Below are positions 1 through 61,097 of a DNA stretch of 61,097 nt, piece by piece. The stretch lies in NCBI GenBank assembly GCA_021797825.1, contig JAJZZA010000010.1, positions 1 to 61,097 of the forward strand, in the 5' to 3' direction. The notes below the pieces were generated by a model. The model did not search any database. It saw only the letters and a list, made by a program, of their open reading frames with translations, and had not been told where the DNA came from. A program made the position numbers and the translations under genes. Every line of letters starts with the position of its first letter. Position 1 is the first letter of the stretch. This DNA comes from Bacillota bacterium. Its GTDB lineage: Bacteria; Bacillota; Sulfobacillia; Sulfobacillales; Sulfobacillaceae.

Positions 1-2
1 TC

Positions 3-86
3 GCCGGTCGCGTTAGCCGACGGTACACCTCGGCAACGGAGTTCATGAAGGACCTCATGCAGGAACCCCCGGACGAACCCCGGTGA
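3..86 (+). CDS. C-terminal end of an antitoxin gene (partial, cut by window edge)
   Basis: An open frame enters from the window edge and ends at TGA 84-86. Its last residues read SRRYTSATEFMKDLMQEP and then a short acidic tail. The stop overlaps the GTG start of the downstream RelE-like toxin by four bases (GTGA), which is typical of translationally coupled type II toxin-antitoxin genes. The N-terminal DNA-binding part is outside the window, so the antitoxin family cannot be named. The assignment rests on position, overlap and partner. Confidence 0.6.
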   Translation, partial: AGRVSRRYTSATEFMKDLMQEPPDEPR

Positions 87-358
87 AGCTCCAGCGGTCT
101 GCCCGTTTCACCAAACAGTTTCAACGCTTGTCCAAAGGCGATCCTCGCCTCCTTAGACAGGTGGAGAAGACGATCCAGTACCTTTTGCGATTTCCACCCG
201 CGCATCCTGCCTTACGGATGAAGCGGATTCAAGGGACGCCAGGCATCTATGAATGCTCGGTGAATATGGACATTCGGGTGACCTTCGAATTTCTGGATCC
301 CGAGACAATTTTGTTACGCAACATCGATCACCACGACCGGGCGCTCAAGCGTTATTAA
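83..358 (+). CDS. RelE/ParE-superfamily mRNA interferase-like toxin
   Basis: This 91-residue basic protein has the length and layout of RelE/YafQ-type toxins: an N-terminal helix pair (RFTKQFQRLSKGD, LLRQVEKTIQYLL), then a beta sheet with IYECSVNMDIRVTFEF and ILLRNIDHHDRAL. Family members cut mRNA, usually at the ribosome. The conserved arginine of the V-N-x-x-I-R-V-T strand is present and the C terminus carries the His/Asp-rich end common in the family. The start is GTG 83, overlapping the stop of the upstream antitoxin. It is the first of four toxin-antitoxin modules in the first 7 kb, and the first tRNA-Phe-type repeat lies just downstream. The gene is intact. Confidence 0.75.
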   Translation: MKLQRSARFTKQFQRLSKGDPRLLRQVEKTIQYLLRFPPAHPALRMKRIQGTPGIYECSVNMDIRVTFEFLDPETILLRNIDHHDRALKRY

Positions 359-620
359 GAGATTGGGGCGGGGGTGGATTGTGGTACCCGGAATCCGAGG
401 CGGGCGGTTGATTATTGGACGCTTGGCTCCTACGCTAAACGTCGATCGCGGCTGCAATGGGGATCTCGACGACGTGACAGATGTTCGCCGTCACCACGGC
501 GTCACCAAGAGCGTCTGGAAATGACGATAGAGGAGCAACTCAGTGGACGGTGGTGATCCCGCAACCTGCACCTTAAGCGGATTGCGACAGCAACATGCCT
601 GTAGACCCCGTAGTCTAGCT

Positions 621-665
621 CTGGAAATCCTCGTGTCGGTGGTTCGATTCCGCCCTGCGGCACCA
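621..665 (+). pseudogene. tRNA-Phe 3' half (att core), copy 1
   Basis: These 45 nt correspond to tRNA-Phe from the anticodon loop to the CCA end: loop CTGGAAA, variable loop GTGTC, T-arm GGTGG-TTCGATT-CCGCC, acceptor strand CTGCGGC and ACCA. The pattern matches bacterial tRNA-Phe, where TGAAAATCCCCGTGTC precedes the T-arm. The 5' half (acceptor GCCGCAG, D-arm) is missing, so this is not a functional tRNA. Compared with copy 2 the anticodon loop and one T-stem base differ. Confidence 0.75.
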
Positions 666-678
666 CTTAAATTTGAAG

Positions 679-703
679 CCCTGCAAGGCCTGCAGGGTTT
701 TTT
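679..703 (+). terminator. Rho-independent terminator following tRNA-Phe fragment 1
   Basis: Stem CCCTGCA (679-685), loop AGGCC, stem TGCAGGG (691-697), then six T. The same hairpin follows the other tRNA-Phe fragments, so it was probably copied along with the 3' end of the tRNA gene. Confidence 0.8.
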
Positions 704-1030
704 CATCGCGGGCGTGTGGGGGTCGTTTCGGGCTGGCGTTACCAGGAGGGTGACCGCAGAATTTGGGCATGGCCGGGAGAAGTCCTGAAAGCCTTGCGGT
801 GACTGAATTTCAGGACCCTCGGCAGACGAAGATGGCGTCACCAGGAGAATAGCGACCGAGTTTTGCAGGCCAGCTATTGAGTACCGTACGAGGCGGAGCA
901 CGCTGCATCAGGGATCACCATCCAGAGGGTTCTGTGAGTTCCCTCGGGCCGTTCAGGAATCCTTCGGCAAAAGGAATGTAATGCCGGAGAGATACCGCCA
1001 TCGTGTCACTGGGTATGAACTCAGGGTCCG

Positions 1031-3403
1031 TCAAGGCAACTCTTCCAGGTGGTATCCGAACGCGCGATAACTGGCGGCGCGGCGGCGATACATTCGGGCT
1101 AGCGCGGGAATTGCGGTGTCAATATAGTCGTAGACGATGACATCGTTCTTCTCGGCATGGTCACGGTGTAGCCGGCCTATATATTGCTGGAGGGCATTCC
1201 GCCACGAGACGGGGGCTGCGAGAAACAGGGTGTCCAGCCGAGGGAGATCAAAACCCTCGCCCACAAGACGGCCCGTGGCCAGAATCACACGACCCTGGGG
1301 TGGCGGCGGAGTCGTCAACTGACTCCGGATCCGGGAGCGGACGCGGGCACTGGGTTGGCTACTCAGCGTCAATACCTCCAATCTACGATCCGTTAAGCGC
1401 TCGGCCAGCAAATCCCGCTGCTGCGTGCGTTGGGTCAGCACCAACGGATACCGTCCTTTAGCGAGAGACTCGGCAATGTCGTTCACGATGAGTTGGTTGC
1501 GGTTTTCATCGAGCGCCACATGCTTGAAGATCTCCTGAATGGTGAGGCCCTCGGCTCCGTCAGGCAAGGTGCAGGTGGTAACGCGTGGACGCACGCGGTG
1601 AGCGTAACCGGACTGTTGAACGGCGGTTTTGGTGTCGTAGGTAAAACGAATCGGCCCCAGGTGCATGAAAATGATAGGGTGGTGACCGTCCCGGCGCAAC
1701 GGGGTGGCACTCAGACCCAGGCGATATCGCGAGGGACTGGCGCGCAGGATGGCCTCGTAAGCTGGGGATGCCATGTGATGACATTCGTCTAGGATGAGCG
1801 CTCCGTATCTAGCCAAAAGATCGCGGTGCTCGTCGCGCATTACGGTTTGTACGGTTGCGACATCGACCACGCCGCTGGCTCTTTGTTTCCCGCCACCTAT
1901 TTGTCCGATGCGATGGGGCTCATCGAATGCTAAGATCGCCGACAATTGCGCAACCCATTGAGCCAGCAGTTCCCGATTGGGGACGACCACTAGCGTATTG
2001 ACTTGACGTTGAGCGATGAGAGACGCCGCGACCACGGTCTTGCCAAAGCCGGTCGCCGCGTCCAGGATCCCCAAGTCATGGGGGAGCAGGGCCTCTACCG
2101 CCTGCTGCTGGTCGGCTTGCAACTGTGCGGTAAAGCGTGCGGTAATGGGGGCCCCGGATATCCGCCGGTCCTCGATCTGGGCACGTATCTCGTGTTGTGC
2201 CAAGACGGTGAGGCTTTCCTCTTGGAGGGCCCTGGGTAATGCCAAGGCCTCTCCCATATCGTCGGCCATGGAAAGGATGCGGGGTGTGTTCCACGTGGAA
2301 AAATGTAGGCGCTGGCGCCGATAGAATTCGGGATTGGGAAACGCAGCCAGACGTACCAGTTCGTAGAGCACTCGGTGCGGGAGCCCGTCGGTCGGAATTT
2401 CTATCCGATCCCCGACGACGAGGGTGATGGACTTCTGCCCTGGTGGGGACGATGCAACCGAGCCCACGGCGGTCTGTGGGCTCGGTTCGGTGGTGAAATA
2501 GTGAGAGGGGTCAATCAGTCCGAGGTCTTGCCACTCGCTGGTCGCCTCCGATCCGAGGCGTTCCTGGACTTGAGTGAGGGTCATCCGGCAGGTCTTCCGT
2601 AGATAATCCCATTGGTTGGGGTCGGGCGTGCCACTGTCCTGGAGGAACACGCTGTTCCCGGCGGGCACCGCCTGGCCCTGGAAGGGGAGCGCGATGAGAT
2701 TGCCGAACCCGCCTTGTGGCATGGTGTCCTGGCTGGGGAAGAAGCGGTCATAGGAATCCAATCGTGGTCGGCCCATGTGGCGCGCCGCTGCCGTCAGGAT
2801 TTGCGTGCCCAGCCGTCGGGCGAGTCGGGCGGGCACCGGTTCATCGAAGAAGATCCACACGTGGGCGCCGTGGCCCGATCGCGACCGTTCTAATGACGCC
2901 GGCACATCCCATGATCGACAGACGTTCAGGTACGCCAGCGCATCCTGTAGCCAGTTCGCTTTATCGAAGTCGACGGCCAACAGCCAAGTTTCTTCGCTGG
3001 GCAGGAGCGGATACAACCCGATCACCTGTCGGCCAAGGAAGTGCTGGTAAATCACTTGATCGGTCAAGGGCAGGAGATCCTCAGGGCTATAGGGAGGCTT
3101 CAGTCCGTGGCGTGTGAGGGCGGGCGCGTAACCAGTCTTCCCGGTGCGGGCATTACTGAAGCGAACGGCGTACACGTCCTCCCGGCCGCGAAAGAGCGAA
3201 CGGAACAGGTGGATCTTGTCCGCCGTCGAAAGCGACGAGGAACCTGGGATGGCTTTCCGCACTCGCTCCAATTCCTGCCGCAAGAAGGTGTTTTCCTGGA
3301 CCAGCCGGTCGTACGCCTGTTTGAGTTCGGCATACCGCATCTTCGCCAATTTTGGTCCCCCTACGGGCCTTTTTTGCGGTCTCACCGTCTGGGGGACACC
3401 CAT
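1031..3403 (-). CDS. Archaeo-eukaryotic primase (TOTE type) fused to SF2 helicase
   Basis: This 790-residue protein has three parts. An N-terminal coiled segment (about 20-50) is followed by an AEP primase domain (about 60-290) with metal motif DFD (145-147), the S-G-H-G-A-H motif (176-181) and a FPSQD/NLIALPF region. A superfamily 2 helicase follows (about 420-790) with Walker A ATGFGKT (450-456), DECH (539-542), SATP (565-568) and the C-terminal GEGFDLP and QYIGRLHR motifs. This architecture is known from TOTE conflict systems, thought to act against invading replicons. That role is inferred from the family, not shown here. It lies as cargo between tRNA-Phe repeats 1 and 2 beside a BrnTA module. 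ATG 3403 has no clear ribosome site; the ATG at residue 22 is an alternative. Confidence 0.85.
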   Translation of the reverse strand: MGVPQTVRPQKRPVGGPKLAKMRYAELKQAYDRLVQENTFLRQELERVRKAIPGSSSLSTADKIHLFRSLFRGREDVYAVRFSNARTGKTGYAPALTRHGLKPPYSPEDLLPLTDQVIYQHFLGRQVIGLYPLLPSEETWLLAVDFDKANWLQDALAYLNVCRSWDVPASLERSRSGHGAHVWIFFDEPVPARLARRLGTQILTAAARHMGRPRLDSYDRFFPSQDTMPQGGFGNLIALPFQGQAVPAGNSVFLQDSGTPDPNQWDYLRKTCRMTLTQVQERLGSEATSEWQDLGLIDPSHYFTTEPSPQTAVGSVASSPPGQKSITLVVGDRIEIPTDGLPHRVLYELVRLAAFPNPEFYRRQRLHFSTWNTPRILSMADDMGEALALPRALQEESLTVLAQHEIRAQIEDRRISGAPITARFTAQLQADQQQAVEALLPHDLGILDAATGFGKTVVAASLIAQRQVNTLVVVPNRELLAQWVAQLSAILAFDEPHRIGQIGGGKQRASGVVDVATVQTVMRDEHRDLLARYGALILDECHHMASPAYEAILRASPSRYRLGLSATPLRRDGHHPIIFMHLGPIRFTYDTKTAVQQSGYAHRVRPRVTTCTLPDGAEGLTIQEIFKHVALDENRNQLIVNDIAESLAKGRYPLVLTQRTQQRDLLAERLTDRRLEVLTLSSQPSARVRSRIRSQLTTPPPPQGRVILATGRLVGEGFDLPRLDTLFLAAPVSWRNALQQYIGRLHRDHAEKNDVIVYDYIDTAIPALARMYRRRAASYRAFGYHLEELP

Positions 3404-3576
3404 CTTGACGAAAGGGCCCGACCAAACCGAACGGCGTTTGCCCCGTCCCGCATTTCGAAGGTGTGGTTAGTGCCTAGTCCCAGATGGCCATCATGCGTCC
3501 CTGCGGACCGGTAGAACAGGGATCACGGTGACCAATAACCGTGTGCCCAGGCAGGGCGAAGGTGGCGGGGACAGCC

Positions 3577-3858
3577 TTAAGCTTTCACCTTAGTTCGCAC
3601 ATAAGCCCGGAGCACGGCATTGATGCGACCTTGGCAGCCGGGACCCTGTGCCTTAAACCAATCCACCACATCGCTGTCGAGGCGAAGCGATAGGCGCGTC
3701 TTTGATACGGGCATCCACCACTCTGCTTCCGCCCAAAATGCTTCGTCTTCGGCCGGGCTATCACTGTAATCAATGTCCGCATCGGTCTTCTGGTGGATGC
3801 GGACCCAATCAGTCCGGCTGGCCGGGTTGGAGAAACTGGAAGTAGAGTTGTTGCTCAC
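3577..3858 (-). CDS. brnA: BrnA-family antitoxin
   Basis: This 93-residue protein has an acidic N-terminal half (DIDYSDSP, EDEAFWAEAEWW) that would bind the toxin. Its C-terminal ribbon-helix-helix part (KTRLSLRLDSDVVDWFKAQG and INAVLRAYVRT) is the DNA-binding domain typical of BrnA. It would neutralise BrnT and autoregulate the operon. The start is GTG 3858, preceded by a strong AAGGAGG nine bases upstream. That ribosome site lies inside the 3' end of brnT, so the two genes overlap by about 50 bp. The gene is intact although the partner toxin has an internal stop. Confidence 0.85.
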   Translation of the reverse strand: MSNNSTSSFSNPASRTDWVRIHQKTDADIDYSDSPAEDEAFWAEAEWWMPVSKTRLSLRLDSDVVDWFKAQGPGCQGRINAVLRAYVRTKVKA

Positions 3859-4096
3859 GACGATTGGCCCTCCTTAATGAGATGACCCGAATGCGATCAC
3901 CCCTACGAGTGAAGACGATGTTCACAACGACATCTTGGATACGATCGAGGCCCGCCCAGCGCTGTTCCCCTTAGTCGTAGCGTGTGTCCGGACGCACCCA
4001 TAGAGGCCAATGGAAACAAGCGGCGGCATCAGCAAAATCAAATGCGTGCTTGTGGATATTCAGCTCATTTTTGGCTGTGTCCCACTCGAACTCCAG
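3809..4096 (-). pseudogene. brnT: BrnT-family toxin with an in-frame stop codon
   Basis: The reading frame begins with EFEWDTAKNELNIHKHAFDF, followed by A-A-A-C-F and the RPDTRYD block typical of BrnT ribonuclease toxins. A TAA at 3971-3973 then interrupts the frame. The same frame resumes directly with GEQRWAGL and NIVFTRRGDRIRVISLRRA, which is the expected second half, and ends at TGA 3809. No frame change is needed, so a single nonsense mutation explains the break. The first family residue is coded by CTG 4096. A longer open frame runs up to 4201, but those extra residues do not look like BrnT. The toxin is probably inactive unless the stop is read through or is a sequencing error. Confidence 0.8.
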
Positions 4097-4328
4097 GTAC
4101 GTAGTGTACCGCGAGAGATGACGATTGTCATCCGCGCCTGCCAGGGGAAGGGGGAGCGCTCTGTTACTGGTGCGAACAGTATGGCCGCCTGGCGTCACCA
4201 CGGAGTCACCAGGACGGTGTAGAAATGGGGATATAGGAGCAACATGGTAGACATCGGTGATCGCGGAAACTCGCTTCCTAAGCGGATTCCCGCGCCCACA
4301 GCATCGTGGTGGACTAAATGCCCACGAC

Positions 4329-4373
4329 CTGAAAATCCTCGTGTCGGCGGTTCGATTTCGCCCTGCGGCACCA
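4329..4373 (+). pseudogene. tRNA-Phe 3' half (att core), copy 2
   Basis: Loop CTGAAAA contains the Phe anticodon GAA. Then come TCCTC, GTGTC, the T-arm GGCGG-TTCGATT-TCGCC with one mismatch, CTGCGGC and ACCA. The 5' half of the tRNA is absent. Confidence 0.8.
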
Positions 4374-4384
4374 CTGTTTTGAAT

Positions 4385-4409
4385 CCCTGCCTAGCTTGTA
4401 GGGCTTTTT
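4385..4409 (+). terminator. Degenerate terminator following tRNA-Phe fragment 2
   Basis: CCCTGC, a seven-base loop and GTAGGG are followed by CTTTTT. This is a weakened version of the hairpin found in copies 1 and 3. Confidence 0.55.
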
Positions 4410-4563
4410 ACGATTTGCGTTGCGTAGCCGGTTAGAACTGGCGTCAGCAGCAGAGAGAAATCCGCATTCGTGTATGGCGGTGTGAAGACCCGATAGCCTT
4501 ACGGGAACACATTTTCAGGACCCTCGGCGGAACCGGCTGGCGACACTGCGGTGTCACCAGCAG

Positions 4564-4685
4564 AAAGAGCCCAAGAGAATGGAGCACGGTGTGGCCAGGA
4601 GGGTGTACACGTACGGACATGGGAGCACCCCGGTAGACCTGGGTGATGCCGGAAAGCCCCAGTCTGAGGCGATTTCGACCATATC
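4564..4685 (+). repeat. Solo left-flank fragment of the att-like repeat
   Basis: The stretch containing GTGTGGCCAGGAGGGTGTAC, GGGAGCACCCCGGTAGACC, GATGCCGGAAAGCC and TCTGAGGCGATTTC aligns with the left flank of copies 1-3. It stops before the tRNA core, which is missing. It directly follows copy 2 and precedes the VapBC-like module. It may be what remains of a further element or of a deletion between two copies. Confidence 0.5.
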
Positions 4686-4720
4686 AGTATTGCGCGGTAA
4701 CCTAAGCCAATCGGGGCCAT

Positions 4721-4749
4721 TTTCTGCATTTCTGCCGGTGTGGTATAGT
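4721..4749 (+). promoter_or_regulatory. Probable promoter of the VapBC-like module (extended -10)
   Basis: TGGTATAGT is an extended -10 ending at 4749, 20 bp upstream of the antitoxin ATG. The -35 (TTTCTG, 17 bp away) is poor. Confidence 0.45.
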
Positions 4750-4769
4750 AAGAGAGGAGGCGAGTGGTC

Positions 4770-5045
4770 ATGCAGCACTATCTTGTGCAGTTGCGCGATC
4801 GGGGCGTGGTCACGTTGCCCAAAGAGGTTCGGGAACGCTATGGCCTAGCGGCGGACACGCCGTTGACGCTTATTGATTGGGATGGGATCCTGGTGTTGAG
4901 TTCCCGCGTCCCGGTGGTAACGGAGCTTGCCCGCCAGTTGGCAGCCGAACGTGCGGCGGCCGGTGTTACGGTGGATGACTTGCTGACCGCTTGGGCGCAG
5001 GAGCGATACGGGACTGAGGTTCCTCCCTCCACCGACGACGCGTGA
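4770..5045 (+). CDS. AbrB/MazE-fold antitoxin (VapB-like)
   Basis: About 91 residues. The N-terminal swapped-hairpin AbrB domain reads HYLVQLRDRGVVTLPKEVRER and TPLTLIDWDGILVLSSR. The C-terminal helical tail (ELARQLAAERAAAGVTVDDLL) probably binds the toxin. ATG 4770 is chosen because AGGAGG (4755-4760) lies nine bases upstream; the GTG at 4764 is too close. The TGA stop overlaps the ATG of the PIN-domain toxin (TGATG), so the two are translationally coupled. The family member usually represses its own promoter with the toxin as co-repressor. Confidence 0.8.
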   Translation: MQHYLVQLRDRGVVTLPKEVRERYGLAADTPLTLIDWDGILVLSSRVPVVTELARQLAAERAAAGVTVDDLLTAWAQERYGTEVPPSTDDA

Positions 5046-5485
5046 TGCCGTCACGCCTCCGGCTATTCCTGCACACGGATGTGATCATTGCGGGGAGCGC
5101 ATCGCCGGACGGGGCTTCTCACGCCCTCTTTCAGGTGGCTGAACTCCGCCTGCTCGAGGCCTGGACCTCCCCGCTTGTGTTGACGGAGGTACGCCGTAAC
5201 CTCCTCCAGAAACTGCCGCGGGGGTTGCCAATCTTCGAAGTGTTGTGGCCTAAAAGTCTTCAGATTGGACCGGATCCCAGCGAACAGGGCATGGTCCGAT
5301 ACGCCGACTACGCGCACGCGAAAGACGCCCATGTGGTGGCGGCCGCGATCCAGGCTCAGGCCGACTGGCTGGTCACGTTTAATGTACGACATTTCTATTC
5401 CCCTCCCGGCTTGATCGTGCTTCGCCCGGGGGATGCGGTCCAGCGCATTCGGGGCTCCATCGGACGACTAGCGGCGGACTCCTGA
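5045..5485 (+). CDS. PIN-domain toxin (VapC-like ribonuclease)
   Basis: This 146-residue protein has PIN-fold landmarks: an N-terminal strand FLHTDVIIAG with the first metal-binding aspartate, TSPLVLTEVRRNLL with the conserved glutamate, AKDAHVVAAAIQAQADWLVT with the third acidic site, and TFNVRHF near the end. Most VapC proteins have T-N-D-R-H-F at that last position; here the aspartate is replaced by asparagine-valine, so the fourth acidic ligand may be missing. Family members cleave RNA, often tRNA. ATG 5045 overlaps the antitoxin stop. It lies between the solo flank and repeat copy 3. Confidence 0.75.
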   Translation: MPSRLRLFLHTDVIIAGSASPDGASHALFQVAELRLLEAWTSPLVLTEVRRNLLQKLPRGLPIFEVLWPKSLQIGPDPSEQGMVRYADYAHAKDAHVVAAAIQAQADWLVTFNVRHFYSPPGLIVLRPGDAVQRIRGSIGRLAADS

Positions 5486-5688
5486 GAGAGTACTTAAGGT
5501 TCCCCTGGGGCAAACATCGTTGCCGTTTTTGGAGCGTGTGCCCGAGCATCGGCGCCACCACGGCGTCACCAGGAGCGTCTGGAAATGAGAATATGGGAGC
5601 AACGGCGTAGACACTCGGGATCCCGGAAACCCACATTCAAAGCGGATGCCAGCAACTCCAGCATCGGGGCAGATCCCTTACCCGAGAT

Positions 5689-5733
5689 CTAAAAATCCTC
5701 GTGTCGGCGGTTCGATTCCGCCCTGCGGCACCA
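5689..5733 (+). pseudogene. tRNA-Phe 3' half (att core), copy 3
   Basis: Loop CTAAAAA (anticodon changed from GAA), TCCTC, GTGTC, a perfect T-arm GGCGG-TTCGATT-CCGCC, CTGCGGC and ACCA. The 5' half is missing. Confidence 0.75.
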
Positions 5734-5745
5734 CTTAATTTGAAG

Positions 5746-5770
5746 CCCTGCAACGCCTGCAGGGTTTTTT
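5746..5770 (+). terminator. Rho-independent terminator following tRNA-Phe fragment 3
   Basis: Stem CCCTGCA (5746-5752), loop ACGCC, stem TGCAGGG, then six T (5765-5770). Confidence 0.8.
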
Positions 5771-6299
5771 CATCACCAACGTGTGGTGGCCGTGTAGGTC
5801 CGGCGTTACCAGGCGAGAGAAATCAGGAATCGTTTACGGCGGTGCGAAATCCCGAAAACCTTACAATTACTGACTTTCAGGATCTTCGCCGGCTTAAGCT
5901 GGCGCACCACGGCGTCATTGTCCCGCGAAGTTTCTTTAGAGATGAGGGTGGGCCTCTTTACGGCATCCTGCAGGGGCGGCCGTCAAGCCACGGCACGTGG
6001 CTAGGGCACAATGGCTCCGGTCATGAACGTTGTGGGGAAAGGCACCCGGCGCTGTCAGGCAGCGATTCCGAAGGTGAGCGATAAGGGGTGCAGCCTGTAA
6101 CCCAGGAAATCCAATCGGGGTAAGTCCGACCGTGGCAATTCCCATTCGGCCGCGTAGCCAATCGCACACCAGGAGGAGGTGACTCGCCTGGTGAAAACCG
6201 CGAAGATAATGGGCTCTTTCTCAAAGCCGAGTACAGGGTGCTGAACATTCGCGGTGTGTCCCGGTATGCTACTGTAAAATGTTAACCGGTGAGGTGGGC

Positions 6300-6551
6300 G
6301 ATGGCGAGGCAAACCCGGGTCGCATGTGCTGTCCGCCGCATTAGCGCGCGGATCCTTTTCCCCGAACGCTTGAACTGGCAACCGAAATAGAGGTGCATCA
6401 GCGAGGTTCGAACTGATTAAACAAAGGATGATGCTGGGATACTCATAGAAATAGTCCGACTGAACCGACGAGTGCCGGTCAGTCATGGTTTCCCGTAGTC
6501 ACCAGGTGCGTCGAGGGTCACCACGCTGCCACGTTTTCGAGGTCCGTGCAA
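6300..6551 (-). pseudogene. MazF/PemK-family toxin remnant with several frameshifts
   Basis: Pieces of a MazF-type ribonuclease appear in different frames. The first is KRGSVVTLDAPGDYGKP, ending at TGA 6483, which overlaps the end of the upstream mazE. A short PALV follows in another frame. Then comes SVQSDYFYEYPSIILCLISS and ADAPLFRLPVQ in the frame starting at 6486. The order matches the family (K-R-G-D-V-V, then G-K-P-R-P-A-L-V-x-Q-S-D, then D-A-P-L-F-R). At least two indels lie between 6460 and 6490 and the C-terminal third is not readable. A TTG at 6551 could be the original start. The toxin is dead. Confidence 0.7.
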
Positions 6552-6745
6552 TTGCTTATCTCCTCCATAAAGGGCAGTGTTGCTTGTTCTACTGAGTCGT
6601 CCCACAAGGTAAAGGACTGCCGCCGACATTCCTCGGCAAGTCCGGGGCGCCGCGCATCCAGGACCCATATTGTCACCGGGCGTAATCCTGCCGCTCGCCA
6701 TCGCTGACGATGGCGGCCCACTCGCTTTGGAGGGGGAGTTGGCAT
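6518..6745 (-). CDS. MazE-type antitoxin (DUF3018-like), intact
   Basis: This 75-residue protein starts MPTPPPKRVGRHRQRWRAAG and continues LRPVTIWVLDARRPGLAEECRRQS, then an acidic C-terminal part. This is the standard layout of the short MazE-family antitoxins that pair with PemK-like toxins: a basic DNA-binding start, the R-P-x-x-I-W-V-x-D strand and a toxin-binding tail. ATG 6745 is taken as start. The downstream mazF-like gene overlaps its end and is broken, so the antitoxin survives without an active partner. It lies to the right of the third tRNA-Phe repeat. Confidence 0.7.
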   Translation of the reverse strand: MPTPPPKRVGRHRQRWRAAGLRPVTIWVLDARRPGLAEECRRQSFTLWDDSVEQATLPFMEEISNCTDLENVAAW

Positions 6746-7496
6746 GGATCCTTTTACTTTGACGACTTTTCATGTATTGGCGGTGCCGACCCAACCCGGG
6801 TCGGCTACTCAATCGACCAACAAAACTAAAAGGTCCGCCGCAAATTGAGTACCCGTGAACGGAACATTGAGGGTTTACCCCAATAGCCCATCTGTCAACC
6901 GCGGATTATGTTGAAACTGGGTAAGCAGGCCGGCAAGACCGACCGGGTGGGGTGACTAACCGCCTGTTGAACCGGGGGCGGAATGGTAGGTTTGCGTTCC
7001 AGCCGAACCGTTCTTTCCGACCGAGGAGCCGCTCGCTTGGATTGGGCCAACGGTGCGAGTAGCGATGGGCACGCCCCGGCTGGGGTATCCCTGACTAAGG
7101 CTTCCCGGCTTCCGTTGTCGTGAGGTCTGTCGCCGTCGTGGGGCGGTTTCGCGGTCGAGGCCGGGCGGGTGTTGGATGCCAGTTGGCAGCGGGAGCCAGC
7201 TTGCGCCGGATGGGTTTTCGTCGAGGATATATCCGGTTGCCGTTCCGATCCCGATGGGAAGAAGTCATGATCAGCGGCTTGCCCCAGAGCCCCCTGTGCG
7301 AGTCATGGCCTTCGGACACGATGCCCAAAGACCCGAGAGGTCGCGAAGGTTTGATTGCGACCAGTGTTTGCGGGGACAATCCAGTCGGCCATGCGGTGGC
7401 CATCGGGCCGCGTTGCAATCGGATCCCGACGAATTGACAGAGCTCGCCGTGCGCCGAACGGTGGCCTGGGCGACGACTCAAGGAAGGGGATGTGCT
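6746..7496. other. Gene-free stretch upstream of the Rph-like gene
   Basis: About 750 bp without a supportable gene. Reading frames on both strands are arginine- and proline-rich and look like noise. TTGACA at 7434-7439 is a possible -35 but no convincing -10 follows. AGGAAGGGG at 7481-7489 probably serves as the ribosome site for the gene starting at 7497. Confidence 0.4.
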
Positions 7497-10070
7497 ATGT
7501 CGTTGATTATGTCAAGCCGAACCGCCAGGGTGCTGCCGCTCGCGGAAATCGCCGCGCAGGACGCTTTTCGCACGGGTCCCAAGGCCGCAAATTTAGGAGA
7601 TCTGCTGCGGGCGGGGTTCGCCGTGCCGGCTGGGTTTGTGTTGACCGCGGACGCGTTTCGCGAATTTCTCGAGGCGGCCCATCTTGGCCCCGAGAGCGAT
7701 GCCGCCGCCGTGAAGGCGGCCCCTCTTCCCGAGGGAACGGCGCGGGAGGTGGTGACGGCGGTGGGAGCGTTGGGTGATGTCGTGTTGGCGGTGCGATCGT
7801 CGGGACTGGCCGAGGATGGGGCCGAGGCCTCGTTCGCCGGTCAGTATGACACGGTCTTGGGCGTGCGGGGAGCCGAAGAGGTTCTCCGCGCGGTGAGCCG
7901 GTGCTGGGCCTCGGCCTTTGCGCCACACGTGGTTGGCTACCGCTTGTCCCGGGGCATACCATTTATGCCGATGGCCGTGCTGGTGCAACGACAGCTCGCT
8001 CCCGACGCGGCGGGGGTTGCGTTCAGTGCGGATCCGGTGACCGGCGAGCGCGCGGTAGTGGTCGTGAGCGCGGTGCGGGGTCTTGGTGACCGGTTGGTTT
8101 CGGGGGCGGTCTCGCCTGACGAGTGGACGGTGCGGGGAGAGGCGGCGGTCTGCCTGCGGGCGCCCGAGCAGGCACTGGATGCCCCCCGGGTCCGGGCCGT
8201 GGCGGAGGTGGTCCGCCGCGCCGAAGCCCACTTTGGACGTCCCCAGGACGTCGAATGGGCCCTTTGTGGCGAGACCGTGTTCATGCTCCAATCGCGTCCG
8301 ATCACCGCCCTGCCGGAGTTGGTGCCGGTGTCGGCAGACGCGCCCGTCGGGTATTGGCAGCGCGATGCAGCGACACCTCGACCTCGTTCTCCTTTGGATG
8401 GCTCACTGGTGGTTTCGTGGCCCTCCCAACTGGCAGCAGGCTTTTCGGATTTTGGCCTGTTGGTGCAAACCATGGAATGGACGGATATTGGCGGGTGGCC
8501 GTACGTGCGCATGGTTCCGATCGGCGGGAAGGAACCGCCCCCGTTGCCGGCCTGGTTGGCGGGGCTGGTGATGCCGCTGGCAATCCGGATGGTGCCCGCC
8601 CTGCGCCAGCGCGCACGGTTGAGTGATGTGGCCATGCGGACCGATCTGGCCGGGAGAACGGTGGAGGCGTGGTATCAGGATTGGTTGCCGGCTAGCCAGC
8701 GACAAAACGCGGAATTTCGCGCGCTGGACCTGGCGAGTTTGGCGGATAGCGCGCTGCTGGACCATCTGCAAACGCTGCAACAACTCTATGCCGAGGGGTT
8801 TGACCAGCACTTTCGGCTGATCATCGCCATGGCGATGGCGCTACGTGAGCTGGCTGAAGTTGGAGAGAGTCTCCTGGGGTGGGATGATCGGCAGATCATG
8901 GAGTTGGTGGCGGGACAGTCACCGAGTACGGTCGAGCCCGCCTACTATTTGGCGAACGTGGCCGAGTCCGCCCGATCCCGTCCCTTGGTGGCCGAAGGCA
9001 TTCGTCGCGGCGCCACCGTGGCGGAACTGGCGGCTCTGGATCCGGTGTGGGCTGCGGAGTTTGAACTCTTTCGGCAAGTATACGGGTGTCGGCCGCTGGG
9101 GTATGTCGTTGCCGAGGAGACGTTGGCGGAACGGCCGGATTTGTTGTTGGCCCAGCTAAAGGGACAGTTGCAACACGGCTACGACCCGCTGGAGGTGCAA
9201 ACCCAACTGGACGCTCGACGGGCAGCGGCTCGGACCCTGGCGGAGAGCCGGCTGGCCGGGCGGCCAGCGGACCTTGCCCGCTTCCGGCGGGTATTGGATC
9301 GCGCGGAGCGCGCCTACCCCACCATGGACGGGAGCCAATTTCATCTTTGCGGGGTACGGCGGGGCCTTCTTCGGTACGCGGCGCAGGAAGCAGGAGGACG
9401 TCTGACTGCCCGCGGCCTCATTGCTCAGCGCGATGACGTCTTTTATCTGGAAATGGGAGAGATTAGCTCCGCGCTGATCGACGGCATCGACTCAAGAGCC
9501 GTGGTGTTCCGCCGTCGGGGTGAACGGGCCTGGGCCCTGGCTCATCCGGGACCCGCGAGCTACGGCCGTGCTCCCGGGCCGCCGCCTTCATTGCGCGGGC
9601 TTCCTCCCGCGCTCCGCCACACGATGGGCTCGCTGCTTTGGATGTTTGCCCGGTTTCTCGGACCGCAGAGTCCGATTCCAGCCGATGGGGACAATCTGCC
9701 GGGAGTCGCGGCAGCACCCGGCCGCTATACCGGACCGGTCTGCATTGTGCGCGACGAGAGCCAGTTTGACAAACTCCGGCCCGGTGATATTTTGGTGTGT
9801 CCGTTGACGTCGCCGGTGTGGTCGGTGCTGTTTCCGGTTGTGGGGGCTCTGGTGACAGACAGCGGGGGGATTTTGTCACACCCGGCGATTATCGCGCGCG
9901 AGCATCGGGTGCCAGCGGTGGTGGGTACCCAACACGCGACCGACCGATTGCGCGATGGACAAATTGTCACGGTGGATGGCGATGCCGGACTCGTGATTGT
10001 GACGGGTAATGAGGTCGTCAGTGCGGGAATGGGCTATGGAGACCCCGTCCCGCGACAGACCAAGGGGTGA
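7497..10070 (+). CDS. Rifampicin phosphotransferase-like (PEP-synthase-like) enzyme
   Basis: This 857-residue protein has the order ATP-grasp domain (about 1-300), a middle substrate domain and a C-terminal swivelling phosphohistidine domain, with no PEP/pyruvate barrel. That order and length (about 860) fit rifampicin phosphotransferase better than PEP synthase. Landmarks: KAANLGDLLRAGFAVPAGFVLT, the ATP-binding AVRSSGLAEDGAEASFAGQY, FSADPVTGER, DVEWAL, LQSRPIT, and the catalytic DSGGILSHPAIIARE with His about 795. Family members move the beta phosphate of ATP to the catalytic His and then to substrate. The substrate here is unknown; antibiotic inactivation is only a possibility. ATG 7497 follows a purine-rich site. 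Upstream in-frame codons back to 7176 do not resemble the family. Confidence 0.75.
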   Translation: MSLIMSSRTARVLPLAEIAAQDAFRTGPKAANLGDLLRAGFAVPAGFVLTADAFREFLEAAHLGPESDAAAVKAAPLPEGTAREVVTAVGALGDVVLAVRSSGLAEDGAEASFAGQYDTVLGVRGAEEVLRAVSRCWASAFAPHVVGYRLSRGIPFMPMAVLVQRQLAPDAAGVAFSADPVTGERAVVVVSAVRGLGDRLVSGAVSPDEWTVRGEAAVCLRAPEQALDAPRVRAVAEVVRRAEAHFGRPQDVEWALCGETVFMLQSRPITALPELVPVSADAPVGYWQRDAATPRPRSPLDGSLVVSWPSQLAAGFSDFGLLVQTMEWTDIGGWPYVRMVPIGGKEPPPLPAWLAGLVMPLAIRMVPALRQRARLSDVAMRTDLAGRTVEAWYQDWLPASQRQNAEFRALDLASLADSALLDHLQTLQQLYAEGFDQHFRLIIAMAMALRELAEVGESLLGWDDRQIMELVAGQSPSTVEPAYYLANVAESARSRPLVAEGIRRGATVAELAALDPVWAAEFELFRQVYGCRPLGYVVAEETLAERPDLLLAQLKGQLQHGYDPLEVQTQLDARRAAARTLAESRLAGRPADLARFRRVLDRAERAYPTMDGSQFHLCGVRRGLLRYAAQEAGGRLTARGLIAQRDDVFYLEMGEISSALIDGIDSRAVVFRRRGERAWALAHPGPASYGRAPGPPPSLRGLPPALRHTMGSLLWMFARFLGPQSPIPADGDNLPGVAAAPGRYTGPVCIVRDESQFDKLRPGDILVCPLTSPVWSVLFPVVGALVTDSGGILSHPAIIAREHRVPAVVGTQHATDRLRDGQIVTVDGDAGLVIVTGNEVVSAGMGYGDPVPRQTKG

Positions 10071-10075
10071 GACCA

Positions 10076-10170
10076 ATATCTGGTCGGCAGGGGCCACCCA
10101 GTATTGCCAGCCAATGCTGGGCGTGGACCAGATGTAGGTGGGGGGCATTCCGCCCTGCCGAAAGAGGAGG
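10076..10170 (+). promoter_or_regulatory. Structured leader before the membrane-protein gene
   Basis: CTGGTC (10080-10085) can pair with GACCAG (10136-10141), enclosing a hairpin CCAGTATTG/CAATGCTGG (about 10108-10130). The overlapping TCGGCAGGG (10084-10092) can instead pair with CCCTGCCGA (10153-10161), directly before the ribosome site AGAGGAGG (10163-10170). The two pairings exclude each other. This could be a regulatory switch, but no known riboswitch class is recognised. Confidence 0.4.
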
Positions 10171-10179
10171 TGGAGAATA

Positions 10180-10770
10180 ATGTCCAGTGGGGATTCGGTG
10201 ATGCGCCAGCCGAGTACTGATAGACGCTTCGGCGGGATTTGTGCTGTGCTGGTTGGCATTTTGTGGGTGATTACCGTGGTGGTGTATTTCCTGGGGAACG
10301 CGTTCCTTGGTGTGCTTGTGTTATGTTTGGCCTTAATCGGCGTGCTGGGCTTGGGGGTGGTGCCAGCGTTGATGGAAGGGCCGGAGAGTGTCAGCGGGGT
10401 GTTGGGTTGGGCCAGGGCGTTGGGCTATCTAGGATTTGCGGTGCAAGCCGCCCAATTCGCTAGCGTGCTTTTGCACCCCACTCTCGACACGGCCCTGGAT
10501 CCAGGTGAGTTTATAGGCTATGGTGGGGTCGCCATGTGGCTCTTGGTGACCAACTGGACCTTGTTGGGGATGCCGGGCCGGGGGCGTTGGCGTGCGGGAC
10601 TCGGTTTGGTCTTGGCCGTCCTGTACGCCGGCAACATTGTCGTTGCGTCGGCGCTGGTACCGGCGAACTGGGTGGCGATTGACGCCGGGGTTATGGTTGT
10701 GGCCCCGATCTGGTTTATCTGGAGCGGTTTCGCTGTGTGGCGGAAGCGGCCGTCGGCTGCGGGCGGTTAG
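10180..10770 (+). CDS. Small integral membrane protein, function unknown
   Basis: This 196-residue protein has about six hydrophobic segments, for example ICAVLVGILWVITVVVYFLG, FLGVLVLCLALIGVLGLGV, a segment around ALGYLGFAVQAAQF, VAMWLLVTNWTLLG, LGLVLAVLYAGNIVVASAL and AGVMVVAPIWFIWSGFAVW. ATG 10180 is chosen because AGAGGAGG lies nine bases upstream; the frame is open further up but lacks family-like sequence. It resembles small DUF4386-type membrane proteins in size and hydrophobicity, and a DUF4386-like gene lies at 13846. It follows the Rph-like gene by 110 bp with a structured leader between. Confidence 0.65.
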   Translation: MSSGDSVMRQPSTDRRFGGICAVLVGILWVITVVVYFLGNAFLGVLVLCLALIGVLGLGVVPALMEGPESVSGVLGWARALGYLGFAVQAAQFASVLLHPTLDTALDPGEFIGYGGVAMWLLVTNWTLLGMPGRGRWRAGLGLVLAVLYAGNIVVASALVPANWVAIDAGVMVVAPIWFIWSGFAVWRKRPSAAGG

Positions 10771-10957
10771 TGTGACAGTCGAGCGAGATTGCGCGGCAGT
10801 GAGTGAGTCCTCTCGGGCCGTTGCCGATGCGGAATCAAGCGGGAAGACGGCACTCGCAGGGAGCAGACCGGGGTGTCATCGACTGATTCGACTCCGGTCG
10901 CCTATCGGGTCTGGGCGAACTCGTGCACGATGGTGTAACCGTTCATCACGAACCGGG

Positions 10958-12139
10958 TCAAACTTTTAACAATTTCCGGTCGAAGATCCGTTTAAACGGT
11001 TGGGCCAAGAATCGGCGATAACCCCACGGTTCCGCTGCGTAGGGGCTTCGACCGAAGCCGAGCGTGCCCGCTCGGCTAACCCGCGCTTCGGCTGAGAGGT
11101 GTTGAGAGGGTCCAGCACAAAGTGATGGGAGGCGTTCGGCCATTGCTGTCCGGTTAGGCGGCAAATCCCCTTCCCCAGCGGTGGTTAATAGGATTTCAGC
11201 TCGAGACTCTCTCGTTTGGCGTCGCGCAATGCAGCGGGTCGGACGTCCCTTGTCTTTCGACGCACGAATACCGGGAGCCCGAGCCCGCGATCGGCGCCGG
11301 CTCACGCGGGCCCCCAGTTTGGGGACAGCGGTGGTGATGGGGCGGGAGGGCAGCACATATAAGGTTTCATCTGCCTGGGCCCATTCGATGGCTTGGGGAC
11401 ACCCCCAATAGTCTTCAGCACGGCGGGCAAGCGAGGCAATCTCCCGGGCTCCGGCGGCGTCCAGCACGCCCTCCGGGGCCCGAAGGCAACGGGCGTCTTC
11501 GGCTTTGACCGTCCACTCGTCGGGGGAGGTCTCGCCTGACACCGGCCGCTCTCCCAGTCCGCGCCCGGCATTCACCCGCGTCACCGACCGGTCTCCGGTT
11601 ACTGGATCCGCGCTGTGCGCGACCCCCGCCGCCTCCGCCGGGATTTGCCGTTGCACCAGCACAGCCATGCCGGTGAAGGGGATGTCGTGAGCGGCACGAT
11701 AGGAGGCCGCCTGCGGATTGCCCGCCGAGATCCACACCTGCCGTACGGCTTGCAGGAGACCGTCTTGGCCCCGAACTCCCAGAATCGTTTCATATTGCCC
11801 GGCGAAGGAGGCCTCAGGGGTGTCCTCCGCTGGCGCCGAAGAGCGCACGGCCAGTTCGGTATCACCGAGGTCCGCCGCCATTGACGCGATTTCCTCAGCC
11901 AATTCGGCAGGCACCTCAGCCGTGGCCGGAATCGGGATGAACGCGCCGTCGGGATCGATCTGGTTTGCGGCCAGAAAGCGCCGGAAAGCTTCGACCGTCA
12001 ATACCAGTCCGTCGGGAACGGGAAACCCCGCGCGGAACAGTTCACCTAAATTGGCGGCCTTCGATCCGACCTGCGGGTTGTGCCGGGCGGTAAGATCCTG
12101 CAAAGGTCGTACCAGTTGCCAGTTTGCCATTTCCGACAT
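10958..12139 (-). CDS. Stand-alone ATP-grasp half of an Rph/PEP-synthase-like enzyme
   Basis: The first 275 or so residues of this 393-residue protein match the ATP-binding domain of the enzyme at 7497: SKAANLGELFRAGFPVPDGL, AVRSSAPAEDTPEASFAGQY, HSADPVTGDRSV, AIEWAQADETLYVLPSRPIT. The remaining 118 residues are arginine-rich and match nothing I know; they may be a degraded tail. The middle and His domains are absent, but a separate gene on the same strand (14674-16290) carries exactly those. The two halves could work together or be remnants of one broken gene. ATG 12139 is assumed; a purine-rich AAAAAAGGAGC lies about 10 bp upstream. Confidence 0.75.
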   Translation of the reverse strand: MSEMANWQLVRPLQDLTARHNPQVGSKAANLGELFRAGFPVPDGLVLTVEAFRRFLAANQIDPDGAFIPIPATAEVPAELAEEIASMAADLGDTELAVRSSAPAEDTPEASFAGQYETILGVRGQDGLLQAVRQVWISAGNPQAASYRAAHDIPFTGMAVLVQRQIPAEAAGVAHSADPVTGDRSVTRVNAGRGLGERPVSGETSPDEWTVKAEDARCLRAPEGVLDAAGAREIASLARRAEDYWGCPQAIEWAQADETLYVLPSRPITTAVPKLGARVSRRRSRARAPGIRASKDKGRPTRCIARRQTRESRAEILLTTAGEGDLPPNRTAMAERLPSLCAGPSQHLSAEARVSRAGTLGFGRSPYAAEPWGYRRFLAQPFKRIFDRKLLKV

Positions 12140-12263
12140 GGTTGGTCATCAGCTCCTTTTTTATCGACGTTGCGTTGGGCCGCGAGAATGGTATGGCCAT
12201 CAGAAAACCCCTTGCCGTGGGCGATGACATTGACCGCGTCAGGGGGGATTTTCGCCTCCTTAA

Positions 12264-12285
12264 CGGCGCCGGTCGACCGGCGCCG
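12264..12285. repeat. Perfect 22-bp palindrome
   Basis: CGGCGCCGG, TCGA, CCGGCGCCG: a perfect inverted repeat between the methyltransferase-like gene and the ATP-grasp half. No T-run follows on either strand, so it may be an operator or a transcript-stabilising hairpin rather than a terminator. Confidence 0.6.
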
Positions 12286-12389
12286 GCCGCCAGAGTTCAG
12301 CCAGGCGGCGCGTCATCTGGCTCCGCAAGTGCTGGCGAACTAGACCGGGATCTCGGCCACTAAACCGCAAGACTTAGGCATGGAGCCTG

Positions 12390-13379
12390 CTACGATCTGG
12401 GGCGGCGGGCCGTCAGCAAAGTCAAGGGAGGCTCCTCGCTGAGCGGGTACGGTTCCAAGAGTTCGAAGCCCGCATCGTGCAACCAGCCTGCATAACGGGA
12501 AAACGGGTGAACCTGGCTTTGGCCGGTGCGCAGGAACAGCTCGAGGGCATAGAGGACGAGCGGCAAGGGGCCGTCGGACCCTTCCCGTGCCAAGACTTCT
12601 ACCAAGGCTAGCAGTCCCCCCGGGCGAAGGGATCGGAATACCTGCTGCAGCACCTGGCTATGGCCTGCAAGGTCGTCGATTTGGTCTAGTCCCACGCCCA
12701 GCACCAGATCGTAGGCGGATCTTGCGCGGTCCGGATCGGTTTGGCAAATGTCCGTGGTGTATTCGAACCGATCGGCGTAACCCGCCGCTTTGATGGTGCG
12801 ATCGCTCTGCACCAATGTGTCGTGCCGGTCCCAGATGGTGATTCGGCACCCCGGGATGCGTTCGGCCAAGGCCACACTCCAAAGCGTCTCGCCGGGCATG
12901 GTCAAGATGTGGCAGGATTTTTGGTGCGTCATCGGTTCGAGCCGGGTTGCCAACCGTTTGGCGGTGAGGGCGGCGATTGGCGCGAGAAGGAGTGTGGAAA
13001 AACGGAAACGGGGTTCGCGCGCCCCCGTTACGGTGGGACGCATCGCACGCGCCGGATCGCTGCGAAGCGCCTCGGCCAGATCGCGCCAGTCGGCCAGCAA
13101 TTGTTTTAAGGAGGCAGGTTGGGGGACAGCGGACCGGAAGACCCCGCGTTCGTCTTGCGCCAGAACTCCGAGCTCGGTTAGGACGTTTAGTAAAAGCACC
13201 GTGCCGCGTTCGTTTAAGGCGAGGCGGTCGGCGAGTTCCGGAGGCTGTGCCGGGTTAGTTTCCAGCGCCGCGAACACTCCCAGTTGCTCGGCAGTCTCTA
13301 CCGCGGCTGTGGCCGCGACCGCGCGGCAGAGCAAGCTCAGGCGCTCTGATTTCGCCGCTGGTTGTTCCATGACCATCAT
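12390..13379 (-). CDS. O-methyltransferase-like protein with altered SAM motif
   Basis: This 329-residue protein has the two-domain layout of class I small-molecule O-methyltransferases. An N-terminal winged-helix dimerisation domain (about 20-110: TAAVETAEQLGVFAALE, PPELADRLALNERGTVLLLNVLTELGVL) is followed by a Rossmann-like catalytic domain. Motif I, normally D-x-G-G-G-x-G, reads ILTMPGETLWSVALAERIPG, so the glycine-rich loop is largely lost. Later motifs (ITIWDRHDT, YDLVLGVGLDQIDD, FRSLRPGGLLALVEVL) remain. SAM binding may be weakened or lost. ATG 13379 has GGAGGAGAAG upstream. It lies between the two halves of the split phosphotransferase. Confidence 0.7.
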   Translation of the reverse strand: MMVMEQPAAKSERLSLLCRAVAATAAVETAEQLGVFAALETNPAQPPELADRLALNERGTVLLLNVLTELGVLAQDERGVFRSAVPQPASLKQLLADWRDLAEALRSDPARAMRPTVTGAREPRFRFSTLLLAPIAALTAKRLATRLEPMTHQKSCHILTMPGETLWSVALAERIPGCRITIWDRHDTLVQSDRTIKAAGYADRFEYTTDICQTDPDRARSAYDLVLGVGLDQIDDLAGHSQVLQQVFRSLRPGGLLALVEVLAREGSDGPLPLVLYALELFLRTGQSQVHPFSRYAGWLHDAGFELLEPYPLSEEPPLTLLTARRPRS

Positions 13380-13845
13380 CGCTTCTCCTCCCGGAAAAGA
13401 AGACGTTCACACCGTGTTTGTCTCCACCCGTCGTTTTTTGAGACGGGTTTGCGGCATCGAGCCCATCGGCTCATTGCGTTGGCGGCCGACCTGCTGATGT
13501 GCGGTCCACTCTCCCCGGACCACCCGGCTGGCTTGCGCAATCGCATGTGACTGGGCCCTGGCCGCAAGCCGTCGGCTCAACTGCGATCGCCTGGGAGAGG
13601 GCCGCGTTTTCCCTCTCACCATCGTGCACGCGGGGGGGCCCGAACCCCGGGGGCGGGAGACTAGAGATCGAGCCCCAGACCCCAGCCGATTGATTGACAG
13701 GCGCCTGCCCCCCCAACCCGGCAACTCGCAGCGGTGCGGCCTGCCCAGGCGAACTCCTCTGACGAGTCGGATTTCCGCCAGGCGTTCGCGAAGCGGTCAT
13801 CACGTAAGAGATCGCACTTCCGCTCGGATCCGGTTGCACACGGCG
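13380..13845. other. Gene-free stretch
   Basis: 466 bp between the methyltransferase-like gene and the DUF4386-like gene. It contains the ribosome site of the former (near 13385) and GC-rich tracts such as the G-run near 13635. No gene, RNA or clear terminator is recognised. Confidence 0.4.
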
Positions 13846-14577
13846 TCAGGCGTGCAGTCTTTGCGGGGCGGATTGGCCGGTCTTAGCGCGTTTGCCCCCC
13901 GTCAGCAGCCAAATGCTGACGGCGACAGTCCAGAGCGAACTTAGCCCGCCTTCAACGGGGTCAAATCCGTGAAGGATCGACCCGCCCAGTCCGACCGTGG
14001 CCAGGCTGTAGAGCGCCTCCACCACCGCGAGTGCCAGCGCCGGCCAGCAGAGCGCCGCCGGCAACCGATGGTGGCGGAGCCCCGCGATACCCACACAGGC
14101 ATACCAAAGCAGCAAGAATACACCCGCTGCGGGATGGAGCAGTTCGCCCAGAGCGAATAGCGCCTTCAGCCGGGTGGCGCCGGCCCCGGCGAAAAGGCCC
14201 GACGCCAAGAGACCCCAGATTGCGCCTTGCAGGATAACCAGCGCTGCAGTGCCGCTAATCCCGACGGCTGCTCCGAATGCGAAGTTCTCGCCGTGTGCCA
14301 CGTCCGATTCCCGCAGCCGAATCAGCACTGCCGAGGCGAAGAAGAGATAAAAGGGCATGGACAGCATCACCACCACGATTCCTATCTGCACCGGCAGTTG
14401 ATGGCCGGCAAAGTAGGCCGCGATGGTGCCGCCCGGGGCGGTCGCCTCGGGGAACCCGCTCAACAGAAACCCAAAACCTATAACCGCCATCGCAAACATC
14501 ACGAGTCCCGCGAGGCCTGCCAGACGCCTGTAGTTTCTACTCATCTCGGCAAGACTCCCCTCCTGTGGGGTGCTCAT
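13846..14577 (-). CDS. DUF4386-like integral membrane protein
   Basis: This 243-residue protein begins MSTPQEGSLAEMSRNYRRLA and then has about six membrane segments: LAGLVMFAMAVIGFGFLLSG, IGIVVVMLSMPFYLFFASAVLI, AVGISGTAALVILQGAIWGLL, a segment around LHPAAGVFLLLWYACVGIAG, ALCWPALALAVVEALYSLATVG and SLWTVAVSIWLLTGG. This pattern, with a short N-terminal R-R-L-A-G start, is that of DUF4386-type proteins, whose role is unknown. ATG 14577 is preferred over an upstream in-frame start at 14640 because AGGAGT precedes it at good spacing. It is downstream of the His-domain gene by 96 bp on the same strand. Confidence 0.65.
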   Translation of the reverse strand: MSTPQEGSLAEMSRNYRRLAGLAGLVMFAMAVIGFGFLLSGFPEATAPGGTIAAYFAGHQLPVQIGIVVVMLSMPFYLFFASAVLIRLRESDVAHGENFAFGAAVGISGTAALVILQGAIWGLLASGLFAGAGATRLKALFALGELLHPAAGVFLLLWYACVGIAGLRHHRLPAALCWPALALAVVEALYSLATVGLGGSILHGFDPVEGGLSSLWTVAVSIWLLTGGKRAKTGQSAPQRLHA

Positions 14578-14673
14578 TATGCATACTCCTTTCGCGAAAG
14601 CCAATCGTTGATACGCCGTGCTCCGCCGCGTTGTGATCAAAACAGGCGCAATCCGGTCAGGGCCCGGATCGGC

Positions 14674-16290
14674 TCAGAGCAAAAGCCGTACGGTCCCGGC
14701 GGAACCGTCCACTTCCACCTGCTGGCCATCGTGCAGCCACAGCGTCGCCGATCCCACCGCCACCACCGCCGGGATTCCGTATTCCCGTGCCACCACCGCG
14801 CTGTGGGAGAGCACGCCGCCTACATCGGTGATCACCCCGGCCGCCATGCGAAACAGCGGCGTCCAAGATGGCGAGGTGGTGCGTGCCACCAAGATCTCCC
14901 CGGGACGCAAGCGGTCTGCCTCCTCGGGAGCCCGCAAGATGCGGACGGGTCCCCGTACGACGCCCGCAGAAGCGGCCACTCCGTGCAGCATATCGTCCGC
15001 CGGCGGCCGGGAGCGGCCCCCAAAGACTCTGGTCATGGCGCGGGTCAGGGGGTTGTCCGGCAGGGGTCCGGCGGGCGGTGTGCCCAGAACCGGCGGCGGC
15101 ATCACGGCAGCAAACCGCGCCGTGTCGGCCCGGCGCCGGTCCGCCTGCGCTTGCCGGCGAAAGCTGCCGACCGGGGCGGCGGCGGACTCCCGCAACTCCG
15201 CCAGGGTTAGCCAGAACACGTCTTCGGGTGCTGCCAAGGTGCCGTCGGCAGCCAGACGCCGGCCCCACGCCTGCAGCACGCGCCGAACCTGGTAAGGGGC
15301 GGCAAAGTCGATCCAGAAATTGTGATCTTCTTTGATGACCGCGCTGACCCGGGCGGCCTGCAACAAATGGGAAAACCGCTCCGCGCGCGGGTCTCCCTGG
15401 ACCCGTTGCAAGACCGTTTGCACCGCCCGTTCGCGTTCGGCCGCACCCGGGGCTGGTGGGCGCGGTGCGGATGCCAGGGCGCTTCGCAGGGTCGCGAGCA
15501 AAGGCCCCGGATCCTCAATCCAAGAGGGGCGATCCACTTCCCAACCGTTGGCGCTGCGTTGCCCGTACTCGGTCAGAAACTGGTGAAAGGCCGTAGCAAA
15601 CGGGGATCCGGCGGGCATTGCGGCCAACCGCGACGCCATCTCCGTCGGCGGGCTGGCCGACAAAATGCGCCGCACCGCCTCCTCCTCGCCCGCCAGGCGG
15701 GCCAATTGCTCCAGGTCGCGGCCCATTTCCTGCAGCTTCGTGCTGAGGCCTTGCAGCAGAAAATGCGCCTCCAGTCCGGAACCCACCAGGTCGGCGTAGA
15801 GATCCTCGAACTCGCTGGTCGCCAGCATTCCCGGGAGGGAAGCCAAAAAGTGTACTTCGCCCAGCCGCCGGCAACGTGCCACCGTTTCCTCGAGGTGGAT
15901 CTGCAAGGCTTGCCGGGACGCGCCGTCGAGATCGAACCCCTGCCAAAACGCCAAATGACCCTGGACCTCCGGCAGCCAGTCCCCCAGCCAGGCCTGTCCC
16001 ATCCCATCGGCGGCGGTGCGGACGCGCTCCAGCGCGATTTCAGCCGAAGTTCCCGTCGGCTCGACGGCGGAGTAACTGTAGCCATTAAAATAGCGGCGAC
16101 GCGAACGCCATGGGAAACGATAGGACGCAAGCGCGGCATTAACCCCGTCCTCGAACACCAACTGCAACATGTCGCCGGCAAGCGGGCCGATCGGCTCCGG
16201 GTGATGGAGCACATCCCGCATCCAAAACAACGACGCATCCGTGGCGGGTTCCCAGGTTACGGGGAACTCCGGTGTTGGTGGCATCGCCAT
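14674..16290 (-). CDS. Middle plus phosphohistidine half of an Rph-like enzyme
   Basis: This 538-residue protein lacks an ATP-grasp domain. It begins MAMPPTPEFPVTWEPATDAS and covers the middle substrate domain and the C-terminal swivelling domain of an Rph/PEP-synthase-like enzyme. The end carries GEILVARTTSPSWTPLF, then ITDVGGVLSHSAVVAREYGIPAV with the catalytic His about 496, then DGQQVEVDGSAGTV. ATG 16290 is chosen over the open frame to 16707 because a very strong GGGAGGGGGAGGG lies just upstream. The ATP-grasp partner is at 10958-12139 on the same strand, two genes downstream. Whether the halves assemble into one enzyme is inference. Confidence 0.75.
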   Translation of the reverse strand: MAMPPTPEFPVTWEPATDASLFWMRDVLHHPEPIGPLAGDMLQLVFEDGVNAALASYRFPWRSRRRYFNGYSYSAVEPTGTSAEIALERVRTAADGMGQAWLGDWLPEVQGHLAFWQGFDLDGASRQALQIHLEETVARCRRLGEVHFLASLPGMLATSEFEDLYADLVGSGLEAHFLLQGLSTKLQEMGRDLEQLARLAGEEEAVRRILSASPPTEMASRLAAMPAGSPFATAFHQFLTEYGQRSANGWEVDRPSWIEDPGPLLATLRSALASAPRPPAPGAAERERAVQTVLQRVQGDPRAERFSHLLQAARVSAVIKEDHNFWIDFAAPYQVRRVLQAWGRRLAADGTLAAPEDVFWLTLAELRESAAAPVGSFRRQAQADRRRADTARFAAVMPPPVLGTPPAGPLPDNPLTRAMTRVFGGRSRPPADDMLHGVAASAGVVRGPVRILRAPEEADRLRPGEILVARTTSPSWTPLFRMAAGVITDVGGVLSHSAVVAREYGIPAVVAVGSATLWLHDGQQVEVDGSAGTVRLLL

Positions 16291-17027
16291 AATTATCCCT
16301 CCCCCTCCCTCAAATCCGTTCCGCGCCGAACTCGCTTCGGCTGACACCCCGGCACGGGACAAGGCGTCTCCGGTGCTGCGTATCGTAACCATAACCCGCC
16401 GCGCCATTGGGCGATATCCGGGAAAACCCTCAAAGATCAGCCGCCAGGTACTCAATTTAGCCATCCAACACGACCCGGGATCCCCGGGCCGTGACCACTT
16501 GAGCCTTTTGATCCAGAGAGCACATGCTCCGCCTGAGGGTAGGCACATGGCACCCCGACCCCATCGGCTCTTGCATACCGAGCCACGGCGTCGGCTGCGG
16601 AGATCGATTGGTAGACAGGCTGTTGTCGCGGTCTGCACCGGATGCCGCAAATGTCTCCGGGAATCGGTCTGCTCCCGGCTCCAGGGATGGCGAGAACTGG
16701 TCCCCAAAGCCCCGTCATTGAGGGATGGCCGCGAGCCGGAGTGATTTAAGGCGCAACCGGCAACGCTCAGAAGAGGCCCCGAAGAGGGTACGGTTGACGT
16801 CGGGCATAAGACGTGGCGCCGCCTGCCGGCGGGATCCGCGGCAGCATGAGGGCCAGGTGCGCGGCGTGCGCCGTTCCCGGGAATGTACCGGGTGTTGCGA
16901 GGTGGTGGGGCAACCTCTCACGGCGGGTTGCGGCGCCTCCCTGACGGTCAAGCTGGGGTGGGCTCTGAGGGCGGCTGGCTCTGGGGCCATCTGTCATCGG
17001 GCAACACCCCAAAACCCGGATCGCGGA
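16291..17027. other. Gene-free stretch downstream of the LAL regulator
   Basis: About 740 bp. It holds the ribosome site of the 14674-16290 gene at its left edge. Open frames on both strands look like noise. No terminator with a T-run, promoter or repeat is convincing. Confidence 0.4.
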
Positions 17028-20015
17028 CTACTCGACCTTCTCGGTGAGGCCGTGTTCCGCCAGGTAGCGCGCCAACGCGGCCCGCGATGGTAGCTGCAAC
17101 CGTTCGTAAATTCGCTGCAGGTGGTTCTCCACGGTGCGAGCGCTTAAGTTTAGTCGAGCCGCGACTTGGACGTTGGTCATGCCGTCCGCCACCAGTCGCG
17201 CCACTTCCAACTCGCGCAGCGAGAGCGATCCGGGCCGCGGCGGACGGGGAGCGGGAAAACGAACGCCCAGATCGTGCCAGAACCGTCGAGTGTCTTCGGC
17301 GTAGCGTCTCGCGCCCAACGCGGTAAAGGTGCGCCACCCCGCGAGGGCGGCATCCCGAGCCGCGTCCGGCCGTTCGCGTCGCGCCAGCGCCGCCCACTCC
17401 GAGCGGGCCCGCGCCACCTCAAAAGGCAGACCCAAGGTGTCGAAAGCGGAAATCGCCTGCTCCCAAAAGACCATGGCCTCCGTGCATCTTCCCGCGGCCT
17501 GGCGGCCGTGGGCTGCCGCCCGGAGGGCCAAAGCGGCCGCATAGGCGCTGCCGGCCAGACCAAAGGCGTTTAAACGCCCTACGACCGTCTCCACCTCCGC
17601 GGTATCGCCCCGTCTGGCACTGGCTTCGGCTAGGACGGAAAGGCAAAACGGGGAGGCGGCGAGTGCTGGCGGTTTGAGAAAAGCCACCGTCAACTCCGAA
17701 GCCCTGGCGGCTTGGCCTTTTTCCAGCGCGACAATGGCCCGGGCCAGCACCGCCACCGGCCGTTCGTGGCTCCCGACGGCGCCATCGGCGTGGTAGCACT
17801 GCTCGGCCTCGGCGGCGGCGGCTTCCGCTTCGTTCAAGTCCCCACGGTAGGCCAACAACAGGGATCGCAGTCCCAAGCCTACAGCCAAGATTCGCGGGGG
17901 ACCGTGGCGCCGCGCCAGAACAATTGCGCGTGCGCTCTCGCTTAAAGCGTCGTCCCAGTCTCCCGCCAGAATCTGGGCCAGCACGGTATGCAAACGGGGT
18001 TGCACCTCTAAGCGCGGTAGCTCCATCGTCCGGGCCTGCGCTATCCCGTCCGCCCCCAGGCGGCGGACGAGACGGTGGGAGCCGGCGGCGAAGGCCAATA
18101 GCCCCAACACGTCGCGCGCCCGGACGGTAAGCAGCGTGTCTTCCGCCTGCTGGGCCGCGGCCAGGCCATCCGCGGCGCTGGTCAGAGCCTCGCCAAATGC
18201 GCCGTTGGCCAGGGCCACACCCGAACGGGCGAGCTGCGCCATGGCTTCGCAGCGCACCGAACGGAGTTGTGAGGCGAGAACAGCCAACGCTCCGGCTGCT
18301 TCGCCCGCTCCGTCCACATCGCCGAGACGACGGCAAAATACCGTGCGGGCATGCTGCAATTCGGCATGCTCCAGGGAAGCGGCGGTGCCTTTTAGCAACT
18401 CGAGGCCAACCATCAAATGCTGCCGGGCCTCGGCCAACCGGCCCAAATCCCACTCGGTCAGGGCCAGGCGGCGACAAAGGCGTGCCGCGCCCCGTGCGTC
18501 GCCTACCCGGGTTTTTATGTCCAGCGCCTCTTGCCAAATCACCACCGCAGCGGTCCCTTGTCCCAAAAGCGTCCAGGCTTCGCCCAACCGTTCCAGGATT
18601 TCAGGCACCAGATCATGCCGCCAGGTGGTGCGGGCCTGTTCCAGGGCTGCCCGCCAGTGGTGTGCCGCTTCTTCGTAAGCGTGGACTGCCCACGCCTGCT
18701 CGCCTGCCGTCAGCAGAACGTGAAGCGCCCGCTCCGACCGCATTTCGGGACCCGCCTTACCGTAATGGCGGGCGAGAGCCTCGATATCATCGGGCGCGAT
18801 GGTTTCTATGGCTGCCGCCACCCGCGTGTGCGTCTGTTGACGAGCGGCGAGGGGGAGCTTGTCATAAACCACCTCTTGGAAAAGAGGATGCATAAAGGTG
18901 TAGGCCACCGTCCGGCCGTGTGGCCGTTCGGCCAGAAGACCCGCCGTCTCCAGTCTCTGCAAGGTGCGGAGCAAAGTTGCCTCGTTCAGCCCGCCCACCT
19001 CGGCCAGCACCCGATGGGTGGCATCGCGGCCCGCGACCGCCACCAGCGCCAGCACCTGCTGTTCGGCGTCGTTGGACCGGTCCAGCCAGTCGCGAACCGT
19101 CTCCAACAGGTTGGCCGGCAGCGGCAGCGCGGCACCGTTGCGCAAGTACCAAACGCCGTCACTGCGTGCCAGTTTGCCGGTCTCGATGGCCGAGCGGACG
19201 AGGGCATCGACGAAGAGCGGCCAGCCTCCTGAACGAACCGCCAAAAGATGTTGTAAATCGGCGGAGACTTCCCCCTCGAGCAAGGCCGCGACCATATCGG
19301 CGGCCTCGGCGGGATCCAGCGGGGGTACCGCCAGTTCTTCAATCCAGGTTTGTCCACGGCGTATCGTCTGCACTAGGGCCCGCACCTCGCGGCGTTCCTC
19401 AGACTCCCGGGGTCGCAAGGTGCCCATCAACAGCACGGCGCGTCCTTCCAGAACGCGCGCCAGACGATGCAAGAGTTCCAGGGAAGAGGTGTCGGCCCAG
19501 TGCAGGTCGTCCAGAAATAAAGCCAATGGGGTTTCTTCGGCCAATCGCTCAAGCAGGCGCGCCACGGCTTCGAACAACTGCGTCTTTTCTAAACCTGGCT
19601 CACCCAGCGGCGACGGCGGAGGCAAGCCCAAATCGCTGAAGAGTTGGCCGAGATGAGGCAGTCCCGACACGAGTAACCGTCGGTGGGCCGGTTCCATGGC
19701 GCGCAGAAAAGGGCCAAAGACATCCAGGATCAAAGCATAGGCAAGACCCTGTTCCAGCGGGCCGCTTCGTCCGGATAGCGTCCGGAATCCGCGTCGCAGG
19801 GCCAAACGCATACTCTCTTCGGCCAACCGGGTCTTGCCGATGCCCGCTTCGCCTGCCAGGAAAAGAACCCCGCCCTGACCACCGGCAGTGCGGTCCAAAG
19901 CCGCCGCTACGCATTTTAGCTCGGCCGCCCGGCCCACCAGGGGTGAACGCCCCAGCACCGCCCTCACCTCCTGCCGTCGGGCGCCATCGGGTCGCGTCGG
20001 GCCATCCCATTTCAT
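17028..20015 (-). CDS. Large ATP-binding LuxR-family regulator (LAL/MalT-like)
   Basis: This 995-residue protein has an N-terminal STAND-type NTPase with Walker A GEAGIGKT (55-62) and Walker B ALFLDDLHWAD (Asp 169-170). A long central helical/TPR-like region (about 400-900) follows. The C-terminal LuxR helix-turn-helix (about 930-990) reads LSLRELEVARLVADGMTNVQVAARLNLSARTVENHLQRIYERL when taken in pieces. Such proteins sense a ligand through the central region and activate nearby operons. It is upstream of, and on the same strand as, the split phosphotransferase group, so that group is its likeliest target. ATG 20015 is the assumed start. Confidence 0.85.
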   Translation of the reverse strand: MKWDGPTRPDGARRQEVRAVLGRSPLVGRAAELKCVAAALDRTAGGQGGVLFLAGEAGIGKTRLAEESMRLALRRGFRTLSGRSGPLEQGLAYALILDVFGPFLRAMEPAHRRLLVSGLPHLGQLFSDLGLPPPSPLGEPGLEKTQLFEAVARLLERLAEETPLALFLDDLHWADTSSLELLHRLARVLEGRAVLLMGTLRPRESEERREVRALVQTIRRGQTWIEELAVPPLDPAEAADMVAALLEGEVSADLQHLLAVRSGGWPLFVDALVRSAIETGKLARSDGVWYLRNGAALPLPANLLETVRDWLDRSNDAEQQVLALVAVAGRDATHRVLAEVGGLNEATLLRTLQRLETAGLLAERPHGRTVAYTFMHPLFQEVVYDKLPLAARQQTHTRVAAAIETIAPDDIEALARHYGKAGPEMRSERALHVLLTAGEQAWAVHAYEEAAHHWRAALEQARTTWRHDLVPEILERLGEAWTLLGQGTAAVVIWQEALDIKTRVGDARGAARLCRRLALTEWDLGRLAEARQHLMVGLELLKGTAASLEHAELQHARTVFCRRLGDVDGAGEAAGALAVLASQLRSVRCEAMAQLARSGVALANGAFGEALTSAADGLAAAQQAEDTLLTVRARDVLGLLAFAAGSHRLVRRLGADGIAQARTMELPRLEVQPRLHTVLAQILAGDWDDALSESARAIVLARRHGPPRILAVGLGLRSLLLAYRGDLNEAEAAAAEAEQCYHADGAVGSHERPVAVLARAIVALEKGQAARASELTVAFLKPPALAASPFCLSVLAEASARRGDTAEVETVVGRLNAFGLAGSAYAAALALRAAAHGRQAAGRCTEAMVFWEQAISAFDTLGLPFEVARARSEWAALARRERPDAARDAALAGWRTFTALGARRYAEDTRRFWHDLGVRFPAPRPPRPGSLSLRELEVARLVADGMTNVQVAARLNLSARTVENHLQRIYERLQLPSRAALARYLAEHGLTEKVE

Positions 20016-20784
20016 TATAGCTGATCGGCATGCTGCCGAAGAGCCAAGTTAGCCAATCTTCGGAAAGTTCCGTGTTCCGTGCGAACACGGAGTGCGGGCC
20101 GTGAGCTGCCGGGGCCGCATTTGGCTGGCTGGCGTCCGCAACAGTGTCATCGGGGGCCATCCGCTTGCCGGCACGTCACCGAGCCGCGGGTCGGGCATGC
20201 ACAGGCACACCACGGGACAAAGCGCCGCTGGCAGGCCATCCGGGCCGGTCGTGCCGGGGGGACGCCCAGGGACCAACCCTGGCGCCGGGGGGCGGCGCTC
20301 GGCGTGAGGCCCGGCGACGCGAAGCAGGCCGAGCAGGGGCGTTTGGGCGGCCCTCGCCGCCAGGACTCCCGTGACGGTGACCACGGGCGCGTGTGTTACA
20401 CTGAGTGACGAGATCCGGATAAGAGTAGGCGGGTTGCGGCATGCGGATCCTATCCCGGGTGACCCGGGACAGACCTGGGCGCGGCCGGAGGATCTCACGC
20501 CCGGTTGGGGCGCTGAAACGGGCTGTCGCTCCGCGGCGAGGACGGCGTCGGTGGGCTGCTCTGGACCCGCCAAGCGGGGTGCGGTGGCGTGACCGGACAC
20601 CATCGGGATGACTTCTGCCCCGTTGAACGGGGTGACAGTGCAATTCGCCCGATTTCAAAGCCACCTGGGGGAGGAGCACTTGGCAGGTCGCTGTCCCCAA
20701 ACCGCTCGCCAAAGGGGGATATGTCCGGAGACGACTCTTTTTGTGGCAATCTCCGTCAGGAGAAGTTTGGTCCGAAAGGGGTGA
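20016..20784. other. Gene-free divergent region with a hairpin
   Basis: 770 bp of GC-rich sequence between the LAL regulator and the divergent aldolase gene. CCGTGTTC (20070-20077) and GAACACGG (20083-20090) form a perfect 8-bp inverted repeat 55 bp upstream of the regulator start, a possible operator. No gene is supported; frames on both strands are low-complexity. Confidence 0.4.
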
Positions 20785-21741
20785 ATGGCTGGTCAGCGGG
20801 CGGGTGCGCCGGACTGGGCGCCAGCCTGGCGAGGGTTGACCAGGATGCAAGCCATGTTGCACGTGATGCAAGGATTAGTGGTGGCGCTGGCCACGATTTT
20901 TTCCGACGACGAGTCGCCAGACTATCGGGCGACGGCCCAACTGGCGCGGGATCTGGCCGACGCCGGGGTCGACGGTTTCTTGGTGGCGGGCACCACGGGC
21001 GAGGTTGCCCTGTTGGAAGTGGAAGAACGCAAGCGCTTGGCGGAGGCGGTGATCGGGGCGGTGGGCGCCCGGGTGCCCGTCATGGTTCAGGTGGGAACCG
21101 CCCGCGAGGCCGCTTCACGGGAACTGTCCCGCCATGCGGCAGGCTGTGGGGCGGCTGCGCTTTGTTTGTTGACGCCGTACTACTACCGGTACCCCGCGGA
21201 GGTTCTGCTGTCCTCCATGATTCGGGTGATTCAGGACGTGGCGGGGATCCCCTGGTATCTCTACAATATCCCGCAGCGGACGACAAACGACCTGACCCCC
21301 GAGATGTTTCGAGTCATCCAAGAGGCGTGCCCGCAAGTGGTGGGATTAAAGAATACGCAGACGGATGTGGACCGAGTCGCGGCGTACACCGGCGTGGCTG
21401 ATATCGATTTCTTTATCGGCGCGGATTCGCTCATTCTGCTAACCGCCCTCATGGGCGGGAAAGGATTTATCAGCGGCCCCGCCAACGCGGTGCCGGAACC
21501 CTACGTGCGGTTTCGCCGAGCGTGGTCCGCGGAAAATTGGCCTGAGGCGATGAAAGCCCAGCAAGCCATCAATTTGCTGCAGGAATTGGTTGGCGACGCC
21601 AGCGACATTTCTCTGGTCAAAGCGGCCATCGCGGCCAGAGGGCGGGCGTCAGCGGTGTGCCGAAAACCTTGGCCCACGCGCACATCCGAAATCCCGCGCA
21701 TGCGGCGCTGGCTGACCGAACATCCGGATGTCGTGCGATAA
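20785..21741 (+). CDS. Dihydrodipicolinate synthase/N-acetylneuraminate lyase family aldolase
   Basis: A 318-residue class I aldolase. Counting from ATG 20785: GTTGE motif with Thr70-Thr71, catalytic Tyr about 160 in WYLYNIPQRT, and Schiff-base Lys189 in VVGLKNT. All catalytic residues are present. The substrate is uncertain. The N-D-T-D block after the lysine differs from true DapA, and there is no lysine-pathway neighbour, so a keto-acid aldolase or dehydratase is as likely. Family proteins usually start a few residues before the first strand (GLVVALATIF), so the real start may be ATG 20845, 20854 or 20866. The ATG at 20785 has AAAGGGG close upstream. The final 30 residues are somewhat atypical. 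Confidence 0.75.
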   Translation: MAGQRAGAPDWAPAWRGLTRMQAMLHVMQGLVVALATIFSDDESPDYRATAQLARDLADAGVDGFLVAGTTGEVALLEVEERKRLAEAVIGAVGARVPVMVQVGTAREAASRELSRHAAGCGAAALCLLTPYYYRYPAEVLLSSMIRVIQDVAGIPWYLYNIPQRTTNDLTPEMFRVIQEACPQVVGLKNTQTDVDRVAAYTGVADIDFFIGADSLILLTALMGGKGFISGPANAVPEPYVRFRRAWSAENWPEAMKAQQAINLLQELVGDASDISLVKAAIAARGRASAVCRKPWPTRTSEIPRMRRWLTEHPDVVR

Positions 21742-21775
21742 AAGGGGAAATGCGGCGCTCGCCCGGCCGCAGCGC

Positions 21776-23554
21776 TTACGTGTGAAACCCGAGATGGATG
21801 ATCGGTACCGGATTCTTTGCCCATTGGCACTTTACTGCCCCATTTTGCACCCCTCCGTGATGTTCGCAGGCTTGGCAGACCCCGAGGTAACGGGGGGCAA
21901 TCGCCGATTGGCTGGCGGCCTGCGGACAGTGGACGAAGGCCGCTTCGGGGCCTGGCATGGCGGTGTGCTGAGGGTCGGCCGCCGGCGGGGATGGCGCCTT
22001 AACGGGTTCGGACAAGGGGCCGGGAATGGCTCGGGCTGCCACCGGTTTTGGGGGTTGTGTCCGTTGCGACCTGGCGGGGAACAAGATCCGGGCCGTAGCG
22101 GGCGGCAGGACCAATTGTTTTCGTGCGCGAGTGACGGCCACATAGAGCAGATTGAGCTCTTGCTGGGGGGCTAATTGCTTGGCCAGCTGGGCCTTGCCCG
22201 CCCCCGGGGGCGCCGATTTCCATTCTATCCAGCGGCGGCGGTCCTCAGCTAAATCCAGGAAATCTCCGCCCACGCGCACGGTGTCGAATTCCAAGCCTTT
22301 GGCCTTGTGCGTGGTTGACAGGACGATGGGGGCGCTGCCAGATGGCACCGACGCGGCTTGGATCCTCTTTAGCCAGTGCGGGAGGTGGTTACCGTATTGT
22401 TTTACCAAGCGGCAGCGCAAGGTGATTTGCGCGTCCCCGACCTCGTCGGCATAGGCGGCCAAATGGTCAAACGAGGGAAACAGGCCGATAAACGGATCCG
22501 GCACGGGTTGCCGGGCCCACAGCCGGTACACCGACTCCAGCTGATCGAACTGGTGTCCGCCGATTCCGCCAACAAATCCGAGGTGTGCCTGAGGGTACGC
22601 GCTCAGCGCGCGCACCGCCTCCTCAAACAGTCCGGCATTGGTGCGGGTGATAACCGCTTCCGGGATAACACCGGTGGCGGATGCGCGCACCATTCCGGGG
22701 TCGCGGGCGAGCCCGCGCAGGGGAGGAACGGACATGCGCCGCCACCGCAGGAGCTGTGTCGCCACCCGGCCGATATTCTCCCCGAAGCGAAACGACCCGG
22801 TCAGACGGTGGGTACGATCCGCCACAATGCCGGTCATCGCGTTAACCGCCCCCCGGAACCCATAGATGGCTTGCCAGGGGTCGCCGACGAAAACGATCTG
22901 GGCGTGGTTTTGGTTCAGCACCAATTGCAGAGTGATTGGGTTGGCGTCTTGCGCCTCGTCAAACAGGATGGCGTCATAGGGAAGTTTCGGTCGACTCAGC
23001 GCATAAAGTTTGAGGTAGCCATCGTGAGACATCTTGATTTCGGGATCCGAAAGGTCTTTCATCCGTTGCCAGGCCCTTTGGGCGTCCCGGGCGATGTGGT
23101 CGGCGCTGATCGCGCTGAACATGCCCAGACGATCTTTCGGCGGCAGGGGAACCATCGTCGGCGAAATCTCGTCCTCTTGGTAGGACCAGTAGGCCATCAG
23201 GGTCACTAGCACGAGGCGAACATAATAGCGCCGGACACGCGGTGCGACCCAGTTGAACCGCATCGCCCTTTCCAGATGATAGGGCAAGACATTGCCCAAT
23301 TTATGCGCGTACGCACCGCCGACGGCGGCGAAGGCGAGGGCATGGCTGGTTCGCGCGGTGACGTGGCCGGGGAATCTGCGGCTGGCCTCCTCCTGTACGG
23401 ATTTATTAAAAGCCAGATAGAGAATCCGCAGGCGGGGCCGAGATTTGGCCCACTCGACCAAGGTGGAGGTTTTGCCGGTGCCGGCGTAGGCTAGCACACG
23501 CACGACACGCCCGCCAGATTCGCAAACGGCCTTTTGTTCGTCGGTAAGCTGCAG
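21776..23554 (-). CDS. UvrD-family (FBH1-like) DNA helicase
   Basis: About 592 residues of an SF1A helicase. From CTG 23554 the protein starts LQLTDEQKAVCESGGRVVRV, giving the Q-motif, then Walker A AYAGTGKTST, LFDEAQDANP (motif II), FVGDPWQAIYGFRGA (motif III), LSTTHKAKGLEFDTV (motif V) and LLYVAVTRARKQL (motif VI). The C-terminal 110 residues are proline-rich with a Cys/His set (VHCP, CQACEHHGG, KCQW) that could bind zinc. No ATG or TTG lies in frame before the Q-motif. AGCGAGGTG sits seven bases before the CTG, supporting a CTG start. A GTG at 23503 would remove the Q-motif. Likely role: unwinding DNA or clearing recombinase filaments. Confidence 0.8.
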   Translation of the reverse strand: MQLTDEQKAVCESGGRVVRVLAYAGTGKTSTLVEWAKSRPRLRILYLAFNKSVQEEASRRFPGHVTARTSHALAFAAVGGAYAHKLGNVLPYHLERAMRFNWVAPRVRRYYVRLVLVTLMAYWSYQEDEISPTMVPLPPKDRLGMFSAISADHIARDAQRAWQRMKDLSDPEIKMSHDGYLKLYALSRPKLPYDAILFDEAQDANPITLQLVLNQNHAQIVFVGDPWQAIYGFRGAVNAMTGIVADRTHRLTGSFRFGENIGRVATQLLRWRRMSVPPLRGLARDPGMVRASATGVIPEAVITRTNAGLFEEAVRALSAYPQAHLGFVGGIGGHQFDQLESVYRLWARQPVPDPFIGLFPSFDHLAAYADEVGDAQITLRCRLVKQYGNHLPHWLKRIQAASVPSGSAPIVLSTTHKAKGLEFDTVRVGGDFLDLAEDRRRWIEWKSAPPGAGKAQLAKQLAPQQELNLLYVAVTRARKQLVLPPATARILFPARSQRTQPPKPVAARAIPGPLSEPVKAPSPPAADPQHTAMPGPEAAFVHCPQAASQSAIAPRYLGVCQACEHHGGVQNGAVKCQWAKNPVPIIHLGFHT

Positions 23555-23841
23555 GGCGTTTCACCTCGCTGACGATGAAAGTCAAGGATGCAGGCGTTTA
23601 CATTAAATGTATCATAGGGTGCAAAACAGCGGATTTGTTTGATGAGTCGGGGCCTGGTGGCAGCTAAGCGGCCGACTGTCCAGGCCTGCCGAGCGGATAC
23701 CTGCCAAGCTGCTCGACCTCGCGTCTCGCGCTCCAACCAAGCGTGTTTCACATGGAACGGAGCGGATCCAAAGGAATGTGCCGGCGTTTTGCCCAGGAGA
23801 CCTGCCGGTTGGGAATGGCAAGCCAGGCTTCGGTCCAGATC

Positions 23842-23870
23842 TTGGCACCCGCGGGAGGTTTCGGTATGAT
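23842..23870 (+). promoter_or_regulatory. Probable sigma-A promoter of fabI
   Basis: TTGGCA (23842-23847), 17-bp spacer, TATGAT (23865-23870). Transcription would begin near 23877, about 24 nt before the fabI ATG. Confidence 0.65.
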
Positions 23871-23900
23871 TTGGGAGGAATCAGGCGAGTCTTGCCTAAT

Positions 23901-24698
23901 ATGGTGCGGGAAGTGACGGACGTGGGCCTCTTAGAGGGACAGATGGCATTGGTGACGGGAATCGCCAACAAACGCAGCATTGGGTGGGGGATAGCCAAAG
24001 CTTTTGACCGGGAAGGGGCCACCTTGGCGGTGACCTATCAAAGCCCTCGCTTAAAGGAAAATTTAGACAGACTGCTACCTGAACTAAGCCGTCCTCCGCT
24101 GGTATTTCCCCTCGATGTGACGGATTCCGAGTCGCTTAAGGAATTGCGGGACGTTTTGACGCGAGAGTGGGGAAGGCTGCATACCCTGGTGCATTCAATC
24201 GCCCATGCCAACACCGAGGATTTATCGGGCCGGTTTTTGGACACTGAACGCGAGGGATACCTGATGGCGCTTGACATCAGTGCCTATTCGTTGACGGCGT
24301 TGACGCGGGAATTGCACGCCTTGTTGGTTGCCGCCGGAGGCGGCAGCGTGCTGACCATGACATACCAGGGATCGGTTCGGGTCATACCGAACTATAACGT
24401 CATGGGGGTTGCCAAGGCGGCGCTGGAGTCCTCTGTCCGGTATCTGGCCTGGGACCTGGGAAAGGACCGGATTCGGGTCAACGCGGTATCGGCGGGCCCC
24501 ATTAAAACCTTGGCGGCATCGGGGGTCAAGGGGATATCCGACGCGCTGCATGCCATCGAAGAGCGCGCCCCGATTCCGGAAAAGATTTCTCCTGATGACG
24601 TGGGTAACGCCGCAGCTTTTCTGGCGTCGGACTGGGCGCGCCATATCACCGGGCACGTGCTCTATGTGGATAGCGGTTTTCATATCATGGGATTTTAG
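23901..24698 (+). CDS. fabI: Enoyl-[acyl-carrier-protein] reductase [NADH] FabI
   Basis: This 265-residue short-chain dehydrogenase catalyses the last step of the fatty acid elongation cycle. It shows the FabI signature rather than that of general SDRs: VTGIANKRSIGWGIA for NADH binding, SIAHAN, and the Y-x6-K pair Tyr165/Lys172 in NYNVMGVAKAALESSVRYLA. AGPIKTLAASGVKG forms the substrate loop, and ASDWARHITGHVLYVDSG closes the protein. ATG 23901 lies 24 nt after the predicted transcription start; GTG 23922 is an alternative. A 3-hydroxybutyryl-CoA dehydrogenase gene follows 11 bp downstream, so the two are probably co-transcribed. Confidence 0.9.
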   Translation: MVREVTDVGLLEGQMALVTGIANKRSIGWGIAKAFDREGATLAVTYQSPRLKENLDRLLPELSRPPLVFPLDVTDSESLKELRDVLTREWGRLHTLVHSIAHANTEDLSGRFLDTEREGYLMALDISAYSLTALTRELHALLVAAGGGSVLTMTYQGSVRVIPNYNVMGVAKAALESSVRYLAWDLGKDRIRVNAVSAGPIKTLAASGVKGISDALHAIEERAPIPEKISPDDVGNAAAFLASDWARHITGHVLYVDSGFHIMGF

Positions 24699-24709
24699 GA
24701 GGAACGGCT

Positions 24710-25552
24710 GTGACGACGATTGCAGTAATCGGAGCGGGTACGATGGGTAGTGGCATCAGTCAGGTGGCGGCGCAGCATGGGTATCGCGTGTTGATGCTGG
24801 ACGCCGAACCGGGTGCCGTGGTCAGGGCGCGCATGCGAACGGGGGAACGGTTGGCGAAAGCGGTTAAAGAGGGCAAGCTCTCCGCCACAGATCGGGAAGG
24901 CATCTTGGACCGGCTGGTTGAGGCGGATTGGGCCGATTTTGGCGAGGCGAGTCTGGCTATCGAAGCGGTGCTGGAAATCATGGATGTCAAGAAAGAGATT
25001 TTTTCCCGGCTCGACGCGGTGTTGCCGGGCGACGCCGTTTTGGCCACCAACACCTCGTCCTTGTCCGTGACGGAAATTGCCAAAGCCACCAAGCGTCCGG
25101 ATAGGGTAGTGGGCATGCATTTCTTTAATCCGGCTCCGGTGATGAAATTGGTCGAGATTGTGCGTGGCGAAGAGACTTCGGACGAGACGGTGGACGTCGC
25201 GCAACGGGCTGCGCAAGCGATGGGGAAGGAAACCGTGCTGGTAGCCAAGGACACCCCGGGGTTTATCGTCAATCGGGTGCTGATGCCGCTTTTTATCGAA
25301 GCCATGCGGATTTTAGAGGAAGGCATCGCTTCCCCGGAGGACATCGATAAAGCGGTCAAACTGGGGCTCAATCATCCCATGGGGCCCCTTACCCTGGCTG
25401 ATTTGACAGGATTGGACGTCGACTTGCACGTGATGGACTACATGTTTAACGAGTTTCATGACGACCGGTTTGCGGCTCCGCTGGTTTTGCGGCGCCTGGT
25501 GCGGGCGGGCCGTCTCGGTCGGAAAACGGGCCACGGTTTTTACCGGTATTAG
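24710..25552 (+). CDS. hbd: 3-hydroxybutyryl-CoA dehydrogenase
   Basis: A 280-residue two-domain dehydrogenase acting on 3-hydroxyacyl-CoA with NAD(P). It has an N-terminal Rossmann fold with GAGTMG (8-13) and the LDAEP end of strand two. Catalytic His137 lies in VVGMHFFNPAPVMKLVEI, the substrate Ser/Asn is in ATNTSSLSV, and KDTPGFIVNRVL leads into the C-terminal helical domain with NHPMGPLTLADLTGLD and GRKTGHGFYRY. The length is that of the short bacterial family (about 280). GTG 24710 follows AGGAGGAACGGCT. It lies directly after fabI. The context says lipid or acyl-CoA metabolism but no butyrate operon is present. Confidence 0.9.
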   Translation: MTTIAVIGAGTMGSGISQVAAQHGYRVLMLDAEPGAVVRARMRTGERLAKAVKEGKLSATDREGILDRLVEADWADFGEASLAIEAVLEIMDVKKEIFSRLDAVLPGDAVLATNTSSLSVTEIAKATKRPDRVVGMHFFNPAPVMKLVEIVRGEETSDETVDVAQRAAQAMGKETVLVAKDTPGFIVNRVLMPLFIEAMRILEEGIASPEDIDKAVKLGLNHPMGPLTLADLTGLDVDLHVMDYMFNEFHDDRFAAPLVLRRLVRAGRLGRKTGHGFYRY

Positions 25553-25587
25553 ACGCCTGACGGGGAGATGCGGGTGCCGGGGATGCT

Positions 25588-25995
25588 TTAAGGATCATGG
25601 CGGGAACGGGGCGTCTCGCACCGAGACAAAAAGGCGTTTAGCGAGTCGCGTCGAACCGCCATTTCGTCCTTCCATTGCTCCAATCGCAAAAGGCCTAGCT
25701 GGGTGATCCGATAGACGCGGATCGGGGCTCCCGTATCTTCCATTTCCCACGAGGAGCTCAGAACGCCGGACGCCTCGAGATCGCGCAAGGTGCGGTAGAG
25801 CCTTCCGCTGTCAATGGTCCAGCGATCGGGCAGCATAGCCTGCAAACGCGCCATCAAGGATCCTCCATGGTCCGCCCGCTCCCACACCAGCAGCAGTAGA
25901 AACGCCTCTAAATGCTTGCCGGTCTGATACCGTCTGGGCTGCTCGGTCCGCGGGGCTCCGTGCGTTTCGGCAGCTGGCGGGAGTTCTTTGCTCAT
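25588..25995 (-). CDS. PadR-family transcriptional regulator
   Basis: 135 residues with a winged-helix of PadR type: HLEAFLLLLVWERADHGGSL, the recognition segment DSGRLYRTLRDLEASGVLSSSWE, a wing with PIRVYRITQLGLLRLEQW, and a short C-terminal helix. The N-terminal 25 residues are polar and probably unstructured. ATG 25995 overlaps the stop of the upstream exporter gene (ATGA), and AGGAG lies about nine bases before it within the exporter. It is the last gene of the aldolase-exporter-PadR operon. PadR proteins often repress the exporter they are linked to and respond to its substrate. Confidence 0.85.
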   Translation of the reverse strand: MSKELPPAAETHGAPRTEQPRRYQTGKHLEAFLLLLVWERADHGGSLMARLQAMLPDRWTIDSGRLYRTLRDLEASGVLSSSWEMEDTGAPIRVYRITQLGLLRLEQWKDEMAVRRDSLNAFLSRCETPRSRHDP

Positions 25996-27515
25996 GAGCC
26001 CTCTGCTCCTTGGTCGCTTATCGCGATTTGTTTTTGTGAATCGATTCGGGGGCCTTTTGGGGCCGCCGCGGGCGGCTGGGCGAGAGTGGCCAGCCCGACC
26101 ACGGCAAATCCGACTCCGGACCAGAACACGCCGCGGAACCCCCAGAGAAACCACAGCGCATATTGGGAATTGGAGTGGCTTGGGGTGGCCCCCAAGCCGT
26201 GCGCCATCCACACCAGGGACAAGATAATAGAGGCAAAGGCCACGCCCATGGCTCTGCCCAAGTTGCGCTGGGTGGCCAGCAGGCTGGAGGCGAGGCCCGT
26301 GTCCGGTTTGGCCACGGCATTAAGCACGGCCGCATTCTGGGGCGAGGAAAACAGTCCGGCCGCGGTGCCTATCACCAGCAGCAGCGCCCAAACTTGCCAC
26401 AGCGGTGGCGTGGCGGGCAAAACCGCAAACAACACGTCGGCCACAATAAACAACCCCAGAGCGATGCGGCCGGGCACCAACACGCCGTACCGGTCCGACA
26501 TGCGCCCGCCCCAGGGTGAGACCACAATCATGGCCAGGGCTTGCGGGACCAAGCTCAGCCCAATCAGACCGATCGGAAGATGGAGTTCTTCCTTAAGGTA
26601 GAAAGGGAGGAGAAAGGCGGGGAACATCATGAGCACCCAATATGCCAGGCCGGAAATCATGTTGAGGCTAAAGGCCCGGATGCGAAACAGGCGAAGCGGG
26701 ATTAAAGGCAGGGCCACGGTCTTTTCGACCCGCACAAACCCATAAACCGCCAGACCGGTCAAAATTAAGAGGACCCAACCCGCGGGCCGGTGCAGGTTGA
26801 CCAGAGAAAATTGAAAAAGCGAGGTGGCGAGCATAAAGAGCAATGCTCCTGGCCAATCCAACGTCCGCAGGTGGAACGCGCGGTCGCGGGCAAATCGGGG
26901 AAGATATCGCCAGGATCCCAGAAGTCCCCAAATGCCGACCGGCAGATTAATCCAGAAAATGCTACGCCAGCCGTAGGTCGCGGTCAATAGCCCGCCCAAC
27001 GGGGGGCCGGCCAAAGTGCCCGCTGCTACCACCGAACCAATCAATCCGAGCGCCTTGCCGCGCTGCTCCGGGGGGAATATCAACGCAATGATGGCCATGA
27101 CATTGGCCATAATGATGGCCCCGCCGAACCCTTGGAAAATCCGCGCGGCGACCAGCGCCGAGAAATCCGGAGAGACGGCACATGCGACCGAGCCCAGCAC
27201 AAAGACGGCAATGCCTGCCAGAAATACTTCGCGGCGTCCCAGCCAATCCGCCAGGCGACCGGCCACCGGCAGGGTTCCGGTAATGACCAGCAAATACGCG
27301 GTAACGATCCACTGCAAGGTGGCGATGGGCATCATAAACGTCTTTTGCAGGACCGGCAAGGCCACATTGACGACGGACGCATCAACGTTGACCATAAACG
27401 TCCCCGTAGTCGCCGCGGCGAAACTCAGCCAGAGGGCGCGTCCCGAAAGCTCCATGGCCCGTAGCGGTGCCCGCGAGTGGGGACTCGCGGACACCAGCGG
27501 CTGGTTGCCAGGCAT
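25992..27515 (-). CDS. DHA2-family (EmrB/QacA-like) multidrug exporter
   Basis: A 507-residue major facilitator with the 14-helix pattern of DHA2 drug:H+ antiporters. The first helix carries NVDASVVNVALPVLQ (motif D1). Motif A reads GRLADWLGRREVFLAG and motif B ARIFQGFGGAIIM. Motif C is in VVAAGTLAGPPLGGLL, followed by WRSIFWINLPVG, which is characteristic of the family. The ATG 27515 overlaps the stop of the upstream class II aldolase by one base (TAATG), and its own stop overlaps the PadR start. It probably exports a toxic or antimicrobial compound under PadR control. Confidence 0.9.
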   Translation of the reverse strand: MPGNQPLVSASPHSRAPLRAMELSGRALWLSFAAATTGTFMVNVDASVVNVALPVLQKTFMMPIATLQWIVTAYLLVITGTLPVAGRLADWLGRREVFLAGIAVFVLGSVACAVSPDFSALVAARIFQGFGGAIIMANVMAIIALIFPPEQRGKALGLIGSVVAAGTLAGPPLGGLLTATYGWRSIFWINLPVGIWGLLGSWRYLPRFARDRAFHLRTLDWPGALLFMLATSLFQFSLVNLHRPAGWVLLILTGLAVYGFVRVEKTVALPLIPLRLFRIRAFSLNMISGLAYWVLMMFPAFLLPFYLKEELHLPIGLIGLSLVPQALAMIVVSPWGGRMSDRYGVLVPGRIALGLFIVADVLFAVLPATPPLWQVWALLLVIGTAAGLFSSPQNAAVLNAVAKPDTGLASSLLATQRNLGRAMGVAFASIILSLVWMAHGLGATPSHSNSQYALWFLWGFRGVFWSGVGFAVVGLATLAQPPAAAPKGPRIDSQKQIAISDQGAEGS

Positions 27516-28192
27516 TAGCGCTGGCTTCCGAATACCGCCATCCGGGCTCGCACTGCCTGGGCGGCTTCCTCGGGCAATACCTGGGCGCCCCCCAACCAGG
27601 CGGCGGCCAGCGTTAGTTCCGCGGCCTCATCGAGCGTCGTCAATAAGTCGGCGGTGGAGTCGGGACTGTCATGAAACACCAGCACGCCATGGTTGGCCAT
27701 CATCACTGCGGGAAGCCCCGGTTGGTTCCGGGCGACGTCTAAAATGGCGGATACCGATCGTTCCGAACCGCGCGGGGCCCAAGCCACGACCGGGATGGGT
27801 TCGGTCACGCCAAATCGCAGCATCGGCTCGTACGTCAAGGGAAGATCACGATGCGCCACCGCAAACGCGGTCAGATGCGGCGCATGCGAATGGATTACGG
27901 CGCCCACTTGTTGGCGTGCCTGGTAGATGCCCGTGTGCATCTGAACAATTTCCTGCATGGCGGGTTGCATCTCGCCGGACAAAACGGTTCCGTCGAGAGT
28001 CAGGATGGCGAAATCTTCGGCGGTAATCCGCGCGATCGACCCGCCGCGGGTCATAACCACCCGGTTTCCGTCAATTCTGGCGGAGAGATTGGCGTGGGCG
28101 CCGCGAAACAGCATGCCGGCCTCAGCGAGCCGTCGTGCCGCCGCCACCAATGCCTCCCTCGCGGCCGCCTCGGTGAATACGTTGCTCGTCAT
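27515..28192 (-). CDS. Class II aldolase/adducin-family protein
   Basis: 225 residues with the zinc-dependent class II aldolase fold: GMLFRGAHANLSARIDGNRVVMTRGG for phosphate and substrate contact, VIHSHAPHLTAFA with two of the zinc ligands and MANHGVLVFHDS with the third. Relatives include L-fuculose-phosphate and L-ribulose-5-phosphate enzymes; the substrate cannot be told here. In many members the catalytic acid lies in S-S-E-x-x-x-H; here the block reads QPAMQEIVQMHTGIY, which is divergent. ATG 28192 follows AAGAAGGAG. It is the first gene of an operon with the exporter and PadR gene. Confidence 0.8.
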   Translation of the reverse strand: MTSNVFTEAAAREALVAAARRLAEAGMLFRGAHANLSARIDGNRVVMTRGGSIARITAEDFAILTLDGTVLSGEMQPAMQEIVQMHTGIYQARQQVGAVIHSHAPHLTAFAVAHRDLPLTYEPMLRFGVTEPIPVVAWAPRGSERSVSAILDVARNQPGLPAVMMANHGVLVFHDSPDSTADLLTTLDEAAELTLAAAWLGGAQVLPEEAAQAVRARMAVFGSQR

Positions 28193-28480
28193 AATGCCCG
28201 CTCCTTCTTTCTTCGTGGTTTCACCATAAAGCGGGTATCTCGTGAGAACCCGTGTCGCTAACTTTCCGGCAGGTTTTGGGCGGCCGGGTGCCGACGTATT
28301 GATTGCCGACGGGTTAGGATGTGTTGGGTAACCGAGCGTATACTGGCAACAACTCCTAACCGCATATTACCGGAAAAGGTACTATACTGCAAGATGCAGT
28401 AAGGCGAGTGAAGTCCACGCCATTGTTGGCGGTTGCTGATAGAATCTGGTGGCAGACGGCAATCTACCGGGATTCATTTC

Positions 28481-28509
28481 TTGACCCACAGCCCCACACC
28501 TGATAAGAT
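28481..28509 (+). promoter_or_regulatory. Promoter of the tRNA-Gly/Cys/Val operon
   Basis: TTGACC (28481-28486), 17-bp spacer, TAAGAT (28504-28509), ten bases before the first tRNA. The remainder of 28193-28480 holds the ribosome site of the aldolase gene at its left edge and no recognisable gene. Confidence 0.75.
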
Positions 28510-28518
28510 GAATCGTGT

Positions 28519-28593
28519 GCGGAAGTAGCTCAGCGGTAGAGCATCGCCTTGCCAAGGCGAGGGTCGCGGGTTCAAATCCCGTCTTCCGCTCCA
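28519..28593 (+). tRNA. tRNA-Gly (GCC)
   Basis: Acceptor GCGGAAG pairs with CTTCCGC. D-arm AGCTC, anticodon loop TTGCCAA with anticodon GCC on stem TCGCC/GGCGA, T-arm GCGGG-TTCAAAT-CCCGT, discriminator T and encoded CCA. Confidence 0.97.
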
Positions 28594-28612
28594 TACTATC
28601 GCCTTATTGCAG

Positions 28613-28687
<75 letters not shown>

Positions 28688-28693
28688 GGACGT

Positions 28694-28771
28694 GGGTGGT
28701 TAGCTCAGTTGGTTAGAGCGCTCGCTTGACATGCGAGAGGTTCAGAGGTTCGAGTCCTCTACCGCCCACCA
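28694..28771 (+). tRNA. tRNA-Val (GAC)
   Basis: Acceptor GGGTGGT pairs with ACCGCCC. Anticodon loop TTGACAT with GAC on stem CTCGC/GCGAG, T-arm AGAGG-TTCGAGT-CCTCT, then ACCA. It is followed by AAAATTTGA, a terminator and two GTCACCA motifs, as in the tRNA-Phe repeats. Confidence 0.97.
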
Positions 28772-28782
28772 AAAATTTGAGG

Positions 28783-28809
28783 CCCCGCAAGCGATTGCGG
28801 GGTTCTTTT
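28783..28809 (+). terminator. Rho-independent terminator of the tRNA operon
   Basis: CCCCGCAA (28783-28790), loop GCGA, TTGCGGGG (28795-28802), then TTCTTTT. Confidence 0.9.
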
Positions 28810-28834
28810 GTGCGGTTTGTTGGGTTTGGCCCGC

Positions 28835-28854
28835 GTCACCACCAGCCGTCACCA
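28835..28854 (+). repeat. Paired GTCACCA motifs beside tRNA-Val
   Basis: GTCACCA at 28835-28841 and 28848-28854. The first starts 64 bp after the tRNA end; the comparable right-arm motif in the tRNA-Phe repeats starts 70-73 bp after the tRNA core. The rest of 28855-29348 contains no gene I can support. Confidence 0.5.
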
Positions 28855-29348
28855 TGAGCGAAAATCCATCATTCCTTCTGTGGTCAGATTACGTCTTCCC
28901 CGAGTCCAACATCGTGAGACCGATTAAGATCCCATCCACTAAGCTTCGCCGGCGCTGAGGTGCAGCATCTGTCCCCAAGTCTGCGGTGGCTTTCCCAGGT
29001 GACGGAACGGCTCTTCCCGGGGTTTCAAGCCGAATTGCACAGTAAACGAAACATACTGTCGCACGTTCGCGGGCCATTCAGATGGTAACGCACGACGCGG
29101 TCAAACGTCTGTCAAGTCTCACGGTATTTGGCGTAAAATGTGGGGGTTTTTCTCAAATTGCGTGTCACCAGCGTTCGTCGTGCTGTCCGGCCAGGTTATC
29201 GCTGACCGGGCGGACCATCCAGAGTGTGCCAACTGTCGCAGGAGTTCGGGACCACCCGTTCCGGCCAAAAAATCCCGCAATCAAGAGCGGACCAAGCCGA
29301 CGATTGGCGATTCCCATCAAAACGGATCAGTTGTCGCGATATGCGGCC

Positions 29349-30824
29349 TTATTGCCCTTGCGCTTTTTTAAAGAGCCAAATGTTGTGTCGGTGCGCCACC
29401 AATGTCCACTGGGGATCTGTGCGCAAGGTGTGAAACCAGTGGTGGAGATTCGTCGGTGACGTCAACTCATTAGACATATCGTTCATATCCATAAAGGCAT
29501 ATGTTCCCCTCGGGCTCGTTTTCAAATTTTGCGTGGTAATTAGGCTTAGATAACGCCGGTTGGCGAGCAATGCCAAGTCCTTGTTCATCCCAATAAGCGG
29601 CGCATTAACCGGGATTTCCCGCGAAATACGGGCCAGAACATCGGTATAAGGTTGACGGAACGATACGAGTTGGCCCGAACTCTTCGTGAAAAGCAAAAAT
29701 AATACAATGGCCATACCAATCGGAATCAACCATTTGGAGCGCAGGCGAATGGAAGGCCATACGCTTAGTGAGGTGGCAAAAAGAAAAGGTACGGCAGGAA
29801 TCCAATACTGGTGCCACAAATAAATCTGGGAGCGGAATCCGGACAGTCCATTGAATGCAAACACTGCGAGAATGGGCAGACCATAAGGCGTGCGCACGGC
29901 ACCCACAAAAGGCAGAATCACCCCAACACCTGTGAGCAAAACAATCCAGGATGCCATAACATTGACGCGAGTCCACGCCTTCAGCAGGATATCAGGATGC
30001 CCTAACACATTGCGGATGGCATGCGTCGGCGATGATCCCAACCATCCGTAAGTGACTCGCCACACGGCCACGCCATGGGGGTAGATCCATGGCATGACGA
30101 CTAAAAAATCTACGAGAACCGTACCGGCACCAATGGCGAAAGCGGACCATCCACACTTCCACTCGCGACGTAAGAGCAATCCGATACCAAATACTGCGCT
30201 GACAGCGGCGCCCACATCCTTGGTTGCCGATGCCACGACAAGCCCCAGAATAAATAGTCTTAACCGTTGTGTTTCCAATGCCCAGATAGACAAGAAAAAG
30301 GCCGGGATCATCATCACGTCAGGGTGCCAGTCAAAAATGGCCGAACCAATGATGGGCGGATAGAACGCAAACAACAGTATCCAGCCGATGCGATCAAGCG
30401 CGTCTAATTGATACTTGGCGAAATAATACCAAAGACCGATAAATCCGGAGCTTAAGGCAAGAATTTGCAAGAGCAGGATACCTGGTTGTCCGATGAATCG
30501 ATACAGAAGGCCGATGGGGTAAAGAATGTAGCTGGCGGAATCGGCCAGGGCAGGATATCCCACCATGGTATCGTAAGCTTTCCAGTGCCCCTGTCCAATC
30601 AACCACAGGGCTTGGCTGTACCATGCCATGTCCATGCCGTGGGCGTGCCAACTCTCCAGTCGCCAAAGATCTAACATTGTTGCCGCGATAGCTAAGATGA
30701 TCGCCAAAAAAATCGGAACAACACGTTCTCTTCGGTCCAGCACATTCCTTGAATGCATTCGCGCCGCTTTCCACACTGCGTGTCCCCACCCTTTAGTTGA
30801 TTGCTCGCGTTGTGGCTTCGACAC
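29349..30824 (-). CDS. DUF2079-family integral membrane protein (GT-C-like)
   Basis: 491 residues with about ten membrane helices. The first luminal loop after helix one reads WHAHGMDMAWYSQALWLIGQG, matching the D-L-G-x-x-x-Q-A-L-W motif of DUF2079 proteins, which resemble GT-C glycosyltransferases. Further landmarks are DWHPDVMMIPAFFL and WHQYWIPAVPFLF. The soluble C-terminal segment (LARISREIPVNAPL, LALLANRRYLS) is also typical. The acceptor and donor are unknown. The gene is richer in A+T than its neighbours and lies in the segment downstream of tRNA-Val, consistent with transfer. ATG 30824 is the assumed start. Confidence 0.75.
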   Translation of the reverse strand: MSKPQREQSTKGWGHAVWKAARMHSRNVLDRRERVVPIFLAIILAIAATMLDLWRLESWHAHGMDMAWYSQALWLIGQGHWKAYDTMVGYPALADSASYILYPIGLLYRFIGQPGILLLQILALSSGFIGLWYYFAKYQLDALDRIGWILLFAFYPPIIGSAIFDWHPDVMMIPAFFLSIWALETQRLRLFILGLVVASATKDVGAAVSAVFGIGLLLRREWKCGWSAFAIGAGTVLVDFLVVMPWIYPHGVAVWRVTYGWLGSSPTHAIRNVLGHPDILLKAWTRVNVMASWIVLLTGVGVILPFVGAVRTPYGLPILAVFAFNGLSGFRSQIYLWHQYWIPAVPFLFATSLSVWPSIRLRSKWLIPIGMAIVLFLLFTKSSGQLVSFRQPYTDVLARISREIPVNAPLIGMNKDLALLANRRYLSLITTQNLKTSPRGTYAFMDMNDMSNELTSPTNLHHWFHTLRTDPQWTLVAHRHNIWLFKKAQGQ

Positions 30825-31195
30825 CAGCCACTATTACCATTTCGTTAACTGTAACAGAGTCAGGTTGCGCAACTGCAACGAATTACGCCCTTTTGGTGGT
30901 TTGAAAAGACGTATTCCTGTTTCCGGATCGTGTACGAGCTCGTTTTCTTGATGTTCCAGACAGTCAGTCGATATTGAAGGGCCGTTACTAGAACGCCTAA
31001 GCCATCGATTACGCTCCGACGAAATTTAATAGATGAGGATTCCGGTTCAAAGCGAGTGAGGCACGAAATCACCCCGATGCTGAATTCAAACAGTTGCGCC
31101 TCGCAACGGGATTTCCCGAGCCTGAATCGGAGGGAGATCGACGCACGCGCATCGGGGGGGCATCGATGACCGTGTCAAAGGTCTGCCCGGACTTC
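30825..31195. other. Gene-free stretch
   Basis: 370 bp of fairly AT-rich sequence between the DUF2812 and DUF2079 genes, both on the - strand. It should hold the DUF2079 promoter, but no clear -35/-10 pair or repeat is seen. Confidence 0.35.
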
Positions 31196-31720
31196 TCAGG
31201 ATCGCCGTTGCATACCGTGGGCATTTCGCCGCGTATTCAGGTAGCCATAGCTCAAAAAGAGCAGTATGCTTCCCCAGATACCCAGTATCGGCAACCGGAT
31301 GCCAGGACCCGGAAGGCTGTATGTCGGCGAAAACAACGGATTCCCACGACCAGGACGCTCCCCAAGAGGCGCTGAATGCGTCGGTAGTGCTGTTGCAAGG
31401 AGGTGCGATAACGCGTAGTCCCCGCGCCCGGACCAGGTTCGCCGAAAATACCGCCAGCCCTTGAGTGTGCTCTGGGATTGCCAGCCGGCGTCTTGAAACA
31501 AATCGACATAATTTTGGAATTCCTCTTTTTGTTTGAGGCCAGGTCGATAGTCCGGCCGGTACACGTAACGAGCTAACGGGTTGCTGCTGAATACTGCGTA
31601 AAAGAGATACATCTTCTCGAAATGCCATCCCGCCTGAGACAGTTTTTCAAGCCGCCGTTTTTCTTTTTGATAATCCCAAACCAGCCACAGGTTTGGTCTT
31701 ATTGCGGTTGATCGATTCAT
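31196..31720 (-). CDS. DUF2812-domain membrane-associated protein
   Basis: 174 residues. The DUF2812 domain reads YQKEKRRLEKLSQAGWHFEKM, then YVYRPDYRPGLKQKEEFQNYVDLFQDAGWQ and GWRYFRR. A predicted membrane helix near the C terminus (LGIWGSILLFLSYGYL) ends the protein. In Firmicutes, DUF2812 proteins are commonly encoded after a PadR-family regulator, which is the case here: the broken padR-like gene lies directly upstream and its stop overlaps this start by about 4 bp. The family's function is unknown. The region between the domain and the helix is low in recognisable sequence. Confidence 0.75.
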   Translation of the reverse strand: MNRSTAIRPNLWLVWDYQKEKRRLEKLSQAGWHFEKMYLFYAVFSSNPLARYVYRPDYRPGLKQKEEFQNYVDLFQDAGWQSQSTLKGWRYFRRTWSGRGDYALSHLLATALPTHSAPLGERPGRGNPLFSPTYSLPGPGIRLPILGIWGSILLFLSYGYLNTRRNAHGMQRRS

Positions 31721-32131
31721 GGATGGTGCCCCCTCTCGCTATCAAAAATGTTTCGGGCATTGGCCGCCATGGCTTCGAGGCGAGCGGTTTCGCCTTCTAA
31801 GACCGCATGTTCAGATGCGGTAATGGCGTACATCTTGCGGCGGGGATCCGACCCTAGCGGCGCTTTGGTGCTGATGGTCCATCCGATTTTTAACAGCGTG
31901 GTGATCGCCGTGTACAATGTTCCGGCTCCTATTCGCACGCGTCCATCGCTTATCGTCTCGATCCTGCATAATCCCGTATCGGTGCAACGGGTCTTGGCAC
32001 AGCACCAAGAGAATGGAGAAAACGGCTTCGCTCAACGGCAACAGACCGGCAGTCTTAGACAAATCCCCGTCAGCTCCGGGCGCAGGTGGATAATTATACC
32101 TCAGATATAGCGAGTTATAATCTAGCGACAT
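31717..32131 (-). pseudogene. PadR-family regulator with a frameshift
   Basis: The first part, frame starting at 32131, reads LLPLSEAVFSILLVLCQDPLHRYGIMQD. The second part, in another frame, reads IETISDGRVRIGAGTLYTAITTLLKIG and continues to RKMYAITASEHAVLEGE. Together they form a normal PadR winged helix of about 110 residues; the break is near 31965, where two bases appear to be missing after CAGGAT. The gene is upstream of and coupled to the DUF2812 gene. It may be a true pseudogene, a recoding site or an assembly error. Confidence 0.75.
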
Positions 32132-32136
32132 TACTT

Positions 32137-32165
32137 ATAAGATAAGGCGAGATATCGTTTGTCAA
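32137..32165 (-). promoter_or_regulatory. Promoter of the padR-DUF2812 operon
   Basis: On the - strand, TTGACA (32165-32160) is followed after 17 bp by TCTTAT; TTATAA is two bases further. The surrounding 60 bp are strongly AT-rich, as is usual for PadR operators. Confidence 0.5.
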
Positions 32166-32340
32166 TACATACCGCTGGGGCAATGATGATAACCGGTAAC
32201 CCGCGGAATCGGCACGCGATATCTTTGAATGACCGTTTAAATGGCGCCCCGGATCGCCGCAGCTAACCCGCATAATGGTGCGGGCGTGCGCGTATACTAC
32301 CGCAAATGGGATCATCTGGTTGCGAAAGGTTGGTGGCGCG

Positions 32341-33183
32341 ATGGTTGGTTGGGTGGTGGTCGCAGAACAGGATGACACCGCGGCGGGGATCGGGGAAATA
32401 TTGGCCCGGAGGGTCCCCGGCGAATGGCGCGAGGGAACGTTTGAAGGGCACGCCTGGTACGCATTTTATTGCTCGGCCCAAGGCCGGGAAAAGGTTGTCC
32501 CCACTATGGCGGCAGGGTTGGCGGAATTTTTGCTTGATGTTCGGGCAAGAGCCTGGTTGCGGACCATTTTGCACCGCCGATATCGTGGACTGCCGATTGA
32601 CGATGAGGTGGCGGTGCTCCGTGCGGCGCAGCAAGAGCTCGGTGCCAGTGTTCCCCGCCAACGGGATCGCATGCAACGGGCAGCGGGTCTTTTGGAAAGA
32701 TTTCTTCAGGAACATGATGTTGTGGTGGTGGAGGGAATCCGCACGTTTCTGTTGCCGGACATTCGCCGTGAGTGGGAAGAGGTCGTTGACCATGCGGTCG
32801 ACGAGTTTTTGGAGGAACAGGAATATCGCGAATTTGTCAGTCTGTTGCGTCAGTTCATAGCTAGTGCCAACCGACGGTGGGACTTGGTGCATGTCTGTCT
32901 CAATCCCCTGCCGTTTCATTTTGAGGATGGCGCGGGCCAGCGGGTGGGGGACGATGTGCTGTCAGATTTGACCGATGGGAGGACGGTTCAAAACGGTATC
33001 CAGGACGATCTGTTGGTCAGTGCCTTGGTGACGTTGGCCCCGCAGAGAGTCATCGTGCACCGGGGACCATTGCGCAAAGAGGCCAGTCGGACGATTCAAG
33101 CGGTCTTTGAGGGGCAAGTGTCATTTTGCCAAGATTGCCCCCGTTGTCATAACGAATTGACTGATCGGCGGTTTTCATATTAA
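32341..33183 (+). CDS. YtxC-like sporulation-associated protein
   Basis: 280 residues. The C-terminal half carries the YtxC family pattern: EVVDHAVDEFLEEQEYREFVSLLRQFI, WDLVHVCLNPLPFHF, and DDLLVSALVTLAPQRVIVH followed by a final Cys-rich tail (FCQDCPRCHNEL). In Bacillus the family gene ytxC lies upstream of thrS; the same neighbourhood is seen here, with the thrS T-box leader beginning directly after the stop. The molecular function is unknown. The start is taken as ATG 32341; the open frame reaches 32275 but the upstream part does not fit the family. Confidence 0.75.
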   Translation: MVGWVVVAEQDDTAAGIGEILARRVPGEWREGTFEGHAWYAFYCSAQGREKVVPTMAAGLAEFLLDVRARAWLRTILHRRYRGLPIDDEVAVLRAAQQELGASVPRQRDRMQRAAGLLERFLQEHDVVVVEGIRTFLLPDIRREWEEVVDHAVDEFLEEQEYREFVSLLRQFIASANRRWDLVHVCLNPLPFHFEDGAGQRVGDDVLSDLTDGRTVQNGIQDDLLVSALVTLAPQRVIVHRGPLRKEASRTIQAVFEGQVSFCQDCPRCHNELTDRRFSY

Positions 33184-33204
33184 ACTAGGGTCTGCCATAG
33201 CGTA

Positions 33205-33445
33205 CCCGCGATGACCGGGCCGCGTTGCCAAAGTTCCTGAAGAGAGAGTCGGTCGTTGGCTGCAAGCCGACTCAGGCCCCCTGGCAACAGACCACCCGTG
33301 AGTGTTGGGGCAAGGAAGGGGTTTTTCCTGAAGCCCAGCGGCTGAGCCCGTTACCGCTCATGCAAGCGGGACCCGATAGGGTTCAAGGGCGGTGGAACCG
33401 CGAAAATTTTTCGTCCTCCTAAAATCCGAGGAGGGCGTTTTTTTG
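33205..33445 (+). promoter_or_regulatory. T-box riboswitch controlling thrS
   Basis: The T-box sequence AGGGCGGTGGAACCGCG (33386-33402) is followed by the terminator CGTCCTCCT (33412-33420), AGGAGGGCG (33429-33437) and seven T. The upstream 170 nt fold region contains stem I and is set before thrS, so it should read uncharged tRNA-Thr. I could not fix the specifier codon by eye. Family knowledge: uncharged tRNA binds the antiterminator bulge and prevents termination. Confidence 0.9.
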
Positions 33446-33486
33446 TTTACCAATATGGCCAGAAGAAAAAGGGAGGACGGCTGGTT

Positions 33487-35382
33487 ATGGCAGTACGCGT
33501 GATATTTGAAGGGGAAGAACGCGAGCTGGCCGACGGGAGTACCTGGGCGGCGGCATTCGGCAGCCTCCCGCCAGAGGTCTTGGCGGCTGGGCTTAACGGC
33601 CACGTGATCGACTTGAACCGGCCGGCGGCGGAGGGTGGCCATCTGCAATGGCTGACGTTTGACGACCATGCCGGGCGTCAGGTGTTTCGCCACTCAAGCG
33701 CCCACCTATTGGCCCAGGCGGTGAAACGGCTATGGCCCGAGGCCAAGCTGGGGACGGGGCCCGCACTTGAAGACGGCTATTATTACGACATTTTTTTGGC
33801 CCAGCCCCTATCGGAAGCGGATCTGGCGCGGATTGAGGACGTCATGCGGACGATTGTGGACGAGGACTTACCGATTGAGCGGATTGAGCTAAACCGGGGG
33901 GATGCCCTCGCCCTGTTTAGGGAGCGTGATGAGACCTTTAAACTGGAAATTATTAGCCGGATTCCTGAAGGAACCACGATTTCGGCGTACCGGCAGGGAG
34001 AATTCGTGGATTTGTGCTCGGGGCCGCACGTGCCCTCGACCGGGCGCATCCAGGCCATTAAATTGAGCAGTGTTTCCGGAGCGTACTGGCGTGGCGACGA
34101 AAACAACCCGATGATGACGCGGATTTACGGCACGTCATTTCCAAGCCAGGCCCAGCTTGAACTGCACTGGCAACGCCTGGAGGAAGCCAAGTTGCGAGAC
34201 CATCGCAAGCTTGGCGCGCAGTTGGATCTGTTCACGTTTCGCGAGGAAGCCCCCGGGTTCGCATTTTGGCACCCCAAGGGGCACCAAGTCTATCGCACCT
34301 TGGAGAACTTTTCGCGCCGGATTCAGGACGATGCCGGTTATCAAGAAGTGTCCACCCCGTGGATTTACCGAATCGGTCTTTGGGAACGCTCCGGGCATTG
34401 GGACCACTATCGGGAAAACTTGTTCCTGACTGAACGGGATGGCGAGACGCAAGGGGTAAAGCCCATGAATTGCCCCGGTCATGCCCTGCTGTACAAAGGG
34501 GAAAAACACTCCTATCGCGATCTTCCCATCCGCTATGCGGAATATGCTCCTTTAACCCGCTATGAGCGCTCTGGTACACTGCACGGCCTGTTGCGGGTGC
34601 GGGGATTTCACCAGGACGACGCCCATCTCTTTGTGCGTCCAGATCAAATCCGCGACGAGATGTTTGGGGTCATGGACTTGGTCGATATTGTCTATCAGGC
34701 TGTCGGAATGCCCTATGAAGTGGTGTTGTCGACACGGCCTGACGACTACCTGGGAGAGCTGGCGTTGTGGAATCGGGCCGAACAGGAGTTAGAGGAGACG
34801 CTTAAGGCGCGCGGCCTTAAATATCAAATCAATCCGAAAGATGGGGCGTTTTACGGGCCCAAACTGGACATCTATGCCGTCGACGCCCTGGGCCGCCGCT
34901 GGCAGTGTGCGACCGTGCAACTCGACTTTCAACTTCCCGAGAAATTCGAGCTGTCGTACGTCGACGCCGCTGGCGGCGTGCGCCGCCCAGTCATGATCCA
35001 CCGAGCTATTATGGGCACTCTGGAGCGATTTATCGGTATTTTAGTGGAGCACTACGCGGGAGCGTTCCCGCTTTGGCTGGCCCCGGTGCAGGTGCGGCTG
35101 ATTCCCATCACCGACCGCCAGCGGGATTACGCGGAAGGGATTCGGAAGCGATTAGCGCGCGCGGGAATCCGGGTCGACGTCGACGGCCGTAACGAGAAGA
35201 TGGAATACAAAATCCGCGACGCCGAAATGCAAAAGGTTCCCCGCATGCTCATTGTCGGCGGGCGCGATCAGGAGAACCGCACCGTGTCGCTGCGCACCCG
35301 GGAAGACGGCGACGTGGGGCCAAAAGCCTGGCCCGATTATTTGCAAACCTTGTTAGACGAGGCGACCATGCCGGGCAGCTAA
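33487..35382 (+). CDS. thrS: Threonyl-tRNA synthetase
   Basis: A 631-residue class II synthetase with full domain order. TGS domain (about 1-62) comes first, then the editing domain with the H-x-x-x-H (HSSAHLLAQAVKRLW) and C-x-x-x-H (DLCSGPHVPSTG) zinc-type motifs. The catalytic core follows with PMNCPGHALLY, RYAEYAPLTRYERSGTLHGL (motif 2) and RPVMIHRAIMGTLERF (motif 3). The C-terminal anticodon-binding domain begins with PLWLAPVQVRLIPITDR. ATG 33487 has GGGAGGACGG upstream. It sits directly downstream of its T-box leader and after ytxC. It charges tRNA-Thr in the cytoplasm. Confidence 0.97.
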   Translation: MAVRVIFEGEERELADGSTWAAAFGSLPPEVLAAGLNGHVIDLNRPAAEGGHLQWLTFDDHAGRQVFRHSSAHLLAQAVKRLWPEAKLGTGPALEDGYYYDIFLAQPLSEADLARIEDVMRTIVDEDLPIERIELNRGDALALFRERDETFKLEIISRIPEGTTISAYRQGEFVDLCSGPHVPSTGRIQAIKLSSVSGAYWRGDENNPMMTRIYGTSFPSQAQLELHWQRLEEAKLRDHRKLGAQLDLFTFREEAPGFAFWHPKGHQVYRTLENFSRRIQDDAGYQEVSTPWIYRIGLWERSGHWDHYRENLFLTERDGETQGVKPMNCPGHALLYKGEKHSYRDLPIRYAEYAPLTRYERSGTLHGLLRVRGFHQDDAHLFVRPDQIRDEMFGVMDLVDIVYQAVGMPYEVVLSTRPDDYLGELALWNRAEQELEETLKARGLKYQINPKDGAFYGPKLDIYAVDALGRRWQCATVQLDFQLPEKFELSYVDAAGGVRRPVMIHRAIMGTLERFIGILVEHYAGAFPLWLAPVQVRLIPITDRQRDYAEGIRKRLARAGIRVDVDGRNEKMEYKIRDAEMQKVPRMLIVGGRDQENRTVSLRTREDGDVGPKAWPDYLQTLLDEATMPGS

Positions 35383-35589
35383 GCCCCGGCGGGTGCCGCG
35401 GGTGGGGAGCCAGGCACTTGGGCGGGCCCCCTGGGGCTTTTCGCGCGTTGCTGGCTGGCGGTAAACCGGGGAACCTATTCTCGCGAGATCCCGGTGGCTG
35501 GCCTGGAGCCCGCACCGAGTGCTTGGGCGCGCGAGTAGTTGCCGCCCGTCGTAATCGTGCAGGGAAGCAACCCGGCCGGTTGACTTGGG

Positions 35590-35760
35590 TGCAACGGGCA
35601 GATAAACTGTCGGTGAGGAACACCGAACAAAGCAGAGGCAGCAGCTTCTCACCCCCAGGCAGAGGCTAAAGGGGTTATTAAGCGGTTCGAAGGTGGTTTG
35701 CCCTTTGGATCCTTCTGTGGATAGGATGGGAGGTTTCCCGTCCTTTTGTTTGGCAGGACC
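35590..35760 (+). promoter_or_regulatory. infC operon leader with attenuator (L20-leader type)
   Basis: This 170-nt stretch precedes infC-rpmI-rplT. It ends in a terminator hairpin GGATGGGA (35724-35731)/TCCCGTCC (35735-35742) followed by TTTTGTTT. In Firmicutes this operon is regulated by L20 or an initiation-factor leader acting through such an attenuator; the identity here is inferred from position. The stretch from 35383 to 35589 shows nothing further. Confidence 0.6.
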
Positions 35761-35825
35761 TATCATGTGATGCTGGCGGCGGCGATTGGCTGCTGCCCGA
35801 TGCCTAATGAAGGAGGGACGCCCTT

Positions 35826-36338
35826 ATCAAGGAACTGAGAATCAACGAGGAGATTCGGGCTCGTGATGTTCGGGTTGTCGGTGGCGAGAGTGAGCAACTC
35901 GGTATTATGTCGTTGCGGGAAGCCCTGGCGCTGGCCCAGGAACGTCATCTCGATCTCGTTGAAATCTCTCCTACCGCTCGGCCTCCGGTATGCCGTTTGA
36001 TGGACTACGGAAAGTACAAATATGAGCAGGCCAAGCGAGAGAGGGAGTCGCGCAAGAAACAAAAAGTGGTCAACGTCAAGGAACTCAAGATGCGTCCCAA
36101 CATTGAGGATCACGACTTTGATGTCAAGGTGCGCAACGCCCGCCGCTTCCTCGACGAAGGGGATAAGGTCAAATGCACCATGGTCTTTCGGGGTCGGGAA
36201 ATTGTGCACGCGAGCCTCGCTCAGGAAACCTTGCGCAAACTGGCGGAATTGGTTTCGGATGTGGGTGCGGTGGAGCGGATGCCAAAAGTTGAGGGGCGGG
36301 CGATGATTATGATTTTGGCCCCGAAAAAAGGAGCGTAA
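35826..36338 (+). CDS. infC: Translation initiation factor IF-3 (ATC start)
   Basis: 170 residues. The N-terminal domain reads ELRINEEIRARDVRVVGGES and EQLGIMSLREALALAQERHLDLVEISP, the linker YGKYKYEQAKREREARK-like, and the C-terminal domain VKELKMRPNIEDHDFDVK with KVKCTMVFRGRE. No ATG, GTG or TTG precedes the essential INEEIR segment in frame. ATC 35826 lies nine bases after AGGAGG (35811-35816), so it is the likely start. Rare start codons (ATT/ATC/ATA) are well known for infC and let IF-3 limit its own synthesis. The first conventional ATG is too far inside. rpmI follows 2 bp downstream. Confidence 0.93.
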   Translation: MKELRINEEIRARDVRVVGGESEQLGIMSLREALALAQERHLDLVEISPTARPPVCRLMDYGKYKYEQAKRERESRKKQKVVNVKELKMRPNIEDHDFDVKVRNARRFLDEGDKVKCTMVFRGREIVHASLAQETLRKLAELVSDVGAVERMPKVEGRAMIMILAPKKGA

Positions 36339-36340
36339 CT

Positions 36341-36544
36341 ATGGCCAAGGTTAAAATGAAAACCCATAAGGGGGCCAAGAAGCGGATTACCCTGACCGGA
36401 TCCGGAATAGCCAAGCGTCATCGCGCCGGCAAGAGCCACCTTTTGGAGGGCAAGTCGGCCACGCGCCGTCGGCGGCTTCGTGGCGTTGAGGCGTTGTCGA
36501 AGGCCGATCAACATCGGGTAAAACGTTTGCTTCCTCATCATTAG
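36341..36544 (+). CDS. rpmI: 50S ribosomal protein L35
   Basis: 67 residues, strongly basic, with the L35 signature KMKTHKGAKKRITLTGSG, HRAGKSHLLEGKSATRRRRLR and VKRLLPHH. ATG 36341 follows AAAGGAG inside the end of infC. It is the second gene of the infC operon. Confidence 0.95.
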   Translation: MAKVKMKTHKGAKKRITLTGSGIAKRHRAGKSHLLEGKSATRRRRLRGVEALSKADQHRVKRLLPHH

Positions 36545-36571
36545 GGGTATTATCGTTCGGAGGGAAGATTC

Positions 36572-36925
36572 ATGGCACGAGTCAAAAACGGCATGGTGCG
36601 TCATCGCCGTCACAAAAAGATCCTGAAAATGGCGCGGGGATACCGGGGCGCTCGCTCCCGGCATTTTCGCCCGGCTAATGAGGCCGTCATGCACAGCCTT
36701 TGGTACGCGTATCAGCACCGGCGCAAGCGCAAAGGGGACTTTCGGAGGTTGTGGATTACCCGGATAAACGCGGCGGCACGGATCCACGGGATATCGTACA
36801 GCCGGCTGATGAATGGACTCAAACGGGCGGGAGTCGGTCTTGACCGCAAGGTGCTGGCCGATATTGCGGTCCATGACATGGACAGCTTTAGCGCACTGGT
36901 TGACAAGGCGAAAGCGGCGCTCTAA
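36572..36925 (+). CDS. rplT: 50S ribosomal protein L20
   Basis: 117 residues of L20, an early-assembly 23S rRNA-binding protein. It begins [20 protein letters not shown] and has [20 protein letters not shown], then [16 protein letters not shown] and the C-terminal [14 protein letters not shown]20 also represses the infC operon in many Firmicutes by binding its leader. ATG 36572 follows GGAGGGAAG. Confidence 0.97.
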
Positions 36926-36947
36926 GCGGTGGGGAGGGACGGCGTCC

Positions 36948-37811
36948 GTGGTTATTCAGCCGCTTGACACAGCGGACAATAAACTGATTCGCCATGTGCG
37001 CCGCGTCCTTTCAAGCCGACAGACCCGCGACCGGGATGGCGAGACCGTGGTAGAAGGGGCCAGGATCGTTCAAGAAGCCGTGGAGGCGGGCGCCGAACTG
37101 GTCTCGGTGCTGTACAGCACGCGGTTTGTGTCGCACGACCGCGGGCGGAGCATGATCGCCCAGGTGATGGCGTTGCGCGCCCGTGTGATATACGTCACGG
37201 ATCGTTTGCTGGATGATATTTCCGATGTGGAGCATCACCAAGGTATTTTGGCGGTAGTTCGCTACCGGATCGCCTCGCGCCGGTTGTTGCCAGTTCCGCC
37301 CAATGGACCGATGTTGGCCGTGGTGGCGGAAGCCTTGCAAGATCCAGGAAATCTGGGATCGATCATCAGATCGGCGCAAGCGGCTGGCGTCCATGCGATA
37401 GGGGTTACCGGCGGCACGGTTGACGTTCTCAATCCCAAGACGTTGCGCGCTTCGGCGGGCAGCGTGTTTCGGTTGCCGGTGGTCGCTTTAGAGGAAGGCT
37501 GGCTGGATGCGCATCGGGAGGCGGGTATCGCGGTGCGGGCCGCCGTGGTCGACGGCGGGATGGCGTATGACCAAGTGGATTGGACGGGGCCGTGCCTGCT
37601 GGTCCTGGGCAACGAGGGGCGCGGGGTGGATGCGCTCACGCTTTCCCGGGCCGAGCGGGTGACAGTGCCCATGGCGCCAGAGGCCGACTCCTTAAACGTA
37701 TCGGTGGCAGGTGCCGTGATGCTGTTTCACGCCGCCTTCAGGCGCCGGCAGGCGGGAGTCGGGTACTTTTCCCCGGCCTATGGGCCCGACCCGCTGCCCG
37801 TCAGTGACTAA
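36948..37811 (+). CDS. TrmH/SpoU-family RNA 2'-O-methyltransferase
   Basis: 287 residues with a small N-terminal RNA-binding domain (SRQTRDRDGETVVEGARIVQEAVEAG) and a C-terminal SPOUT knot domain. Motif 1 reads EALQDPGNLGSIIRSAQAAG, motif 2 LLVLGNEGRGVD and motif 3 APEADSLNVSVAGAVMLFHAAF. It would methylate a ribose in rRNA or tRNA; the exact target is unknown. GTG 36948 has GGGAGGGAC upstream. The position after rplT and before pheS is common in Firmicutes. Confidence 0.92.
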   Translation: MVIQPLDTADNKLIRHVRRVLSSRQTRDRDGETVVEGARIVQEAVEAGAELVSVLYSTRFVSHDRGRSMIAQVMALRARVIYVTDRLLDDISDVEHHQGILAVVRYRIASRRLLPVPPNGPMLAVVAEALQDPGNLGSIIRSAQAAGVHAIGVTGGTVDVLNPKTLRASAGSVFRLPVVALEEGWLDAHREAGIAVRAAVVDGGMAYDQVDWTGPCLLVLGNEGRGVDALTLSRAERVTVPMAPEADSLNVSVAGAVMLFHAAFRRRQAGVGYFSPAYGPDPLPVSD

Positions 37812-37861
37812 TCACAAAGATGTCAGGGCCCTCGCCGTCTAGCGAGAAATCTGGTATCATG

Positions 37862-38250
37862 AGCTTGGGTCCGGAGTCATCTTGCTGGCCGCGCCCAGCG
37901 GGATGAAAGCGGCAACCGTCGTGCATTGCCGGGTGGCGTGATTTCCGCCTGATCGCGGCGGCAATGAACCCGGTTGGCAGACAAGCGAGTCGCATCCTAG
38001 GCGAATCGCAACCATATGGCAAACGCGATGACTCAGACAAGTATGCAAGGTCCGACGGTGCAGGGAGCGGGGTCGTGACTGCAAGCCCCGTCCGTCGCAA
38101 CTGCTGAAATTCCCTGAGGAGCGTCTTTCTGAAAAGCGAGTAGGGAAGACCGGCGACACCGTTACCGTCGTGAATGAGGAGCGCCCCTGGGGCGTCTCGA
38201 ACCAAGGTGGTATCGCGAGTGGCACTCGCCCTTAAGGGGCGGGTTTTTTA
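37862..38250 (+). promoter_or_regulatory. T-box riboswitch controlling pheST
   Basis: T-box sequence AAGGTGGTATCGCG (38204-38217) is followed by a terminator with CGCCC/GGGCG arms and a T-run at 38244-38249. It stands directly before pheS, so it should sense uncharged tRNA-Phe. The upstream part folds into several GC-rich stems. One base differs from the usual G-G-T-A-C-C-G-C-G. Confidence 0.85.
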
Positions 38251-38270
38251 TTTTCCCGAGGAGGCCAGGC

Positions 38271-39332
38271 ATGCAATCCAAGACGTCAACTGATGGACGG
38301 TGGTGGGATTGGTTTGAGGAAACGCTCCGCACCGCGCGGGATTTACCCGCGATCCAAAGTTTGCGGTATCAATGGTTGGGCAAGCGCGGCCAGCTAACGG
38401 TGGCCATGAAAGAGTTGGCTCAACTGCCCGCCGAACAGCGGCGCCTGCGCGGCCAGCAACTCAACCAATTGCGACAACGGATGGTCGAGGCTCTCGACAT
38501 TCGCCAGCGTGAGATCGACATCGAGACGGAGGCCGCTTTACTTAACGGAGAGCGCCTCGATATGACCATGCCAGGCCGCCCGCCCCGTGTGGGGCTGTTG
38601 CACCCATTGACCCGCGCTCGGCGCCGCATCGAGGATGTGCTCTTGAGAATGGGTTTCTCCTTGCATTACGGACCGCAGGTGGAAAGCGAATGGTACAACT
38701 TTGAAGCGCTGAACATTCCCGCTGGACATCCGGCCCGGGATATGCAGGATTCATTTTTTGTGGATGTTCCCAATATGGTGTTGCGCACTCACACCTCACC
38801 GGTGCAAATTCGCGCGATGCAACAACACCAAGGGCGGCTGCCGGTAAAAGTGCTGGCTCCCGGAGTGGTATACCGGCGTGATGATGACGCCACCCATACC
38901 CCGATGTTCCAACAGGTGGAAGGATTGGTCATTGACCATGGAATCGGTCTGGCCGACCTGAAAGGGACGCTTACCACGATGGTTCGGGAAGTGCTGGGAG
39001 AGCGGGTGGAGACTCGCTTTCGGTCCAGTTACTTTCCCTTTACGGAGCCGTCGGTGGAAATGGATGTGACCTGCGCTGCGTGTGGCGGCGTGGGCTGCCG
39101 AACCTGCAAGGCCACCGGCTGGGTCGAAATTCTCGGGTCTGGAATGGTCCATCCGGTGGTGCTTGCCAACGGAGGCTACGACGCCAGCGTGGTTAGCGGA
39201 TTCGCGTTTGGACTCGGCATCGAGCGGCTGGCGATGCGTCTGTTTGGACTGGATGACCTTCGGCTGCTGTATCAGAACGACCTGCAGTTCTTGCAGCAGT
39301 TTATACGTTGGGAAGGAGGGCGACAGGCATGA
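38271..39332 (+). CDS. pheS: Phenylalanyl-tRNA synthetase alpha subunit
   Basis: 353 residues. An N-terminal coiled coil (about 20-90, for binding tRNA-Phe) is followed by the class II core: HPLTRARRRIEDVLLRMGF, MQDSFFVDVPNMVLRTHTSPVQIRAM, TPMFQQVEGLVIDHG and SGFAFGLGIERLAMRLFG (motif 3). A C-A-A-C-G-G-V-G-C-R-T-C stretch at about 265-277 gives a cysteine cluster like those of some PheS proteins. ATG 38271 has GAGGAGGCC upstream. The stop overlaps the pheT start (ATGA). Confidence 0.96.
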   Translation: MQSKTSTDGRWWDWFEETLRTARDLPAIQSLRYQWLGKRGQLTVAMKELAQLPAEQRRLRGQQLNQLRQRMVEALDIRQREIDIETEAALLNGERLDMTMPGRPPRVGLLHPLTRARRRIEDVLLRMGFSLHYGPQVESEWYNFEALNIPAGHPARDMQDSFFVDVPNMVLRTHTSPVQIRAMQQHQGRLPVKVLAPGVVYRRDDDATHTPMFQQVEGLVIDHGIGLADLKGTLTTMVREVLGERVETRFRSSYFPFTEPSVEMDVTCAACGGVGCRTCKATGWVEILGSGMVHPVVLANGGYDASVVSGFAFGLGIERLAMRLFGLDDLRLLYQNDLQFLQQFIRWEGGRQA

Positions 39333-41677
39333 AGCTGAGCCATCGTTGGCTATCTCGCTATGTGCCGGACCTGCCGAGCCCCGAAAGGGTGGCCGTGGTC
39401 CTGCAGCAACTGGGGATTGAGGTGGCCGCCATGGAGCCGTGGGGAGAACGGCTGCGGGCGATCGAATTGGTGGAAGTAGTCCGGCGCGACCCGCATCCCC
39501 GGGCGGATCGCCTGTATCTGGTGAGTGTCCGGCGCGGAAGCGGCGAGGTGCTGTCGGTCGTCACCGGGGCGAGCAACGGATTCCCCGGTGATCGGCTTTG
39601 GTATGGTCCTGCCGGCACGGTGTTGGCCGACGGGCACGTTCTCGGCGTCAGGGATTTCCGGGGGGTGACATCCCCCGGCATGTTGCTCTCGCCGGAGGAG
39701 GCGGGGTTTTCGGCTGAGCCGGGAGATCTGTGGGTGTGGCGTCAGGCGGATGCGGTGGGATCCACCCTGTTAGATGTGCTGAGGGGGCCAGACTGGGTTT
39801 ATGACCTTGAACTGACGCCCAACCTGGCGATTTACTATCAAAGTGTGCGCAATATCGCCCACGATGCCGCGGCAGTAGCCGGATGGACCATGAACGACGA
39901 TCGCGAACCGTTTCCCTTCGGCCAGAGCACGGGACTGCTCCGGGTGGAGAGCCGGGCCGACTGCCCGTTATATGGTCTGGTGGCGCTCGACCTGGTTCCC
40001 GGAGCGGTAACCCCCTTGTGGATGCAGGCCCTGCTGAGAGCGACTGGGCAGCGGCCGATTCACCCGGCAGTGGATGTGACAAATTTTGTTCTCTGGGATT
40101 GCGGGCAGCCGTTGCACGCATTTGATCGTGACCGGGTGGTGTTGCCGATTGCGGTGCGCAGAGCGTTGCCGGGAGAAAGTCTGACCCTCCTGGATGGAAC
40201 CGTCGCCGCTCTAACGTCCGCCGACCTGGTCATTGCCGACGGGCACGGGCCTATTGCGCTGGCCGGAGTCATGGGCGGCGCCGAGTCGGCGATACGGCCC
40301 GACACCACCCGGATTCTCTTGGAATCGGCCCATTTTTCCGCGCCTGTGGTCTTTCGCACGCTTCGCGCGCGGCAGCTGCCTACCGATGCGGCGCTACACT
40401 TTGGCAAGGGAACGGATGCGGTCATGGCGGCGGCGGCTCCTGCCCGGGTGCTGGCGGTCATGGCGGCAGACGGGCTGCTGGCCGGGGTAGGCGACAGCGC
40501 CATCTTGGGCGAAGTGCCGCGGCAGCGCGTTATCCCGTTTGAACCGGAGACGATCCGGACCTTGTTGGGGGTGGCCTGGAGCGATGAGCGCGTGAGCTTG
40601 GCGCTAGAACGGTTGGGATTCGGTGTGGCGCGAGACCTGGTGACGATCCCGTCGTGGCGCCATGATGTCGAGGGCAGCGCGGATTTGGCGGAAGAAGTCG
40701 CCCGTTATTACGGACTTGACACCATTTTGCCGCGGCTGCCGCGGATGGCGGCTTCCCCCGGGAAGCGCGAACCGGAGCAGGAGTTTCTGGAACGGTTGCG
40801 AGATTTGTGGGCCCAGGCGGGGTATTGGGAGGTGGCGACCCGCACATTTAGTTCGGAGGAACGGGAACGGACGCTTAACCGCCCCACCGGCCGGCAGCCG
40901 TTGCAATTGGCCAATCCCTTGCGCAATGAGGAGAGTCGGCTGCGCACCGACCTGTTGACCAGCCTCTTGGAGGTGTTTCAGTTCAACCGTTCGCGGCGCG
41001 ACCGCCCTATCGCCATGTTTGAAGTGGCGTCGGTTTTTGCCCGCGAGGGCGAACGCGTGGTGGAATCGGTGGAATTGGCCGTGGTGGAGTCCCTGGATCC
41101 GGTGGAACAGTTTCCGCATGGGCCGCGCCCGTCGATATACGATCTAAAGGGGGCGTTAGAGTGGGTGGCCGCCCAATTGGGTTGGGAACTGAGCCTGTCG
41201 GTACCCGCTCAGATTCCCGCTTTTCTGCATCCCGGCCGTTCGTTGGCCATCGCGTTTACGCACGATCCGCAGGGCGGGGGAGGATGGTTAGGAGAACTAA
41301 GACCGCGAACGGCGCAAGGGTTTCAAGGGAGGCGGGTTGCCGTCTTGACCATGCGCGCGGACCGACCGGCGTCACCCCGGCCGCGTGGAGTCATGGCCCA
41401 TCCGTCACGCTTCCCGGAAATCGTCCGGGACCTGTCGTTGGTGGTTCCGGAGCCGGTGACGTTTGACGAAGTCCAAACCCGAATTGGGCGCACAGGGTCG
41501 GCGGATCTGCGGCAAACGCGGCTTATCGACCGTTTCGAGGGTGATTTTGGTGTGTCGCTGACGGTGCGGCTGACATTTCAGTCCGATGCCGAAACCCTCA
41601 CCGATCAGGCGGTTGAAGAAGAGGTCGCGCATATTTTGTCGGAACTCGCAGGGGTGGGAGTTGTGCTTCGGCAATAA
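39329..41677 (+). CDS. pheT: Phenylalanyl-tRNA synthetase beta subunit
   Basis: 782 residues with the standard order. First KLSHRWLSRYVPDLPSPERV, then an EMAP-like tRNA-binding domain (ELVEVVRRDPHPRADRLYLV and following), then B3/B4 editing domain with AGVMGGAESAIR, the B5 domain, and the inactive catalytic-like core (LANPLRNEESRLRTDLLTSL). The C-terminal anticodon-binding ferredoxin fold has FPEIVRDLSLVVPEPV. It forms the alpha2-beta2 enzyme with PheS. The start overlaps the pheS stop, with GGAAGGAGGG upstream. Confidence 0.96.
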   Translation: MKLSHRWLSRYVPDLPSPERVAVVLQQLGIEVAAMEPWGERLRAIELVEVVRRDPHPRADRLYLVSVRRGSGEVLSVVTGASNGFPGDRLWYGPAGTVLADGHVLGVRDFRGVTSPGMLLSPEEAGFSAEPGDLWVWRQADAVGSTLLDVLRGPDWVYDLELTPNLAIYYQSVRNIAHDAAAVAGWTMNDDREPFPFGQSTGLLRVESRADCPLYGLVALDLVPGAVTPLWMQALLRATGQRPIHPAVDVTNFVLWDCGQPLHAFDRDRVVLPIAVRRALPGESLTLLDGTVAALTSADLVIADGHGPIALAGVMGGAESAIRPDTTRILLESAHFSAPVVFRTLRARQLPTDAALHFGKGTDAVMAAAAPARVLAVMAADGLLAGVGDSAILGEVPRQRVIPFEPETIRTLLGVAWSDERVSLALERLGFGVARDLVTIPSWRHDVEGSADLAEEVARYYGLDTILPRLPRMAASPGKREPEQEFLERLRDLWAQAGYWEVATRTFSSEERERTLNRPTGRQPLQLANPLRNEESRLRTDLLTSLLEVFQFNRSRRDRPIAMFEVASVFAREGERVVESVELAVVESLDPVEQFPHGPRPSIYDLKGALEWVAAQLGWELSLSVPAQIPAFLHPGRSLAIAFTHDPQGGGGWLGELRPRTAQGFQGRRVAVLTMRADRPASPRPRGVMAHPSRFPEIVRDLSLVVPEPVTFDEVQTRIGRTGSADLRQTRLIDRFEGDFGVSLTVRLTFQSDAETLTDQAVEEEVAHILSELAGVGVVLRQ

Positions 41678-41761
41678 TTGCGATGAATTCGCCGAAACCG
41701 GCAGGAATTCGACCGGCATGTCGAGAAGTAGTGATAAAATTCGCGTAAAGGAGCCATCACA

Positions 41762-42073
41762 GTGGGGAACGCGAGCAAAGGAGCCGGCACTGCGGGAGAC
41801 CCGATTCGCACGACGGTGAGCATCTATGGCGAGGACTACCAGCTTAAGGGTGACATTCCAGAAGATGTGGTGAAGGCCTTGGCCTATCACGTCGATAACC
41901 GTCTGCGAGTGCTTCACTCCAAGAACCCGCGTATCAATCTGCATCGGCTTGCGGTGTTGGTGGCTATGAACACGGCCGAGGAGTTGTTCCGCTTGCAGCA
42001 AGAGCATGATCAGATGGTAGCCACCATGCAGAAACAGTGGCGCCAGAAGCGCGAGTCGAAAGACGCGACCTAG
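41762..42073 (+). CDS. zapA: Cell division protein ZapA
   Basis: 103 residues. The ZapA domain reads RTTVSIYGEDYQLKGDIPEDVVKALAYHVDNRLR and INLHRLAVLVAMNTAEELFRLQQEH, then a coiled-coil tail. ZapA stabilises FtsZ bundles at the septum. GTG 41762 follows AAAGGAGCC. The position between pheT and mutS2 is a conserved one in Firmicutes. Confidence 0.88.
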   Translation: MGNASKGAGTAGDPIRTTVSIYGEDYQLKGDIPEDVVKALAYHVDNRLRVLHSKNPRINLHRLAVLVAMNTAEELFRLQQEHDQMVATMQKQWRQKRESKDAT

Positions 42074-42413
42074 TCCGAGGCATTGTCTGGCCGCAAGGCA
42101 GGCTCCGCGAGTCGGGTTGGTGCGGTCCGGGATGGGAAGTGGTATCCTGGCTCTTCCGGAGGGAAGGGCCTGGGGGTGGTTTGCGAACCGGGGATCGGAA
42201 GCGGAGCACCACCGGGGTTCGCCAACTGGCGTCATGCCGGTCAGCGACGAAGCGGGCCCCGCTGGCTATAGGCCGGCGGACGTGCCTTTTTCTGGGATGA
42301 TTGGACGGGGTAGTTCACGGTACTGTCGACTCATCACGGCGACGCGGGTGACCGGTCAGAGGGACGTGGTCCGCCGCGATACGCATGGGAACTGCGGGGG
42401 TGGGCTGTGGGCC
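42074..42413. other. Stretch without a confident gene between zapA and the next gene
   Basis: An open frame runs through it from 42117 in phase with the following gene, but its sequence (many Gly, Arg and Ser) lacks protein-like character. No terminator or promoter is evident. Confidence 0.35.
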
Positions 42414-43142
42414 ATGGTTGGTGGCGAGAGCGTGCGCTCACTAATTTGGTGGCTGGGCGTCGGGTCCTGCCCGCTTTCAGCTGGTCGCTGGACGATCGCA
42501 CGAACCATCGATCATGCCCTCGGGTTGCCCGCCCAGCCGACGGAGGCGACCGTCAAGGCTGCTCTGCTGACCGGTTGTCGTCCGGACGTCGCAGCCAATC
42601 ATACGCATCCGGCCCATCGGCCCGACGATCGGCTGGCCGCCTGGATTCAGCAGCGGAGCGCATTGCGGGCCTGGGTCGAGCGTGGGGTAGCGGTGCGCTA
42701 CGGCACGGGTGAACCGCCCATCTCGTTTCAACAGCGGCCGCGAGCCGAGATGGCGGCTTGTCCGGGACCAGTACCGACGGTGGGGAGCATTCGCCGCGGC
42801 GAGGCGGTGGCGCGTGATTTGACGGGGGACTGGCTGGTGGCGCGGGGACATCGCGACCTGGCGCCGCTAAGCGCGGCGCAGGTAGCGGGGCGCATAGCCG
42901 GATGGGCTGCACGCTTTTCGATCATTTTCCTGGTCACTGACCATTTGGCGGTTGGCACGGTCGTGCAGCAGGTGATGGAGGGCCTCATGGAACGGAAATT
43001 CGACGTGATCTGGGTGGGGGTTCCCGTGGTGTGGCCGGACGATCGGCTTTTCTTGGCTACGACGCTGGGCCTGGGCGACCAAGTGCAGTCGGCCTTCGAC
43101 GTGACGACCGTGATTGACCTTTGGCTTGGCGGGCAAACATGA
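42414..43142 (+). CDS. Protein of unknown function in the zapA-mutS2 slot
   Basis: 242 residues if started at ATG 42414; the frame is open from 42117. I do not recognise the family. The C-terminal third looks most protein-like: WAARFSIIFLVTDHLAVGTV, QQVMEGLMERKFDVIWVGVP and DRLFLATTLGLGDQVQSAFD. It alternates hydrophobic strands and helices like a Rossmann-type fold but shows no nucleotide-binding motif. The stop overlaps the mutS2 start (ATGA), so expression is coupled to MutS2. In many Firmicutes this slot is held by cvpA or polX; neither is seen. Confidence 0.55.
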   Translation: MVGGESVRSLIWWLGVGSCPLSAGRWTIARTIDHALGLPAQPTEATVKAALLTGCRPDVAANHTHPAHRPDDRLAAWIQQRSALRAWVERGVAVRYGTGEPPISFQQRPRAEMAACPGPVPTVGSIRRGEAVARDLTGDWLVARGHRDLAPLSAAQVAGRIAGWAARFSIIFLVTDHLAVGTVVQQVMEGLMERKFDVIWVGVPVVWPDDRLFLATTLGLGDQVQSAFDVTTVIDLWLGGQT

Positions 43143-45577
43143 TGACGGGGGACGAGACGCTCCCATTTAGCCAAGACGGGAGCGGGCAACCGAACGTGGA
43201 GGAACAGGGAACCGGAACACTGGGCTGGTTGCAGAAAGAAAGCTTGCGGGTGCTGGAGTTTGCCCAGGTCCTGGGTCTCGCGGCCGCGCGGGCCGAGACC
43301 GAAATGGGGCGGGAAGCGGTTCAGGCGTTGGCGCCGTTAAAGAGCCTTGACGATTTGCATGCGTGGCAGCTGGCGCTGCGCGAAGCCTGGAGTCTGGCTG
43401 CCCAAGGCCGTTTGACCCTGCAGGGCGCATGGCCGCTCGCGCCGTTGGCGAATCGCGCTGCAAAGGGAGGCACCCTCGCTGCAGTCGAATTGGCACGGGT
43501 GCTGTCCACCGTGAGCGTGGCGCAACGGGCTCGCGAGGTTGTGCTGGACGGTGATGGGCCGATCCTAGCCGAGGACTGGCGCCCCGTCGCCATCCCGCTG
43601 GCGCTGCGCAGCCGACTGGAACGGACGGTGACTCCCGAAGGCGACGTGCTGGATCGAGCCAGTCCCCGGCTTGAGCAAATTCGGCGGGCGATTCATCAAC
43701 TGGAAGAGGAGATTGACCGCGAGTTTGAACGGCTGTTTCGTTCCTCGCGGTGGGCTCCTTTTCTGCAGGAAGCGGTGGTGACGGTGCGCTTTGGGCGCCG
43801 CGTGGTGCCCGTCAAGCGGGAGTTCCGCCACTCGGTCCCGGGGATTGCTCACGACCAGTCGGCGTCCGGCCAAACGGTATTTGTCGAACCGTTGCCGGTC
43901 GTGGAGCGGCAAAACCGCCTGGCGGGCCGCATGACCGAGGAACGGGAGGAGATCGACCGCATTCTGCGCGAAGTGTCACGGGAAATCGGCGAGTCGGCCG
44001 AATCGTTGCGCACCATGCACACCGTCCTCTGCGCGCTCGATGTCCGCTTGGCCATCGTCCGTTACGGGATGGCCCTGGGGGCGGTGTTTCCCGAGGTTGG
44101 TGGCCGCGAACTTATCCTGCGGGATGCGCGCCATCCGTTGCTGGCCCACCCGGTGCCGATTTCCCTGGAACTGACGGAATCCCGCCGCGTGCTGGTGATA
44201 ACCGGTCCCAACACCGGCGGCAAGACGGTCGCGTTAAAAACCGTGGGCCTGATGACCGCCCTGGCCTGGACCGGATTTCCCATTGCCTGCGGCGAGGGAA
44301 CCCGCATTCCTTTGGTGCGGCACACGCTGGCGGATATCGGCGATGAACAGAACCTGGAGCAAAACCTTTCCACCTTTTCCTCCCATATGGCGCGGTTAAT
44401 TCCCATGATGTCGGCGGCGGATGATGGCACGTTGTGCCTGGTCGATGAGATCGGAGCGGGCACTGACCCGGAGGAAGGAGCGGCGCTGGCCGAGGCGATG
44501 CTGGAACGGCTAGCGGATCGACGAGCCTATGCCGTGGTTAGCACGCACTATGGCCGACTCAAATTGGTGGCGTTTCACGATGCCCGCATTGAAAACGCGC
44601 AGGTGGAATTTGATCGCGAGAGCCTGCGGCCGACCTACCATTTGATGATGGGTCAGCCGGGGAGTTCGCATGCGCTCTATATTTCGCGCCGGCTAGGTTT
44701 AGAAGAGGCCTTGCTCGCCCGCGCCGAGACGTTCTTGAATGCCGAAAGCGTGAAGTTGGCCGACGCCATTCTGGAAGTCAACCGGGTTCAGCGACAACTG
44801 CGCGAAGCCGAAACGCTGGTGGCCAAAGAGCGAAGCGATCTGGCGGTGTTGCGCGAACAACTGGAGGATGAACGGGTCCGCTTTGCACGGGAACAGGACC
44901 GGGAGCGGCAACGACTGCGCGTCAACTGGCAACGGCAAATGGAGGAGATTCGGCGCGAGGTGGAGGCCGCGCTGAAGGAGGTGCGCGCTGAGGAGGGCGA
45001 AGCGCGCGCGCGCGCGATGGAAACCTTTCGCCAGCGTTATCGGCAGATGCAGGACTTGCCTCCCGCGCTGGCAGATGCGCGCCACTCCCCCGCGGGCGCG
45101 CGACCGGAGAAGGCCGGAGACTTTGTGCGGGTGGCTGGTTTTAGCGAGTTGGGGATGGTCACGGACGTAAACGGGGAGACGGCGACCGTGGAAATCGGGT
45201 CTCTCCGGCTAAAATTGGCGGTGAGCGATTTGGAACGGGTCGAGCCCCCCAAGCCGGCCGCTGCCCGTCGACCGGCCCGGGGCACGGGTCCGCTTCCCGT
45301 CCAGAAAGCCGAGAGCATTCGGATGCAATGCGACTTGCGCGGCATGACGACCGCGGAAGCATTGGCAACCCTCGACAAATACTTGGATGACGCGGTGTTG
45401 GCGGGCCTTCCGTTGGCGCGCATCATCCACGGCAAAGGGACCGGGGTGCTCCGCCGCGCGGTCGGGGAGGCGCTTCGCGGCGATCCGCGGGTGTTTGCGT
45501 TTCGCCTTGGGCAAATGGGGGAAGGCGGCGACGGGGTTACCGTCGTGCAATTGGATGAGGCGGCCGATTTGGGCTGA
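43139..45577 (+). CDS. mutS2: MutS2 ATPase/endonuclease
   Basis: 812 residues. The order is: MutS core and clamp region (about 20-330), ATPase with Walker A ITGPNTGGKTVALKTVG (about 355), CLVDEIGAGTDPEEGAALAEAM (Walker B) and STHYGRLK. A long charged coiled coil follows (about 540-640, EVNRVQRQLREAE, REQLEDERVRFAREQDRERQ), and the C-terminal Smr nuclease domain (about 730-812) has CDLRGMTTAEAL and IIHGKGTGVLRRAVGE. MutS2 acts on branched DNA and collided ribosomes rather than mismatches. The protein is of normal length. ATG 43139 overlaps the upstream gene's stop. Confidence 0.94.
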   Translation: MMTGDETLPFSQDGSGQPNVEEQGTGTLGWLQKESLRVLEFAQVLGLAAARAETEMGREAVQALAPLKSLDDLHAWQLALREAWSLAAQGRLTLQGAWPLAPLANRAAKGGTLAAVELARVLSTVSVAQRAREVVLDGDGPILAEDWRPVAIPLALRSRLERTVTPEGDVLDRASPRLEQIRRAIHQLEEEIDREFERLFRSSRWAPFLQEAVVTVRFGRRVVPVKREFRHSVPGIAHDQSASGQTVFVEPLPVVERQNRLAGRMTEEREEIDRILREVSREIGESAESLRTMHTVLCALDVRLAIVRYGMALGAVFPEVGGRELILRDARHPLLAHPVPISLELTESRRVLVITGPNTGGKTVALKTVGLMTALAWTGFPIACGEGTRIPLVRHTLADIGDEQNLEQNLSTFSSHMARLIPMMSAADDGTLCLVDEIGAGTDPEEGAALAEAMLERLADRRAYAVVSTHYGRLKLVAFHDARIENAQVEFDRESLRPTYHLMMGQPGSSHALYISRRLGLEEALLARAETFLNAESVKLADAILEVNRVQRQLREAETLVAKERSDLAVLREQLEDERVRFAREQDRERQRLRVNWQRQMEEIRREVEAALKEVRAEEGEARARAMETFRQRYRQMQDLPPALADARHSPAGARPEKAGDFVRVAGFSELGMVTDVNGETATVEIGSLRLKLAVSDLERVEPPKPAAARRPARGTGPLPVQKAESIRMQCDLRGMTTAEALATLDKYLDDAVLAGLPLARIIHGKGTGVLRRAVGEALRGDPRVFAFRLGQMGEGGDGVTVVQLDEAADLG

Positions 45578-45643
45578 CTCTGGGAACTTTTCAGCGTCCT
45601 GGCCCTATGGTATACTCTCGCCAGGATAAGCGGAGGGATCTGC

Positions 45644-46834
45644 GTGGCGGACATTGCGAAGATCGTGGACTGGTTGGTAAACGGAACGGATGATGTGGTT
45701 AGCCGGGAGCTGCTGGCTGGAAAACTTGAGAGGTCTGATCGCACCGGCAAGCCGCTGGTCGTCAAGTTGGGTGTGGACCCAACCGCCCCCGACATCCATC
45801 TCGGTCACACCGTGGTGATGGAGAAGCTTCGGCAATTTCAGGAATTGGGCCATCAAGTGGTGTTTTTGATTGGAGACATGACCGGACGGATTGGAGACCC
45901 GACCGACCGCATGGCCACCAGAAAACAGCTCTCGGGCGATGATGTCCGCGATTTTTCCCGCAGCTACGTGGATCAAGCCCGAAAAATCTTGGATTCCGAC
46001 CGTTTGGTGTTGCGTTATAACAGCGAATGGCTAGCCCCGCTAGATTTGTCAGCCGTCACCCGGTTGATGAGCCATATGACCTTGGCCCGCATCCTCGAGC
46101 GGGATGATTTTCACAACCGTTATGCCGAGCATGCGCCCATTCATCTGCACGAATTGCTTTATCCCCTTATGCAAGGCTATGATTCGGTGGCCTTGCACGC
46201 TGACGTGGAACTCGGGGGGACCGATCAGCGCTTTAACATTATGACCGCCCGCCAACTGCAAGAGGCCTACGGCCAAGAGCCGGAAGTCGGGATGTTTATG
46301 CCGATTTTGGAGGGGACTGACGGCGTACGCCGCATGGGCAAGAGCCTGGGCAATTATATCGGCGTCAATGAGCCGCCGGAAGAGATGTACGGCAAGGTCA
46401 TGTCCATCCCCGACACGCTTATCGTGCGCTGGTCGCACTTGCTGTTGGGTCGGGATCCAGACGTGGTGGCGGGCGCCATTGCAGGCGGCAATCCCCGCGA
46501 CGAGAAGGCCAATCTGGCGCACGGGGTGGTGTCCCGGTTTTGGGATGCGCTGGCGGCAGACCGCGCGGCCGACTACTTTGACCGTGTATTTCGGCAGCAT
46601 GAGGTTCCCGCAGATGCTCTGGTCATCGTGTTGACCGACGCCACGCGGAAAAGCTCCGCCTTGGATCTGGTGGCGACGCTGCCGGATGTGCCGAGCCGCC
46701 AAGAGGCACGGCGTCTCTTGCAGCAGCAGGCGGTAACGCTGAGCGGGATCCGTTTAGGCATGGGGGATGAGGTTTCGCTGCAGGCGGGAGATTGGCTTAA
46801 AGTGGGAAAACGCCGATACTATCGGTTTGAATAG
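45644..46834 (+). CDS. tyrS: Tyrosyl-tRNA synthetase
   Basis: 396 residues, class I. The Rossmann core has GVDPTAPDIHLGHTVVMEKL (HIGH motif as HLGH), the tyrosine site LMQGYDSVALHADVELGGTDQRFN and the KMSKS loop as RRMGKSLGN. The C-terminal S4-like domain reads VPSRQEARRLLQQQAVTLSGIR. It belongs to the TyrZ-like subgroup. GTG 45644 follows GCGGAGGGATC. A TATACT at about 45612-45617 may be its promoter -10; the 66-bp spacer is too short for a T-box. Confidence 0.95.
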   Translation: MADIAKIVDWLVNGTDDVVSRELLAGKLERSDRTGKPLVVKLGVDPTAPDIHLGHTVVMEKLRQFQELGHQVVFLIGDMTGRIGDPTDRMATRKQLSGDDVRDFSRSYVDQARKILDSDRLVLRYNSEWLAPLDLSAVTRLMSHMTLARILERDDFHNRYAEHAPIHLHELLYPLMQGYDSVALHADVELGGTDQRFNIMTARQLQEAYGQEPEVGMFMPILEGTDGVRRMGKSLGNYIGVNEPPEEMYGKVMSIPDTLIVRWSHLLLGRDPDVVAGAIAGGNPRDEKANLAHGVVSRFWDALAADRAADYFDRVFRQHEVPADALVIVLTDATRKSSALDLVATLPDVPSRQEARRLLQQQAVTLSGIRLGMGDEVSLQAGDWLKVGKRRYYRFE

Positions 46835-46843
46835 GAGAAATCG

Positions 46844-47584
46844 ATGACCGAGCGGGATGACGAACGGACCGGATGGGACAAACTGGAAACCGGGCACTAT
46901 GAAGAGGCCGAGACCGCGTTTCGCAGCGTATTGGAAATCAATCCGCTGCATTCGAGCGCACTGACTGGCCTGGGCGTAATCTATCTCGCGGCGGGGGAGG
47001 TCGACCAAGCCCGTGATCTGCTGGAAATGGCGCTGTCGCAGGCGGAACGGGAACTCCCGCGCAAGAAGCGCCACGCCCGCGCCGATGATCCGTTAGTGCG
47101 TCCCTACGTTCGTGCGCTCTTCTATCTAGCGGTGGCGTCGGCTGAAGAGGGCGAGTGGGAGCAGGTTGTCGATCCGCTGGAAGATCTCATGGCGTGGGAT
47201 GCCTCCGGTTTCAACGGGGATGCCATTTTGCTGCTGGCGCAAGGATATCATCGCACCGGCCGCTTGGAGGAGGCGGCCCGCACTTATCTGGAATCGGGCG
47301 ACAAGCATCCGGAGGCGCTGTATTCGCTGGGACTGGTCTATTTCCAGCAAGGACGCGTGAAGGACGCGGAACGGTTTTGGCTCCGCGCGCTGCGCCGGCA
47401 TCCGGAACTCGCTTTTCTGATTGCCCGCTATCCGCGTGTCCGAGCTCTGCCTTTGTCGCCGATTCGGCATCGGGAGTTCTCAGCTAACGCCGAGTACATC
47501 GAGGCGACGGTCGATTTGTGGCCGATGGAAGCGCGCGCCGCTTTAGACAAGATGTGTCAGCAGGCGGCGCTGGGGAGCGGCTAA
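46844..47584 (+). CDS. Tetratricopeptide-repeat protein
   Basis: 246 residues with at least three TPR units: KLETGHYEEAETAFRSVLEINPLHSSALTGLG, an extended middle helix pair (RPYVRALFYLAVASAEEGEWEQVVDPLEDL) and LLLAQGYHRTGRLEEAARTYLES through LYSLGLVYFQQGRVKDAERFWLRAL. No signal peptide is seen, so a cytoplasmic scaffold role is likely. It follows tyrS by 9 bp and precedes the E1-like gene by 1 bp, so it is part of that operon. Its partner is unknown. Confidence 0.8.
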   Translation: MTERDDERTGWDKLETGHYEEAETAFRSVLEINPLHSSALTGLGVIYLAAGEVDQARDLLEMALSQAERELPRKKRHARADDPLVRPYVRALFYLAVASAEEGEWEQVVDPLEDLMAWDASGFNGDAILLLAQGYHRTGRLEEAARTYLESGDKHPEALYSLGLVYFQQGRVKDAERFWLRALRRHPELAFLIARYPRVRALPLSPIRHREFSANAEYIEATVDLWPMEARAALDKMCQQAALGSG

Positions 47585-47585
47585 C

Positions 47586-48245
47586 GTGACGGGCGGCCTG
47601 AGAGTGGCCGTTATTGGGGCCGGGGCCTTGGGCAGCCCGATGGTGCAGGGCCTGGCCGCCGCTCAAGCGGCCGCTTTGATCCGGGTCGTGGATGGCGATG
47701 TAGTGGCCCTGTCCAACCTGCCGCGCCAGCCCTGGTATACCGAACAGGATGTCGGACGGCCTAAAGTCCAAGCGCTGGCCGACCCGGGGCAAACCGTCAG
47801 CCCGCCGTGGCTAGAGAGCGTTCCGGAGATGCTGACTGCCAACAATGCTCACGATCTGCTAGAGGGAATGGATCTGGTGCTTGACGGATCGGACAACTGG
47901 GAGACCCGACAAGCCATCGAAGGCTGGGCCTGGACCGTTGGAAAACCGTGGATTTTTGCCTCCGCGCTGCGGTGGGAAGGGATGACGGGATTGCTCCAGC
48001 CGGGGCGCGCGTGTCTGCGCTGTTTGTTCGGGGACGAGACGCTGGACGGTCCGCGTTGTTTTGAGAGCGGGGTGGTGGGAGGCCTGACGCTGGCGGTGGC
48101 CGGCCGCGCGCTGACGATATTGGACTGGTGGGGCAAGAATCCCGCGGACCCCGCGTTAGATCGCTGGTGGCTGGTGGACGGCTGGACCGGACGCACTACC
48201 GGCATTCGCCGAAATGAGCGGGGGTGCGTGCACCATGGAACTTGA
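47586..48245 (+). CDS. ThiF/MoeB/E1-like protein lacking the usual N terminus
   Basis: 219 residues. It starts directly at the Rossmann motif VAVIGAGALGSPMVQGLA and continues VVDGDVVALSNLPRQPWYTEQDVGRPKVQAL, LVLDGSDNWETRQAIEGWAW and CLRCLFGD. These are the nucleotide-binding, Asp and Arg elements of E1-type adenylyltransferases. The N-terminal helix carrying R-Y-S-R-Q is absent, as is the catalytic Cys region of full MoeB. The R-Y-S-R-Q segment is found in the next gene. Partners and the ubiquitin-like acceptor are unknown; no thiS or moaD is nearby. GTG 47586 is the start. Confidence 0.75.
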   Translation: MTGGLRVAVIGAGALGSPMVQGLAAAQAAALIRVVDGDVVALSNLPRQPWYTEQDVGRPKVQALADPGQTVSPPWLESVPEMLTANNAHDLLEGMDLVLDGSDNWETRQAIEGWAWTVGKPWIFASALRWEGMTGLLQPGRACLRCLFGDETLDGPRCFESGVVGGLTLAVAGRALTILDWWGKNPADPALDRWWLVDGWTGRTTGIRRNERGCVHHGT

Positions 48246-48558
48246 CGACGTCACCCTTGACCGCTATTCCCGACAAATCCTGGTTGAACAAATCGGGTAC
48301 GACGGACAGGTGCGTTTGCTGCAAACCGCCGTCATCGCCACCGGTCCGGACCCTTGGCGATCATGGGCGGTGCGGTATCTGCGGGCGGCTGGGCTTCGGG
48401 TCGCCGACCTCTCAGGTGCCGCCGGCCCCGTCTGTTTGGAGGCGCTGACCATTCGGGAAGAGATCGCGACCGAGGCAGCGGATCTGGGGCGGATAATGGA
48501 AGACATCGGGTATGCCGTGTGCCGGATCCTGCGCTCGGCGGTGGAGATGGAGGGGTAG
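48235..48558 (+). CDS. Short protein resembling the N-terminal part of an E1/MoeB enzyme
   Basis: 107 residues. It begins with ELDDVTLDRYSRQILVEQIGYDGQ, which is the standard N-terminal segment of MoeB/ThiF proteins. The following Rossmann strand reads LLQTAVIATGPDPWRSWAVRYLRAAGL, where G-x-G-x-x-G is lost. It overlaps the end of the upstream E1-like gene by about 10 bp. The pair looks like one E1 enzyme in two pieces and in swapped order. ATG 48235 is preferred to an upstream GTG because GGGGGTG precedes it. nadE starts four bases after its stop. Confidence 0.6.
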   Translation: MELDDVTLDRYSRQILVEQIGYDGQVRLLQTAVIATGPDPWRSWAVRYLRAAGLRVADLSGAAGPVCLEALTIREEIATEAADLGRIMEDIGYAVCRILRSAVEMEG

Positions 48559-48561
48559 CGC

Positions 48562-50268
48562 GTGCAAACCTTACGGATTGCCATGGTGCAAATGAACAGC
48601 GTGGTGGGTGACGTCGAGACCAATCTGACCCGCATGCTGGATGCGCTGAGCGAAGCCCGGCGCGGTCAAGCCAATTTGGTGGTGTTTCCGGAGATGGCTT
48701 TAGCTGGGTACCCGCCCGAGGACTTGCTGTTCCGGGGGAGTTTTATTGACGCGTTGGAAACGGCGCATCAACAACTGGCGGCGGCCACGACCGGACTGAT
48801 GGCAATCTATGGCACCGCCTTGCGCGCTGACGGTCTTATCAACGCTGCGGTGGTCAGTGCGGACGGCCTGCCGGTGGCTCGCATCGCCAAACGGCACCTG
48901 CCCAATTACGGGGTCTTCGACGAAGCGCGTTATTTCCGGCCGGGGCGGAGCGTCTCGGTTTTGGAGTGGGGCGACTGGAAGATTGGGGTATCGATCTGTG
49001 AAGATCTCTGGTATCCCGACGGTCCCTATTTGGCCCAGGCGCGGGCGGGCGCCCAGCTGCTGGTCAATATCAGCGCATCGCCGTATTCCCGCGGCAAGGG
49101 CGTGCAACGCGAGCAGATGATGGCCACGCGCGCCGACGACGCCGCAGCCTACCTGGTTTGGACCAACTTGGTAGGCGCGCAGGACGAGTTGGTCTTCGAC
49201 GGACAAAGTGCCGTGTTCTCGCCGCAAGGCGAGGTCATGGCCCGCTCTCCGGCCTTTTTAGACGACATGTTGTGGATTGATTTGGATCGTGCCCCGGGGG
49301 AACATCGCCGTTGGATCGACCCGCGCTGGCGTCTGGGGGATGAACCGGAGGAGGTGCGGAAAATTGTGGTGGCGGGCGCGCCGGCGCCGCCGGCGGCGGG
49401 GCCGGTCGCCATCCGCATCGCGCCGCGGCTGGGGGCGGAGGAGGATCTGTACCAGGCGTTGGTTGCCGGCGTGCGGGATTACGTTGCGAAGAATCGATTT
49501 GGGGAGGTCGTGATCGGGATATCCGGGGGCATCGACTCCGCCCTGACGGCGGCCATTGCCCAGGATGCGTTAGGCAGCCAGCGGGTGCACGGGGTATTTA
49601 TGCCGTCGGCCATCACGTCGCCCACCTCCTATCAGGATGCCCGCAGCTTGGCCGCCAATCTTGGCATCGACTGGCGGGAAATTGGCATCGGCCCGGTTAT
49701 GGACAAGTTCATGGACCAACTGGCCCCGTCTTTCGCGGAACGGGCGCCGGATTTGACCGAGGAAAATCTCCAGGCCCGTATTCGCGGCACGCTCCTGATG
49801 GCGCTCTCCAACAAAATGGGATGGCTGGTGCTGACCACCGGCAACAAGAGTGAAATGGCAACGGGCTACAGCACGCTGTATGGCGATATGGCCGGAGGCT
49901 TTGCGGTATTGAAGGATGTACTGAAGACCGACGTGTTCCGCTTAGCCGTCTGGGTCAACCGCCATGGCGAACGGATACCCCCCAACGTCTTGTCCAAGCC
50001 CCCCACCGCCGAACTTCGTCCTGATCAAAAGGACGAGGATAGTCTGCCACCATACGCGGTGCTGGATCGCGTTCTGGAAGGATATATTGAAAACGATATG
50101 AGTCCGGACGCCTTGGTGGCGGCGGGACTTGATGTCGAAGCCGTTCAACTGGCGGTAAGGTTGGTCAACCGCAACGAGTATAAACGCCGACAGGCGCCCA
50201 TTGGCATAAAGGTTACGCCGCGCGCTTTCGGCCGGGACCGGCGCATGCCGGTTACGGGACGGTTTTAA
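48562..50268 (+). CDS. nadE: Glutamine-dependent NAD+ synthetase
   Basis: 568 residues: an N-terminal nitrilase-type glutaminase domain (about 1-270) with the catalytic triad in VVFPEMALAGYP (Glu), IAKRHLPNYG (Lys) and VSICEDLWYP (Cys). The C-terminal synthetase domain follows with the PP-loop ISGGIDSALTAAIA (about residue 320), TTGNKSEMATGYSTLYGDMAGGF and KPPTAELRPDQKDEDSLPPY. It amidates nicotinate adenine dinucleotide with glutamine. GTG 48562 is the start. It follows the E1-like pair. Confidence 0.95.
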   Translation: MQTLRIAMVQMNSVVGDVETNLTRMLDALSEARRGQANLVVFPEMALAGYPPEDLLFRGSFIDALETAHQQLAAATTGLMAIYGTALRADGLINAAVVSADGLPVARIAKRHLPNYGVFDEARYFRPGRSVSVLEWGDWKIGVSICEDLWYPDGPYLAQARAGAQLLVNISASPYSRGKGVQREQMMATRADDAAAYLVWTNLVGAQDELVFDGQSAVFSPQGEVMARSPAFLDDMLWIDLDRAPGEHRRWIDPRWRLGDEPEEVRKIVVAGAPAPPAAGPVAIRIAPRLGAEEDLYQALVAGVRDYVAKNRFGEVVIGISGGIDSALTAAIAQDALGSQRVHGVFMPSAITSPTSYQDARSLAANLGIDWREIGIGPVMDKFMDQLAPSFAERAPDLTEENLQARIRGTLLMALSNKMGWLVLTTGNKSEMATGYSTLYGDMAGGFAVLKDVLKTDVFRLAVWVNRHGERIPPNVLSKPPTAELRPDQKDEDSLPPYAVLDRVLEGYIENDMSPDALVAAGLDVEAVQLAVRLVNRNEYKRRQAPIGIKVTPRAFGRDRRMPVTGRF

Positions 50269-50289
50269 CCTGTTTGAAGGAGTGAACTC

Positions 50290-51024
50290 ATGTCCGGGCA
50301 TTCCAAGTGGGCCAATATCAAACGCCGGAAGGCCAAGGTCGATGCCGTCAAGGGGACGGTCTTTTCCCAACTGACCAAGGAGATCATGGCGGCTGCGAAA
50401 CACGGGGGGCCGAACCCCGACACCAACTTCAGGCTGCGCATCGCGATTGACAAGGCCAAGGGCCAGAATCTGCCATCGTCCAATATCGAGCGCGCGGTGC
50501 GCCGCGCGACCGGTCAAGAGGAAGGGGTCCAATATGAGGAGGCGGTGTACGAGGGGTACGGTCCGGGCGGCGCGGCCGTGTACTTGCAAATTCTTACCGA
50601 CAACCGCAATCGCACGGCGGGCGAAGTCCGCCACATTTTTTCACGGCACGGGGGATCGCTCGGGGAAACCGGTTGCGTGGCCTGGATGTTCGAACCCAAA
50701 GGCCGCTTGGTGATCGGCGCAACCCGGCAGAGCGAAGAAGACCTGTTGGAATTGGCGATTGAGGCCGGCGCCGACGATTTGGAGCACGATGCGGATGATG
50801 GCGTGGTGGTGTGGACCGCGCCGGACCTGCTCGATCAAGTCCGAACGGAGTTCGAGGCGCACGGAATTCCGGTGACCGAGGCCGAATTGGTTCGTCTGCC
50901 CAAAACCACGGTGGCGGTGGCGGACCGGGAGGCCGAACAACTGGCAGATTTGCTGAGTTTGCTAGACGACCACGATGATGTGGAACGCGTGTTTTCCAAC
51001 GCCGACTTTTCCGAAGACCTATAA
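50290..51024 (+). CDS. YebC/PmpR-family regulator/translation factor
   Basis: 244 residues starting MSGHSKWANIKRRKAKVDAV, followed by GGPNPDTNFRLRIAIDKAK, YEGYGPGGAAVYLQILTDNRNRTAGEVRHIFS and CVAWMFEPKG. This is the complete YebC family pattern, with three domains. Some members bind DNA as transcription regulators and some ease ribosome stalling at proline runs. ATG 50290 has GAAGGAG upstream. In many genomes it lies next to ruvC; here the EAL-domain gene is inserted between them. Confidence 0.94.
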   Translation: MSGHSKWANIKRRKAKVDAVKGTVFSQLTKEIMAAAKHGGPNPDTNFRLRIAIDKAKGQNLPSSNIERAVRRATGQEEGVQYEEAVYEGYGPGGAAVYLQILTDNRNRTAGEVRHIFSRHGGSLGETGCVAWMFEPKGRLVIGATRQSEEDLLELAIEAGADDLEHDADDGVVVWTAPDLLDQVRTEFEAHGIPVTEAELVRLPKTTVAVADREAEQLADLLSLLDDHDDVERVFSNADFSEDL

Positions 51025-51038
51025 CCGGGATCATGGCC

Positions 51039-51076
51039 TTTGACCCCCCGCTGGCCAACAGGCGGGGGAGATCAAA
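51039..51076. terminator. Inverted repeat downstream of yebC
   Basis: TTTGA (51039-51043) and CCCCCGC (51045-51051) pair with GCGGGGG (51062-51068) and TCAAA (51072-51076). It has no T-run beyond TTTGA/TCAAA, so it may terminate poorly. The remaining 51077-51348 has no gene I can support. Confidence 0.55.
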
Positions 51077-51348
51077 CGGCGCGATGTGCCGGCCAATGCC
51101 TGCGGTTGCACGATTCTGGCAGAGTGGGTGTGGCGCGTTGCGCCCGCCATCAGCGGCTAGGCGCCTGCCGGAGTCCGTGCCGTCCGCGCGGAGATCGCCC
51201 GTTGCCCACGCGGCGTCTTCGTGGGACGGCCGCCGGTGGTTTCTGTCGCCAAACGCCGTGCCGGGTTTGGCGCTTTGGGCAACGTTGTGGCCGCGCGGGT
51301 CTGGCGTTTGTCGCTTTGGCCAGGGCGCAACGGGACGTAATGGAGTTA

Positions 51349-52623
51349 TCAGTGGGTGAGGGAGCGGAGCGGCTGATTGGCCGCAAAGGCGGGGAAAGGC
51401 TGGGAGAAAACGGCGGGTGCGGGTTCCGACGGAAGGCTGGCCTGCCCGCCGGTTATTTCCCGGATCTTGTCGCCGAGGGTTTTCAGGTCTGCTGTGCCGA
51501 TATTTTCCAAGTCCCAAAAATATTCGACCGCTCCGACCATTTTGTGGGTGACCGGGTTCCAGAGCGGGGTCGACAGAATCTCGATCGCGAGGCGTGCGCC
51601 ATCTGCCGCGAAGCCCACGACCGGTTGTTTGTGGGCGTGATTTTTCACCATGGTCCAGACCAGCGGACACGCTCCCACGCAGAGGGGATGCCCCTTTAAG
51701 TCCCGATGGTTAAGACGCTGCTCATGGCAGCGGTGCTGCTCCATTTGGTATTTTGACCACCCCGTGGCGGCGACCGCCGCTTGATTCCAGGCCACGATCT
51801 GCCGCGACCGGGTGACGACATAGGTGGGGAAGGGCGTCTCATAGGCCATCTCCGCGGCTTTTTGCAGAATTTCCCCATCGGACGGGGGCAATCCCCGCCG
51901 GGGCACGTCAATGGACGGCCTGACTGCCACCCGCACCGGCGAGGAGATCGGTGCGGGCTGGGGACGGCCTAACAGAAATCCTTGTCCCAGCGGTATGCCA
52001 ATCTGCTGCAGCACCCGCAGTTCCGCCTCGGTCTCAATTCCTTCGGCCAGCAGCGTGATGCCTTGATCCAGGGCCAGTTCGCGGAAATGGGTTACCATCG
52101 ACTGGCGTGTCGTGTGGTGATCGATCCCCGCGATGAGCAAGCGGTCGATTTTCACGATGTGCGGTTGCACGGCTAACACCAAGCCCAGACCGGCGTAGCC
52201 TACGCCATAGTCGTCAATCACGATTTGAAAGCCGCTCTCGCGCCATCGCTGGATCTGCTGCAAGCAGTCGGGATGTTCCAGGGTATTGTGGGCTTCGGAG
52301 ATTTCCAGGGCAATGCGAGACGGCGTCAGCGGCGGGCGTGCTGTGAGCGCCAGCGTGGAATACGCGCCATCAATATTTAGGAACAATTTTTGCTTGCCCG
52401 TTAAGTGCCGGGAGCCCCAGGCCAGTCCCAACATCCGGCACTGGGTCTCCAATGCGGCCCCCTGGCCCTGGCGGCGAGCTTCGGCGAACAATTGCGCGGG
52501 AGACGCCCAGGTCGACGCCGGCTGTCCCCGGATGAGGCTTTCATATCCGATAATGTCACCCGTGGACAGGTCGACGATGGGTTGCGCCGCGACCCATAAT
52601 CCCTCCAAAAAGTCTGAGTCCAC
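51349..52623 (-). CDS. EAL-domain c-di-GMP phosphodiesterase with C-terminal PAS domain
   Basis: 424 residues. The EAL domain (about 1-240) has IIGYESLIRG (metal Glu28, reading ESL instead of EAL), LFLNID, ALEISE, IVIDDYGVGYAGLGL, VKIDRLLI, LLAEGIETEAEL and GQGFLLGRP. The residues needed for metal binding and catalysis therefore seem present and it should hydrolyse c-di-GMP. The C-terminal part (about 270-390) is a PAS domain: PFPTYVVTRSRQIVAWNQAAV, CPLVWTMVKNHAHKQPVVG and VEYFWDLENIG. EAL before PAS is the reverse of the most common order. GTG 52623 has GGGGAGG upstream. No GGDEF partner is in the window. Confidence 0.88.
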   Translation of the reverse strand: MDSDFLEGLWVAAQPIVDLSTGDIIGYESLIRGQPASTWASPAQLFAEARRQGQGAALETQCRMLGLAWGSRHLTGKQKLFLNIDGAYSTLALTARPPLTPSRIALEISEAHNTLEHPDCLQQIQRWRESGFQIVIDDYGVGYAGLGLVLAVQPHIVKIDRLLIAGIDHHTTRQSMVTHFRELALDQGITLLAEGIETEAELRVLQQIGIPLGQGFLLGRPQPAPISSPVRVAVRPSIDVPRRGLPPSDGEILQKAAEMAYETPFPTYVVTRSRQIVAWNQAAVAATGWSKYQMEQHRCHEQRLNHRDLKGHPLCVGACPLVWTMVKNHAHKQPVVGFAADGARLAIEILSTPLWNPVTHKMVGAVEYFWDLENIGTADLKTLGDKIREITGGQASLPSEPAPAVFSQPFPAFAANQPLRSLTH

Positions 52624-52667
52624 CCGCTGGTCCTCCCCGTGCGTTCGGACTGGCCTATAAGTCCCAT

Positions 52668-52696
52668 TATATAGGAAATTCTGACGCGACTGTCAA
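52668..52696 (-). promoter_or_regulatory. Promoter of the EAL-PAS gene
   Basis: On the - strand TTGACA (52696-52691), 17-bp spacer and TATATA (52673-52668), with TATAAT two bases further. Confidence 0.65.
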
Positions 52697-52812
52697 TCCT
52701 TGGAGACGATGAGTCGGCCGCGATACCTGTCAAGCATGAAAATGCGGCCGGTTGGCTGGGGCCGACCACCGTTGGAAGATGGCACAGTTTAGGATTGGGA
52801 TAGTGGAGAGGT

Positions 52813-52847
52813 GCCCCCTCCGGTTCACCGAAAGATGGTGAGGGGGC
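52813..52847. other. Strong hairpin in the EAL-ruvC divergent region
   Basis: GCCCCCTC (52813-52820) pairs with GAGGGGGC (52840-52847), with CACC/GGTG stacked inside. There is no T-run. The rest of 52697-53022 has no gene. It may be an operator or a leader structure of the ruv operon. Confidence 0.5.
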
Positions 52848-53022
52848 GTTGCGGGGTTTGACCGTGCCCGCAGTGGTGACCCGCTCCGGGGTGGTCCGGT
52901 GATTGCTGTCTAAACGGTCTGAACGGGTCCGGGTATGTGAAGTTCGGACGGGATTCCGCAGAAAATCCCGGGCAATATAGGAGATCGGGCTCATGGCGTC
53001 GTATATGTCTAGGTGAAGGGGG

Positions 53023-53523
53023 ATGTCGATGCGCATTCTTGGGATCGATCCGGGTACGGCCATCTGCGGCTGGGCGGTGGTGGATCGTACCGGATCCAGC
53101 ATGACAGCGGTGGATTTCGGCGTCATTAGGACCCCGGCCGGCCGTGAGCCGTCACGGCGGCTGGCCGACATTTTCGACGCGCTCTCGGCTTTGATTGATC
53201 GGTTGCGGCCGGAGGCGGCTGCGGTGGAACAACTGTTTTTCGGCCAAAACAGCAAGACCGCGTTGGCCGTCGGGCAGGCGCGCGGGGTGGTGTTGTTGGC
53301 TTTGGCGCGGGCCTCGTTGCCGTATGTGGAAATAACCCCGAACGCGGTGAAGCAGGCGGTAACCGGATATGGCGGGGCGGACAAACGGCAAATTCAACTG
53401 ATGGTGCAAAGGATTTTTGGATTGGATGGGATCCCGCAACCGGACGATGCGGCCGACGCCCTGGCCGTCGCCTTGGCCGGGGGGGAATTTCTCAGATTTG
53501 GGAGGGCGGTCGATGATCGTTGA
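53023..53523 (+). CDS. ruvC: Holliday junction resolvase RuvC
   Basis: 166 residues. The catalytic acids lie in ILGIDPGTAICGWAVV (first Asp), AAVEQLFFGQNSKTALAVGQARGV (Glu) and QPDDAADALAVALAGGEF (last Asps). ITPNAVKQAVTGYGGADKRQ is the DNA-binding loop. The enzyme cuts Holliday junctions made by recombination. ATG 53023 is used; the ruvA start lies 11 bp inside its 3' end. Confidence 0.95.
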   Translation: MSMRILGIDPGTAICGWAVVDRTGSSMTAVDFGVIRTPAGREPSRRLADIFDALSALIDRLRPEAAAVEQLFFGQNSKTALAVGQARGVVLLALARASLPYVEITPNAVKQAVTGYGGADKRQIQLMVQRIFGLDGIPQPDDAADALAVALAGGEFLRFGRAVDDR

Positions 53524-54115
53524 ATTGCGCGGGGACGTGACGTCCCGTCAACCCGGCTATTGCGTCCTTGACGTCGGCGGAGTCGGTTATGGGGTGGAGG
53601 TGCCCCGCGAAACGGAACAGGCGCTGCCTGGGGTGGGTCAGACCGTGCGGCTGTTTACCCATCTGCTGGTGCGTGAGGATGGATGGCGTCTGGTGGGCTT
53701 CGCAACCCGCGAAGAAAGGCAGTGCTTTGTCGACGCGTTGTCCGTCTCCGGGGTGGGGGTCAAAGGGGCCTTGGCGTTGTTGAGCCATTTGGGCGTGCGC
53801 GGCCTCAAGGCGGCGGTGAAGGAAGGCCGCTGGCAACAATTGAAGGAAGCTCCGGGAGTCGGACCCAAGATTGCGCAGCGCGCCGTGTTGGAGTTGTCCA
53901 GTAAATGGAAAGGCCCGGGCGAAATGATTGCGCCCGGCATCGATCCGGGTGCGCTGGAGGAGGCCGACGAAGCGATGGCGGCGTTGTTGTCGCTGGGCTT
54001 TAGCGGTCAGGAAGCTGCTCTCGCCCTCAAGGACGTGCCGCTGGACCGGCCGGCCGGGGATCGGGTGCGCGATGCGCTGCGGCGTCTTGATCGTCGGCAT
54101 GGGGTGGGGGCATGA
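53513..54115 (+). CDS. ruvA: Holliday junction DNA helicase subunit RuvA
   Basis: 200 residues: N-terminal OB-fold ([27 protein letters not shown]), two helix-hairpin-helix motifs ([17 protein letters not shown] and [16 protein letters not shown]), and a C-terminal domain ([19 protein letters not shown]) that contacts RuvB. ATG 53513 has GGGAGGGCGG upstream, within ruvC. The stop overlaps the ruvB start by four bases. Confidence 0.95.
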
Positions 54116-55110
54116 GTCCAGACCGGATTGTGAGTCCCGACGCGATGACCGGTGAGCCGGATCCGGTGCTGCGCCCGCAACGCTTGCATGAGTACATCGG
54201 CCAGGATTTGATAAAAGAGCGGTTGGCGATTTTTATCGAGGCCTCCGCTGCACGGCGCGAGCCGCTTGACCACGTGCTGTTATATGGACCCCCAGGATTG
54301 GGCAAGACCACGCTGGCCCATATCATTGCCAACGAGATGGGCGTGGATATCCGTTATACCAGCGGACCGGCTATTGAGCGGGCGGGGGACCTGGCCTCCA
54401 TTCTCACCAACCTGGAAGACGGACAGGTCTTGTTTATCGATGAGATTCATCGATTGGCCCGGGCCGTAGAAGAGGTTTTGTATCCCGCCATGGAGGATTT
54501 TGCATTGGATTTAGTCTTGGGCAAGGGACCCAGTGCGCGATCGATGCGCCTCTCGTTGCCGCGGTTTACGCTAGTTGGGGCTACCACCAGGGCGGGAATG
54601 CTGACGGCACCGCTGCGCGACCGGTTTGGGGTGCTGATCCACTTGGATTTTTACCCGCCAGAGGATTTGGCGCGAATCGTAACCCGCGCGGCACGCGTCT
54701 TGGGCACCGATATCGACCCCTCGGCTACGGTGGAAGTGGCTCGGCGCAGTCGCGGCACGCCGCGGATTGCCAATCGCCTGTTGCGCAGACTGCGGGATTA
54801 TGCCGACGTGCGTGGTGACGGGGTGATTTCCCAAGGCATTGCCGAGGAGGGGCTCGACCTGTTGGAAGTCGACCCCTACGGGCTTGATCAGGTGGATCGC
54901 AGGATGTTGTTCGCTCTGGCGGATCGCTACAATGGGGGCCCAGTCGGTCTCGAAACCCTATCGGCGGCCATTGGCGAAGAGAGCGGAACGATTGAGGATG
55001 TCTACGAACCTTACCTCTTGCAACAAGGCTTTATTCAGCGGACTCCGCGCGGGCGGTTGCTGACTCCCATGGCCTGGCGGTACTTGGGGAGACCGGAACC
55101 GGCTTCCTGA
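54112..55110 (+). CDS. ruvB: Holliday junction branch migration ATPase RuvB
   Basis: 332 residues. [18 protein letters not shown] leads into Walker [19 protein letters not shown], Walker [16 protein letters not shown], sensor [20 protein letters not shown] and arginine finger region [21 protein letters not shown]. The C-terminal winged helix is [24 protein letters not shown]. The protein is of full length. RuvAB drives branch migration for RuvC. Confidence 0.97.
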
Positions 55111-55177
55111 GCGGCCGACCCCGGCCGCGAGCGATGTGGCGCGGTTGCGGGATATTTTTTTGACCCGACGGCAAACG

Positions 55178-55203
55178 CCCCAAAATCACCAGGCGTCCGC
55201 GAA
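55178..55203 (+). promoter_or_regulatory. Candidate SigI-type autoregulatory promoter
   Basis: CCCCAAAA (55178-55185) and CGAA (55200-55203) separated by 14 bp resemble sigma-I promoter elements (C-rich then A-rich -35, CGAA -10) as known from Bacillus and clostridial sigI genes. It lies just upstream of sigI. The match is by eye. Confidence 0.4.
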
Positions 55204-55218
55204 TGCTATATATGCGAG

Positions 55219-55962
55219 GTGGATCCATTGGGACTTCGCTTCGGTCGGCAGCGGGCTAAGGAGCCGATTTTGCTGCTGGAGGCTGCCCGCGGCGGTGACA
55301 ACGATGCACGAAACCAATTGATTCACGATTTCACGCCGTTTGCGCTGAAAATTGCCAGTCAGGCGGCGGGGAGGTTTTTGCGGCCAGGGGTCGATGAGGA
55401 AGTTTCTGTGGCGCTCATGGCGATGAACGAGGCGATTTCCGCGTACGACGAAAACAAGGGGGCATTTTTGGGTTTTGCCCAAACCGTTATTCGCCGGCGC
55501 CTGGTCGATTATTTTCGGCGGCAACGGACTCGTCAGCCCGAAGTGGTGTTAAGCGAATTGGACGCGGACGAGGAGAGCGGGGAGAGCGAGCCGTCACGGC
55601 TTGACCGTGTAGCCCATGAAACCTGGCGGCTGATGCAGGACGAGGAGAACCGCCGTGCCGAAATCGAAGAATTTCAGGAAATTCTTCTGGAATTTGGGGT
55701 CAGCCTGGCGGACTTGGCAAAACTGGCGCCGAAACATCAGGATTCGCGTGACCGCGCCATCCAAATCGGACGTCTGGTTGCGAGCACGCCGCAATACCGT
55801 GATTACTTAGCGCAGCGCAAAGAATTGCTGGTGAAAGGGCTGCTCCAGGAACCGGGGATTAGTCGCAAGATTTTGGAACGCCATCGGAAATACATTATCG
55901 CGGTGGCCGTGATATTGACCCACGACTTGCCGTATTTGCGGTCGTATTTGTTAGAACAGTAA
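55219..55962 (+). CDS. sigI: Sigma factor SigI
   Basis: 247 residues. Region 2 reads RNQLIHDFTPFALKIASQAAGR, VDEEVSVALMAMNEAISAYDENKGAFLGFAQTVIRRRLVDYFRRQ. The C-terminal SigI domain reads LVKGLLQEPGISRKILERHRKYIIAVAVILTHDLPYLRSYL. In Bacillus SigI answers to heat and envelope stress; in clostridia it can answer to extracellular polysaccharide through RsgI. GTG 55219 has little room for a ribosome site. TTG 55228, five bases after GAGGTGG, may be the real start. It is 17 bp before rsgI, the gene for its probable anti-sigma factor. Confidence 0.9.
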   Translation: MDPLGLRFGRQRAKEPILLLEAARGGDNDARNQLIHDFTPFALKIASQAAGRFLRPGVDEEVSVALMAMNEAISAYDENKGAFLGFAQTVIRRRLVDYFRRQRTRQPEVVLSELDADEESGESEPSRLDRVAHETWRLMQDEENRRAEIEEFQEILLEFGVSLADLAKLAPKHQDSRDRAIQIGRLVASTPQYRDYLAQRKELLVKGLLQEPGISRKILERHRKYIIAVAVILTHDLPYLRSYLLEQ

Positions 55963-55979
55963 GAGGAGAAAGAGCCCAC

Positions 55980-57005
55980 ATGCGTATCCGGGCACTAGTC
56001 ATGGCGGTGGATGGTCCCAAAGCCACCGTAATGTTGCCGGGGGGAGAGTTTCGCACCATCTCGACACGACATCAGTCGTTGGTGGTGGGACAGGAATGCT
56101 GGATTCCCGCCACGAGCTGGCCGCCCGGGGCAATCCCTGCGATCGGTGCGGCAGCGCTGGTCTTGCTGGCAGCGGCCATTCCCAACTGGTTGGGACCTGC
56201 GGTGCCGGTGCAAACCGCAGTCATCAGCCTGGACATTAATCCCAGCATTAACCTGATGGTAGATGGGACGACGGTCATGGGGGCGGACGGGCTGGATTCC
56301 GCGGGGCGGACCGTGCTAAGCCAGACCCCGCTGGTCGGGATGACGGCGACGCGAGCGGTCTTAGCCTTGACCCGACAAGCCGCGCGGGACGGATATGTCT
56401 CATCCCAGCACCCGATTATCCTGGTGGGAGGCGCGTTCGATTCCGCGGTACCCCCCTGGTTTGCTGCTCTGGTGAAGGCGGAGGGGCGATTGGTCGCGGC
56501 GCACCACTGGCCAGTGCACGTAATATCGGTGCAGACCGCAAGTCCGGCGTTGCTGGCCGCCATGCGTCACCCGGATGTTTCGGTAGGGCGGTATTTGCTC
56601 TGGCAGAATCGTTGGCATCAGGCGAGCCTATCCAGTGCGGCCAGCCTGCGTGCGATGCCGCTTGGCCAGTTGATGCGAGGTCCCGTCCATCAATCGGGCG
56701 GAGTGGGGAGCGGTTTGGCCAAAAAATCCGCGCGCGTGCCGGGCTCTCCGAGCACATTTCCATCTGCGGGCAAACAAACCGCGCCCGGCTCCCGGCCGCC
56801 ACGCCTGCCGTCGGCAACGTCCCGGGCACCAGCCACCATGCCGTCGGTCAGCGCAGATAATCTTTCTCATTCTTCCTATCGTGCGGAGACTCCCCCATCG
56901 CAGGCGTCCGCTAGTGCCAGTGGCCGGAGCACGGCGGCGTCGGCTTCCGCCAATCAGGGTGCTGGAACCGCGGGCAATCCCGGCCAGAGTTTTGGCAACC
57001 GTTGA
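55980..57005 (+). CDS. rsgI: RsgI-type anti-sigma-I factor
   Basis: 341 residues. A short cytoplasmic RsgI N-terminal domain (1-50, RALVMAVDGPKATVMLPGGEF) is followed by one membrane helix (about 51-70, AIPAIGAAALVLLAAAIPNW). The RsgI periplasmic core reads AVISLDINPSINLMVDGT, and GMTATRAVLALTRQAARDGY. The C-terminal 120 residues are a Ser/Ala/Pro-rich tail without a known sensor domain (no carbohydrate-binding module). It would hold SigI at the membrane. ATG 55980 has AGAGGAGAAAG upstream. Confidence 0.85.
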   Translation: MRIRALVMAVDGPKATVMLPGGEFRTISTRHQSLVVGQECWIPATSWPPGAIPAIGAAALVLLAAAIPNWLGPAVPVQTAVISLDINPSINLMVDGTTVMGADGLDSAGRTVLSQTPLVGMTATRAVLALTRQAARDGYVSSQHPIILVGGAFDSAVPPWFAALVKAEGRLVAAHHWPVHVISVQTASPALLAAMRHPDVSVGRYLLWQNRWHQASLSSAASLRAMPLGQLMRGPVHQSGGVGSGLAKKSARVPGSPSTFPSAGKQTAPGSRPPRLPSATSRAPATMPSVSADNLSHSSYRAETPPSQASASASGRSTAASASANQGAGTAGNPGQSFGNR

Positions 57006-57049
57006 GGGACGCCCGGTTTTGGTGGCACGGGAGTTTGGCCGGCCGGGGA

Positions 57050-57140
57050 TAGTTGTGTTTGGCCAAATAGAAATGGCAGTTTGGTCAACACAATGCCCGA
57101 GTTTGGTCATCAGAAATTCCCCAAACTGGTCATTAATCGT
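57050..57140. repeat. Cluster of TTTGGTCA-type repeats (possible IS21-like end)
   Basis: TTTGGCCA (57058), TTTGGTCA (57081), TTTGGTCA (57103) and CAAACTGGTCATT (about 57123) occur within 90 bp right after rsgI. Short repeated motifs of this kind are found in the ends of IS21-family elements. No istA/istB is present, so it is at best a remnant. The rest of 57311-57947 has no gene I can support. Confidence 0.35.
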
Positions 57141-57206
57141 TGCCAGTGTCCATTTTCCTCTCGGATGGTTAGGGGGGGTTCAGGAGAACCCACCGGGAGG
57201 AGGATT

Positions 57207-57314
57207 ATGACCAAGCATGATGTGTATGTCGACAATTCACGAAACACACACATCCCCAGATCAGTCAGGGTACAGGGCGAAACCTCCACTGTACTCACGA
57301 AACATAAATGTTAG
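57207..57314 (+). CDS. Possible 35-residue peptide
   Basis: ATG 57207 is preceded by a strong GGGAGGAGG six bases upstream. The product begins MTKHDVYVDNSRNTHIPRSV and ends in KHKC. I do not recognise it. It could be the N-terminal stub of a decayed transposase or a real small peptide. Confidence 0.3.
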   Translation: MTKHDVYVDNSRNTHIPRSVRVQGETSTVLTKHKC

Positions 57315-57947
57315 GTAGAGTTGCCGCCCTATATCTCGGGTTGGAAACGGGCACAAATTACGGGGGTGTTTTCGCAGCAAGATGTCAGCCGTGACACGGC
57401 GGCCTCTGGTCAATGCGATAGGCTGCGCAGACGTCACTCACCCGCCCCCCGACGGTACTCGGCGAGAAGACGGGATCTATTCTTGGGAGGGTAACCCATC
57501 GGGCGTGGTTGCCTGCGTCAGGTCGCGTGCGGGTGCGGCTGGCAACTCAGGCAAGCCACCAGCAGGCGCTCCGCAAACCGCGCCCCCCAATGCCGACGAT
57601 TAAAGCGGGAGGTGAATTCTTCTAAAGGCTAAGTGCAATCCAAGGCTGGAATTTCCGGTTTCTTAGTGCAAACCACCCTCTCCAGTGATCGGGACCCGGG
57701 TTGGAATATGCGATCCGTACTCGGCGGTTTGCGCCCCCCGCGGGTTGGAATGGCCGTTGAAGACGGAGCGGTCAGTGATGGGTCTACTGCTGATCGATCT
57801 CGAAAAAGGCAGGACTCTCTCGTGGTGACCGAATCCGTTCTTAGCGCATGGATACTCGGCCACAATCGATGGATAGGGGGCGGGTACTAATACGACGGCC
57901 CCCTTTAGCGCATCAAGGGCTACTCATCAGAGCACCACCTAGTTCGG

Positions 57948-58262
57948 TTACAAATTCTCAAATAGCACAAATAATACCCTTTCATCCGGGCGAAGTATTG
58001 CTTTGTGCTTGTTCTCTTTTCCTTCCGGAATATATAATCCGTCACCCTCGGTAAACTGAAGGATTGTTCCATTAAAATCCATAGAACAAGAACCATCAAG
58101 CACATATCCGACGTGTCCTTTTATGCACCAATCAGGCTCAACGAAGCCATGAGAAAATTCGACCAATCTAACCCTTTGGTTTCCACTCACATATTCCTTT
58201 GAACGAATTCCAACCCCATTATTGCGCCATTCCTGCTCTGGAAATTCTGTTTGTGCCGCTCC
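57948..58262 (-). pseudogene. Cupin-domain protein with an N-terminal frameshift
   Basis: From ATG 58190 an 80-residue cupin core is readable: RVRLVEFSHGFVEPDWCIKGHVGYVLDGSCSMDF, then GDGLYIPEGKENKHKAIL. The metal-site His and Glu positions are partly present. The expected N-terminal 20 residues (TEFPEQEWRNNGVGIRSKEY) lie just upstream, but in a different frame. They have AAGGAG before them yet no start codon. So either a frameshift broke the gene or the short form is made from ATG 58190. The gene is AT-rich compared with the core genome. Its substrate is unknown. Confidence 0.6.
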
Positions 58263-58312
58263 TTAAAGTCTAATTGTTGACGTAGTTGCCTGTCCCTGAT
58301 TTGCTGGATAAA

Positions 58313-58409
58313 ATGACCACAGAACACATTCCAGGAAAGGGAAACGCCCGGGTTCTGGAATGCTTGCTCAAGGCATTCCCCCGGACGTCCAGAAACACTC
58401 TGTGGTTAT
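58313..58409. repeat. 89-bp strongly structured element with terminal inverted repeats
   Basis: The outer arms ATGACCACAGA (58313-58323) and TCTGTGGTTAT (58399-58409) are inverted with one mismatch. Inside, ACGCCCGGG (58344-58352) pairs with CCCGGACGT (58380-58388), and GGAATGC (58357-58363) pairs with GCATTCC (58373-58379) around a nine-base loop. A further weaker stem joins the outer arms. It may be a MITE or a structured RNA; neither class is recognised. Between 58410 and 58764 nothing else is seen. Confidence 0.55.
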
Positions 58410-58764
58410 TATAACAGCTTATACGCTCGAAGCGGGCGCTGATCCGGTGACTTTTATGTGCGGAGTGCAGAAGTGAGCCATTGCCCCCTCTGTGATGCTG
58501 GTGGCACCCGCCTCAAGGAATTATTGGACCCCATGCAAGTGATTCATTTTTGGCACAACGGACAAATCCGACGGATTCGGAGCGACTCAGCCTGTGGCAA
58601 CGGCAAGCGCTCCTGTTGCTGGGGATGCCATCCCGTCGGTTTACTGCGGTTCCGAGTGGCTGAGGTCCCCGGGGTCATAGGATGCACCGAACTGTCCAAG
58701 GGTGCGAAACATGGGATTTAGAGCACGGCAAGTTTATCCAGGGAATCCGTTTGCCGAAACCCGC

Positions 58765-59100
58765 CTACCGGAGGGTGTCCGGCCACCAATCCGGCAACGC
58801 CTCGGGAGGCGTTGCCCGGCGGTGGTTGCCGCCCTGCCACCGCGGCGTCTCGTGCGCTTGACCCATGAGCACGGCGGTCCAAAACCACTCGACTCGGGGA
58901 GACAGCGTAGCTGCATGAGCGGGATCCGCGAGCCAATCCCGAAGTCTGTCCCATCCGTAGGTCGCAAAGAGCCAGGACCACTCATCTAACGAACCCTCTT
59001 CGAGGACAGTCGGGATAATGAGCGCGGCATGGCGGGTGGCGTCCAACCGCTCCGCATGATAGCGGTGGAATAAACGCTGGACAGCAGGCGGGAGCGTCAT
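58765..59100 (-). CDS. Small antitoxin-like protein paired with AbiEii (DUF6922-like)
   Basis: 111 residues starting MTLPPAVQRLFHRYHAERLD, then RHAALIIPTVLEEGSLDEWSWLFATYGWDRLRDWL and LSPRVEWFWTAVLMG. Small all-helical proteins of this kind are encoded with AbiEii-type nucleotidyltransferases. The start ATG 59100 overlaps the stop of the AbiEii-like gene (ATGA), so it is the second gene of the pair. That order is the reverse of classical AbiEi-AbiEii. A longer frame to 59157 exists but would run into the partner. Confidence 0.65.
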   Translation of the reverse strand: MTLPPAVQRLFHRYHAERLDATRHAALIIPTVLEEGSLDEWSWLFATYGWDRLRDWLADPAHAATLSPRVEWFWTAVLMGQAHETPRWQGGNHRRATPPEALPDWWPDTLR

Positions 59101-59783
59101 AGCCGAGGTCCCTGGGGCGGCTGCGGGGTCGGCGCCGCAACGTGCTGGGCGATCCATTGGCGCACAGCGGTTTGCAGTTCGCGTTCGATAACGTCAAACG
59201 CGTGTGGGGTCGTCAACAAATTCAGGGCTTCATCGCGATCCGGCAGATCCCGAGTATAGGTGAGTTGCTGCAAAAACAATCGAGCCGAAAAATCGCCATG
59301 GTACGTGTTTTGCGCTCGGTGAATCACCTCGTCCAAAGATAGGACGCCCGTCTGGAGAATGGTATGCAAATCGAGATAATCGCGAGCTTGCGCCCGACGG
59401 CCCAAGGTGTAAGCTTTCTGCACGGCAATATCGCGTGCGTCGGCCACAGCCAGGCCTCGCCATGAACGAAAAGGAAAGGCGTGCGCAAAAGGATAAGCCA
59501 AGAGGGTAACAGATACGCCGTCGAGGCGCCAATGAATCTGGTCGGGTGCCCTGAGGATCCATTCGACGTTGCCGAAGCGGGCCAAGAAGGCGTCCGTGCC
59601 CGGCAACTCGGGTAAGACAGTCAGAGGTTGGCGGGTAAAAAAGTCGAGATCGCGTGATTGGCGGTGTCCCTGCTGCAAGGCTAGGGCTGTACCGCCGGAC
59701 AGATAGAAGTCCTGCATGATCGGCCACGACGCCAAAACGGACGCGGTGTCCGCGACGCCAGTTGGCAGCAGCGCTTCTTTCAT
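59097..59783 (-). CDS. AbiEii-type nucleotidyltransferase toxin
   Basis: 228 residues. The nucleotidyltransferase motif reads FYLSGGTALALQQGHRQSRDLDFF, with the G-G-T-A and the D-x-D carried by DLDFF. It continues with WILRAPDQIHWRLDGVSVTLLAYPF, then ADARDIAVQKAYTLGRRAQARDYLDLHTIL, which matches the D-I-x-x-x-K-A-x-A-x-x-x-R-x-x-x-K-D-Y-x-D block of the family. Relatives modify tRNA or proteins with nucleotides and give phage exclusion or toxin activity. ATG 59783 has GAGGAGGG upstream, and TATACT about 30 bp upstream may be a promoter -10. It lies among insertion-sequence relics. Confidence 0.8.
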   Translation of the reverse strand: MKEALLPTGVADTASVLASWPIMQDFYLSGGTALALQQGHRQSRDLDFFTRQPLTVLPELPGTDAFLARFGNVEWILRAPDQIHWRLDGVSVTLLAYPFAHAFPFRSWRGLAVADARDIAVQKAYTLGRRAQARDYLDLHTILQTGVLSLDEVIHRAQNTYHGDFSARLFLQQLTYTRDLPDRDEALNLLTTPHAFDVIERELQTAVRQWIAQHVAAPTPQPPQGPRL

Positions 59784-60264
59784 CCAACGCCCTCCTCGAA
59801 TCTAGTATACCGCATAAGCGCCGCGGGACTCTCGCCGGGATCCGCACGTCGGCCATGCTTGTGCCATCCCCGCTATGACCATGCAATGCTTGGGAACTGA
59901 GGGCGGGGATCGAATCCGGAACCGGTGACTTACCGGGTCACCGCTCTCCTTAGCAAAATTTGGTGGAACCGCGGAGGTTCGAACGCCAACCTTTGGTATG
60001 TCTTTCACGCTCAGGGGCCAGACCTCCGCAAGCAGCGTGGGTCAGGCGCCAGTGTTGGTCCGAGAAGAAGAAGGAACGCGCATATGGCGAAGGGGGCACT
60101 CCCTAATCTGATGCTTGATTGCAGCCTGCACGGAAAAGGGGGAGATTGCGCGCCGCGGCACTGCCCATACCGCAAGATCGATTTAATGCGGGCGGATCGC
60201 ACGTAGCAATGTCCCTCGTGGGGCGCTAGGCATGACCGCGTCATCAATATGGTGCCCAACCGCC
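59784..60264. other. Gene-free stretch with tRNA-like relics
   Basis: On the - strand, two pieces resemble tRNA 3' ends: one near 59960-59995 ending in GCGGTTCCACCA with GTTCGAAC before it, and one near 59895-59920 with GATTCGATCCCCGCC. Neither gives a full cloverleaf. No gene is supported here. Confidence 0.3.
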
Positions 60265-60415
60265 TGCAACGGGCTTTGGTCGGCTAACACAAGATTGTTC
60301 GGGCTCGGACGGAGCCGTCGGGGAGCGGAGAGCGCATACGCCACCGCCATGAACCGAGAAGCCCCACCAGTCCTCGCTGTAAAGCTCGCCGGCTTCAGCC
60401 GTGGGGAGTTGTCAC
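60265..60415 (+). mobile_element. TnpB C-terminal and omega-RNA 3'-end relic (IS200/IS605 family)
   Basis: A short frame ends with NTRLFGLGRSRRGAESAYATAM and NREAPPVL, which resembles the last residues of IS605-type TnpB proteins (M-x-x-E-A-P). It is followed by CCCCAC, then GGCTTCAGCC and GTGGGGAGTTGTCAC (60391-60415). That hairpin with a TCAC end is typical of the IS605 right end and of the 3' part of omega RNA. The rest of tnpB is missing. The stretch 60416-60669 shows no further gene. Confidence 0.6.
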
Positions 60416-60669
60416 ATTACGACTCCGTTTCAGCTGAGTGATCCCCAGGTTTTACCACTTCAGGATGAATAACACCCGTCTGTTCAACCTTTCCGGCCCA
60501 CTCGATCCCGCCACCCCTGTGGCAGCCGGTCACAGACCCTACACCGAAACCGGAGTGTCTGATCGGCTACGCCGCAAACGGCCATCAGGGCAGGCTCACG
60601 CCTGCCCCCCTGGCCAGACGGATTTTGGGGTAGGCGATCATCCTATGGATTCAACCCTCACAGACCGGG

Positions 60670-61097
60670 TTAAATTGGGGCCAGTGCTGCCCCCACGGGC
60701 GGAATTTGATTCGTGAACTGGGCTTGTCGCCGACAGATGGCGCGCCACGCGAGCCCGCCTGGCGTCACCGCCCAAAGGCCCAAGCGCCATAAGGTATGTG
60801 TCCGGGTTTGGACGGTATTGGCCCGCCAATGGCGGGCCATGCCCCGGACTTCCGCGTCCCATCCGGCGACGTTGAGCCAATAATAGGCCCAGGCAAACAC
60901 CAACCACAGGCGATGCCAGCGGCTGGCCGTGCCGAGCTTCACGCAATCGAGATGAAGTCCCGCCCCGGGACCGTTCTTCTGATCCTTGTAGGCTAAGCAG
61001 GCGTAAAATTTCAAAACACGAACGTAGGTTCTTGCTGGACATGCGTCCGAGGGTGTGCTACGCTCCGTGGGGAAAATCTGACGAACGGAGCGGATAC
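60670..61097 (-). pseudogene. C-terminal fragment of an IS4-like DDE transposase (partial)
   Basis: An open frame reaches the window edge on the - strand. The readable part includes AYKDQKNGPGAGLHLDCVKLGTASRWHRLWLVFAWAYYWLNVAGW. This fits the C terminus of IS4-type transposases, where F-R-D-x-K...G-x-G-L-H precedes a conserved hydrophobic helix. The expected Y-x-x-R-x-x-I-E-x-x-F-R-D is degenerate here (YVRVLKFYACLAYKDQ), so the catalytic glutamate may be lost. The N-terminal part is outside the window. It is probably decayed. Confidence 0.55.

What the first reader, a model, noticed from the sequence alone, without database searches (positions are those of the whole stretch)
58313..58409. 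Compact structured element upstream of a cupin relic
A nine-base-pair GC-rich helix, a seven-base-pair hairpin and terminal inverted repeats fold nearly all of 89 bp. It looks either like a non-autonomous MITE or like a structured RNA, and I match it to no known class.
Basis: seen in the sequence. Interest (0 to 1): 0.5.

Follow-up and report, generated by a model that had tools for sequence, protein, structure and literature searches.

The report
Antisense RNA gene in transposon end
The folded stretch is the broken-off left end of a jumping-gene family found mainly in Bacillota, and it most likely encodes a small antisense RNA that restrains the jumping genes; in this window only the end survives, stranded inside a broken cupin gene.

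Summary
The fold is real (z -5.4). It lies in a 251-bp remnant (58248-58498) of the left end of a roughly 3-kb transposon (DUF6431 protein, DDE transposase, AAA ATPase; TG...CA ends; 6-bp target duplications at unlike sites) that cuts a cupin gene; it is not a MITE. The same leader frame precedes DUF6431 in 77 of 80 named relatives. The hairpin covaries strongly. Three signs place the functional RNA on the MINUS strand: wobble pairs are G-U on minus (87 cells) far more often than on plus (14); a U-tract follows the hairpin on minus in 64 of 69 sequences and on plus in none; third codon positions spelling an extended -10 on minus are almost frozen as A (56/56 and 55/56). Best reading: a 64-77-nt antisense RNA, fired from inside the first codons and ended by its own terminator hairpin, pairs with the leader of the transposition operon and restrains it, as RNA-OUT does for IS10. 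Transposon end, stem and strand bias are shown; transcription and repression are inferred. No credible Rfam match. The window copy is a relic.

The parts
58248..58498 (+). Remnant of the left end of a DUF6431/DDE/AAA transposon (terminus TGTTTGTGCC..., ends after an 18-residue stretch similar to a DUF6431 protein)
   Evidence: 82% identity over 253 columns to the left end of a relative (L004): similarity starts at 58248 and stops at 58498; DDE and AAA queries gave only weak hits elsewhere in the window (E 6e-4 and 0.003, taken as chance)
58248..58320 (+). Terminal repeat region; in complete elements similar blocks (TGTCC..TTGACGG..ATGACC) recur inverted at the right end
   Evidence: Left and right ends of a complete 3017-bp element side by side, compared by eye
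58286..58314 (+). Inward promoter pIN: TTGCCT, 17 nt, TAAAAT; predicted start near 58321
   Evidence: Consensus scan 9 of 12, 1 found against a mean of 0.1 in shuffles; TTGCCT-17-TATAAT in L129 and L060 and similar in many relatives
58335..58401 (-). Predicted antisense RNA, about 67 nt (starts about 58401, ends in the U-tract)
   Evidence: Model R1 built only from named relatives hits window 58333-58416 on minus, 35.5 bits, E 1.4e-4; predicted length 64-77 nt in 69 sequences, assuming a start 7 nt behind the -10 and 8 nt of U-tract. Ends are inferred, not mapped
58343..58389 (-). Covarying hairpin (10-bp stem continued by a 7-bp stem with a one-sided bulge)
   Evidence: Fold of the minus strand; covariation in relatives
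58334..58343 (-). U-rich tract after the hairpin on minus (TTCCCTTTCC here); on plus an SD-like purine tract
   Evidence: 10 nt after the hairpin hold >=6 T in 64 of 69 sequences on minus and 0 of 69 on plus; the window copy has only 5
58408..58416 (-). Outward promoter pOUT: extended -10 TGTTATAAT, lying in codons 3-5 of the leader frame
   Evidence: Sequence; near-fixed third codon positions in relatives. No convincing -35; the simple scan does not report it
58402..58476 (+). Leader reading frame GTG...TGA, homologous by eye to the N-terminus MVI.S.YEL.E of relatives; its TGA overlaps the next GTG (58473-58475)
   Evidence: Sequence and comparison with relatives
57951..58247 (-). Cupin gene cut by the insertion; frame open to the junction, about 11 N-terminal residues missing
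   Evidence: Translation; DHCW cupin model NF038084, residues 18-86 match positions 29-97, 41.3 bits, below its cut-off of 70

Best explanation
The element is the surviving left end of a transposon with a DUF6431 zinc-ribbon protein, an IS481/TnsB-like DDE transposase and a TniB/ExeA-like AAA ATPase. In intact copies an inward promoter (TTGCCT-17-TATAAT) makes the operon mRNA, and a facing promoter inside the first five codons of the leader frame makes a short antisense RNA across the 5' untranslated leader. The antisense RNA ends at its own terminator hairpin, which is the structure seen here. It pairs with the leader from just upstream of the start codon to the SD-like purine tract, and so keeps transposition proteins low, more strongly as copies multiply. 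Shown: transposon end, gene content, target duplications, conserved covarying stem, minus-strand bias. Inferred: transcription, termination, pairing and repression.
For: Stem: 93.7% of cells paired on minus against 78.4% in shuffles, 168 double-change cells against 52.4, covariation score 0.564 against 0.268 (0 of 500 shuffles reach any of the three); partner strand slid by 1-3 columns gives 36.9-59.5% paired. Strand: 87 G-U cells on minus against 14 on plus (66 rows, 14 pairs); 47 sequences favour minus, 3 plus, 16 equal; among 26 representatives below 70% identity 21, 1 and 4. Minus folds better in 53 of 69, plus in 15, equal 1. U-tract (>=6 T in 10) on minus 64/69, plus 0/69. Leader codon 5 ends in A in 56 of 56 distinct starts and codon 4 in 55 of 56, located by an amino-acid rule; background A in DUF6431 domains 121/514 TCN, 84/394 ACN, 216/893 GTN, 162/735 ATH, but 194/338 TTR. 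Three homologues without an R1 match (L045-L047) have codon 4 = ATC or ATT, so no such -10. More distant DUF6431 loci with other stem sequences again show a hairpin preceded by a purine tract (L043, L044, L048-L051, L055, by eye); L044, L048 and L051 reach E<=0.01 with R1. Complete elements of 3017 and 3005 bp; proteins.
Against: No transcript data. The simple scan found the inward promoter but neither the outward one nor a minus-strand terminator in L129, L060 or the window: pOUT lacks a good -35, and the bulged stem does not fit that scan's rules. The U-tract is interrupted by C in most copies (alignment, by eye), and the window copy has only 5 T in 10. 15 of 69 hairpins fold better on plus. 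No loop motif is common to all (by eye). Of 43 R1 matches in 299 genomes, 10 have no DUF6431 hit beside them. The hairpin plan was not evident by eye upstream of L032, L038, L052 and L056.
Confidence: 0.72

Rival explanations
1. The hairpin works in the sense mRNA leader only (structure around the start of the operon, blocking translation of transcripts that enter from outside, or loading ribosomes at the SD-like tract), and no functional antisense RNA is made.
For: AAAGGA/AAAGGG stands within 14 nt 5' of the hairpin in 60 of 69, while no SD is seen by eye just before the leader start codon. The outer inverted repeat pairs in 91.1% of cells on plus, slightly above shuffles (90.2%; none of 500 reach it; 9 double-change cells against 2.3), and its left arm would be present only in transcripts entering from outside. 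IS10 and IS200 are known for such protection (references seen in a passage of PMC2965389).
Against: In helix 1 variants break pairs on plus (87.1% paired, 9 pairs) but keep them on minus (95.6%, 10 pairs). A sense-only function does not explain the minus U-tract or the frozen third position of codon 5. The outer repeat gains little over shuffles, and the tool warns that relatedness alone can do that.
Confidence: 0.15
2. It is an outward-facing terminator that only stops transcripts from leaving the transposon; any minus-strand RNA is a by-product.
For: The right end of a complete element also carries, by eye, an outward hairpin with a U-tract. The left hairpin is followed by U only in leftward transcripts.
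Against: A pure terminator does not need a frozen extended -10 just behind it, nor its regular place between the inward start and the first codon.
Confidence: 0.1
3. Non-autonomous MITE.
For: A relative of about 0.8 kb with both ends and a 6-bp duplication exists (L025), so shortened derivatives occur in this family.
Against: In the window only the left end is present; the right-end motif was not found beside it. The inverted repeat of the finding is not the transposon terminus.
Confidence: 0.02
4. A guide RNA that selects the transposon's target, as bridge/seekRNA does for IS110/IS1111 elements.
For: Conserved structured RNA next to a transposon end.
Against: Copies with the same or nearly the same RNA in one genome sit at sites without a shared sequence by eye, with duplications such as ACTAGC, CCCCAC, TTTCGG, CCATGG, GTATAC (11 copies in 2 genomes). 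The transposase has rve/Mu-type (DDE) domains.
Confidence: 0.01

Closest known systems
IS10/Tn10 pOUT and RNA-OUT (recalled; PMC5006887 and PMC6601013 seen only as listings)
   Same: Facing promoter near the start of the transposase gene; short stem-loop antisense RNA over the 5' end of the transposase mRNA
   Different: Unrelated transposon type; here the antisense hairpin looks like an intrinsic terminator as well, the promoter lies in codons 3-5, and the first gene is a DUF6431 protein
ISPpu9 Asr9 of Pseudomonas putida (PMC8450116; abstract and introduction read)
   Same: Antisense sRNA complementary to a long structured 5' leader of a transposase mRNA
   Different: ISPpu9 is IS110/IS492 with a DEDD transposase; Asr9 is reported to help expression, so the sign of control here must be tested
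pMV158 antisense RNAII (PMC4485353; abstract read)
   Same: Very short antisense RNA: 5' tail, one hairpin, 3' U-rich stretch; blocks translation of its target
   Different: Plasmid copy-number control; hairpin of 8 bp; no sequence relation was tested
IS200 art200 (PMC12594629; passages read)
   Same: Antisense transcript that pairs with the tnpA mRNA
   Different: IS200 element with a different anatomy
Mobile attenuators upstream of transposases (PMC2965389; passages and one section read)
   Same: Terminator hairpins at the 5' ends of IS elements, including in Firmicutes
   Different: Described as terminators that limit IS expression from outside promoters; the word antisense has 0 occurrences in that main text

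Membership tests
RNA-OUT-type antisense control of transposase (defining features recalled) | Facing promoter opposing the transposase mRNA start | tested here: inconclusive
   Extended -10 TGnTAYAAT nearly frozen at third codon positions, but no good -35 and not reported by the scan
RNA-OUT-type antisense control of transposase (defining features recalled) | Conserved stem-loop in the antisense strand | tested here: met
   Covariation and minus-strand G-U bias
RNA-OUT-type antisense control of transposase (defining features recalled) | Antisense RNA made and repressing in trans | not testable with these tools
   No expression data held
MITE | Two terminal inverted repeats and a target duplication around a short non-coding copy | tested here: not met
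   Only the left end; right-end motif not found beside it
IS110/IS1111 with bridge/seekRNA | DEDD transposase and a target specified by the RNA | tested here: not met
   rve/Mu-type domains; 11 copies at unlike sites, 10 with 6-bp and 1 with 5-bp duplications
IS481 family | NCBIfam NF033577 curated cut-off (224 bits) | tested here: not met
   176 bits for the L129 transposase; related, but not a member by that rule
Tn7-like (TnsB/TnsC) | Mu-type DDE transposase with AAA regulator | tested here: inconclusive
   TnsB among PDB matches at 8.7e-6; AAA_22 and TniB domains; the AAA protein had no PDB match at 0.001; TniQ was not looked for
Any Rfam 15 family | Score at or above gathering threshold | tested here: not met
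   One match below threshold each (window 57900-58800; 13 loci)

The most novel reading that the evidence does not exclude
Solo left ends such as the window's are kept as orphan antisense-RNA genes that act in trans: a broken transposon end turned into an RNA-based silencer of its intact sisters in the same genome, a form of copy-number immunity.
Probability: 0.07. Interest if true: 0.75.

Novelty: new variant of a known kind. Interest (0 to 1): 0.55.

Why it matters
It would add an RNA family for which Rfam gave no credible match, spread mainly across Bacillota, that controls a little-studied multi-gene transposon family (the word DUF6431 is in 1 of 5.39 million held papers). Antisense control is known from only a few insertion sequences (recalled). 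Here the same plan seems to recur in DUF6431 loci whose stems no longer look alike (by eye), so it can be studied by comparison. It also shows a strand-specific way (G-U against C-A counting plus frozen synonymous sites) to find antisense RNAs over coding starts.

Tried and rejected
Rfam search of the window part and of 13 relatives: no credible match. Leader peptide starting at the ATG inside the hairpin of some relatives: not conserved (by eye). Outer inverted repeat as a conserved RNA helix: on plus slightly above shuffles (91.1% against 90.2%, 0 of 500 reach it), on minus near them (85.7% against 85.3%, 27 of 500; 9 double-change cells against 4.2); left undecided. YUNR-type recognition loop: not universal (by eye). 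Guide RNA: rejected on unlike targets. An empty cupin site: the cupin protein matched 1 of 61 genomes, the own one only. A first count of codon 5 was circular because the search pattern demanded CA there; it was replaced by the amino-acid rule (77 of 80 loci; L122, L127 and L132 fail).

Rows dropped before counts: of the 80 named loci, A3 holds 62; identical leaders and L064, L077, L122, L127, L132 and L134 are left out (L064, L077, L122 and L134 do show the hairpin by eye, or 39). From the window's side A3 holds 7 rows (window, L004-L008, L017); L002, L003 and L014 (partial), L009-L013, L015, L016 and L018 are left out. A4 (66 rows) further leaves out L062, L086 and L008. At least 7 of the genomes found are those of model R1's own training rows, judged by equal contig lengths (for instance L031 and L114), so the independent test of R1 is the window and its near relatives. 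R1 is weak there: 4 of 61 genomes at E<=0.01, with stricter filters, missed the own genome.

Full report
Observation. The window sequence holds the helix, the hairpin and the inverted repeat, and the stretch folds far better than shuffles (z -5.38, 0 of 200). The own genome has this copy and two partial ones, each cut by a contig end. Ten of 61 genomes searched, own included, have a match at E<=0.01.

Extent. The copies share more than the fold. Read by eye, they begin at TGTTT..G, continue through TTGCC and a -10 box, the hairpin and GTGGTCATTATAACA, and most run into a reading frame for a zinc-ribbon protein; some (L010, L011, L016) do not. Pfam names that protein DUF6431. In one relative (L022) it is followed by a DDE transposase (rve, Mu-transpos_C) and an AAA ATPase (AAA_22, TniB). 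The window copy matches from 58248 to 58498 and then stops; DDE and AAA queries found only weak hits elsewhere in the window. At 58248 it interrupts a cupin frame that is open up to the junction. So this is a stranded left end.

The complete element. A scan of named genomes with a DUF6431 alignment confirmed 199 relatives, of which the best 80 were kept. Most are Bacillota by title; one contig (L079) is labelled Cloacimonadota. Multi-copy genomes gave whole elements: 3017 bp in Tumebacillus avium and 3005 bp in a Syntrophomonas, three copies being longer by a further insertion (L072, L074, L131). Ends are TG...CA. Of 11 copies, 10 have 6-bp target duplications and one 5 bp, with no common target by eye; one more 6-bp case was read in an unnamed relative (L025). 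Left and right ends share about 75 bp of repeated blocks (by eye), so part of the conserved leader sequence is explained by the ends themselves.

The leader. By an amino-acid rule, 77 of 80 loci have a leader frame like MVI.S.YEL.E upstream of DUF6431. It is homologous by eye to the N-terminus of DUF6431 proteins that have it in frame (L045-L047). In another set of 77 loci (located by the earlier pattern plus L066 and L101) the leader frame is +1 to DUF6431 in 62, -1 in 12 and in frame in 3. Of the 74 shifted loci, 11 have no ATG, GTG or TTG in the DUF6431 frame before the first cysteine; the other 63 have at least one, so a frame change is likely but internal starts are not excluded.

The structure belongs to the minus strand. 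In 66 aligned leaders the hairpin keeps 93.7% of cells paired on minus, with changes on both sides in 14 of 15 pairs. On plus, helix 1 keeps 87.1% against 95.6% on minus. Variants are G-U on minus (87 cells) and seldom G-U on plus (14 cells); in 26 representatives below 70% identity, 21 favour minus, 1 plus, 4 neither. Minus folds better in 53 of 69 and plus in 15. The U-tract follows the hairpin on minus (64 of 69 with at least 6 T in 10) and not on plus (0 of 69). On plus the same tract holds AAAGGA or AAAGGG in 60 of 69, so it may also serve the mRNA.

The promoter for it. Just right of the hairpin, leader codons 3-5 mostly read, on minus, TGnTAYAAT, an extended -10. Codon 5 ends in A in 56 of 56 distinct starts and codon 4 in 55 of 56, against 21-24% A at TCN, ACN, GTN and ATH codons of the DUF6431 domains; TTR, used in 7 of the 56 codon 4s, has 57%. 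An earlier count was circular and is not used. Homologues L045-L047, which gave no R1 match, lack this -10. The simple promoter and terminator scan reports neither the outward promoter nor the terminator, which stands against the reading. With a start 7 nt behind the -10 the antisense RNA would be 64-77 nt, about 67 nt in the window.

How it most likely works. The inward promoter makes the operon mRNA, whose 5' leader is largely the hairpin region. The antisense RNA covers this leader from the base before the start codon to the purine tract. Pairing would block ribosome loading or fix the leader in a closed form, and would act in trans on all copies. These steps are inferred. The opposite sign is possible: Asr9 of ISPpu9 is reported to help expression (PMC8450116 abstract).

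Generality. A model built from 58 named leaders (alignment A5), with no row from the window's side, finds the window on minus at 35.5 bits (E 1.4e-4 in 146 kb; 0.003 in the own genome). In 299 genomes of the phylum it finds 43 places in 22 genomes. Comparing coordinates by hand, 20 lie beside a DUF6431 hit, 10 do not, and 13 are in G267 (10), G345 (2) and G187 (1); of these 13, the G345 and G187 places and C4, C16, C56 and C74 of G267 lie at or near a contig end on the side where DUF6431 would be, and the other six could not be told. Others show by eye the same plan of purine tract, hairpin and start codon (L043, L049, L050, L055); it was not evident in L032, L038, L052 and L056, and L053 and L057 were not examined for it.

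Known or new. The nearest systems are RNA-OUT of IS10 (recalled), Asr9, art200 and the plasmid RNAII. None is in this transposon type. DUF6431 is named in one held paper (listing only). A held paper describes terminator hairpins upstream of transposases as mobile attenuators (PMC2965389). Searches on antisense RNA with transposase or IS terms listed no such element by title or abstract start; each list was read only as shown (searches show 12 of 52 and 10 of 22 papers), and most subscription papers are not held.

Noticed in passing
L059-L138, leader to DUF6431 junction (GTT TTT NGT TAG): The N-terminus of the DUF6431 protein seems encoded in another frame: 62 of 77 loci need +1, 12 need -1, 3 are in frame. 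A candidate programmed frameshift or slippage site in a transposon regulator.
   Followed up: partly
window 60162-60365 (minus): 77% identical to a stretch of an unnamed relative downstream of its element copy (L005); a second shared repeat of unknown kind.
   Followed up: no
L019:2093-5100: Two tyrosine recombinase genes follow a shortened DDE gene of this transposon family, possibly a composite or a neighbouring element.
   Followed up: no
L002:1-949: In the own genome another copy of the left end stands directly behind a gene that looks by eye like an IS110-type transposase.
   Followed up: no
L077: Extra sequence lies between the inward -10 and the hairpin, which I did not see in other copies.
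   Followed up: no
G267 (10 places): Ten copies of the RNA with equal scores in a genome without a DUF6431 hit; at least four lie at a contig end, as an unassembled multi-copy element would.
   Followed up: partly
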